Shown in pieces: positions 1 through 64,000 of a stretch of DNA of 64,000 bases. The notes beneath the pieces were generated by a model. It saw only the letters and a program-made list of their open reading frames with translations, searched no databases and had not been told where the DNA came from. The DNA comes from Polytrichum commune (taxonomy: Eukaryota > Streptophyta > Polytrichopsida > Polytrichales > Polytrichaceae): assembly GCA_950295325.1 (NCBI GenBank), contig OX485805.1:33715501-33779500 (forward strand). The letters are read 5' to 3'. The position numbers were made by a program, and so were the translations under genes. Positions within the stretch are counted from its first letter, which is position 1. Each line of letters begins with the position of its first letter.

Positions 1-5
1 GGCTC

Positions 6-910
6 AGTGATGAGGGGGGGAGGAGGTTCCTCACGGGCGAGAGGATCCTCCTCCCCCCCCCTCATCACTAAGCCCTTGTGAGCCAGGACTCAGTCATGAG
101 CGGGGGAGGAGGTTCCTCTCGCCCGCGAGGAACCTCCTTCCCCCGTCATGAGTGACCCCTTGTGAGCGGTGACCCCTTGCTAAGGTATGGTGGTAGCAAC
201 ATTAGATATAATCAAACACTTGATATCTTAGTGGTGTTTAGCGTTAGACCTCGGATGAAAGTGAAATAGATGACGGACATACCTATGGATGTATATCCTT
301 TAAGGAACACTAACCAAATTTTGGATGAATAAAATCGGATGAGATTGCAGGGGATGCAACGGAGTCTCATGGCGCATCTAGGCATATGGTTAAATAAACC
401 GCATGTCCTCCACAAGCACATCTATATAGTACAAGATGTGGTTAATTCTAAAATTAAATGACATCAAAAATTTAGAAATTGGAAACGTACATCACTAAAA
501 ATAAAAAACACAAACATTCGGCCGCAAGGCTTGACCTAAAGAACTTAGGCACGGTCAAGTTGAAGACCCTTGAGAGCCAGGGCTCAGTGATGAGGGGGGG
601 AGGAGGTTCCTCGCGGGCGAGAGGAACCTCCTCCCCCGCTCATCACTGAGCCCTGGCTCACAAGGCGTCACTCATGAGGGGGGGAGGAGGTTCCTCGCGG
701 GCGAGAGGAACTTCCTCCCCCCCTCATGAGTGAGCCCTAGCTCACAAGGGTTCACTCATGAGGGGGGGAGGAAGTTCCTCTCGCCCGCGAGGAACCTCCT
801 CCCCCCCTCATGAGTGACGCCTTGTGAGTCCTTGTGAGCCCTTGTGAGCCCTTGTGAGTGAGCCCTCGCCTGGGAAGAGGTTCCTCTCGACCGAGAGGAA
901 CCTCCTCCCC
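6..910. repeat. Cluster of six G-rich foldback hairpins
   Basis: Six imperfect palindromes share the core GGTTCCTC-nCGGGCGn-GAGGAACC, flanked by G6-7 on one arm and C6-8 on the other and by TCATGAG or TGATGAG ends. They lie near 6-69, 93-156, 572-665, 668-733, 751-816 and, shortened, 877-908. The third is the longest: its arms extend through CAGTGATGAG and AGCCAGGGCTCA, giving an inverted repeat of about 90 bp. Spacers contain repeated CTTGTGAGCC or CTCACAAGG words that are themselves partly palindromic. The core occurs in both orientations because its centre is asymmetric. No convincing coding sequence is present. The family is not one I can name. Confidence 0.85.
161..571. other. Spacer between hairpin groups, no gene seen
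   Basis: This AT-richer spacer separates hairpins 2 and 3. No convincing reading frame, RNA gene or transposon end was found. Confidence 0.5.
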
Positions 911-1039
911 CAAAGCTACTTGTGTACGGATGGGAATTCCGTACAATTCGGACCACTCATTACATTCATCGATTGATTTGATGTGATTCTATGTTTATGT
1001 TAATGTTTTACATTGGATTTAACAAGGGCATGAACATAA

Positions 1040-1560
1040 GTATAAGCATGAGCATAAGCACAAGCATGAGCATAAACATAACACATTCAATCAGATAACA
1101 CATTCAAACACTCAGAGCACACAAGCTCTTATACAGATTGAATACAACCCCTAGGTACTCAAAACACAACCAAAAAGCACATTCAAACCCTGCCTACATT
1201 CAACCAGATTGAACACAAACACACATTCAAACAAACTAAACCAGGTTCTATGAGTTTCAACACAAACACACATTCAACACAAACATACATTCAACACAAG
1301 CAGAATCAATGTAGGATTCACCACAAGCACATTCAAACACATTCAAACAAACTTAACCAGGTTCTATGAGTTTCAACACAAACACACACATTCAACACAA
1401 ACATACATTCAACACAAGCAGAATCAATGTAGGATTCACCACAAGCACATTCAAACACATTCATACTGAAGATAAACCTAACACATTCAAACACATTGAT
1501 ACACATTCAACACAACCACATTCATACTGAAGATAAACCTAACACATTGAGTTGAGAGTT
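1040..1560. repeat. ACATTCAA-rich degenerate tandem repeat
   Basis: The stretch is built from variants of ACACATTCAA and CAACACAAACA. A longer unit of about 115-120 bp occurs twice (about 1216-1335 and 1335-1455) and contains TAACCAGGTTCTATGAG and AATCAATGTAGGATTCACC. A second unit containing CATACTGAAGATAAACC occurs twice near 1464 and 1528. There is no open frame of note. It looks like a decaying minisatellite. Confidence 0.8.
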
Positions 1561-4420
1561 ACCACAAGTTGCTGGAAGGAGGGCTGAGGATTGTGGGAGA
1601 CTTGGCTATGGAACTCAGCACCCCAACCTAGAGAGAAAATGCGAACAATCTGGAGTAGAGAAAAGTCGAACTGGAGTGCGACCTGGAGTGCGACCAGGTG
1701 TAGAGAAAAGTCGAACAATTTTGTTTAGGATGTACAATTCAATCTCAGAATCTGAGAGCGTGGAAGGTGTGAGTGGAACTTGGAAGGAAGAGAGGAGAGG
1801 AAGAGGAAGAGAGGAGGTGCCGACACAAATGAGGAGTCGCCCGACATTCGAATGGACGCCACCCGGGCGGGTACGGCTACTGGCCGGAATCGACGGTTCA
1901 GATTAAGCCGTCATCATGGATGGCCGGGATTAACTCACCTTCCCATGATGACAAGTGTACCGACTAGTAACAACTGCCTATGGGACATGTGTTGATTGAG
2001 TACCTTTTCCCCGGTTGCTCTTTCAACTAATTTTATTTTGGCCGTTGGATGCGTGCGTAAACCCTATGGCTCCATCTGCGACATCTGATGTCAAGATGGG
2101 AATGAGATTACAACCTCTTTTTGGATGCGGTAATGAGAAATAATTGTCATAATTGAATCCATATCTTATATGTCAAATTACAAAGTTACGTCATGGATCA
2201 TATACATATTGGAATTATTTTATAAGCAACTAATTAAATACTAACACACACACACACGCATTAAGTACTACATATATGTGGATTTGTTAATATTTTCATG
2301 TAAGTTTTGGCTTAATTATATGAAAAGATTGGATTGAAAACTTAAAGATAACACTCACCATGAGAAAACGATTCGTATTAGTATAAATCAACGGTATTGT
2401 CAATTTGATTATCAAAACTTGTCTCAAAAGGTGTGTTAACATGTGCACAAAATATATACAATTTTGATAGAAGAATTCAACCTGTTGTTGATCATCATGC
2501 ACATTTGGAAGTTTGTTGAGAAGGGTTGATACCAATAGCGGAAGTGATGTGGTGGTCATATATGGGTCCATACCAATATCGGAAGTGTTGTGGTTGTCAT
2601 ATATGAGTGTACAAAACACAATCACTATTCACTCCAATAGTGATCATGATTCACAAAATCTAATCTACGCACTCATGTATATGTCATATTATGCGACGCG
2701 ACTCCCACAACCAATGATTAATTCAATCTTTGTCCTCGTTGAACCCTAACAATAAGCACTAATAATAATCACTAATAACGTTTAAATTTTATTATATCAA
2801 TATAAAGATATGACACCATGTAAATCCCAATAGTAAGTCACACAAATATCATATTTGGTCTAGTTGTTAAATGTTGCTGAAACCGGGATGTTTCTCATAT
2901 GATCATCAAGTGTGTGGGGAGTTTCTTACATAGATTTGATTAATAGGTGTGAATACCATATGATAGTAGATCGTTCATTTCAAGCGAGGCATACCAAATA
3001 TTCAATCACAAACATATACGAGTTAATGAGGCATTGTACTAATTTGTATTGTTAACTAATGCTTTTTTTATGATGCATCATGCAACATCAAGTGTCTTAA
3101 TATGCCACTTGTCTTTATTTTCTTATATCATTATTGATTCCTTTAAAACTAGGACATAAAGTTCAATGATTGTAATTCTTAAACGTTCCCTATTGGCAAA
3201 ATATTTAATACCTACATATGATATAGAGCATGGTAGAAGATACGTGTATTTTGTATTTAAAAGACACTCATACAACAACAATGCTCCTCAAAAATGATTT
3301 ATTCATTTATTTTCTTTGTTGAGGTGCGATTACATAGTGACACGAAAGAAGATACCCATTTTGGCTGTTGGATGCGTGCTTCATAGCAAACTTAGGATGG
3401 TTAGCATATTTTGAGCACATAATCCTCATCTTTGCTAACACGTGTCTTCGTGCCGCCAATTCCAGGTCTCGACGTTACACACTACTCAAATATATAGGTG
3501 TCCAAATTATTGTTGTGGTTGATTTAGGCACATCTACCTTATATTATCAAGCTGGATAATATTGTATGAATAGTCAAGTAACGGCCGAATGTCATGTGCG
3601 TCAAAGGTGGTGAGAGTCAGTGGCAACAAATATGGTTGTCCTAATAAGGATCAATTTCGTTTGGTAGTAAATACATTCTATCCTTCCATGCGATAAACAT
3701 CAACTCGGGCCTAATTCGGTTAATTTTTTTCATTAGACACCTACCATAGAGGGCGTTCTATTTCATCAAGTAATGCCATAATGTACATAAACTAAAATTA
3801 ATGTTACTTTACATAAAAAGAAGCACAAAATACAAATAATTAACCACATTAAGATTTGAGCAATACAATGAATATGGCTTGCATTGATTTTCTATTGAAA
3901 AATAACTTCAAACAAATAGTAATGTAAATCATTATCATAGTAGTGGTAATATTTCTTGCACACACTTGTATGTCAATCACCTAATATACTAATTCATTTT
4001 GCTTCTAGTAATGGACCCCAAAAGTAGGGCGTGAATTTTTACTACCCAAGATGTGTTATTACACAATATTTCCAAGTGTTTCTTGACAACATCAATAAAA
4101 TGGGGTCTCATGGTCACAACTAGTATTATCTTATAATACCCATTGTTGTTCATAAAAACAATTGAAGATGGGGAAAGATGTTATTTCATCACCCCTGGGC
4201 CAATAACTAACACATGACCCATTTCCATGTATTAAACATGTACTCAATACTGAAATTGTGGTTAGCAACACTCAAGGTTGATTATGTTTTTAAGATGCAC
4301 CCATGGCATTGTGGACCCATAACATTAGTGGAATCCGAGCCAATGATTTGTTGGACCGACTGTCACAGTGAATTTAGAAAGTGGGTGCGAACCTTCCATG
4401 ATGGTGGGAGTGGCCGGTCT
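1561..4420. other. AT-rich intergenic DNA, no gene seen
   Basis: Only short open frames without codon bias or recognisable motifs are present. The phrase TTGGATGCGTGC occurs twice (about 2044 and 3367). The sequence around 2808-2866 resembles one end of the CTACACTAAATAT inverted-repeat family seen complete at 36.7 and 63.1 kb, so it may be a degraded copy. A block at about 3398-3470 resembles 60064-60140 (GATGGTTAGCA-ATTTTGAGCAC), marking another dispersed repeat. A CA microsatellite is at about 2243-2258. Confidence 0.5.
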
Positions 4421-4480
4421 GATTTTTGGGCATAATCGGTCAACATCCCAATGTTTCCAAGTCCAGCCGGTTCCATAATG
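4421..4480 (+). repeat. Dispersed repeat R1, copy 1
   Basis: This is one of four same-strand copies in the window of a repeat starting GATTTTTGGGCATAATCGG and running into CAAGTCCA-CCGGTT. The others are near 7882, 36543 and 58842. It is directly followed by telomere-like repeats. Confidence 0.75.
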
Positions 4481-4493
4481 TGATTGTTTGGTT

Positions 4494-4520
4494 TTAGGGT
4501 TTAGGGTTTAGGGTTTGGCA
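4494..4520 (+). repeat. Short interstitial telomere-like array
   Basis: About three and a half tandem TTTAGGG units, the plant-type telomere heptamer, are present. Similar short runs lie near 12221 and 12386. A single CCCTAAACCC on the opposite strand is near 4595. The runs are too short to be a chromosome end. Confidence 0.7.
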
Positions 4521-7500
4521 AATACATGAATTTTAATTTTTAAAATAATAACCATAAAAACACCACGCAAATATATGACCCTATTACATTTAACCCTAAA
4601 CCCTATTAGAATTAACATTATTTTACATTAATATTTGGCATCGCACGATGTACTGTTATTCCATTGGGCAATTCAAATGTATTACTTATGAGTTCATAAT
4701 CACTCATGTTGAAAAGGTTGTTTGGACGTTTAGGGCCTTCACTTATTTGTGTGAATAGGTGTGAAGCTAAGAAAAACCCACCGCCCCCCCCCCCCCATAG
4801 GTAGAAAGAGAGTGTGTAGAAAAGATTGGACTTATATGTGCTCAAATATGGACATTAGGTAGGTTTAGTACTTAAGACATATGTAGAGACTTTGTAAGCG
4901 CTTTGGCTTTTCAATAATTAAAGGTTGACCAAGTAATCATTGTGAAAGATTGACATGCAAATAGATAAATAGCTTCACCAACTTCTTATGCAAGCGAGCA
5001 AATGTAAATAGAGAGTCTCTTCACATGTACTAGGTGTTTACTGCCTTTTGGTGGGGAACTTTGTGACCGTGGCTTTATGAATGGTTTTGTATCTTAGGTA
5101 GGGATTGATTAGATGGGACATTTGGGGAGAGGTCTTGGTGAGAGGTTATTAAGTGTGTTAATGAGGAGTTGGGTTGGGTGTGACTTCAACTTAGTGTTCT
5201 TTGGGGGGGGGGGGGGCGTGTGGCTTTTTGTGAGATGAAGATCGAGGGTTCGAAACCTTAATAGACGATAATGAGAAACATGATGACAAGAAAACACTAT
5301 CCTTTACCATAAATTGGGCGTTCTTTGGGGGTAGTTGAGTTTGGGTGACCAACCTACAAGGGATGCTCTCTCCATCAATCAATTGTAATGCAGCTTTCAA
5401 AGATGTTTAGTTTCTTTTGCTAGGGGTTTGTTTAATGAAATCAACTCACTGCCAAGCTTTTGGGTGGGCAAATAGTGTGAATTGAGAGACAACCACGATT
5501 GCATGTATTGTTGTAAGAGTTTGTAAGACTTTATCCTATGAATCATCATCCAAACACCGATTCAAAACCAAAACAACCTTAATTAATCATGTGAATGTCT
5601 TAGTGAAATTAATTTGTGACACCAAGATGATATCGGAATCACCTTTGAAGTCTTCCTTGAATATTTCATTGGCTTTATGTCTTATTAAAATCCTAACTAC
5701 ACACCCAAGTGTCATGTATTACAATGTAGCATGCAAGAGGAAGATAATTGTGAGCAAGTATGGAATGTAGAATATATATTAAAAATGTTGAAACATTGGT
5801 GTTCATGCACTAAGGTTGATGAGGCTATTGTGGAAACCTCTAGCCTACTTAAAATTATCTAGGTGATGGATTCGAGCATTAGAAGCTTGAGCATGATAAC
5901 AATTGCGAATCATGACCAAGCAATCTAAAGTTGTTGAAATTGGAGTTGAGGAAGGTGTTCGTCTAGGCTCTGGAATCAAAGATTCTCTACTTTCCAATTT
6001 GGTTTTAAAGCAAGCAACTCTTACATTGTTCAATGTTGTGTAAGTGGATGGCGACACTAGCAAATTCTACATGGGTCATTTGTCAATGAAAACGAAGTTT
6101 AATGCCAACATTTGTTGTGTCATGTTTTTAAAGTGGTCATGAATAAGATGAAATGTTGCCAAATTAGGTTATCATTATAAAATACCCACTATGCAAGTGG
6201 TTGGCACCTCACAACCATATGCAACCTCTTAATTTGCCCACTTCACTTACAAAATCAAATGTGTCATAGGTTGGTGGATAACACTCCTAATTATGAAGGA
6301 TGATAGGTGTAGTTTGTTTTTTGCAAAGGTGGCTAAATCAACATGTATTACTCACCCTTTCAATTAAAGCAACAATATTGCCAATTCCAAGCCAAATATA
6401 AGTGTCCAATAGGAAGCTAACTTAAGTGGCCTCCTCTTACCTTAGCGTAAATATGAGCCCATTCTCCTAACGTAGATAATGGGTGTCCATGATGTAAGGT
6501 GAGGTATCTACCCGTTTTTTTTTTTTTGAAAGGTGGGCTCTATGTGGAAGTTTGAAGAGAGGGGTGGGGGCGTAGTTGAGGGTGTGTGGGTGGTATTGAG
6601 GTATTTTAACAGGGTTCTATGGTGGTTTGTCAATGGACTACTTTTAGTTTTATTTTGTATATGATTGAATAGGTGAGGTATTTTATGGCAAGTTGGTATA
6701 AGGATTTCATTATTTTTTGGGTATGTTGAGGTTCTTGAGTTTTTCCATTGATGGCTCATGTATGGGGGCCTTTTACACCCACCGTGATGGTTAGTAGGGG
6801 ACTCAGGTTGATCACCTAGCACTTAGGACCCATGCGTTTAGAGCTTAATTAAAAGGGGAGAAGTTTGGTGCATGGTAGTATATATACGTCATTTATTGAT
6901 TTCAAGATACCGTATAGTTAGTTAGAAAAATTGTACTGTTGCATAAATTGAGGGATATGTTTGTTGAAAAAACCCCACCCCTGAAAACCTCATCAAAGTC
7001 ATTCAAAATGCATAGTGCCATGCGAACGAGCATGATAAATACACAAAATGCAAAAGCCACTAAAATGCAGAGGCAAATATCCTAGGGCTGACAAGATAAA
7101 AATGTGTCCTATAAAAACATCCATGATAGTGGATGAAGATGAACCATTTTCATTTGTCTATACCCTTGTACAAGGAACCAGTTGTCACATGTAGCTAGGT
7201 ATAATTTCCCTCATTTTGTTTTTTCATGTGGAGAAGGCGGGGGGGGGGGGGGGGTCACTCCCATATTTTACAAAACTATGTGAGAACCATATGGAGTCCA
7301 CTTTGAAGTTGCTACATACAAATTATAAAACCTATATTTGTAACAATGACCAAGTTATATATTGAACTTTGCAATACAAATAAATTAGGGTGGTTACAAA
7401 TTGACCATGTTAGAGAATTTTCAAAACTAACATACCATAAGGTTAAGTAGGGTGGGGTGTTATATATATATATATATATATAAAGGCCCACACACTTTGG

Positions 7501-7881
7501 GAGAGACCTTAATCCCATCATCCCAAATATTGAGACTAATTTTATTTATAACATTCAATATTTCATGCATAAAAGGAAACCCTTAGGGAAGGAGGAATGC
7601 CCTTCCCAAAATGCTAAAGAGGACTCATTTTCGCCCCATCTCTCTCAAGTGTAGTGTGGCTAAAAAGGGTGTGTGAACTCCTAGGGGTGTGGTAGTTTTG
7701 AGTGTGTTGTGATGGCCTGGTTAGGTTGTGATTACACAAGTGGTGTCGTGGCATGGCTAGGTTGTGAGTGGCTCTCTCTCTTTTTCCTTTGAAATGTTTT
7801 GAAGATTGCTTATAGAGTGTATGAATTTAGGGTTTAGGAACATGATGTGTGAGGAAGATACGTAGCACGCTAATGTCCAAG
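4521..7881. other. Intergenic DNA, no gene seen
   Basis: No supported coding region. The stretch holds homopolymer runs of C13 (about 4784) and G14 to G16 (about 5203 and 7239) and a TA dinucleotide array at about 7461-7482. The words near 5196-5220 and 5315-5340 (TGTTCTTTGGGGG) form a local direct repeat. Confidence 0.5.
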
Positions 7882-7950
7882 GGATTTTTGGGCATGATCG
7901 GTCAAAATGCTAGTGTTTGCAAGTCCAACCGGTTATTTCTCAAACTCAAC
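7882..7950 (+). repeat. Dispersed repeat R1, copy 2
   Basis: It matches copy 1 through GATTTTTGGGCAT-ATCGGTCAA and AAGTCCAACCGGTTA, then continues into TTTCTCAAACTCAAC. That tail is also seen in the copies near 36.7 and 59.0 kb. Confidence 0.75.
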
Positions 7951-8209
7951 TCTACAAGATCGGTAGCTTCAAAACATCAACGCCACCAAATGGCCTTTGA
8001 CGTTATTTCACAAGATTGATAATTATGTTGAAGCGTTGAACTTCAAACATTTATTTCTCAAACTCAACATGTGCATTTGTAACTATTGGTCTGTTCTCCC
8101 GTATCATTTCAGCCGATCATGTGTGCGCTTCACTAAGGATAGATCTCTCTTCCCAATTGGATAGACGATGATATTTTGCAATTCTCCCATATTTATTGGT
8201 GCTCATGAT

Positions 8210-8526
8210 AGTAGAAAATTATGTCCAAAAACACCGTAGCCAAAATCGGCTGAGATTCTTTTGACTAGCCTTATCTGCAGTTGCTAAACAATTACATATA
8301 TATTGTTTTACAACAACAATTTCATGACGTTTAGAGCGTGTAATATACCGTTGGAAAGGTGTTTTCAAGACCTTTCCAACAATTTATTACACAAATACAA
8401 ATTACTTAAAATTTTGGTTGCTTAACCAATAAACAAATATGCAGTGTTTAAGCAACTGTTGATCACGCTGGTCAAGATAACCGCAACCAATTTTGGTTGC
8501 GGTTGTTTTTGACATAATTTTCTACT
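8210..8526. mobile_element. MITE-like element with 5-bp direct repeats
   Basis: Inverted ends of about 40 bp (AGTAGAAAATTATGTC at the left, its near complement GACATAATTTTCTACT at the right) bound a 317-bp AT-rich insert. Both ends are flanked by ATGAT (8205-8209 and 8527-8531), read as a 5-bp target-site duplication. The interior has a small perfect stem (TTGGAAAGGT and its complement near 8352-8380) and no coding capacity, so it is non-autonomous. The superfamily is not assigned. Confidence 0.75.
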
Positions 8527-10285
8527 ATGATGTGTCTATTTGAAAGTAGTTTGGTGAAAAGATACGATGTTGTTTTGCTAGTTAGTTGTAGTAGCTATTG
8601 GGATGCTAGAGTCTTCTTGTTCAAGCAAAACCCCAGAGAAGGGCCCTAGAGTGCTCACTAATGTTTGAGCAGTGATTTCTCTCTATAAAATTAAAGTGGT
8701 AATAATATTAATATAATGGGTTGATAAATAGACTTGTGGAGCCACTTCACATGGGACGTCTACGTCATTTGTCTACGTCATGGTAGAATTGAAGTTCATG
8801 AAATTGGTTTCAAAGATCCAAAAAGCTGCTAGAGTTAATTTAAGGCCCCCTACCATGAAATCGATAGAACACTTTGCTAACGTTTATTAAGTCCATGAAG
8901 TAGCTTGGAACCTTCATGAAATTGAGTTTGTACTTCTACGAAGTCATCTTACTAGGAGTATGGTTATTTATCATTCTTGCGTCATCTGAGTCATCTGCCT
9001 CCGACAAAATTGAGGCACAGTTAGGAGGCACTGGCATTTTTGTCCATAAGGTACATACTAGGTCTTAAGTGGCACATTTTCCTAATTGGACACCTAATAT
9101 ATTTGATTGGACCAGGTATGCAAATCAATGAGGATCACAAAGCAAACATCATGAAGACACATGTTTAAAATACAATGGATCGCGTCTTTCTTCCAATATT
9201 AATAACTAATCTACACTTGCTAGTGAACACAGTTCGGAGGATTTGTATATACATTAATTTCCACACAATCCAACAAACATAGTTTGCTAAAATAGGTCAT
9301 ACTTTAATAGTTCGACATTTTAATTAGAAACGGAGTATTTGCTTCAATATAATGGAAAGTTCGACATTTTAATTGGAAAGTTCGACATTTCAATTAGAAA
9401 CTAACATTGGGGATATGACCCCACGTAACTTCTTGATGATTACATATATAAGATGATACAATGGTTTTGCTTACATAACATATACCTAATCATCTTGTGC
9501 GATAGGTATTTATAATGTAGCCAGGGTAGCAAAGAAGAATCACAAGACCATCATGAAACTTGACTACACGTGACCATGCTAATTGGGCCCGCAAAGCCAG
9601 TATGTCATTAACTATAGGCCATAGAGGCTTCAAAGCCATGCAATGCGATGTGCACAAGTAGTTTGTTCTAACTTGGTGAAATTTTAATATATAACTAATA
9701 ATTGATTCCTATGCCGCCGTTCTTCATGACTTCCCACCCATCCGCATGCAAAGGGTAATTGTGCACCTTCCTGGAACAACCTTAATAATTCTCGGTGTAG
9801 CAATCTTAATAATTAAGCATGCAACACACACAAAGCACGGCAAATGGTTGTGGGCCCCATTAACTTCACTTAAGTGCCCAAATTTGTGGGTGCAAGGCCG
9901 TTCTTCTTTGATGCCCATCATCACCCCTTACCATTGGCTCTTTTTCACTATACACGTTTGAAATGCATGAATATGGACTCAAGTCTATGGAGTAGGGTAT
10001 TGTGCTAATTCAAGTAGTGGTAACACTTATCGATTCCACATAGGTTAGAAACTCGACCCCCTTTCGATGGGTGGCAACATCATCAAAGAGGCGCTAGACT
10101 AACGTATGCATGTGTTATTCAATAATTTCTCTTAATAGGACCCCCATAATTGGTCGGTCCCTGGTTCAACGAGGGTCAAAGAACAAATACCATAAAGACA
10201 TGTTTTAGGGGAAGTGGACTACATCTTCAAATTTGATCAAACTACTCCATGTTCAACAATGAACACATTTGAGAGGATCTATGTA
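8527..10285. other. Intergenic DNA, no gene seen
   Basis: No coding region is supported. Two or three copies of AAGTTCGACATTT-AATT occur close together near 9310-9400. A 71-codon frame at 9746-9961 lacks any recognisable feature. Confidence 0.45.
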
Positions 10286-10679
10286 GTGCCACCCTCTATA
10301 AATGTTACACCTATAAGTGTTAACCCTCTCTAAATGTTAACTTTCTTCTACTGCCCACATATTGCACACTATAAATGTTAAACGAGTCAACTATTAACAA
10401 AATAGTACTCCCTTTGTAAATTTGACTCTGCAAATGTTAATGAATGAAATACAACCACAATATGGTTTTCACCAAAGAATCATTGATTCATACTTCACCC
10501 GTGATTTGTAAACTTTATTGAATAAAGTATTGATTGGGTTTGTATACATTCATAAACTTAACATTTGTATATTGGTCAAAAAAGCAATTTACTAATTTTC
10601 TAATTGTTAATTATTAGCACCTTTATAAATGTTAACTTTGATCCACTCCCGAGGATTAACATCTATAGAGGGTAGACTG
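10286..10679. mobile_element. Tc1/mariner (Emigrant/pogo-like) MITE candidate
   Basis: The two ends are inverted copies containing ACCCTCTATAAATGTTA and its complement TAACATCTATAGAGGGT. Each is flanked by TA (10284-10285 and 10680-10681). Several further TATAAATGTTAA motifs lie inside. The end resembles the CCTCTATAAATTAATA ends of plant Emigrant-type elements, recalled from general knowledge. No transposase frame is present. Confidence 0.5.
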
Positions 10680-11154
10680 TACACTCTAAATCTCGTTGTA
10701 TCATGCCGTTGGCAATCAAAGGAAGGTAATGGAGAATGTACATTATAAGTACTATCAACTAGGGAGCACATCAACTCGCCAAACGATCATTCTCTACTAC
10801 CACACCTCAAACCATGATATCTCCTACAAGAGAGGACCCCGTACAATAGGGAGGGAAGCTTCAAATATTTTAGTACCCAAACTTAGTCTCCCACCAAACC
10901 AAATTCACACTACTATATAAGGTCCATACCTCCAACCGTTTGTGGCTCACTCTTCAAGCATTTCCATATCTCATTGTTGCCATTCCATGCGTTCAGAACC
11001 CACACATGCTGGTTTTAGCAGGTGCCGGCCCAAGTAGCTCATGCTTTGCCTGAGCCACTGCTCCCCGAAAAAATATGCCCTACGTGTAGTACGTACAGTT
11101 CCAGGATGCAAGCGTGTAGTCCGTACAATTGTACGGACCACTGCGATAGGGTGC
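10680..11154. other. Intergenic DNA, no gene seen
   Basis: No supported gene. The word GTAGT-CGTACA occurs twice just before the second hairpin cluster, near 11085 and 11117. Confidence 0.4.
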
Positions 11155-12375
11155 CGAGGTTCCTCTCGGCCGAGAGGAACCTAGAGGCCAGATTGTATGT
11201 GACATGGGCATTTCATGTGGGGAACATGAAGGACAACTTAGACCCTATCTCCAATGGAAATATTTTTTATAATTTGAACCTCGATCTTGACTACATCAAA
11301 TGTCTTCCAATGCAGTTGTACAGGAGTGAAGTTACACTCTCGGAACTGTGATTTCAAATTCCTATATGGGATCAGACAGGTCAACTAATAGCTCATTCGG
11401 CTAATTTTGTGATGGAACACCTGAAGGAGAGTAACAAATAGATAACATGGAGGCATAGCAGATTGTGCTTGTATAGTTCACCTAATTGACTATCTTAATT
11501 TCCCAACCACGGGCTTGTGTAATTGCTATGTGGGCCTATATTGGGAGAAAGGGAATATAGACTTTGACCTGTCATACGTTTTGCATCTCAACTCCAATTC
11601 TGGAAACTGCAACTGACCTAGAACTTGAAGTGATTGTCTCGCCGTATTGTATGGATAGAGGGTTTAGGGTTTTGTGGACAAGTATTATGTTTAGGGCCAG
11701 CCTTGGATATCCAAGGCTCCTCTCGGCCGAGAGGAACCTAGAGGATATCTAGGTTCCAAGGATATCTAGGCTCCAAGGAGGAACCTAGGTTCCTCTCGGC
11801 CGAGAGGAACCTAGAGGCCAGATTCTGGATATCCAAGGCTGGCCCTTGGCAACGGAGGTTCCTCTCGGCCGAGAGGAACCTCGGCACCATTTTAGGTGTC
11901 AGGGTCGTGTTAAATGGTGCCGACAAAAGATGTCTTGTTTAACATGACCTCAAAAGACACCTCAAAAGACACGTTTAACATGTCCTCAAAAGACATCTAA
12001 CCCTTCATGAAGGGAAGGCATGGTAAAATAAAGGCCATAATTATTCGAACATTACTGAAACGTGGCGGATGCAACTGGGTTATGTAATGGGTAAAATAGA
12101 CACGGGTGGAGTTAGGTCTGATGCGTGTCAGGAGCAACACCCATAAATGAGAATGAATTTTTTAAATTTGTAGTCGAATCTTGCCATTCGTTATGTTTAG
12201 TACTTCGAGTTAAACATGGTTTAGGGTTTAGGCTATTTTAGGCTATTTATTACCTAAGGTTGTTGATACGAGTGGATGATCTATCATGTATTAATTGGGT
12301 GGAGTTGGTTCTGATGGGTAGTAGGACCAACAAACACTCAGGGTAAAGCAGGTTCCACTCGGGCGAGTGGAACCT
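11155..12375. repeat. Second cluster of foldback hairpins
   Basis: Five palindromes carry the core seen at the window start but without the G/C-run arms. Four have the symmetric core GGTTCCTCTCGGCC with its complement (about 11156-11182, 11716-11738, 11787-11815 and 11855-11882). One is a variant with GGTTCCACTCGG (about 12348-12374). Between 11700 and 11850 they are interleaved with GGATATCCAAGG and CCTAGAGG words, giving nested inverted repeats. No gene is seen in this stretch. Confidence 0.8.
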
Positions 12376-12560
12376 CAATTCAGAGCGTTTAGGGTTTAGG
12401 GTTTAAGTTTCTAGGTAAGACACGGTTAATAAAAGGCTATATTTTTGGTCATATTAATATAGGTTTCGGATGCAAATGGGCTATCTATAAGGTTAGGTAG
12501 ATATTGTGGTGTTAGTTCTCGTGCGTGTGAGGGGCAACATCTTTATTGATTAATGAAGTT
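12058..12560 (+). repeat. Direct repeat of about 95 bp, 406 bp apart
   Basis: Sequence from about 12058-12155 recurs diverged at about 12464-12560. Shared words include CGGATGCAA-TGGG, GTGTTAG/GAGTTAGG followed by TCTGATGCGTGT, and GGGCAACA/GAGCAACA. A weaker third match starts near 12295. The repeat lies directly upstream of the decayed transposase-like gene and might include its regulatory DNA. Confidence 0.6.
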
Positions 12561-12581
12561 ACGTGTGTTGTTATCAGGGTA

Positions 12582-15500
12582 ATGGAGCAAATGGAACTAG
12601 AGCATTTGAGTTCCGAGGAGGTGAGTTATTGTTGTAGTTTGCAATGTGATGTAAACTTAATGTGGTATTAGGGGTTTTACGTTAAGGGTAAACATATTAA
12701 CATGATTCTACAATGCAGGGATCATCACTCTCTGAAGCGGTATTCACGGAAGACGAGGACGATGTTGGCATTGAGGACATTGATGTAGATTGCAGCGGGC
12801 TTAGAAGGGAGGAATGGCTGAACATTCCTGTGATGCTTGTAAACGCGACCGGACAAAATGTGGCAAAAGGAATTTGCCGTAATGTCAATCCAATGGATTG
12901 TGTGGAAGACAAGTGTCTTGGAGAAGATAATGTGGGTGTGCTTATTATGGAGCCATTGGAGGGAATGATGGACATGGGATGGGTGTTCTCCTTACGAATG
13001 TGGCCCCTTACTTGTGTTTATCACCAGAGGTATACTCTTGCACACCACCTCCTAGTGAGCACACGCAGGTTGCGTATGCAAACCACATTGCTAGAAAGAC
13101 GGAAGAAAGATGGGAAGAGGGCATATGTCACATCACGCACGACCTCCCAGAGTAGACCGACAAAAAAATCCCAGATTCTCAATAATAATAGCATCCAACA
13201 ACTATCAGCCAGTGAGTGTTGTGATAGGGAGTGCACTAGATATTTTCCCAGGGAAGAGGCACTTGCGCTATGAACTGAGTTTTACACTTGTTCTCCACGG
13301 ATGAGACATGCTAAACAACTCGAGGTCCATGGCCAATTACATGTACTACCTGGATGCTCAACGAAGGTCTTTACCTTGTGTGGTCGCAATGTGTGTGAAA
13401 AAACATGGAGACACATATTTGTCGTCTCCAAAACGACGTTCTATAGGAACCGTTCAGAATTCAAGAGCGGTATGCGTCCACGCGATCATGAGAACCTAAA
13501 CATGAAACGGAATCGAATATCCACCCAACAAGCTACTGCAACACTTTCGACTTTATTGGAAGACAAAGCAGATATGATGCCTCACAAGGCTTGCACATTG
13601 CCAAATGGCACACGTGTTGTTGAAATGGTATTGCCTCGCGGAACAAAATGGAAGAAATTTCTGGTTACAATCAATGAGGTAAGCATTCGATATGACCCAA
13701 TTATCCGCTTTGTATGTGTCGGTCAACCACGATGTGTGTTTGTGGGTATTTAATAGACACGAATGGGTAATCATTAACATATCATATACGATATGGATCG
13801 AGAAGCATGTGAAGTATTATTAATGTTAAGTTATTTCTATATGTGCAGGTTAATGAGAAATGTGGTGTGCTCCCAATCTCTCTTTCAACTTTGAGCAAAA
13901 TTCGGAATACCTACTTTAAGCACTACATAAAGAAGAGGGTTGGTGACAATTTTGCTCGTTGTGGGAAGTGTGATTCGTTTTCCGCGATTATACTTCAACA
14001 TGTGAAAGGTTCAGCTGCACACACAGGGTTTTCGAAACAATTGGAGAAGCACCAAGCGCAGCAAGAATCAGCTCGCAATGCATACCGTTGCATGAGGGCT
14101 CTTTCAATTGAGCATCCCCGAAAGGTGTTGACGATTATTCACGACAAAATGGATCATGGTAAAACCGCATCTCCTTGCTTTGCCTCCAAGAACAAAGATA
14201 CCGATATGTTTACAAAGCTACCACTTTCTGTAATAGGCATGATGGCACATGGACATGGAGATGAGAGATATGCCCACTATGCACTGGACATGTACCCTGG
14301 AGATTGCAACCATACTGTAGGGTCATTCGCGAGACTTCTACGTGATTTGGAGGAACCACCAATGTCATCATCCCGGAGTCTTTTTCATGGTGCTGGGCGG
14401 TCACCTCTTTATCGTGTTGTTCTTCATGGGAGCGAAATATGTTTGTAAGGGTTACGAGCCCCACCCACGGAGCCCATACCGGCAATTCCTCTTCCACCCA
14501 TTCTGCACGTTCAGCTTGATAATTGCTGGAAGGACAACAAGTGTAGGTTCGTAAAGGCATTCTGGTCTATGCTCACGGCGAAAGAAATACTCACGGAGGT
14601 ACATGTGTCTTATCTATTGGTTGGCCACACCCATGACGACATCGATGCATCATTTGGAAGATGGAGTATGGACCTGCGCGAACACGACTACCCCACTATC
14701 CCCCTTCTCATGAAATCATACATGGATATGGAAAAGGTTCCTGTCATTCCACACAGGATAGAGGAACTTCCAGATTGGAGATCATACGTTAGGGAGCATA
14801 TCCCAAGTGGTAAGGAGAAACTCATTGGGCACACAAAGGCTCAACAATTCAAATTCTATGTCCGAGATGATGGTTGGCTTGTTATGCAATACAAAGTGCT
14901 TAGTACGCATGAGGAGTGGTTGCCCAAAGACGGTGTGAAGATGTGGAAATCCAATATAAAAGGGGAGCCCTGTCTTCCATCCGGGGACCCCTTTCCTGCA
15001 CCACCGCGCGGTATGGCAAAACTGGAGGAAGTGGTTGTGGGACTGCAAGGGTTCATTGACTATTGGCAATCAATATGTGACCATGACACGACAAGAGCAT
15101 ATATGGGTTCACACATGCATATTTTGCAGTACTGGATAGGGGTGAAGGAGGCATTAGAGACACCTCTCAGAAACGTATACACTGCTGGGCATGCATTATG
15201 GGAGGGATTCTGGCCACGGAGTAGGGTCGAAGCAGATGCACATCCATTCATGCAGAATGGAGAGCTTTGGGAAGAGCACCAACCGGACGACCATTATGTT
15301 GGTCCAGCAAACCTTCGTCCTGCAGCTGCTTTCCGCATTGCGGATAATGTGCACGAGGGGCATATGCTAATATTGCGTCCCCAAGAACAAGATATAGGTA
15401 GACCCATTTGGGTTTGCCGTGCTTTGTCTGGACCGAACTTGGCGGTCACGGGAGAGCATCCACGTCAAATACTTGTACAATGGTTCACTCCCACTTCAAC

Positions 15501-15831
15501 CACCAGAGACCTATCAAAGAAATGGAATGGCTGGGACTCAAATCCTAACTTCAAGTGGAAACGTGATTTGAAGTACTCCGTTCCCGACTGGCAGCCAATC
15601 GATTGCATTTTGGCAGCTTGGCCTCTGCCAGAACATGAAGATGTGGAGCCCTTAAAGGTTACAATCCCAATAGAGCAAATTGGATTTGCCAAAGATAATC
15701 TTCGACGTTGTTCAACAGCTGAGCGTGGGAACAGGGTGGGTGGGGTGGACGTCGAGGAGCCTAGTGGGCAACAGGGAGGCCGTGGACATGGAACTGGTAG
15801 ACGTAAGTCTGGGGGACGCGCATCCCGGTGA
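12582..15831 (+). pseudogene. Decayed DUF7869-type transposase-like gene
   Basis: A small first exon (12582-12620, ATG, acidic) splices in frame to an exon from 12719 that is rich in acidic residues. Later coding blocks are 13301-13679 (CGRNVCEKTWRHIF segment) and, after a GT-AG intron at 13680-13848, 13849-15831. The last block carries the family hallmarks: HDKMDHGK near 14140, HVQLDNCWKDNK near 14500 and GHTHDDIDASFGRW near 14623. These acidic residues resemble an RNase H/DDE-type active site; that is my inference. The copy is broken. It has an in-frame TAA at 14446-14448 between the first two hallmark motifs, a frame change near 13370 (SMANYMYYLDAQRR in one frame, LCGRNVCEK in another), a TGA at 13302-13304, and ambiguous frames at 12980-13150. 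A basic Gly/Arg-rich tail ends the 3' block. It is probably a fossil of a multicopy mobile family. Confidence 0.75.
13680..13848 (+). other. Intron inside the DUF7869-type pseudogene
   Basis: GAG|GTAAGC at the donor and TGTGCAG|GTTAATGAG at the acceptor keep the frame (INE joined to VNEKCGVL). A retained intron means this copy is not a processed retrocopy. Confidence 0.8.
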
Positions 15832-16199
15832 TCAAAGACACCGGAATCCAAGGGCATACGGAATTAGAGGAGCAAGTGTGAAGATCCTAGTGTTTTGTGG
15901 TAGGTGATAGGGCGGTCCTTTTTGAACCGAACGAAGGATTTATTTGTTGATACTTGCAATATTGCTATATGTGCACATTGCAACCAATGACATACCTCCA
16001 TGTGTGGTGTACACGCATTAATGTAATGTATACAAACCACAATGTAGGGCTTTTGAACATTAATTTCCTCGCATTTTCGAGAATGTGTCATGCCCCAAGC
16101 TACATATGTGCTGTGTAATGTTGTACTTTGCCAACTAATAATGAATATTGTGAGTATTGTGTGTAAGCGGTGTACAATAGTCAACGTTATGTCCCAAAC

Positions 16200-16425
16200 A
16201 CGGGCATTTGTACGAAGAAGTTCCTGATGAACGTTCCCACGTTCATCACGTTCCCAACTGAGTTCACACACACGTTCTCATGTTCCCAATCTAGTTCCCC
16301 TGCACGTTCCCATGTTCCCACTGAAGTTCCTATACACGTTCCCATAAACGTTCCCATGTTCCCACTCAAGTTCCCATGAACGTTCCTGGGGTCCAGATGG
16401 CGTTCACATACACGTTCCCACGTTG
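16200..16425 (+). repeat. CGTTCCCA minisatellite
   Basis: More than a dozen variants of ACGTTCCCA and AAGTTCCCATG alternate in a short array with higher-order units of about 20-28 bp, beginning about 370 bp after the pseudogene stop. The frames that run through it on either strand are repeat artefacts. Confidence 0.8.
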
Positions 16426-17640
16426 AATTTTGGTCAAACTTCACGTGTTTTGCAATTTTGGGACTCCCAAAAGTCCCATAATGTTTAATATCATGTTAAT
16501 AATACTACTAAACTATACATGAATATTGAAGAGTTGAGGTTGTTAGGGGGAAAAACAAACAAAACTCATTGAGGCAGTACAATGCATTTGCAAATGCATG
16601 CTCACAAGGCACATTGTACCATCCAAAACACAATACCCTATACGTACTTCTAATAAATAAAAATGGCATTACATGTACTATGTGATATTTACAATGTAGT
16701 ATGTGAATAGAAATGATGTTATATTACATTGAATATTTATCAGTTCGTTTTCTCACACAAATGAAGAGTACAATATATTTGGTCTCACCCTATTCCTAAT
16801 ACAATTAAACCCCATAATATCATGCTCGTGGCAACCAAAGTGCACGTAATATTAAGGAGTTTTGTAATTTTAAAATGGATGCATGATATAAGAGAATTAG
16901 TGGAGCATGTGGCATTATGGAATTACACAAAGCCAACATTGCAATAATGACAATGATGACAACATCATGCATGCGGTTTGGATTCTTTGGTGGTTGACTT
17001 TATGTCAAAACCCATGATATATGGGAGGGAAACGTGAATACCGGGGTGAATACATGGAGCGAGATTTAAACTAAGAGCATCCGTTCCCCAAGGTTTCGGG
17101 ATATAAGAGAAGGAGTGGCACGGAGGTTCATATTATGGACTTTAGAGTGTCTTTTGCTAGTAAAGAACCAAAGGGGGGGGGGGGGGGCAAGGAGGTACAG
17201 GAAACCTACCTTTCTTTTATTTTTCTTTATTTTTCTTTTAGGTGAGAGGAACATGATGACAAGATTGGAGCAAGTCTATACTAAAGGCGCCTATTCCCGA
17301 TCAGGACCCCATCGCCAATCTATAGGGTTACTGCAATTTCGATCAAGTTGGCATTGGATTTCAAGAAGGTAGGAACCAGTAGTGCCATGACACATGTCAT
17401 GGTTTTGAGTGCTAAAATGAGGAGGATTGAGCGGTTATGACAAACTCTAAAACATTAGTAATATGTTTAGACCAACTTTTGGCTTTAAAAATTCATAATA
17501 ATTTCCATTCGAAGAATAAAATTACCAAAATTTTTGCAGTCCTCTTGATTTCTATCTTCCTAGACGGGGAAAAATTGCACCAAAGTTGGCGCAGAATCTC
17601 TTAAGTGATCGGTTATGGGCGCCTCTACTCTAACTGAACT
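16426..17640. other. Intergenic DNA, no gene seen
   Basis: AT-rich sequence with a G15 run near 17173-17187 and pyrimidine-rich TTTTCTTT stretches after it. No coding region, RNA gene or transposon end was recognised. Confidence 0.45.
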
Positions 17641-18755
17641 TGGCATGGTGGAGGAGGGGTGAAGCTAAGCTAAGCTAAGCTAAGCTAAGCTGTCAACGGG
17701 AACGGTTGGTTGGAGTCGGGAAGCGAAACAACCAATTGCCCACTCGCGAGCTCGCCCGCTCGCCCGCTCTCGCATCCTCTAACCGCCATGCGCAACAGCG
17801 GCGGTTAAGTTAAGGATGGGGGCACTCACACATGCATCACCCTAACGGACGGTTAAGGAAACGGTGCTGCATCTCCTCCATCATCACCACCTCTGCTTCC
17901 GGATCTCCTGCTTGCAACTATTTCATCCTCACACAAGTGCTTACTTAAGGTTTGGTGGCAATTGACAACAGCTTGAGTAGTCAAGGTTTGCTGCCTACCT
18001 GCTCCTTTTGTGGGGTCAGTCGTCTCTGAAGGGTTCCAGATTGGAGGTTGGTGTAGTCATTTAAGTTGTTCTTGAGGTGGTCTGTCGGATCCGATGTGTT
18101 GGGTTGCTGTGTGTGGCAGTCTTTGTGTGTGAGGTTGTTTATAATAAAATAGTGGCTTCTCGATATTGGTGAGGTGAGGTGAGGTGAGGTGAGGTGAGGT
18201 GGTGTGGGGTGGGGTGGGGTGGGGTGGGGTGTTTATGTGAGGTTTGGAGTTAGAGGTGAGCTGGGATTAGAAGTTTTGAGCGTGGGTTGAGTTGGAGTTG
18301 TGGCGGTGGGTTGGTAATGGTTGCTGGTTTGCGTAATTGAAGGTGAACGAGAGATCTGGATGGGGGTAATTGTCGATGTCTTCCTGGGGAGGGTTTCTTA
18401 AGAACGGGGGGCGGGGGTTGGAATGCGGTGTGTAGAGCAGCAGACTCTTGAGAATCCTGTTCCTCATCATCACCCTGCTGGCACTGAATTCACCTGCAGT
18501 AGTGTTCGACAGACTAATTTGGAAACCTTGAGATCGCACAAGAGTTTCCACTTTTCAGCTAGAAGGTGGACAACGTGCTGTATACTGGCTCCGACCTGCG
18601 AATAAGGTGGAGTTTATTGGAGAACCGCCACCAGACGTCAATCGATCCATCACGGAATTAGGCCAAAAATTTGAAATTAGCGGTGCAAAAGACGCCGCCG
18701 TGATTCGACGCTCTTCTAGAAGGTGTGTTGTGTCGAAGCTTGAGAATCACTCGGG
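17641..18755 (+). promoter_or_regulatory. Upstream region of the secreted beta-helix/root-cap gene
   Basis: This is the 5' flank of the gene starting at 18756. It holds a pentamer array (AGCTA repeated, about 17662-17692), a GCTCGCCC-rich patch near 17745-17775, a GTGAG then GTGGG array at about 18168-18230, and a TATA-like TTTATAATAAAATA near 18136. The transcription start cannot be fixed; promoter status is inferred from position. Confidence 0.4.
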
Positions 18756-21700
18756 ATGGAGAGACACTCAAGTGCACAGTTTCGTGGGGCATCTGCAACA
18801 CTAGTGATACTTTTGACGCTGTTTAGCGAAGGTTAGAGCCCTCACAAACAAAGAATTATTGTAATCGGCTTTGCTAATGATACTTCGATCACAAGTTCCA
18901 CAAAAGTCCAATTCTTCGTAATTTGTTCATTAATTATTCTAAAGCAAGCCTTTGAATCTGATCCCTGTTCACAGCTTATTTATTGAAATCGCCACAGATT
19001 GACGAAGCTCTATTTACTCGTGCATGTTTTTTGCTTTTGCAGGTGTCTCAGGTTTGGGCACACAAAATTGGGAGGCTGTTTCACAGCTTCCAAGAGTGTC
19101 GACGGCAAGCAGACATGTGATGAGAGCGGCCAAGCTGCAGAGCTCCCTCAACAAGGTTAGCTCAAGCCCATTTGATGCCACAAGAATCATGAGCGTCATA
19201 TAATACACATGGTTGATCAATCGATCTGCAGAAAGTATCTGTTACAAATATAATTATGAATGATCCAACAAATATGATCAATTAATGTGCAGTTTATACA
19301 TTACTGTGGCATCAGCATGCACATGATGCTTCAGAATAAGTTAAGCTACATCATCAATCTGTATCTCTATCTGTATGTAAGATGCACCTGAATCGAGTTC
19401 AGAACCAAAGGAAGGTTTCGGGTTTAACTTACAGGCTTCATCGAACAAGACGATGGCTGCAGTTACTACTTTTGCTCGCTACCCACAGCTGGGACAACTA
19501 GCAGGCTGCCGCAAAACCATTGGTAAATCCGAAAATATTGCATCGGCAACAATACTTGACATATTATTACACCTACGACAATCAATTTTATCACCTGCAT
19601 CATGACCCTGTAGGTCATCACCCACATGACACCAGTTCGCCATCATAGACTATGATGACCGAATGATGGTCTATAGGTTCCATCCAAACCAGCCGCTGAT
19701 GCTGCTGCTGCTGCTGCTGATGATGATGATGATGAGTACCGCATCCTGCAGGCGGCACTGACACTGGCCAGAGCGTGTGTGCTAATCATACACAATGATC
19801 GCTCATAAGCCTACCTTAAAGTTGGAAATTTCAGTTCTGGGAATCTTAACCTTGTCAGAAATTGTGGGAAAATACATATGTTTCACCATGACCTTGATGA
19901 GCACCTGCAATTATATTTGAACATGTAACCACAAAAAGCTTAGCATATGGTCCGCACCAGGCTGTAAAGCACCGCAATTTAGAGTATGTGAGCAGACACG
20001 AAGCAGCACCAAATGGCAAATATAGCTAATTTCGTAGGCAACTTGATGATTTTGATGTCCACAGACTTCACAAAGAACTCACAAGACTATAGTAGAAAGT
20101 GACTTATGACAGATCAACACACCTTTGATCAGCACTTGAACACCTACAGCCGGTTGAGAACATGAATGTACTCCAGAAATAACATTTTAAGCCTTCTTGA
20201 CGAGTCTGCAAAATTTTGCGTGGTAGCAGTTGTTGAGATTAACTTAAACTTATGGTGATCTATTGGCAGATGAAGACGTGTTCATGCCTGCCGAAACTTG
20301 GAGGCACTCCGGACCACAGTGGTGTACCGATGACGTCTGCCTTGTGCAAGCCATGCTCGCCAAGAGCCCTCTCATCATCATCGACCACGACATCGACGTT
20401 TCTGGCAAATTTTCTCAACCGTTTTTTTTAGCAGATCATTGAAGCATCATCTGCGGCAATTTGATTTCTCGTCAGTTTGTTGTTCTGGATCTTCTTGCAT
20501 CTTATTATCAAAATTTTGACCGTTACAGTATCCCTGCAAAAAGTGAGGCAAACTGCAGTAATCAGTATATATAACATCCTGTAACTTGTTGGAGCTTAAT
20601 TCAAGAATGAGTTCCTCTGGACGTCTGGAACTTGAGAATTTCTAATGAACCACTGACCTGTTGAAATGTCGTGTAGACACCGTGCGAGCAATTAACCCAT
20701 GATGCACTCTTTTGCATTTAATACGAAATTCAAGCTCACTCGCACATGTAGTATTGGAACTGATCTCCTTTGTAAGGAGAATGTGAATCTAAGATTTTCC
20801 ACGGGCTAATTGACGGTCCAAATTCATACAGTTCTTCTTGTGAAACTAGCAACCTGCATGATCATGGGTAATGCAGCAAGTTGGAGCCCAAGAGTCGGCT
20901 TTCTACTGGATTCCTCTGGTTGTGCCAGTAAAACAACGAATTTAAACTATCTTGCGAAATATCGACTAATTTTGTCTGCATCATCAGAAATTAGTACAAA
21001 ATGTGATGGAGAAACTAGAGGGTGATTGATCACTCTTCTCCTTGTGATGAACCTCATGTCATATAATACATACCTTATGTAAAGCAGCAGTTTGCTGCAG
21101 TAGTCGAATCCGCGCCCAGTGCTCTGCAAACACCAAAGTATCTTGCGAATTATTGTCTAATTCTGTCTGCAACATCAGAAAGTGGCACAAAATGGGAAAA
21201 TAATCAGAGGTTGATCACCCTTCTCCTTGTGATGAAACCTCGTGTCGTGTAATACATACCTGTTGTAGAGCAGAAGTTTGTCGCCGTAGTGGAATCCACG
21301 CGCACTGGTCTGCTATAACAAACTATCTTGTGAATAATTGACTAATTCTGTCTGCAACATCAGAAAGTGGTACAGAATGTGATGAAGAACCTAGAGGGTG
21401 ATTGATCACCTTTCTCCTTGTGATGAAACCTCGTGTCATATACATACCTGTTGTAGAGCAGAAGTTTGTTGCCGTAGTGGAATGCACGCCCACTGGTCTG
21501 CAAACAACAAACTATCTTGCGAATTATTGACTCATTTAGTCTGCATCATCAGAAAGTGGTGCAAAATGTGATGAAGAACCTAGAGGGTAATTGATCACCT
21601 TTCTCCTTGTGATGAAACCTCGTTTCATATCCATACCTGTTGTAGAGCAGCAGTTTGTTGCAGTAACAGTGGAATCCACGTCCAGTGCTCTCTAAACAAC

Positions 21701-24700
21701 AAACTATCTTGCGAACTATCGACTTTTTGTTTGCATCGTACTCGGAAAGTGGTACAAAATGTGATGAAGATGCTGGTATATGCACTGTCCTGGCGCAGGA
21801 ACTTTGCCTCTTCCGGAGGTGAACACGAAGGTAACCATCCTGGGGAAGTGCGTAGGGCACTATCCTTGTATGATCGACGGCATGGGAGCTGGTCGGATCT
21901 TCGTGGTGGGTATTGGCGGGCAGCTCACTCTGCGAGACCTTGAGGTTCGAGGTGGCTATTGCAACGAAGGAGCCGCTGTATTGGTGACCGGTGTGGGCAG
22001 CACCAAGCCCAGCTCCAGTGGCAAGCTCTTGGCTCTCAACGTGCTCTTCTACAACAACACCGCCAACACTGTAAGCAGCTCAGAAAGCTCAGACATACTC
22101 CTCCTTTTCGACCCTTTTTTCTTGTCTGTATAACCTAAGTAGGTCAGTCAAATGGCCTGCCTGCACAGTTTTTCTACAGCCCAGCTTAATTAACATAGTA
22201 CTGCTGCGGTGTGTGTTTCTGGAGGGTATAGATAACTGGCAGCCATAACCGCCGACAATACTAGGGTCATGTGCAGGCAGGGAGGTGCAAGTGGGGTGTG
22301 CTAAAAGGATCTGCATTAGTAGTGATGTCAGAAACGTTGCGTAGGTGATAGAGTTTTTGCATTGGGTGAATACATGCCTTCATTGCTCTCACGTGGATGC
22401 TCAAAGCCACGTGGTGACATAGATCTTCCCCACGGCAGACACCATTTGGTCAGCTGAAGGTCAAGGGTGCAATCGGTGGGTTTGAGGTAGCAGTCACCAC
22501 GTTAGTTCAGCAGGATGATTAGCTCCTTTGAAAAGAGAGGGGTGAAAAGCATCAGATTAAATTCCTAGAGTCAATTTGTGAAGTTGCCTAAGATTGCAAC
22601 GTTTTTTTCTCATTTCTGTGTGCAATGTTGGTGTTTGGACAAGAGGTCAATGAAAATCATCAGTTTCAGGGCTTCTCACTGTGTTCGTCTGCTAACCCTG
22701 GGTTTGAATTAGGGCAACGGAGGTGCAATCTTAGCAAAGGCGGGAGGAGCTGTGCATGTCCGCAGCTGCGTGTTCGATGAGAACGAGGTACTGGGCTTTT
22801 CGGGACCCTCCGCACATCCTCAGTTGAGATCATCTTGTGATGTATTTCAAGCGAATTACGAGTCACCTTATTTTTTACATCCAAGCACTCTCCAGTCTGC
22901 AAGCAGAAAATTAAGGCAGATATTATATGACCAATTCTTGCAGGCGCTGATAATGACCTACCTGGATTTCTTGCTATAATAAATCTCCCTGTGTAGGCTG
23001 CGATGGGAGGCGCCGTCTACGTGGGCGGGAGTGATGACAGTGACCCAATGCAAGCAGGGTGCAGCCTCAGCAGCTGCGTCACCATCGTCAACAGCGCCTT
23101 CATTGCCAACTGGGCTGACTATGGCGGAGCTGTGTATGTAGACGACGCCACCCTCGACTGTGCCCAAATGGGAGGCGGTAAATTTGAGTGCACCACATGC
23201 AGCTTCTCAGAGAATTACGCAGTGGTGAGCGTCCCCATTTCGTGTTGTAACCTGAGAAGCTACAAAACATAAAAAGTCTCCAGATCTAGCGAGGTAGAGA
23301 TTGAATTAGCTGAAGTGGACATGTATTCCGCTTCATGAAGGCCCAACCAAACATAGTTTGAGCTCAAGCTTAAGATTACAAGAATATGGACCTTACATGT
23401 ACCTAGATTAGTGGAACTTTGGTTCCTCCTCTTATTTTAATCGTTTTCAAGTTCAAGCCAAAACTCGGCCCTGTAATCATCGAACTTCATGTAAATTCTA
23501 CAAGCTCAAGATTAGGCTTGAACTTGAAAATCAATCCCAAGAAGTGGGGACCAACCTTGAGAGAAAGCTCAACCATCTTGGGCACATATAAGTAAGGGCT
23601 AAAATTCTTTCACCTTGGCCCACCCAACTTGCAAACTTGAGAGCTTGAGCTAAAGTTGTTTGCGGCCACCAGCCCTATGAGCATGGACTAGTTGTGGGCA
23701 GTTTCTGAGAAGGTTTTTTTGAAAGAAGACTGAAGTCTTTTGCTTCTGTGGGTGAATTGATGAATGTTACGAGCATGGGTATCTTGGTGTGCAGGATTGT
23801 GGAGGAGCTCTCTTCTTGGCTTGGAAAACAACGGGTGCAATCGGCCATGTGAAGTACAGCCGCTTCATGAACAATACGGCTCAAGTATGTGGCATGGCAC
23901 CCTTCTTCTTCTTCCACACCGTAGCATTCGGAACTCTACTGGGGACCACCTTGTGCAGCGGCCTGTAATAAGTATAGATATGAGACAGCATGAATCCCGA
24001 AAGAATGTGTCCTGGTAGGTAACCCAGAACATATTCAGAAATAGTCCATCTGGATTAATCCAGCCGCAACTTGACGACAAGCGTGGATGTCGAGGTGGGG
24101 AAATATGTACTTTTTAATGTGGGCTGGTCCAGATTCATATAAATCAGTGCCGACATAATAGCACTCCTGATGATGATATTCTTCAGCAGTCCAAGGTCAC
24201 AGGATTCTTCCAGTTTTGGCAATGTCATTGGACTCGTTGTGCCAGATAGCTGGTTGGATCTGCAATTTTTGAATCCAAGGTTCTCGCTGCATTTAATTTC
24301 TAGGCTCATCAGAATATTTTTTTGTACTCTTGCACAGGCACCAGGAGGGGGAAGCGCTGTGCAGATTCAAGGAGGCAGGCCCTGGACTTCCGGCGTGGAG
24401 TTCATCTCCTACAAGAACAAATACTTTCAGAACATGGACAATGTGAATTTATATATCTCTTCCCCCTTTATACTTTGCAATGAGATTATATATCTGATTC
24501 CCCCTTATCTCTACTACAAATCTCTTATGAGTTGCAACCTTTGATGTTAATATATGTGTGTGACTTTGATTGCACCTGCAGGAAGTTGGAATTGCAGTGA
24601 AATCTCATGCCAATGCTACTTTCATCCATGACTGGTTTCTGGTACGTTATTGCATAAGGATATTGAAGCCCATTCCCTGCAAGGGGGGAAATCAAAACGA

Positions 24701-27662
24701 GTAATTAGAACCTGATCAAGCAGCTCTTGCAAGAATCATAAGGCTTCGTACTATGTTGAGGCCAGGTGCCTTCCGCCGGATCAAACTGTGGGTTCTGAAA
24801 CTGGTTCTTGAGCAGGAGGATGAGTCATAATTCTGAGGGCACTAGCTTTGAGCTTGCAGATTGTGGACTTGTATTCAAGCTGAATGATAGTCGATGGTTT
24901 TGTTCTGGTTTTAATTCATGGCTTAATTGCACAATGCAGAGTCGCAACGAAGTAGCTTGTGCAGCCATGGGTGACTGCCATTTCTGCCCAGATCAAATGG
25001 CAGCATGGGTAAGGACTCCAAAAGAATCTTGGAGTTACATTTTTAAACTTATTCCTCCATTGTCTTTGTCAGCGGAAACATGTACAGGAAGTCATCTTGT
25101 GGCAATCAGACATGAGTGTGTTTAGTTAGCAACTATGATTTCTTCTGATAACCTCTACTTCCCTGAGCCCAATTCTTGCAGGCCCCCATGATGATGAGCA
25201 GACATGTTCCAGCTCCAGCTCCATATTGTATGTTCGTTGCATATGTTTTCAAGTCTGCTAATTATCAGTTTCCCACGCACAAAATGAACATCTTCAGGGG
25301 TCTGGTCCTACCAATTAAATGCAACATCTTGTACACAAGCACACAGATTAAAGTCTTTTGATATTGTTCTGCTCCTGAAAGGAGTGTCATCTCATCCACC
25401 ATTGCTTGGCAGTGCTTGAATGTCAAGGCTCATACACATTAGTGTTTGCATCAAAATAGACCTTCTCACTTGAATCAGTGTCTGTTGGGTGACTTGTTCG
25501 CAGCGGACATGATGTGCCCTGCTGCTCCACCTCCCTTGTGTGAATGGCAGCCTCCTGAGTGCGAACCATGGAAAGCTCCTATGTTACCTCCACCAACACC
25601 AGCACCAGCACCAGCACCAGTGCCCATGGTTCCCCCACCTCCAGTCGTGATAATAAAACCCACACCAGCACCAGCACCAGCACCAGTGCCCATGGTTCCC
25701 CCACCTCCATTCGTGATAAGAAAACCCAAACCGCCACCAGCAGCAGTCGCACAAGATGCACCTATGGCTCCTCCTCCACCTCCCACTTTCATGGCTCCAG
25801 CTCCAGCTCCTGCCATGATGCCCTGCATTTGCAACTGTTCAGCTCCAACTGGAGTTGCATATGGTGATCCCCATTTCTACGGGAAGCACGGTGAGCATTT
25901 TGACTTTCATGGCCGGAGCGGCCGAGATTATTGTGTGGTGACTGACAAAGAGTTCCACATCAACATGCATCTGTTCCAAGGATTGCAAAGGCATACTACG
26001 GTCTGTATGCAATCATACTCGCCTGTCCACCATATTGATTCTGGTCTAGGGTTTAGAGTTCTTAATTAGAAACTCAATACTGTTCTTGGGTATTAATCTC
26101 TATATTGTTGATTATTGTTTGAACATGTGATAGCTTTCAATGTCTGAAGGTATTATTACAAGGATATGCTCAGTAGAGAAGCTCTGTGCAGTTCTTTTTT
26201 ATCGTCAAATATGAAACAAGAGAACATGTCTTGACAAGCCTTTTGGCAAGTGCAGTTTATGTCCATGCTCGGGGTGTTGTACAAGGATGATCAAATCCTG
26301 ATCAATGCACAAGCCCACACCAATGCAAGTCGCCTCGCTGCACAATGGGCTGTTACGCTCAACAACGTGAGTACTCTGAGTCTGTTTGGTGCATTATGAA
26401 ACTGAGTTCTGGAACCATGAAACAATATTAAGAAATTCCAGCATCTCTGAAACCTTGGAATCGAATCCTGGCGCAGTAAAAATTCATATGCAAGTAGATT
26501 GGATCACATATGCAATTGGCCAGAGAAGGTGAGCAGCTGAAAATTGTGCAAACAGTTTAGAGTTGTGATAATACAGTTCTAAACCTGAGCAAAGTGAAGT
26601 GATTAAGTGGGTTAGTAAATTTCAAATGCTAAAATGCTAGGTTATCTGCATTTAAGTTTTCTGGTCTGAAATGAATGTTGCAGGTGGAGCTGGCAAAGGG
26701 AACATACAGGAATCCTACCAATGGTCTCAACATTACAACCAGGTCAAGAGAGGTTCAAATAGTTGCACCCGGATCAATGGACTTGATGATCAGTGTTATT
26801 CCAAAGACATTTGGTGCCCATGGCTCAGGAGCCAACTACGTGAGATTCAAATCATATGAATGGCATGGAGACAATCAAGTGCAGTTAGTTTGGAATTGCT
26901 TGTTATGAATATATGTAATTAATCGTCCAGTGTGATGAGGTTGGTTTGACCTTCCTCAAAATTATCCAAGTGGCCCCAGCTAGGTATGCAAGTTTCTGCA
27001 ATTCAATGGATTCCAAGTTCAACCTTGCTGTCATCTCACATATTTCACTCTTGCCTGCAGCTCAATCTCAAGATCGTTTACCTGGATGCCACACCTCGTG
27101 TGCATGGACTCTTAGGTAAAGTGGCACCTTCACTGTCAAAATCTCATACTCTGCCCACTGCAATGTGGAATGTCTGGAGACTGACATGATGCTTGGTATT
27201 TCTCAGGTCAAAGCTATCAAGAAACAAAGAATACATATAAAAAGCTTCATGATTCACATCAAGTGGGGCCAAAACGTGCATGGTCAACGCTGCTCGATGG
27301 TACTGAAGATGACTACCTCACCACCAGTATTTTGGCTCCAGACTGCAAGTTTTCCATCTTTGAGGTACTGATTTAGCCCACCTGATTTGCCCAAAAGATT
27401 GACAACTGGAATGCTTACACCAAACAAGTGTTTATTAATGTGGTGGATGGTAATAGTGTGCAGGTTTCTCTCATCACAGAACTGAAAAAGTTTTAAATGC
27501 ATGCAGGATGGATCCTCAATTGCAGCAAAAGTTCACAAGGTGCTTGTGAGGTCTGCACATGGTTTACTTCCATTCTTAGCCCATGAGAAGCATGTGGCTG
27601 GAGGGTGCACTGCAGTTGGAGACCATTCAATCTGCCAAGAGGAAAAGGAACACATGGGGTGA
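18756..27662 (+). CDS. Secreted beta-helix plus root-cap/vWD-like domain protein
   Basis: Eighteen exons join in frame to about 829 residues: 18756-18831, 19043-19155, 19435-19522, 20270-20404, 21799-22070, 22713-22787, 22997-23224, 23795-23884, 24338-24442, 24582-24641, 24940-25008, 25182-25227, 25504-26000, 26256-26366, 26684-26839, 27061-27115, 27207-27364, 27507-27662. The N-terminus (MERHSSAQFRG, then a hydrophobic stretch ending in LLTLFSEG) looks like a signal peptide. Residues about 95-440 contain VTILGKC, IDGMG, LTLRDLEVRGG and repeated GGAI/GGAVYV/GGALFL motifs, typical of polymorphic-outer-membrane-protein-like right-handed beta-helices. A proline/alanine-rich linker (about 465-560) leads to GDPHF (about 573), FDFHG, FHINMH, LNLKIVYL and a late APDCKFSIF, matching the plant root-cap (vWD-like) domain. 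The product is probably extracellular, in cell wall or mucilage; no enzymatic role is visible. Exon 4 appears to use a GC donor. Function is unknown. Confidence 0.85.
20405..21798 (+). other. Probable GC-AG intron (intron 4)
   Basis: Exon 4 ends CGTTTCTG|GCAAAT and exon 5 begins after GGCGCAG. Joining them gives IDVSGTLPLPEVNTKV, which reads smoothly in phase 1. The nearby GT (20398) would leave the wrong phase for the only well-supported downstream frame. The GC donor is an inference from frame continuity. Confidence 0.6.
20940..21780. repeat. Intronic tandem repeat, unit about 170-200 bp
   Basis: Four diverged copies and a partial fifth begin AAACTATCTTGCGAA (near 20945, 21138, 21310, 21500 and 21703). 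Each carries TCTGCATCATCAGAAA, AAAATGTGATG, TTCTCCTTGTGATGAA and GCAGTTTG. The array fills the second half of intron 4. Confidence 0.85.
23343..23665. mobile_element. MITE-like inverted-repeat element in intron 7
   Basis: The left end CCAAACATAGTTTGAGCTCA is an imperfect inverted copy of the right end around TTGAGCTAAAGTTGTTTGCGG. The interior repeats GAGCTCAAGCTT-like words and has no coding capacity. A similar word cluster at 28960-29110, in the intron of the next gene, may be a relative. No clean target duplication was found. Confidence 0.45.
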
Positions 27663-27989
27663 AAAACAGTGTCAGCAATGTCCCAAAGTGAAGACACAGT
27701 ATCCCACGGTATGCAAGGCTCTACAGGATGCTCCTGGCCCAGCTGAGAGATCACTTTGGTACCCAGACAAGTCATTGTTACTTGCACTCGAGCATTCTAT
27801 AAAATCTTGGAAGATTTTGAAGCTCTCACACAATTTTGACCCTTATTGTGGCTTCTCCGCTCCAAGTAATGCAAGAAGGGTAGCGAGCAAGACTTTCAGA
27901 AGTGCGCAAGCTCTCCAGCTCTGACTATCCAGAATCAGAATTGGTCAATTTCAGCTTGAGGTAGATAAAATGCTCATGTTTTGTGAGTA

Positions 27990-28020
27990 TGTAACCTTTT
28001 TGATTCTGAATAAAAGAGAT
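27990..28020 (+). terminator. Poly(A) signal candidate for the secreted-protein gene
   Basis: TGTAAC near 27990 and AATAAA near 28007 lie 330-350 bp after the stop. The intervening DNA would be 3' untranslated sequence; its open frames have no recognisable features. Confidence 0.45.
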
Positions 28021-28502
28021 TTTTAATGACACTTAATTAAGTATTTCCTGAACCCTTGACACAAACAATATGTAGTGGTTAGCATCCTGGCCGACTTCAA
28101 ACCGATATAAATTTCTCAAAAAAACTACAGATAAAACATAAAGATAAATACTCAAACCAAAAAAGAGTGAAAGAAAATGAGTCACAAAAAGAAATTAAAT
28201 GAGCAAATCAATGTTCATATTGACAGGTCTTGTGCTCTGAACCGTGAGCACAGACATTGGGAAAGCACTAAACAGGAGACACTTTAAAGCATCCAACACT
28301 TGACATTGTTACAGAAAGATAGTTCACTCTCTCATAGGTTCTCTCGGTTTTTTTTAAGTGAGCTTTTCTCAGCAAATGGTGTACTTCACTGTCTCTTGTG
28401 TGGTTTCCAATGAATGTTTCCGTTCCTCTGTAAGAACAGAAACTGCTAAAACACCAACGAATGGTTTTACCATGAGACTCACAGCTCATCTTGGTACACA
28501 AA

Positions 28503-30687
28503 TCAAGAGAGAGTTGGTATCTGGCTCCCTCTGAGAAGCTCTTTCAGAAGTCTCTTCTCTTCATCGATTCGTGCCTTCTCTCTCTTGTCTTGAGGTTTCA
28601 CCTTCCTCTTCTCTTGAAGCACCCATTGTAACACCTCTCGCTGCTGCTCTGGAGACACAACAGGTTTTGCAGCTGGCACCCACTCCGGGGCTTTTGCAAC
28701 AGGGGTAGCCATGACTGGCACTGGTTTTGGCTCAGAAGCTACTTTTTCCTTCTCAACCTGAGCCTCCACTGTCTCAGACTTGGTGGATTGCTCAGCAGCA
28801 TCAAGCTTAGACTTTGGACGAGACAACACATAACCTGAATCACAGAGCAAAACCAATTCCAAACACTCAAAAAAAATTAACAAAGAAACAGACAACACAT
28901 ACTGAGAAAACCTCTCATATATTAGAGGCTGTAAATGACAAGCTACAACAACTCTGGAACGGCTCTAAGGCCCTGTACACTAAGCTCAAGTTCAGAGCTT
29001 GAACTTGCGATTTATGGGAGATTGACACTTGGAGCTGACAGGCTATCAAAGCTCAACTACTGAGAGCTTAAACAATCCTCAAGCTCTTGCTAGTTTGAGC
29101 AAGTGTGAAGTAAGATATTAAAGGGGGAATATAACATATGCTGAAAGTAAGACGAATATCTACATGAAAGTCAATGGCAACCTGAATCAGTCTACATCAC
29201 CCTCTATCTTGAATTGAACTGATTCAAATGACAAGTTAAAACTTCACACCAGTATGATACAAAGTGGCCATCTAATGCCCTTCCTCATTGGCATTCCAAC
29301 TCTACAAGCATAAGAAAGAATTTAGTGGATTTAACAACTTCCTGACACACAGGTCTCATTCATCCAACTCAATACCAATTTGAAAATTAGGTATAAATTG
29401 CAAAACATTCAATTTCCACCCATCACAGTCCACAAATATTTGTAAGACTGGATTAAGAAACAGTTCAGTGAATTAATTAACTTCCTGACACACAGGTCTT
29501 ATTCATCCAACTCAACACCAATATGAAAATTTAGAGATAAATTGCGTCTACCCATCATAGTCACAAATGTTTACAGGACTAACTATGAGTTTGAATCATC
29601 CTACTACATGGTGGATGCTCCACACCCAGGAACCCTTCTACATGGCCCCAGAATTGACGTGAGCACCATGTGCAAGATGACAGGCCCATTATGACGTGAG
29701 GCATTTGGTAAAGCTTGAGCAAGTAAACCTAGAGCCCAGGACTGGTGGATTCAAACATGTGTAGCAAACAACGAGAGGGGACAAAAGCCCTACCCACATA
29801 GAAATACTATTTAGTGGATATATCAGATAGAGATCTCCCTGACTATGTAACCAGGGCCACAACAAACACCGGGGAACCTCTCTTTTTTTTTTATGAAGAG
29901 CTCACCGCCTGTTGCCCTTCCGTAGGACAGGGCAGTCCATAGACGACCAGACAACTTCAGTGTGAATCAAAAATGCCGTGTGGAGATAACCCTAATCCGT
30001 CAACAGCTGATTTCATTGGCAGTGTCTGATGAATGACCTAATTGCACAAGAAAGGGTGGCTTAAACCCCAAGCCCTTAACCCGGATCCCATGGGAACTGG
30101 GAGACTAAGCCGCCTAAAGGCTAGAGCAGTCCTCAGATGGGTGACCTTCCTCGCACTTGATTTCTTGATTTCTGGTGCACCCAACCACCTACGTCCATCC
30201 AATCATAGTGGGGTGTCCGGGTGAACCAGATATTTTCAAGCATCCATGTAGAAACCTAGGCCTTACCTTGGGGTAGGGAGATAGGTGCAGGCTCGCCTGT
30301 TCAAGGTGTTCACCTTGAAAGGAGGCAATGGTCTTCGGGCCCTCTAATCCTCGTGATGCTCATTCGAAATTCCATATAAACTTAGTCTAACTCAAAAATG
30401 AAGCAACACCATAATTCATGCTGCTCACAACATCAGAATCATCTCTTCTTCCACTACGAGAATTCTTGTGAAACGCGATGAAACTTGTGAAACAATCACG
30501 ATCCAAACAAAAATAAAATACATCCACCCATGGAGAAACAGAGTGACAATCAAGAGGCAATCGGTGGATTAGGGTTTGGCTCACCTCCAATCCCGAGGTT
30601 CAGAAGGAGGAGGCCTCCCACTGCAGCTCTGTAGCGATACCAGAACGGGGCTTTGAGCGGGACCGGCGTCACATTGGGTTGTTGCAT
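28503..30687 (-). CDS. Small single-span membrane protein of unknown function
   Basis: Two exons, 30687-30585 and 28834-28503, join in phase (GGAG|GT TAT GTG) to about 144 residues. The chosen ATG at 30687 is the first in frame; open sequence extends 5' without an ATG, so an upstream exon is possible. Residues about 10-40 (WYRYRAAVGG, LLLLNLGIGG, then YVLSRPKSK) form one membrane segment with positive residues after it. A Lys/Glu/Pro/Val-rich stretch follows, then a charged helical C-terminus (WVLQEKRKVKP, KARIDEEKRLLKELLR). The layout resembles short plant proteins anchored in organelle or endomembranes, but I do not recognise a named family. It is tail-to-tail with the secreted-protein gene, 840 bp away. 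Confidence 0.75.
29336..29600. repeat. Intronic tandem duplication, unit about 140 bp
   Basis: Two copies, starting near 29336 and 29478, share CTTCCTGACACACAGGTCT, ATTCATCCAACTCAA, GATAAATTGC or TATAAATTGC, and CACAAAT-TTT. They lie inside the single intron of the small membrane-protein gene. Confidence 0.8.
30053..30360 (+). mobile_element. 5S rRNA-derived SINE (SINE3-like) candidate
   Basis: The first 115 bases align by eye to 5S rRNA. CCGGATCCCAT is followed by a GAACT, an ACTAAGC box A-like region and GATGGGTGACCT, with correct order and near-correct spacing. The variable stem between them has diverged, so this is not a working 5S gene. About 190 bases of unrelated sequence follow (to about 30360), as expected of a SINE body. 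It lies antisense inside the small membrane-protein gene's intron. A dead 5S pseudogene is the alternative. Confidence 0.6.
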
Positions 30688-33678
30688 AGTAGCAGCAGTG
30701 GCAGCAGCGACCTTGGACGCAACCGGCTCTCCTTTCTCCGCACTACCTGCCCCCACTCGGATGCATCAATCACCCCATCCCATCATCCATCATCCATCAT
30801 CCCAACCATTATCACGCCAAAACCAAACCCTGAACCTCACATTCCAGCAGCGATCAGTAGTAGTAGTAGTAGTGGTACTCTTCCTAATTTCTACTACGCA
30901 ATAAGCCCTAGTAACCCCAAACACACCACGATGCACTTGAGCAGAAAAGAAGGCTACCGCGAGGATGTAAGCTTTTCTTGGGCTTGTTCACAAACAGCTT
31001 GGGTGGGTTCTGTGTCTCACTCATGCTTCTCCTTTTCTTATTTATTGAATCAATCCCTGCATGCGCCCTGCCTCCCAGGCGGCTGCTGCTGCTGCTGCTG
31101 CTGCTTCCGCCCCAATCCCAAGCTTCGCCTCCTCAATCTCAACACCGATCGTTCACAGCCCTCCTCCTCCTCCCTTTGCTGCGATCTTCACACACGACCA
31201 ATTCTTCGGCAGTTTGTGGGATTGCCGCCATCGCCAAAACTCCCTTGCAAAAACCCAGACAGGACCCCCGGGTATCACCGGGTATCACCGGGTATTTGGG
31301 GCACAATTGTATCCACCTAGTTTATATCCGGCCCTACTCCGGCGCTCAAACTTGCTTCGAGATGCCATGCTCCCTCTCATACCCGTTCAAAATCCGCCTT
31401 CGGGCCAGGAGTTCGTGGCATCCCTGTAAACTCATTTACCATAACCAGTCTCTCATCCAAGGGAAGGTAGAGGGTGCTTAAACCAACACTTTCAGCGATT
31501 TAGCCTATTTCTGGATTCCGTTTGGGTTAGTGGTATGCATGGTTGGCTTAGCAAATGAGCTTAGACATAGTAGAAACAAAAATAAAAATAATTGCACATC
31601 ATATGTATATATTATAAAATTTTGAAATTGCTTATCTCTAGTTTTTTTTAATTTATCCCTGGACTCCCACCTTTTCCATTGTAAGCGGTTCCCAAACCCA
31701 TCTTGGCACTCGGTCAAAATGCTCTCCTTTTCCATCAAAATCAACCCCATTTTCTTCAAAAGCCGCCACCATAGTATCATGATTTGCAATGGTACGCAAT
31801 TTAGGCTTTATATATATATATATATATAATCCCAACCTTAATCCAAGTCAAGCAATCTTTAGATAGAGTTGGATTCTGATTCAATTGATTAACAAGTGTG
31901 CTTTTGAAAATTCTACCTCTACATAAGCCATAATGGAATTTACCTGAGATTGAGAGGGCATTTCAACACTTTCATGTCTTTCAATTAAAACATCCAAGGC
32001 ATGTCAAAGCTCACTTTGCAACCCCGCATCTTCATGTAAATATTTTCAACATGCGACTGCATCAATTCCGTCTCTATGACAACATCCTTGCACATGCTTG
32101 AATTGTCTTCTCCAACACTATAATTTCCCTTGTCACCACCACGTGCACTAGAATTATCAATCAATTTGTGATCATAATCACACTCCTCATCCTCCTGCAT
32201 ACTTCCAAATAAATTATCCTCAATAAATGACCCTACCATACCAGTACAAATGTTGTATGTTTTCTAGAGGTCCTCCATACATGTACGTAACTATGAGTTA
32301 TAATTTGTAGAGCATAAGTTTACATCGTATGGCAAAGTTCAAATTAATACCCCTTTTGTGCGCTCACGTATACTCATACGTGATATGAAAGGTGCACCCC
32401 TTGGGATAGTGGATAAAAAGACTTCATTAGAAACAAGTCCCCTTCAAACCTATTGAGAGTTGATTCATTCTAAGTAGACATAGGTTGCACTGAAACGGGG
32501 TCTCTAATACCATTTCTACAATGAAATTTCATTTAGATGTATATATTGCACTATAAATTGTTTAATGCATTTCCATCTCCATGATGGATGAGTTTACCTA
32601 GACACCATGAATCATTAGGGGCAATCTCCATGTTAGGGTTTGTTTGTGTAAACTTTCTCATTCTAGATGAAGGGGATCTTGTGAAAACAAATTGCTTGCA
32701 TGTTGAGGGCCAATTTGTTCCAATTGCACCCCACTAGACTGAATCGGGGTTTATCGTGACATTTTTGGAGACAATCTATCTTCGACAAACATTTTCATGT
32801 TGCAAAACAGTTCATTGCATTTTCACCTCCCTAATGAAATGAGTTTATGAGGACATCATAAATCCTTTGTGTTGAGAGCTTTGTTGCATCTATGTAAACT
32901 CAACCATTGTGGATGATGGGGATCTAGTAAATACATGCCACCTATAAAATGAGAGCATATTTGTTTTCAAATGGTTCATGAAAGGGGTTGGAGTTTCTAT
33001 CTATCTTCAAATGGTTCTTGCTAGGGTAATTTGGGATTTTTTTATGCCATTCTATAGTCAGAGAATCATACTAGAAGTTTTCGTGTTACAAAATAGTCAT
33101 TAGAGTTATCAGTAAAGTCCCTAAAAGAGGGGCGAAACTATGGGTTTGATCTTCCTTTGAGAAAAATTTCTATTAAAAGCTCGATACCTTGTTATGTATT
33201 GGAGTTTTTTTTTGAAAGTTGGGTGAAACTTTGGGACCTCCTATCCCACTCCTCAAACTTTGAGAGAACTTTAAGATCTAAAAAAAAAGGTATGCACATG
33301 GGACCCGTTGTCCTAAATCAAGGATTGGTCTATACAAAGCTAGCTTGGCCCACTTGTCCTAGTAGGAAAAACTAAAAAGCTGATTTTTAATAGCCCGACA
33401 CCACTCTTTGTGTATGATAATTCAAGCATTAAGAAAACTTAAGTGACTTTGTGTTAATTCTCATAAACTCAAGGTTTGGGACTAAACCCATGGGTTTATC
33501 TGCTTTACTTTACGAATAAATTGTGTTTTCATGTTCCCTATCGATACATTTGCGTACACATTACGAAGCTCTTAAGTACCTTGTCCAAGTGTCCAGGAAA
33601 GTAGAATTTCAAACTAAGTTAGGGTTTGAAGCTCGGAGGGGGAGAAGCTACGGAGCAAAAGATTTGTCGCAAATTGCA
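30688..33678. other. Intergenic DNA between two divergent genes
   Basis: The first 800 bases contain CTG(n) (about 31081-31103), a short TAG/AGT run near 30856, CATCATCC repeats and three copies of ACCGGGTAT (about 31270-31293). They probably include the 5' flank of the minus-strand gene. The alanine- or leucine-rich frames here come from the CTG run. A TA array is at about 31810-31828. The rest is AT-rich with no supported gene. Confidence 0.5.
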
Positions 33679-35750
33679 ATGCCACGGCCTAAGAAGGGAG
33701 CTTCTTCCGCGGCAGTGAATGAGCAAGTGACGCCAGCCACGCCTGCAGTGCCAGCATGCATCCGCTTGCTGCCTAATTCCACTGTCGGAATCTCTGTCCA
33801 CGCCAAACCTGGCTCCAAGTTGTCTGCCATCTCTGGTAATTCCCTCTTCCAACTCTCGATTCTTGATTGAGTTCCTTAGTCTTCAAAGAAAGATGACTCC
33901 GATGTTGCCACCGACGTGAATTATAGTTTTGCTTCATGTTCGAGTTGATCTAAGTCTATATGTAATTCCGAAACAGGCATCACGAGAATTAGAGGCCCCC
34001 AAAGACTACTTGCAAGTGGTGGGAGAAATTGCGCAGGCAATCAATTGACAAAGACATTGTCAGTTTATGATGTGGACCACAAGGAAAATTATCTTTCAAA
34101 ACCCATTCTATGAGCAACTGGTATCAACATCATTATGCATCCACATTTCGACCACTATTATAAACAAACAGGTTTGGATAAAGACACATCATGTGCCTAG
34201 AAGCCCTCAGTTTATCTGTAATTTCCGGTTCAGAAGAGGACATGCTCATCGATATTTACATCTAGGTTGAAGGTTTTTGACTTACGGAAAAGGAGATCAA
34301 GAGAGAACATTGTTATATTAACAAAGTGTATAAACATGAGGGAATTGTACCTATTTATGAGTAATCGTCTTTGCATTTGTACTTTGATTGCAGATAGCCT
34401 TTCACTGTCGGAATCTGTCACACGTGAATAAGAATTGTGCATTTTCTAAACTTTAGTCAAAAGACCTGTAGACTTTGGTACCTTACAAACACAAATTTCA
34501 TCCTCAAACGGTCAATTTCTTCAAACTTCTTCTTTTCAAAGGAAGTTATCTTTTCACACTTTTGAAATTTCGACTTTCCGTAAATTCCTTGTTTTGAGAT
34601 TGAGGATTTGATATACAAGCTAGACAACGATGTGCTTGCGTCTTCTTGTTGCCTCCAGAGCCTAGCAGAAACTCAAGAATAGGGTTCTCTGTCGGGAATG
34701 GATGAAATGAGTGGAGATGTTGTAGAAGGCGGCTTCTTCTATGCATACTGTTGTGGATGGCCTCTGGTCAAATGGCTTGCCACTATTTGGCTATTGCTGC
34801 ATTTTTGCTTACTTTCTATAACTTTCTTGTTCTGGATTGCTTCTCTTTGCTTGCTTTAGGTTGATAATGTAACTCTAAGATCTTTGGTATAGCTATCTCT
34901 TGGTCCTTAGTTTGTTGTTTACTGGTTACCAATATATGTAAAGTGTTGTCTGAAATACAACCTTACAAGGATATTTTTTCTTAAATTTAGCTATTTATGT
35001 GTTTTGGGGAATCCGGGGAGCAAGGGCATCATTTAATGTTAAGGTTTTATCTCTACCCGTTCTTAACACAGTTTTACTTGTTGCACTAAGCCAAAGTTGA
35101 CTCCAACGAAAATTAAGAGAAATTGTGGATCTGACGACCTGCAATTGCAGACATAGGAGAGGATGCAGTCGGTGTGGCGATTGATGCACCTGCCCGTGAA
35201 GGAGAGGCCAACGCAGCTTTGCTTGACTTCATGGCGGAGGTAATGCTGCGGTTCCAGTGCTACTTAAGTTTTGTTGATCTAAGCATAAACATCAAGGGCG
35301 TATAAGACTTTGTGGATTATTTAAGTGTGCATTTCTGGGGTGTTCCACTGTGGTTCGCTCAAGAAGAGAACATGTTTGATTTGCATATTGTGAGATATTT
35401 CATCAGCTGTGAGTACAATCTACAACAACCGTCATAGTGTCCTGTTAACCTTTGGCTTGCAGCGGTTTTCAGACACCTCAATGTATCAGTACAAGGTACT
35501 TTTGAGGTGTTCATTCACAGGTGGCATTGAACTGGTGATCTTCATATTGTTACAGGATCAAGATTTTACTGTTTCTCATTAGAGTTACTACTTCTATTTA
35601 TGTTCCTTTGTGTATGTTCAGGTGTTGAAAGTCAAACGGAGGCAAGTGTCACTTGGTGCAGGCTCACGTTCAAGGGAGAAGTTAGTGATTGTTGAAGGGT
35701 TAGCTTTGAGCATGGTTCATGATGCTCTTTCTAAAGCTTGCACAATGTGA
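33679..35750 (+). CDS. DUF167/UPF0235 (YggU-like) family protein
   Basis: Three exons, 33679-33835, 35151-35239 and 35622-35750, join in frame to 124 residues. The start [10 protein letters not shown] is the first ATG in frame. A low-complexity N-terminus is followed by [12 protein letters not shown] (family hallmark K/A-PGSK), [20 protein letters not shown] (the conserved PAxEGxAN loop) and [17 protein letters not shown] (the conserved KSQVSLxxGxxSRxK segment). Length and layout match short eukaryotic members such as human C15orf40 and its plant homologues. The small alpha/beta fold has no established biochemical role. Intron 1 is long (1,315 bp). The neighbours give no functional hint. Confidence 0.9.
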
Positions 35751-36542
35751 GACAAGGTTTGGTTACTGACAACATCAGATAGTACATCAACAGTCGGTAG
35801 AAAATATAGATGCTAAACACTGTAGAGTTAAAACACTTGTACACTATCCTTAAATTAGATACAACAGATACCACAAAACCATGATAACAAAATCTGCTCC
35901 AATTCAGCGTCTATACGATTTTGAGTAAACCTCAGGGAAATCGTTCCCCTGATTGAATTCCTGTATTTTGGTTGTACTTGTACACAGCATGGAATTGAAT
36001 AATTTGATTTTCAGACACTGCAAACTTCAGTGAGGTTGGCGAGCTACAGTGGACATAAAAATATGTGCAGCTCCCTCTATTAGCATTGCAAAAACTTGAT
36101 AAGCACAGGAAAACTTCACTTTTTTGAGATATACATGGGAGCCTCATAGGGGGTGGTTCCATTATTTGTATGTTAGGGTTGGATGAGTCGTTTTATGGTC
36201 CAATTTTGTTTTGTTGAGGACTAGGCCCTGCTGCACAAGGCGGTCAGGGACCCGAAATAGTTACCAAACCATTGAAATTGGCTTAACAGTTGCCACACCC
36301 TTGACCGGAGGCGAGCCTTGTAACCGTGTCGCTGCTGGTCGGAGGTGGTTGGGTGCTGCTTAACCGGAGTTTTTGTGGTTAAGGGGGGGAACTCTAAAGG
36401 ACGTTTTGAGCACAGTTACAATTTCACCTACCTACCCTTTGGATGATTCAACCTGGATTCTGGATAGAAAATGATCGATTGTCATTTGCTTCAAATCTTT
36501 GGAGGAAGTCGGTATAACCTCCTGAGGCTGTGTTGTCTGGGG
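35751..36542. other. 3' flank of the DUF167 gene, no further gene
   Basis: The 3' untranslated region presumably ends in the first few hundred bases, but no clear AATAAA was chosen. The rest shows no supported coding sequence. Confidence 0.4.
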
Positions 36543-36725
36543 AGATTTTTGGGCATAATCGGTCGATATCCTAGTGTTCTAAGTCCAACTGGTTACATGT
36601 TGGCATCAGTGGGTTTTTCTTTAATAAATCGGGGTGTACTCTCTAAATTCCTCTGAAACGATCGCTAATCTCCCTGAAGTCTTGAACATCAACTGGTTAT
36701 CTCTCAAACTCAACTGGTTCATCTG
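36543..36725 (+). repeat. Dispersed repeat R1, copy 3
   Basis: It begins GATTTTTGGGCATAATCGG, continues AAGTCCAACTGGTTACATGT, and ends with the downstream module CTCTCAAACTCAACTGGTT (about 36695-36715). It directly abuts the inverted-repeat element at 36729. Confidence 0.75.
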
Positions 36726-36728
36726 TAA

Positions 36729-36953
36729 CTACACTAAATATGATGTTTAGTGTCGCTTACAATTTGGAATTATGCAATGCTATATCTATTTATTGTATAT
36801 CTTGTATTTTATCAACAATTGTTAAATTGGTTGTTTTGACATTATAGGACATCAACAACTTTATCTAGTAAAAAAATACATCAAATAGTATTTCGATATA
36901 GCATTGTGTAAATCCAAATAGTAAGTGATACTAAATATCATATTAGGTTGTAG
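36729..36953. mobile_element. MITE of the CTACACTAAATAT family, copy 1
   Basis: Inverted ends of about 50 bp bound a 225-bp AT-rich interior. The left end begins CTACACTAAATAT and includes TTTAGTGTCGCTTAC and ATGCAATGC. The right end is its near complement, finishing TAAATATCATATTAGGTTGTAG. The element at 63101-63313 is a second complete copy. No open frame; non-autonomous. Confidence 0.8.
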
Positions 36954-39186
36954 CAGGCAGTTCTCCTCGTCCATTGTGTGGTGCGAGCACATCATCTACG
37001 CATAATGACCAGTGTGGGCCACCCAACAAATTTTAGCAAGTAGCGTCAAGAACTTTCACCATTTCACTTTGATGGGCATTGAAGCAACCTCGGAGTCGAC
37101 AAGCATGTTGGTTGCGTCGACATGCAATGAGGAAGCTCTGACTTGCAAGTGTAGATGAAAAATCAATGGCCTCTTGACATGTTAGTTGATGATTGTGTGA
37201 GGTCGGAGGCTAATTTTAGTGGCAGTTAACTGCTAAAACCATGACATAGTGCACACTGTGTGAACAACCATATGAGGCTTGTAGTTAGTGGAGGCAACAT
37301 AGTTCCTCATATTCCGGTTGGTAAAAAGGTCGATCAAGGAGCTGTAACGGTCACAAAATCGGATAGTGCAACAAGGCCCTAATTTGACATGTGCCATCCT
37401 AGCCCCATTACACCCATGGTCCCCCACCTTTTTGGAACGGTGGGCAACAATGAAGAATGTCGGTGCAATGGCCTCATCACCACCACCACGTCTTTCATTA
37501 TATATAGATGATGTATGCTAGGTATTTGTTAGATGTTTGGTGTAGTTTCTTCATGCAAGTTTTGGTGAGGGGCTTGGGTATTTGAGTTTTTTCAAGTATT
37601 CCATATTTAGATTGTTAGTACGACAAGGGGGTTGACTTTCCAACCTTTTTTATTGGAGAGCTTCTATAGACTATGAGCGGATTATATTAGTTGTGTTTTT
37701 CTTGGATGGACTGTTCTTTGAACCGGTCATGGTAATAAGTATATTCAATGAATTGAGTATTGGTATGTTGGTACGGGGGAGAAGGGGGGGGGGGGGAGTA
37801 GGCTTCTCCAATGAACATTGTAAGGTCCAGTCATAGGCGAGCTAGGCATGTGCGAGTTAGGCAAGAACGGGTATCTTACATGTATAATTTGAACACAAAT
37901 CTCAATTTATTTCAAGGCCCACATAAGGTGTAAGGTCGAGGCATCCATAGTCAACCATGTCCATTTAACCGCTCACTAGGGTAAGTGTAATGCCAACATG
38001 GATGAGGTCTGTTGTGGTCTACATTTTTTAGACCAAGGGAGTTAAGGTTTATGTGGTGGTGGCTTGTGATCAATTACCTCATATAAGTTTTGATGACTGT
38101 CATAGCCAATAATTAGCATTTAGATGAGCAAGTATGGATTAACTTATAGATTGACCCTGTGTTCTAATAAACTTTACTGCTTCAAAAATTGTAGCAATTT
38201 CCATGTTCATAACTTTTTTAATAAAAAAAAGTGTATCCTCCTTAGGATTTGTTTCTCTTTGCGAAAAAAAATAATCCCCCGCTAATGCTCCTTGTAAACT
38301 AGTGCAAACTCTCTTATTTTATCAGCTATAGATGCTTCAACCTTAAGACGGACTTAATAATGTTGTGTTCCAATTATTGGGGCACCTCTATAAAATATTC
38401 TTTAAGCATGTTTTTGGGTGAATATTCACCCTGAGATTAAGCAATGGTTTACTCAACAATCTTTATGTAGATTGTGAACCTCTTTTTCTTTTCGATAAAA
38501 AAGGCTTAAAACTTAAATACAAAAGTAAGTTTACATTAGGATTTGGGTGCCAAAAACTTGGGGTCCAAACTCAAGATTGATTTCTCAAACTAGAAGTATT
38601 TATTTGAATGAAGACTGACATAGTGATGCCATGGCACTAGGACCACTTCAGTTTTCATACTTTGGACCGGACCCTAGTAAACCCCTTGGGTCCAAAATTT
38701 TGATCTTGACCAATGAGATTGCTCGATTTTGGAGTAAACTTTGGTCTTGGACCCTAGTGTGAACCCAGCCTATTAAGAAGGTTCGTATCCAGGCTTCACC
38801 AACAGCAGGCGAAGATGGATAAAGAAAGAGCGAGGCTGATTGGGCTCTCCAATTCGCCCTTTATCCGCCTCCTATCCCTGTTCCCACGCTCCCCACGTTC
38901 CCCGAGCTCCCAGTCTCGGGCTGCGATTGGCGTAGGGTTTGGGAACACGACGAGGGAGCTTTGGGAACGCGCTCTGACCCGGCGAGACGCCGGGTATGGA
39001 CACCTGGAGCTCGTCTCTCTCGCTCCACCAGACACACTCCCCTTCCGCCATCGCCATTCCTCATCAAGCACACGCTCACTCGCTTTCAATTGCACTCGCA
39101 CTCTTTCCTCCTTCCCTCAGATCTCCAGCTCCAGACGCCGAGACTCCATCTTCGGAGGTTTTTTTGGAGCCGTTTGAGCTGCGAAA
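36954..39186. other. Intergenic DNA and psaG upstream region
   Basis: From 36954 to about 38760 the DNA is AT-rich without a supported gene, with a G13 run near 37784. From about 38800 to 39186 GC content rises sharply and CTCC/CGC-rich sequence leads to the psaG start, consistent with a proximal promoter and 5' untranslated region. The 101- and 120-codon frames here on both strands are by-products of GC richness. Confidence 0.5.
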
Positions 39187-41117
39187 ATGGCCGCTTGTGC
39201 TGCAACTTCCCGGGTGGCCGCAGGCGTCCCCAGCCTGTGTGTGAGCAGGAAGGCTGTGAAGGCCTCCGGCGTAGCGCAAGCCAGCTTTGCAGGTCTGAGG
39301 GCAGGCAACAAGGTGGACTGCTTGAGCATCAGCCGAAGCTCGTTCGGAAGCCAGACCGCCATCGCCAAGTCAGCTGCCAGGACCACCTGCTTTGCGGACA
39401 CTGCCCTCACCATCAGCCTCAGCACTGGAGCTCTCCTGTTCCTCGGCCGCTTCGTCTTCCTCCCCTTCCAGAGGGACAACGTGAGTGTCTCTCGATGCTC
39501 CGCTCTCTCTCGGTGCTTGTGCTTCTGAATGCAGGCTGCGTGGATGGCGCACGAAAGCTCGTCATGTCTAATTACGCCTCCTTCGTATTAATTTCACCTG
39601 TATATGATGATGGGTATATTTTGACAAACCATAAGTAGCCCCCCTCGATCGAGAGTTCCGTAGTAAGTGTGCATGGACTGGATAAGGCTCCTCAAAAAAA
39701 TATCCTTGCATTCAGAGGAACAATGTAAGTCCTTAGACTGAGCGCTTCGGCTGATTTCTTGAGAATGAAATCCGTCATTTGCTTTGCCTAAGTATGTGTC
39801 ATCTGGCTGTTGTGAATTCCTCCCCTCCAGTCGGACAATTTGTTGAAATATCTCTCTCCGGGAATTAGTGTGCCCTTCTGGACTGCCACGGTGAAATTTT
39901 CTTCTCGCTGAAGAACCTAGATTGCTGTCTTGCGGGAGTTTTGCCTATTGCACTATAATATGATTTGGTAGAATATGATGTCAGTGTCGTACAGTGCTGA
40001 GACATCACCTACTAGCTGTCAACGTGGAACTACAAGGAACAATAGAACTCGAGCAGAACTCCAGCATGTCCGCTTGTAATATCTCAAGTCTTAGAAGCTT
40101 CTACTGAAAGTTTTCACTGGAGTCACTCTTCTCTTCGACGTTCATACAGCTTAACGTTTTGCTGTCAGTGCCATGGCGCTTCCGTGTAGTGCAGCGATTT
40201 TACATTCGTAGACAAGCTTCTAGCTGAGCAGAAAATGATATAGAAGGGAGTCTTCACGGGACTTCAAGGTCGGCGCAGTGTCCTCGAGTTGTACCATTTC
40301 GAGAAAATGCACCATACGCGATTGATGTTTTGCAGATTTCATGTCGGATAGTCCACTCCACGATGAATGAAACGGAGACACCGTATACCCCCCTTGGTAT
40401 GTGGAGGTTTCCGTTTGTTGATCTCCAAGATTCGAGTCGTATCTGCAGTATGCTGACATTATCATTAGTATCATCATGACACGTTTTGGACATCGAAATC
40501 CAGTGCACTTGGTGGAGTTTTCGTTTGTTGATCTTCTCATATCAAGATTTGAGTCATATGTGTAGTATGTACATCATATCCTTAGTATCATCATCTCACG
40601 TTCTGGACATTGAAATCCTGTGCAGTATGTAGATCTTTACGTTTATTGAGTCTTCGTAAATCCAGAATTGAGTCATATGTGCAGTATGCACATCATATCC
40701 TTAGTATCATCGCCTCACGTTTTGGATATTGAAATCCGGTGCATTAGGTGGATGTCTTCGTATGTCAATCTTCTTAAACCAAGAACTGAGACATAGTTGG
40801 AGCAGTATGCACATCATATCCCAAGTATTATAATCACACATTTGTCATATTGTAATCTGGTGCACCTGGTGGCGTTTACTCACAAAATTACTGGGGGTGG
40901 AATTGTGCAGGTGTCGAAACAGGGTCTGCCAGAGCAGAACGGAGTGACTCACTTCGAGGCTGGAGACAGCAGGGCGCAAGAGGTCGTGGGAATGTTGAAG
41001 ACCAACGACCCCGCCGGCTTCACCCTCGTCGATGTGCTCGCCTGGGGAGCCTTGGGCCACGCCATCGGATTCTTCATCCTGGCCACCGCCAACAACGGTT
41101 ACACCCCCACTTTCTAG
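39187..41117 (+). CDS. psaG: Photosystem I reaction centre subunit V (PSI-G)
   Basis: Two exons, 39187-39480 and 40911-41117, join at CAAC|GTGAGT and GTGCAG|GTGTCG to 166 residues. The first about 65 residues are Ala/Ser/Arg-rich with few acidic residues, a plastid transit peptide. Mature sequence begins near [13 protein letters not shown]. Two membrane helices are visible: about 70-93 ([18 protein letters not shown]) and about 138-158 ([19 protein letters not shown]). Between them is the stromal loop with [17 protein letters not shown], diagnostic of PsaG rather than its paralogue PsaK. PsaG is a green-lineage PSI subunit that helps bind the LHCI antenna. The context AAAATGGC supports the start. 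Light regulation is expected but not read from the sequence. Confidence 0.95.
40405..40865. repeat. Tandem repeat in the psaG intron, about 115-bp unit
   Basis: Four diverged units start near 40407, 40517, 40634 and 40755. Each has TTCGT-TGT-ATCTTC, GAGTCATATGTGCAGTATG, ACATCATATCCTTAGTATCAT, CACGTTTTGGACATTGAAAT and CCGGTGCA words. The last copy runs up to about 45 bp before the 3' splice site, so its end approaches the branch-point region. Confidence 0.85.
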
Positions 41118-41563
41118 AAGACCAGCAGATTAGCACACTATTCAAAATCATTACTGACTCATCGACTCCCCCACATTCTTCCTCCCGGAGGGATGTGGAT
41201 CCATGTCCTGAGAAATTTGTACTTAGCTGCTGCAGCGTAGTAGGTTCCTGTCTGTCGCCGCTGCATCTCACAGTGTATCATCAATTCAAGGAAGCGTGTA
41301 CATTTGAGAAGAAATCATGACGCACTATTTCTCCCAGTTCTTGTGCACGATTGCAGGTGAGTGATTTGTAGCAAAAGTTGTCAAATTCAAAGTTATCATG
41401 ATTGATGTTGTGCAAGTTGAAAACCCTCGTCTCTTTCACAAACTTCTTTGGTGTTTCCTGGAGGAAGTACACAGCAGCTATCCTGTTTTTCAAATTTGAA
41501 TGTCTTTTTTGCACATGATTTGGAATAAAGGATGTCAATACATCAATATCTAAGGTGCTGTAA
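41118..41563. other. psaG 3' flank
   Basis: The region presumably carries the psaG 3' untranslated sequence. An AATAAA lies near 41525, probably too far (over 400 bp) to be certain. No other gene is seen. Confidence 0.35.
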
Positions 41564-41889
41564 GAGCATGTCCACTCATGGAGCCGCAACCAGGCCACTA
41601 CCATTGGCTATTTTGCTCTTGTATAGCAACACTGCATGTTATGTCCCACCTTTGAAGTCCACATATAACCAAAATTCTCATTGCTATGTCAAAGAAGCCC
41701 CTCTCTCAAGAGCCCTTTGACATGCCATACTTGGTGAGTTGAGAGAGGGCATGTCTATAATTGGTGGACAAGGGCAATTTCAAATACATAGAGGGGCTTA
41801 TGGGTGGGACATACCATGCTCATTTGCCTGAAAAGGTTTAGGAAATCGATGGTAGAGGCCTCATTGTGGCTCCATGAGTGGTGATGCTC
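41564..41889. mobile_element. Tourist-like (PIF/Harbinger) MITE with TAA duplication
   Basis: The ends GAGCATGTCCACTCATGGAG and CTCCATGAGTGGTGATGCTC are inverted copies of about 33 bp. The homology continues inwards through GCATGTTATGTCCCACC and GGTGGGACATACCATGC, making nearly the whole 326-bp element a foldback. TAA flanks both sides (41561-41563 and 41890-41892). GAGCA ends plus a 3-bp TWA target duplication are characteristic of PIF/Harbinger MITEs. It lies between psaG and GLT1 with no coding capacity. Confidence 0.8.
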
Positions 41890-44351
41890 TAAACGTGTTG
41901 TGTTGTATGTGGATGAGAGTGTGTTTATGGGTTATGGTTACATGACTCGAGGTATACACGTTCCTAACAATTTGGCAAGTTTGGGGACTTGGACTTTGTG
42001 TGAAACTCAAAGTCTCATGTCCAAGTTTCATCTCCAAGGCAAAGTTCCAAGGGTTTTCTGGAATACTTCAATCACCATGGAAGTATGTATCATCTCTCTT
42101 TAAGAGACTAAAGCCATGGATGAAAGAAAAGAACATATTTTTGTTGTTCTTGCTCTCGTCATGGTCATAAAACATGTGATTGATGCCTTTTGACATTTCA
42201 ACAAATTCTTATGTATGTTGATGGCCATTTTCATTCTTGAAGCAGGTTGCATCAATACTGCAAGGACTTTGTGGAAATATGAGAGGATAGGATATATAGA
42301 ATAAAATCTTCAGAGCTCATTTTAGAGAATATGTTCAAAAAACGTGTGCGAGTGAATCTATCTATTCAAATTTATATTTAGAAAATATAGATTAAGTCCA
42401 TAATTTTTCGGAGCTTGATTATGTATATGAAAAAAATGCAAAACTTGTTTTTTGCTCAACCCAACTCTCAACATATGTTCCAAGCTTCCAAGAAGTGTTG
42501 CCATGTAGGCATTCGTGTCATACTTGGGATGTAGGACTTGGACCCCATGTGAAGTGGTAAGCCCTAACTCCCATGTTCTCAACGGTTAAAATTGCATAGA
42601 TTGACCTCAAGTGGCTTGGGACTTGGGACTCCGGATCTCATGCGAACTGACCCTTAGAGTGATCCGCTATATATTTTCAATTATCTCATTTATTTGTGAG
42701 ACACCCTTGTCGAGTTGCCTCAATTTTCGTATGTGGTGTATCTTGACCCATCCGCAGTCAATTACCTCCTTGGATTAGCCTTTCAAACCAGGTTTGGAAA
42801 CCATGCGACACAAGATATTTGAATCATATCTCAAATTCTCACAGAATTCTTGAGTCAAAATGTTCTTAAACCCTTTTTTTTCGTATAGGGGCAGTTGTTT
42901 TTCAAACCCACAGAGGCCATTATGAAGTGCATCTTGAATACAATCCTTGATGCCTTTGTATGAAGCTTCATGATTGCGACAATGCCTTACATATAAAATT
43001 ATACTGAAGTGTATAGTTGGCATATCCATTGTCCTACAATTGTTGCAGCATCCACTCATCACTGTTTCAATGTGCTATGTGGTGGACTTCTCATGTGTGC
43101 ACCTAAGGGAAGCAGGCCTCAAACGGATGTGTTTACTGTGCACCCACTTCTCAGAAGCTCGATGGTGCTAAAATTGACAAAGGACTCCAACGGACCACAA
43201 TATGTTTTGTTCGAATGCCATATGCAAAACTTTTCAAGATTCAAAGTTATATTGGCAGATTACCCAAATACTTGCACAAGAGCTTGTTGTGGAGGTGGTG
43301 GACATTTTTCAAACCAATACGCACTTATTGTGGAGGTTTTTAGGATTTTTGGGTGGGGTGTTGGTTTGAGCAACATCTCCATTCATAGATGAAATAAGCG
43401 ATTAGTGCACCTAGTCCACATGGAAAATTGAAATCATGCCATAATCATTTCCCTCATGAATACTTACTTATTCATCGTCAAAGAGAAGGTTTCCAATTAT
43501 AATTAAAGCCTTAAAGCCTTGATCGGTAAACACGTAGTTCAATCTCTTTCAGACGTATCTTTTTGTTGCATAGTCCGTCCTTAGATCCATACTTAATCAT
43601 ACACCACAATATGATAATCCGTTTAAGATGGATAACCGGATTGCACCCGCTTATACACCGCTCACACACACTGAGCGTCGGACATTCGAAACGTTCAATA
43701 ATTCAGAGAGCAACACCTTGCATGTGCAAGTGCAAAAAGTTCTTCAAACCTCAGGACGTTGAACGTTTGGGTATAGTATTTCGGTAGAATACCGTGACAC
43801 AGATGATGCAAAAGTAATAAAGTTGTTACTAATGGCAAGCCAGGGTTTATTTGGAGGAAAGTAACTTCCTCTTTCATCTTACTATATTCCGAGAGTCATT
43901 GAACATTTTAAAACATCCAACGAATTTGTAGAATCCTGTGACAGACCTCAATTTTTGATCGTCCAACGGTAAAGTGCACCAAAGATTCGATTCCCGACCA
44001 CATCTGAATGAAAAGCAATCGTGACGAAATTTGTGTACATTGGAAGAACTAAACTCCACTATTGATAAAAGGGGAGTTGACAACCCCGGCAGATACTCTG
44101 CTCTAAACATCCAGACACCTCCACCATCTTTGGAAGGAGATGCCCAGCAGCCTATTTTACACGGTAGACTATCAAAGGTGGGTATGGCAATCAATCGGCC
44201 GCTACTGTTCTCCCTGACATCACTACCTTTGACCTAGACGCAAAATAACTCGAGACCTGCCTACTTCGGAGCTCGATTTCTTCTCGAGCTTCAAAATTTA
44301 TACCTTGTCCATGCGACCAAAAAGCACCTGCGCAATAATAATCCATTTTGC
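41890..44351. other. Convergent intergenic region, no gene seen
   Basis: This lies between the 3' ends of psaG and GLT1. Open frames of up to 127 codons (for example 43009-43392) lack recognisable domains or conserved-looking composition. The GLT1 3' untranslated region must lie in the right-hand end, but no polyadenylation signal was assigned. Confidence 0.45.
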
Positions 44352-55901
<11,550 letters not shown>

Positions 55902-57049
55902 GGGATGCTCCTTTTCTCTGCGACCTCGATAACACTCTTTTTCCCTCTTTCTGTCCTCAAAAACACCCTGCCTCTTTCTTGTTCCTTCCTTTTACCTCTT
56001 CAGAACTCCCTAGGCTGATTCAAAAAGGCAACCTAAGAGGATAAAAGCAACGCACGATCGAATGAAATGGCCTTGCTATCGACGATCCATTCCCGGAACA
56101 GAAACCGCCACTCCCGATCGAATGCAATCGCCTATAACTTCCTGATCCGTCCACCAAGTGCCTCCGCGTTCGTTCCCGGCTGAGGATCCTTGCGCGAGCC
56201 CGCCACAACTAGCGAGGCTCCGGGATCTGGCTGCGGCAGGGTGGAGGCAGCGATTGATGGCGATGAAGAGGGAAATGGAGGGAGAAAGAGAGAAAGAGAG
56301 AGAGGGAGGGAGGAAGAGTGGAGAAAGAAGAGCTAGCAAAGAGCACATAAACGAGACTTCCCTTATAAGCCCTTCCGTAGCATTCGCATGGGCGTCGCGT
56401 CTCCCCACCGAGACGAACACCAACGAACGTCGACGAATTCCAACGAACCTCTCGCACCGTCCGATGAAGACGATCGTTCCGACCGGTTTCCCCGGTCCCG
56501 ATCTGGCCATTTGACCGGGATTCGATTAGTTCCGGCCCTTCTGCGACCGCCTGCTTTTCACTCCGAGGGTAAAACGTAGTAAGTCTCAACCACCGAGGAT
56601 ACCTGCCCTAGCGGTAGGAGCCTGGAAGTGGGAAACCGTCGAGGCTCCTCCTAGTGGCACAGTTATTTTCTAGGGTTAGGCCAATTTTCTAGCGGCCAAC
56701 TCCACCTTTGGGAGAGAAAAAATTGGAGCCCTCTTGCCATTATTAGATCATCCATCTTTCCCATTATTCTCATAGGAAAGTTTCGTGCAGCTCAGCTCAC
56801 TCACAGCAAGTAGTAGTAGGCTTAGGGGAGTCCACTACACAGCTCAGTATTGGTTAAACTATTAGCATTTGTATCTTGAGTATGGGAATTTTCCAAAGTA
56901 AGTGTCCAAAGAGAAGAGATTCCTACAAGTGGAACGCATTTAGATTTGGTGAATTACACTGCACAATGCATTCGTGTCAGTTTGTTCCGTGTCACAAAAT
57001 ATGTCAAGACACCTCAATCAAACCCAAGCCTGAGAGAGTTTGTGTGTGT
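55902..57049 (-). promoter_or_regulatory. GLT1 5' flank and promoter region
   Basis: The first 700 bases upstream of the GLT1 ATG are GC-rich with a purine run (GAGAGAAAGAGAG, about 56280-56310 on the plus strand). No competing gene is apparent; the 118- to 144-codon frames on both strands here lack domains. Position suggests the 5' untranslated region and promoter; the transcription start is not determined. Confidence 0.4.
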
Positions 57050-57870
57050 TGGGGGGGGGCATGTTTGATTCAATTACTTATCTTAATTGAACACCTACAT
57101 TTGAGTGGTAATGATGTGGTTTGGTGTGGTTGTAATAATGGATACCCACCCCCAAAAAAGAGTAGGGAAGAAGTCGGACTACATGCTCAAGTATTATTGT
57201 AAGAGCAAGCCCAATGATTTTTGTATATGAATCTGCATCCAGGAATGGAATGTGGCCTCCATCCGGGATGCAAAAAGCATATGCATGTAATCCACCCAAT
57301 CATCATGCATCCCATCATTACCTAACCACCGCTATGTGTAATTAGTAATTCATATAATCTCATCACACTGGTTATGTATGAAAAGTGAATATCCTATCAA
57401 TCACTAGGAAGGTAGATTGTTGACCCTAATTTACCATACAACTACAATAAATGAAATTGTCCTATCTTATAGAAGCCCCCTACATATCCCTCGCATATGT
57501 AGGGAGTTTGCAGCTTCATGCAAGGTATTTCATCCAAGATACCGTTTAGCAACAACAATTGGGCCACTTCCCCTGCATCTGCATCTACATTGCATATGTG
57601 AAAGTGCAGTTGCACGGTGAGTGGCCTTGCCCTAAATTCACTAGTCAAAACCTACTTGGGGAGATCAAAAGTATATGACCATTTAATGTGCACATGAATC
57701 TCCACTTTCATAATGAATAAGATATTCATATTATAAGCTTTGAAATCATGAGGAAAATGGCTACATCCTCGATTTGGATTTGCAAACCATCTCGTAAGAA
57801 TCGCGTGATTCATACCCTAAGAGAAGAGGGCTACTATTGAAGACCCATCTACCTTGACATGTGTTCTCCA
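57050..57870. repeat. Dispersed repeat R2, copy 1, split by a MITE
   Basis: Segments 57090-57195 and 57650-57870 align by eye, in order, with 62090-62165 and 62220-62460. Shared words include ATGTGGTT-GGTGTG, GGACT-C-TGCTCA, AATAAGATATTC, CATGAGGAAA and CCATCT-GTA. The MITE at 57203-57632 sits at a break in this copy. Confidence 0.55.
57203..57632. mobile_element. Tourist-like MITE with TAA duplication, copy 2
   Basis: The left end GAGCAAGCCCAATGATTT pairs with the right end GTGAGTGGCCTTGCCC. TAA flanks both sides (57200-57202 and 57633-57635). Internal words GCATCTGCATCTACATTGCA and GAATCTGCATCCAGGAATGG match the ends of the element at 58482. It is 430 bp with no coding capacity. Confidence 0.7.
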
Positions 57871-58481
57871 CATGATCACACTACTCATTGTCTTTACCGA
57901 GTTTCACACTGCTAACTTATTAGATGGAATTGGAGATCCCTGGCGCTGTTGTGTAACTCCACCTGAACCCTATAGGGAGGACATGAGTACTTTCATCCAA
58001 TATTGTGTTTATCCACATGGATGAAGCTTAGGTGGTCCAGAAAGTGGGGACTAGGGGGAGACAGTTGGGGTGAGAGGAATCTCACCGTTATGTGTGCTAG
58101 CCCTGGTCCAAAGTACTGGCCTACATGGGCCCCTTTGGCCCCACTTGCACTCAATAGGCGCGTGGATGGGAAGTGACAACATGAGACCTCCCCAGAGTAA
58201 AATTAGAAGGATTTTTCATCCATCCCTTTGGGACCCACTGCCCTCCACTTCACTACACTTCCTGTTGGCAAATGGCCACCTTCATATCACTTTGTTAAGG
58301 TGCTTGACTTTAGTGTGAGGCTTTAACTTCTTGAATGTAATTAGACAAGCCTCGAGATCATACTGTGTATGTCGCATGCCGGAGAAATATCTTTAGGAGC
58401 CTTTTGTCGAACTTTTTAGGCCCCGGGGTTACCTATGAAAAATCACTCTCATCCAAAAGTGATGTGATCTTGGATCCTTAA
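57871..58481. other. Intergenic DNA, no gene seen
   Basis: Short frames only, without recognisable features. Confidence 0.4.
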
Positions 58482-59213
58482 GAGCAAGCCCACTCACCTT
58501 GCATATGCATCTGCATTTGCGCTTTTTCATCCACAATGTAGATGCAGATGTGGAATAGTGAGGTTAGTCATGTCTGCAAACGTCATCCAAGACAAAAAGT
58601 TTTGCAAATGAAACAAAATCCCCTATACATGTAAGAGATGTGCATGAAAGGTTGAATATAAGAAGACAACGACCTTTTTAATTGATGACCTACTTCTTTT
58701 TGCTAGTTACAAATGGATTGGTTGAGTTTGAGAAATCACCAAGGAAGGTAAGGGGTTAGGAAAGTTACCCATCATAGATGAACTAGTTGAGTTTGATGAC
58801 GAATTGGTTGAAGATCAAGACTTTTGGAAAATTACCCAAGAGATTTTTGAACATTATCGGTCAAAATATGAGTGATTCCAAGTCCAACCGGTTACATGTT
58901 ATGATCTTTCAAGTTTCCTTCATTAATTTTAGGTCTATTCCATGAATTCCTACCAAATGATCAGTAATTTTCCTGAACCCCTAAACCTCAACTAGTTATT
59001 TCTCAAACTCAACCGGTTCGTATGTGATGGGTCATTTTCTTGAACCCCTAAACTTTAACCATTATTCCTCAAACTCAATTAAGTGGTGGAACTTTACATG
59101 GGGTGCAATGTAGAATGAGTGACAAATTTCTTGGGTACGCATTTGCATCATGGACGGAGGCCACTTTTCGTTCGTGAATGCAAATGCAGGTCCAAGAACG
59201 AGTGGGCTTGCTC
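58482..59213. mobile_element. Tourist-like MITE with TAA duplication, copy 3
   Basis: The left end GAGCAAGCCCACTCACC and right end CGAGTGGGCTTGCTC are inverted. TAA flanks both sides (58479-58481 and 59214-59216). Subterminal CTGCATTTGC and GCAAATGCAG words extend the homology. At 732 bp it is the largest of the set. It contains a copy of repeat R1 (58842-59020) and inverted TTGAGTTTGAGAAAT words, so it may be nested or have captured R1. Confidence 0.75.
58842..59020 (+). repeat. Dispersed repeat R1, copy 4
   Basis: It matches GATTTTTG--CATTATCGGTC and CAAGTCCAACCGGTTACATG, and later TTTCTCAAACTCAACCGGTT. It is enclosed in the MITE at 58482-59213. Confidence 0.75.
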
Positions 59214-60837
59214 TAATCAAATAAATGAACCCAATAGGCCACGGTGTCACATGCTACACTAATTCTCTATTATCACGCATCCATGTTAACACTATCAACC
59301 TCCTAAATATCATGTGCATGTTGGTTGCCACATGCATGATATTAGGGAGGTTAGAGTGTAATGTTATTGATAATAAGGCGAGTTGGTCTTAAAGGGACAC
59401 TATTAACACTACACATTCTTTGTAGGATACAAAACACAAGATTAGTACGAGATGATTGAATGAATCCAACACTTAAAGTCATTTCCCTCGCAACTTTTGA
59501 GGTTTGTATGAATATCTTGTTCATTTTCAAAGTGAATTTTTTCTCTCTCTTTAAAAGATCACATAAGGGTGAGTTTCCATGTAGGCCACACGCCTACTAG
59601 ATTCTAGACAATAGTGGGTCGGAGGTGTTCGCATGTAGTTAAGGACAAGCCATCATTCAACCACATTCCAGTGGTCCATTAGAATGTGGAGCATTGTGGA
59701 CATGGGCCGCTAGATTTCCATGTGCCCACTAAAGAGTCTTTAACCTACAAGTGTTGGTCACCGAAGGATTAAGACCAGTTGAAGACTTGAGAGAACCAAT
59801 GATGGTCTAGAACTCCATCCTTTGCAACCCAAAGGAGGAGGTTAGTAGGTGGATCTGGATTTGAGAAGATGGGAGTAGCTAGCTGGCACATGTGAACCCT
59901 ACATCACTGTATCCCCTCTACATTTGGGCGGGTTTATCCTTATTCGTACTAGAATATGATGGACGAGGGGCCCACATGAAAACTCACCCTCAATCCTCCT
60001 CCCCCCCAAACTCCCACCCCCATAAATGAATAAATAATAAAACAATGTTGATTATCGAGTTTAAGATGGTTAGCAAATTTTGAGCACGTAACTCAACCTC
60101 TCTCAACCACATGTCTTTGTAATATCCGTTCGAAATTTGACACCAAACATGACACTCCGACCACAATTGACATTGAGAAATGCATCTCTATTGTTTCTCG
60201 AGCGTAGTCCAAGGACAAGCTTGGATGGTGTTCATCCAATACACACCGTCGCATTAAGCTTATATACTCATCGCACGGTGCCTTGGGATGGCGCGATCGA
60301 TGCAACGCAAACCTTGGGGAAATCAAACCCTCACAATGAGGTTCGTGATTTTGGGGAAGCAGGCCCCATGACACACAAGACCCTAAACACACCCTCATCC
60401 ATGATATATAAAACACCCGAGATCGTGAGCATTTTGTCACCTAGTAGCCAATGCCGAGCTGCAACATACATACATACGTTGCCTTGCCTTGCCTTCCTTT
60501 CCTTTCCCGTCAACCATACGCTTTGCGGGATGTCCCAAACATTCATTTTTGGCAAAGAGGACCCCCTAGCTCACGAACAAGCGAGGCTATTATAACTTGG
60601 GGGGGCCAAAAGGACCCCTACTTGGTTGTGAAGTGGGGGGCGTGCCTGCGTGTGCCCCTTCCACACACGCTAGGGTCAACCTCACCCTCCTCCTCCTCCG
60701 GCCGGCTTGCTTGCTAGCCCCCATGAGCTCCTTGTTTGCTAGCCCCTTTTGGGCCCAACCGCAACTGCCTGCTTCGTGAACTGCTTGGGCCCTCATCACA
60801 CTGTTTATTTACCCCTCCCTCCATTGGCACTGATTCT
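59214..60837. other. Intergenic DNA, no gene seen
   Basis: No supported gene. The GATGGTTAGCAAATTTTGAG block near 60064 recurs at about 3398. CCTTG and CATA short repeats occur near 60465-60510. Frames of 115-152 codons around 60093-60595 lack recognisable features. Confidence 0.45.
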
Positions 60838-60972
60838 CCCAATTCGTGCGTGTTACTATTCGGAGTTACACAGTGCTCTTTAAGAGCATCAGTTGGTTCG
60901 ATAGGTTGTTCGGACACCATAGAACATTCTCGAGAAAGGTATAGCTCCGAATAGTAACACACACTAATTGGG
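60838..60972. mobile_element. 135-bp MITE with 28-bp inverted ends
   Basis: The left end CCCAATTCGTGCGTGTTACT continues to ATTCGGAG, and the right end CTCCGAATAGTAACACACAC continues to TAATTGGG. They match as inverted repeats with three mismatches. The interior contains GTTCGGACA. A diverged partial copy lies near 61400-61500 (GTGTGTTATGATTTAGAGTT, then TTGTTCGGACATTA). No clear target duplication was found. Confidence 0.75.
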
Positions 60973-61004
60973 ATATTCGGTGTGGTTGTAGATGGCTTGG
61001 TTTA

Positions 61005-61345
61005 GGGTTTGAGAAGTAACCGGTTGGAGTTCAAGAAACACGGGAAAGTTTTACCGACACTCGTGCCCCAATCACACCAAACTTTCCGTCCGGCTCGAGT
61101 CATTATGTTGAGAGAATAGACCTTGGTCCACCACTTTTCACATTATTACAGTCGCGGATAGCGTGGTAGAGTTTGAGAAGTAACCGGTTGGAGTTCGAGA
61201 CGTTGGGAAAGTTTACTGATTGTTGGAGGGAAACCGACACTTGTGCCCCTGGTCACACCAAACTTTCCGTCGGGTTGGAGGCACTATGTTGAGACGTAGA
61301 TGCTGGCCCACCACTTTTCACATTATTACAGCCGGAGATGTCGAC
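61005..61345 (+). repeat. Two tandem units of about 165-180 bp
   Basis: Units at about 61005-61160 and 61165-61345 share TTTGAGAAGTAACCGGTTGG, GGGAAAGTTT, ACCGACACT-GTGCCCC, TCACACCAAACTTTCCGTC and CCACCACTTTTCACATTATT. The first module resembles the reverse complement of the CTCAAACTCAACCGGTT end of repeat R1, linking the two families. Confidence 0.8.
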
Positions 61346-61399
61346 GGATGGTGTCTAAACTGGCTGGTGTGATCAACCCCCTCCCAATGATCATCCCAA

Positions 61400-61989
61400 A
61401 TAGTGTGTGTTATGATTTAGAGTTACGCAATGCTTCTTAATATAAATAAAAAGGCTCTCCAATAAATTGTTCGGACATTATAACGAAAGGTGTCAATATG
61501 TAAGCGGTTGGTGCATTTGGAAAGACTAGGATCTTGACCGAGTATTATGCCCAGAAATCTGCCCGGACACTGCAGCTATTGAAAGGCGTTGGGTAAAAAC
61601 GGTGGGGGTGAAGAAGACAAGGGTGAAACGGTAAAGCTGTCACTGGATAACCACAGTTCTCTCTGTCATCAGTACCCTCGATGCTGGAGCACCTTTTTAC
61701 AAAGGGCAAACGGATGACTGGCTGTTCCGGTCACCATGATCATCAGGGCGGGGGGTCGTTTTCATCCGAATAGAGCCTGGCAGGTATGGACAGAATCTGT
61801 GAGTTGCGTTATATTAACTTCCAGGTAACACCACACGTCGTTCCTGCAAAGTGCCACACGCAAGCCGTTCATTCATCCATACCCACGGAATGAGAGGGGA
61901 GAGGGGAGAGGGGAAGAGAGGGGAGGATTCCGTATCATGTGCGACACACGCAACTCGAAAATCCCATGGTTTTTCGTGCGAAGCCGCCA
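61400..61989. other. Intergenic DNA, no gene seen
   Basis: After the partial MITE copy the sequence is unremarkable apart from a GAGAGGGGA array at about 61891-61925. Confidence 0.4.
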
Positions 61990-62460
61990 TGGCAACTAAT
62001 TAAGTTATTCAACGACAACCAAGGTGGGGTGTTTGTGATTAAGAACGAGGTGCCTAAGGTACATGTGCCTAATTTGGTTACTTATGTTCATAAGGCACAT
62101 GTATGTGATGTGGGATGTGGTTAGGTGTGATTCAAAAGAGAGTGGACTGCGTGCTCAGAATATGTTAATTGATTCCATTCTCAATCATCAACATGATTGG
62201 GGGGAGGAGGGGGGGGGGGCTATACGACTTTGTATGAACACAAGAATATTCACTTTGATAAAGAATAAGATATTCGTATGAGCTTCAAAACCCATGAGGA
62301 AAGGCCTATGGTCACAATTTGAATGTGCTCACCATCTTGTAGTAATCACGTGTTTCGTAGCCTATGAGAACTAGGCTAGTTAAATAAAATAAATAAAGAA
62401 ATAAAGAAGAAGAAGAAGCCATTCAATACCCATTTACCTTATATGCTTCTTGTAGGATGC
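61990..62460. repeat. Dispersed repeat R2, copy 2 (no MITE)
   Basis: This is the uninterrupted relative of the repeat at 57.05-57.87 kb. It contains a G12 run (about 62208-62219) and an AAATAAA/AAGAAG-rich segment (about 62384-62418) absent from copy 1. Confidence 0.55.
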
Positions 62461-63100
62461 AACCATCAATTATTAGGTAATTAATGAACGTTGGAGGTGG
62501 ACCAATTCTCCTCATCCAACCGGAAACTAATTTTAGTACACGTGAGTATCGTGGCTTCTACCCTCCTTGATTGTGTACAACGTCACACCCACTACACAAT
62601 TTATGTTATTTAGTGTCACATGTGTAATAGTGTCACTTGCCCTGTTTGGAGGTGTATGTTGTGTTACTTTGATAATTAACAACTTCGCCAAAAATGTCAC
62701 CTCTTGACACTTGGCATTCAAGTGCGCTTACTAATATATGGGCATGAGCATGCTTAATAGTGTTATGAGGCGCATGCATGTGTTACACAATGGTCTACAA
62801 ATTGACTAAAGTGTACATAAATGATAATTGCCATTGGTATGCTCAAAATATCTTCCCCTTACATACTAAAAGGCAAGACTATCATCCAACGTATCCCAAT
62901 ATGCTACTCTGAATTTCATAATGTAGATAGTTTTCACTTAAAGAAGTTACCTATGCTGATGAACGGAATTGCATTGGCAATTAGTAGGCGTAACACTAAA
63001 TACCATAAACAATGTACACATTGCATTTAACACCATGTGCATTGTGAATAGAAATATGGCAAGCCCATCTAGGAACCATGTGATGGCGGTGGTTCTATAA
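62461..63100. other. Intergenic DNA, no gene seen
   Basis: AT-rich sequence without a supported gene; several TAGTGTCAC words hint at fragments of the neighbouring MITE family. Confidence 0.4.
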
Positions 63101-63313
63101 CTACACTAAATATTGTAAATAGTGTCACTCACTATTTGGAGTTATGCAATGATATTATTTACAATTAGTGTATTATTTTTAACAAATAAAGATGTTAATG
63201 TTTTACAATGTGCAATTTGGCAGTTGTTGGCATAGAATGAGATACACAATAAATAGTTACGGCATTGTGTAATTTCAAATAGCAAGTGACACTAAATACA
63301 ATATTTAGTGTAG
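63101..63313. mobile_element. MITE of the CTACACTAAATAT family, copy 2
   Basis: The left end CTACACTAAATATTGTAAAT continues through AGTGTCACTCACTATTTGGA, and the right end finishes GACACTAAATACAATATTTA then GTGTAG. The two are inverted over about 50 bp around an AT-rich core. A further partial end is near 63351-63390 (CACTACAATGTTTAGTATGG, TTTAGTGTCGCTTACTGTG). Confidence 0.8.
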
Positions 63314-63390
63314 TTTATTGTCAACACCATGTTTAATTTAGTCAGTCCACTACAATGTTTAGTATGGTTTTTAGTGTCGCTTACTGTGAA

Positions 63391-64000
63391 ACCCTAATTT
63401 TGGCCTCGGTTTCAGTAATTTAGAAAATCATTATGTAATATTTTAACACAATGAAGTCATGATATGAACAATTACTGAACTCTAAGGTTTGGATTGCGTA
63501 CTTCATTTGTTTTCCGTAGGGGAATCTCTTCTTGGCGTAGAATCGGAAGTGAATATGTGTTTGAATTTGTTTCCTACATGTATTTGAGGGGGTGGGGGAC
63601 CCAAGGTTGGACCCACTTTCTCACTCTTAGTGATTGGCTCTTATGTTGTAGTAGTAGAATCTACCCCTTTTAAGTTAAATTATTCACGCCACCTAAGCGG
63701 GGGCTTATTAGAGAATCACCGGATTGACCTTCCGCAATATTGTACTCTCACTTACAAGCACACCTTTTTTTTGTACAGGAGTTGCCTTTGCAAATTGACC
63801 CGAACGTCAACTTATAGAAGCAAGCAAAGCGCAACCCTATTTGTGGTCTCCGAACAACTTACCATGTCATTCTAACTTAAACATTATTTTATGGTGACCG
63901 AGTTCGACGTCCTACTAAACTAGTATACTTAAAAGGAATCGAGGGCTTCAAATCCCCTCCTTGAAGCCTGGGATGCACTGGCTAATCATGAAGGGAAACA
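63391..64000. other. Terminal intergenic DNA, no gene seen
   Basis: An 81-codon frame at 63630-63875 has no recognisable feature. Nothing else was recognised before the window edge. Confidence 0.4.

Follow-up and report, generated by a model that had tools for sequence, protein, structure and literature searches.

An 18-exon gene predicted to encode a secreted protein with a Pmp-type beta-helix region and a C-terminal root cap (DPH) domain

The window, by which is meant the whole stretch of 64,000 nucleotides that was analysed, carries a gene of 18 exons that splice into a single frame of 829 residues with zero internal stops, starting with an ATG at 18756 and ending with a TGA that closes at 27662 (Table 1). 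The exons, end points and open frame were all as given in the original prediction. Sixteen of the 17 introns were of the GT-AG type and one, intron 4, was GC-AG; this intron also contains a 189-base unit in 4.4 tandem copies (84 % matches; window 20944-21770). A Pfam scan of the full protein with E values up to 1 returned matches to Chlam_PMP, Root_cap and Beta_helix only.

Table 1. Positions of the gene and its parts in the window
Feature	Position	Strand	Residues	Basis or remark
Whole coding region	18756..27662	+	829 aa	Splicing; intron phases equal to paralog (17/17)
Exons 1-6	18756-18831, 19043-19155, 19435-19522, 20270-20404, 21799-22070, 22713-22787	+		
Exons 7-12	22997-23224, 23795-23884, 24338-24442, 24582-24641, 24940-25008, 25182-25227	+		
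Exons 13-18	25504-26000, 26256-26366, 26684-26839, 27061-27115, 27207-27364, 27507-27662	+		
Exon 1, signal-peptide-like N-terminus	18756..18831	+		Hydropathy; hydrophobic stretch from about residue 12 to the start of exon 2
Exons 2-3, N-terminal region of low conservation	19043..19522	+	30-92	Paralog comparison
Exons 4-11, Pmp-type beta-helix region	20270..25008	+	93-437	Chlam_PMP and POMP_repeat over cut-off; motif test; paralog constraint
Intron 4, GC-AG donor	20405..20410	+		Splicing
Chlam_PMP best stretch, across intron 5	22038..22739	+	218-237	Pfam; coordinates hand-derived from exon table
Ala/Pro-rich linker (all of exon 12, start of exon 13)	25182..25865	+	438-560	Composition
DPH/root-cap domain (remainder of exon 13, exons 14-18)	25866..27662	+	574-829 (256 aa)	Alignments; Pfam
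Pfam Root_cap segment, across intron 16	27082..27361	+	715-777	Below cut-off; coordinates hand-derived

A search of the genome (408 Mb) with each half of the protein identified one further locus where the two halves follow each other as in the window, on one strand (L016, contig C4; here the paralog). Its 18 exons splice to 1046 residues. Intron phases were equal at 17 of 17 introns, and 12 of the 17 intron positions fell at the same aligned residue; three were off by one and two were off by 8 and 14, the latter in a poorly alignable N-terminal region. The two proteins were 47 % identical over 809 aligned codons and had 25 cysteines in common, out of 26 in each. In the helix region identity was 54 % (335 codons; pN 0.30, pS 0.67), while the DPH region gave pN 0.34 and a saturated pS of 0.79 (271 codons). 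These values suggest that both domains are under constraint in this pair, although the argument is a rough one because pS is high to saturated (0.67-0.79).

The comparison with the paralog also bears on whether two adjacent genes have been misjoined, a beta-helix gene ending at about 25008 and a root cap gene starting from about 25504. In favour of such an error, low-complexity, Pro-rich sequence adjoins the junction, and exon 12 was 12 % identical to its counterpart, with no clear constraint (17 aligned codons; pN 0.73, pS 0.72). However, the paralog, located on another contig, retains the exons, phases and order over this junction, three cysteines early in exon 13 (Cys 457, 465 and 472) are common to both proteins, and exon 13 itself contains no signal-peptide-like sequence by eye. 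A misjoining is, on this evidence, very unlikely. Because the diverged paralog keeps exons, phases, cysteines and domain order, the gene design is probably old rather than a product of two genes or a faulty splice. The single secreted-type protein with both domains that had been proposed is thus upheld as one gene by the shared order in the paralog.

The N-terminus likely contains a secretion signal, the strongest Kyte-Doolittle peak over 19 residues (1.59) starting at residue 12; the signal peptide of the original prediction was recovered in this form, as a prediction from hydropathy only. The region that follows, up to the start of the helix, was 23 % identical to the paralog, with pN (0.62) close to pS (0.69) and therefore no clear constraint. 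The Pro/Ala-rich linker between the two domains was present as claimed, with 39 % Pro, 31 AP, PA, SP or TP pairs and no SPPP runs over its length. The spacer of the paralog, by contrast, is extensin-like, with 35 runs of SPPP or longer, unlike the AP-rich spacer of the window copy. Seven N-glycosylation sequons were counted in each of the two proteins. A 66-base repeat (2.3 copies, 92 %) occupies window 25592-25746 within the linker, and spacer length may change by gain or loss through tandem duplication.

The helix region was recognised in the window copy by Chlam_PMP (PF02415; E 1.6e-8, 34.4 bits against a cut-off of 20.6) and by the NCBIfam model POMP_repeat (TIGR01376; E 8.3e-7, 28.6 bits against a cut-off of 15), both over their cut-offs, while the Beta_helix match was sub-threshold. 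Motif counts in residues 93-437 were compared with 20,000 shuffles. GG[AS][AVILM] occurred six times (five of these being strict GGA[VIL]), whereas shuffles averaged 0.29 and none reached six; FxxN occurred five times against a mean of 0.72, a count reached by four shuffles. In the helix of the paralog, FxxN was also found five times (reached by two of 20,000 shuffles) and GG[AS][AVILM] three times, a weaker excess over its mean of 0.29 (40 of 20,000). The GGA[VIL] repeats reported earlier as a beta-helix signature are therefore above chance by shuffling, as well as being matched by two profiles over cut-off. Along the window helix the GG[AS] and FxxN motifs mostly alternate. Gaps from FxxN to GG[AS] were 4-6 residues by hand count, and gaps from GGA to FxxN were 14 (with a second GGAV skipped) and 17, the others being 6, 23 and 27.

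Pectate lyases and GH28 enzymes have the beta-helix fold, and on this shared fold the helix could be read as a catalytic or once-catalytic carbohydrate-active domain of pectate-lyase-like type, which the root cap part targets to the wall. No pectate lyase or GH28 match was found in Pfam at E values up to 1, and a profile of the helix searched against PDB sequences had as its best match Rhombotarget A (E 3.8e-4), by its name no enzyme, followed by a bacterial pilus-like protein (E 0.29). An enzyme of this kind is accordingly an improbable explanation. Relatives of the helix were also sought outside the genome, with two weak negative results: 54 matches to two short peptide patterns in GTDB contigs, none of which was confirmed, and no tblastn match at E 1e-3 in plasmids. 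A profile search of the own genome with PF02415 gave no matches and missed the known copy too, and so is uninformative.

Alternating GGA[ILV] and FxxN motifs are shared with the chlamydial Pmps, in which the commonest gap from FxxN to GG[AS] is 4-5 residues (57 % of cases) and that from GGA to FxxN is 14-18 (PMC11166332, PMC10715098). The first kind of gap is similar in the window copy; of the second kind, the gaps of 14 and 17 fall inside the chlamydial range and those of 6, 23 and 27 fall outside it. The chlamydial repeats are described as coils of a predicted beta-helix with the conserved side chains facing inward (PMC11166332, PMC10715098). Because the chlamydial coils have partly matching gaps and inward-facing conserved side chains, the GGA/FxxN motifs themselves are probably structural by analogy, and any binding would sit on the loops. 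The autotransporter barrel and the Pmp middle domain were not matched in the window protein by Pfam at E values up to 1. Outside Chlamydia, PF02415 has been reported in more than 100 species (PMC10715098), and almost 200 of the proteins carrying it are not bacterial (PMC11166332). Since the family occurs widely outside Chlamydia, kinship with or origin from that group is not implied.

The C-terminal part begins with the GDPHF...FDFHG motif, with DPH at residue 574 and 256 residues from there to the end. The Pfam Root_cap match to the full window protein (E 2.6e-4, 21.5 bits) was under the cut-off of 27 bits, and the domain searched alone scored 24.6 bits. The paralog passed both Pfam cut-offs, with 35.2 bits for Root_cap and 39.9 bits for Chlam_PMP, and reached 25 bits for POMP_repeat against 15, whereas the window copy passed for Chlam_PMP and not for Root_cap. 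Pfam, to which the original prediction had pointed, thus recognised the helix half over cut-off and left the root cap half of the window copy below it. The window domain aligned with four Root_cap loci elsewhere in the genome over approximately 215 residues at 29-30 % identity (E 8.8e-12 to 1.1e-10), and in a five-member alignment (A1) its identity was 46 % with the paralog and 28 % with all three Root_cap members. As judged from these alignments, the C-terminal region is homologous along its whole length to recognised Root_cap proteins. The root-cap-type domain that had been claimed therefore stood, on the motif, on its homology to the Root_cap loci and on the paralog, which passes the cut-off. 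In viral contigs, 48 matches to two short peptide patterns yielded no confirmed relative of the DPH domain, a weak negative result.

The same domain had also been called vWD-like. A profile of five domains searched against PDB (E up to 10) matched only repeats of the IgG-Fc-binding protein FCGBP, at E 0.0058 and 0.1, over a start motif of about 21 residues; we take these repeats to be vWD domains. PF00094 (VWD) gave no matches for the window domain, the paralog domain and one Root_cap relative at E values up to 10, in a search where HMMER filters discard most matches above E values of about 0.1. In a further search PF00094 was silent everywhere, controls included, and that search is uninformative. 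ITI_HC_C was touched at E 0.03-0.05 by two of three domains and, in another scan, by one of five. The likeness to vWD is therefore retained as a weak lead from sequence, carried by the FCGBP match to the start motif, and lacks a Pfam VWD match.

The fused pair belongs to a larger set. At least seven Root_cap matches were found in the genome among 13 candidates scored, which with the window and paralog genes makes at least nine loci with a DPH-type domain. These other seven loci resemble the window domain in their GDP[HR]...F[DY]FHG start, in a G.LGQ.YQ segment and in being alignable over the domain length. They differ in that helix queries found no match at any of the seven, while it is the window copy that lies below the Pfam cut-off. 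The start motif is GDPHF in the fused pair and GDPR in the seven others. A signal-peptide-like start was seen no more than 1 kb upstream in five of the seven, with short sequence of Gly/Ser-rich, Ala/Lys-rich or other composition after it, and none was seen within 1 kb upstream of L001 and L006. The genome also contained one AUX_IAA locus (two neighbouring matches) and four SAM_LFY matches. Together with the DPR-type root cap set these presumably fit a land plant, perhaps a bryophyte; the placement in early streptophytes made in the original prediction is not borne out, the genome having the AUX/IAA, SAM_LFY and DPR-type matches of a land plant.

Four of the Root_cap genes form two close opposed pairs, L004 with L005 (C4:15,866,005-15,870,493) and L003 with L007 (C5:28,162,648-28,164,394). 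L004 and L005 have, by eye, the same 262-residue translation, which suggests a very recent inverted duplication.

The DPH domain was described by Prochazkova et al. (2024) as a C-terminal region of approximately 280 residues that starts with DPH or DPR and forms a beta-sandwich, followed by a root cap segment of approximately 60 residues near the C-terminus (PMC10796529). It is reported there from streptophytes only, with over 2,100 hits in 199 genera. In AnIBP, from the ice alga Ancylonema nordenskioeldii, the DPH domain directly follows a DUF3494 beta-solenoid with a TxT array (PMC10796529). The window protein resembles AnIBP in its predicted signal peptide, its predicted N-terminal beta-solenoid and its C-terminal DPH domain, of 281 residues in AnIBP and 256 in the window protein; the root cap segment lies towards the end of this domain and scores below the Pfam cut-off in the window copy. 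It differs in having a Pmp-type helix where AnIBP has the DUF3494 solenoid, and in its linker, AnIBP being described as having none.

This order of solenoid and DPH raises the question of whether the window protein binds ice or protects against freezing, the Pmp-type helix providing the surface that contacts ice. The expression of three wheat DPR domains is also reported to shift on cooling (PMC10796529). However, TxT motifs numbered zero in residues 93-437 of the window protein and one in the helix of the paralog, against the array of AnIBP, no DUF3494 match was found with Pfam in the window protein at E values up to 1, and AnIBP as described does without a linker (PMC10796529). Ice binding is on balance very doubtful here.

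Root cap domains have also been reported from an extensin and from a secretome. PtEXT30, a chimeric extensin of poplar, is comparable to the window protein; it combines a signal peptide and extensin-type repeats with Root_cap (PMC5073881). It differs in its length of 467 residues, and Root_cap is the sole Pfam domain given for it, with no beta-helix family reported. The secretome of Penium contains root cap proteins, one in a fraction labelled EPS and another detected via an N-glycosylated peptide (PMC6027541). In the titles and abstract openings of the open-licence literature searched, no description was found of a Pmp-type helix and Pro-rich spacer joined to a root cap/DPH domain. The parts are known and a joining of solenoid and DPH is published (PMC10796529); the Pmp-type helix before DPH is a variant.

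We somewhat favour the view that the gene encodes a secreted protein of the cell wall or surface mucilage matrix. Consistent with this are the single open frame, a paralog with the same design, the constraint on the pair, the sequons, the Pro-rich spacers and the secretome context of root cap proteins. Counting against it are the window Root_cap match under cut-off, the unlike spacers of the two copies and the little constrained 92 N-terminal residues. A structural or adhesive role in the matrix is most likely, and enzymatic or ice-binding roles are unlikely. The product would be a secreted, cysteine-rich glycoprotein of the wall or surface mucilage. Its beta-helix would form a short stiff rod, whose outward loops could bind wall polysaccharide or a partner. 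The spacer may be O-glycosylated on hydroxyproline, arabinogalactan-like in the window copy and extensin-like in the paralog, and could then keep the rod off its anchor and mingle with the wall. The DPH domain, which in relatives is a beta-sandwich, would link copies together or fix the protein in the matrix.

The original prediction had allowed for a sensing function. The protein would then be part of a receptor, with a helix that recognises fragments of microbes or of the wall and a DPH domain that relays the signal. That suggestion is all that speaks for it. No kinase or other signalling domain was matched with Pfam at E values up to 1, and among 19-residue segments the six that are most hydrophobic start at residues 9-14, at the N-terminus, and at residue 112, in the helix region. 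Since the top hydrophobic segments are N-terminal or at residue 112, no C-terminal membrane anchor stands out. A sensor of this type seems unlikely.

The beta-solenoid, the glycosylated spacer (where there is one) and the DPH domain might represent an old streptophyte matrix chassis in which the solenoid is swapped by lineage, by analogy DUF3494 in the ice alga and the Pmp type in the window gene, and in which DPH assembles slime or wall, as a possible counterpart of the vWD domains of animal mucins. This is a tentative proposal that we place on the unlikely side. Root cap (DPH) proteins are widespread among streptophytes (PMC10796529), and little is known of what they do. An intact old copy with a rod-like domain offers a testable handle, in which the rod would point to binding or spacing, the spacer to a wall glycoprotein and the DPH domain to a shared assembly part. 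If the architecture holds in algae and bryophytes, it would tell of the role of root cap proteins before there were roots.

Candidates for further fused copies were rejected. The helix query from the paralog gave 22 matches, consisting of exons of the two genes, six short stop-bearing ones, plus two weak matches at E 0.96 and 9.6, and the 18 genome matches of the paralog DPH query were the two fused genes, known Root_cap loci and one match at E 0.65. Four of the six short matches (L022, L023, L024 and L025, on contigs C3, C2, C3 and C4) belong to a repeat family whose longer pairwise matches are 93.6-98.3 % identical over 389-3046 bases. They carry a captured piece of the paralog with stops, to which exon 7 contributes 82-83 bases and a stretch crossing from intron 7 to exon 8 a further 118; identity with L016 is 90-95 %. 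This looks like capture of a gene fragment by a mobile element.

Elsewhere in the window, two frames on the plus strand (13813-15828) matched DUF7869 at E 6.7e-4, below cut-off, and at 1.8e-34, and possibly represent a mobile-element gene. Frames on the minus strand (44819-51724) matched GXGXG, pyridine nucleotide-disulphide oxidoreductase and class-II glutamine amidotransferase domains and most likely belong, as exons, to a single large gene for glutamate synthase. A weak photosystem I PsaG/PsaK match (E 0.0019, below cut-off) was located on the plus strand at 39178-39525.
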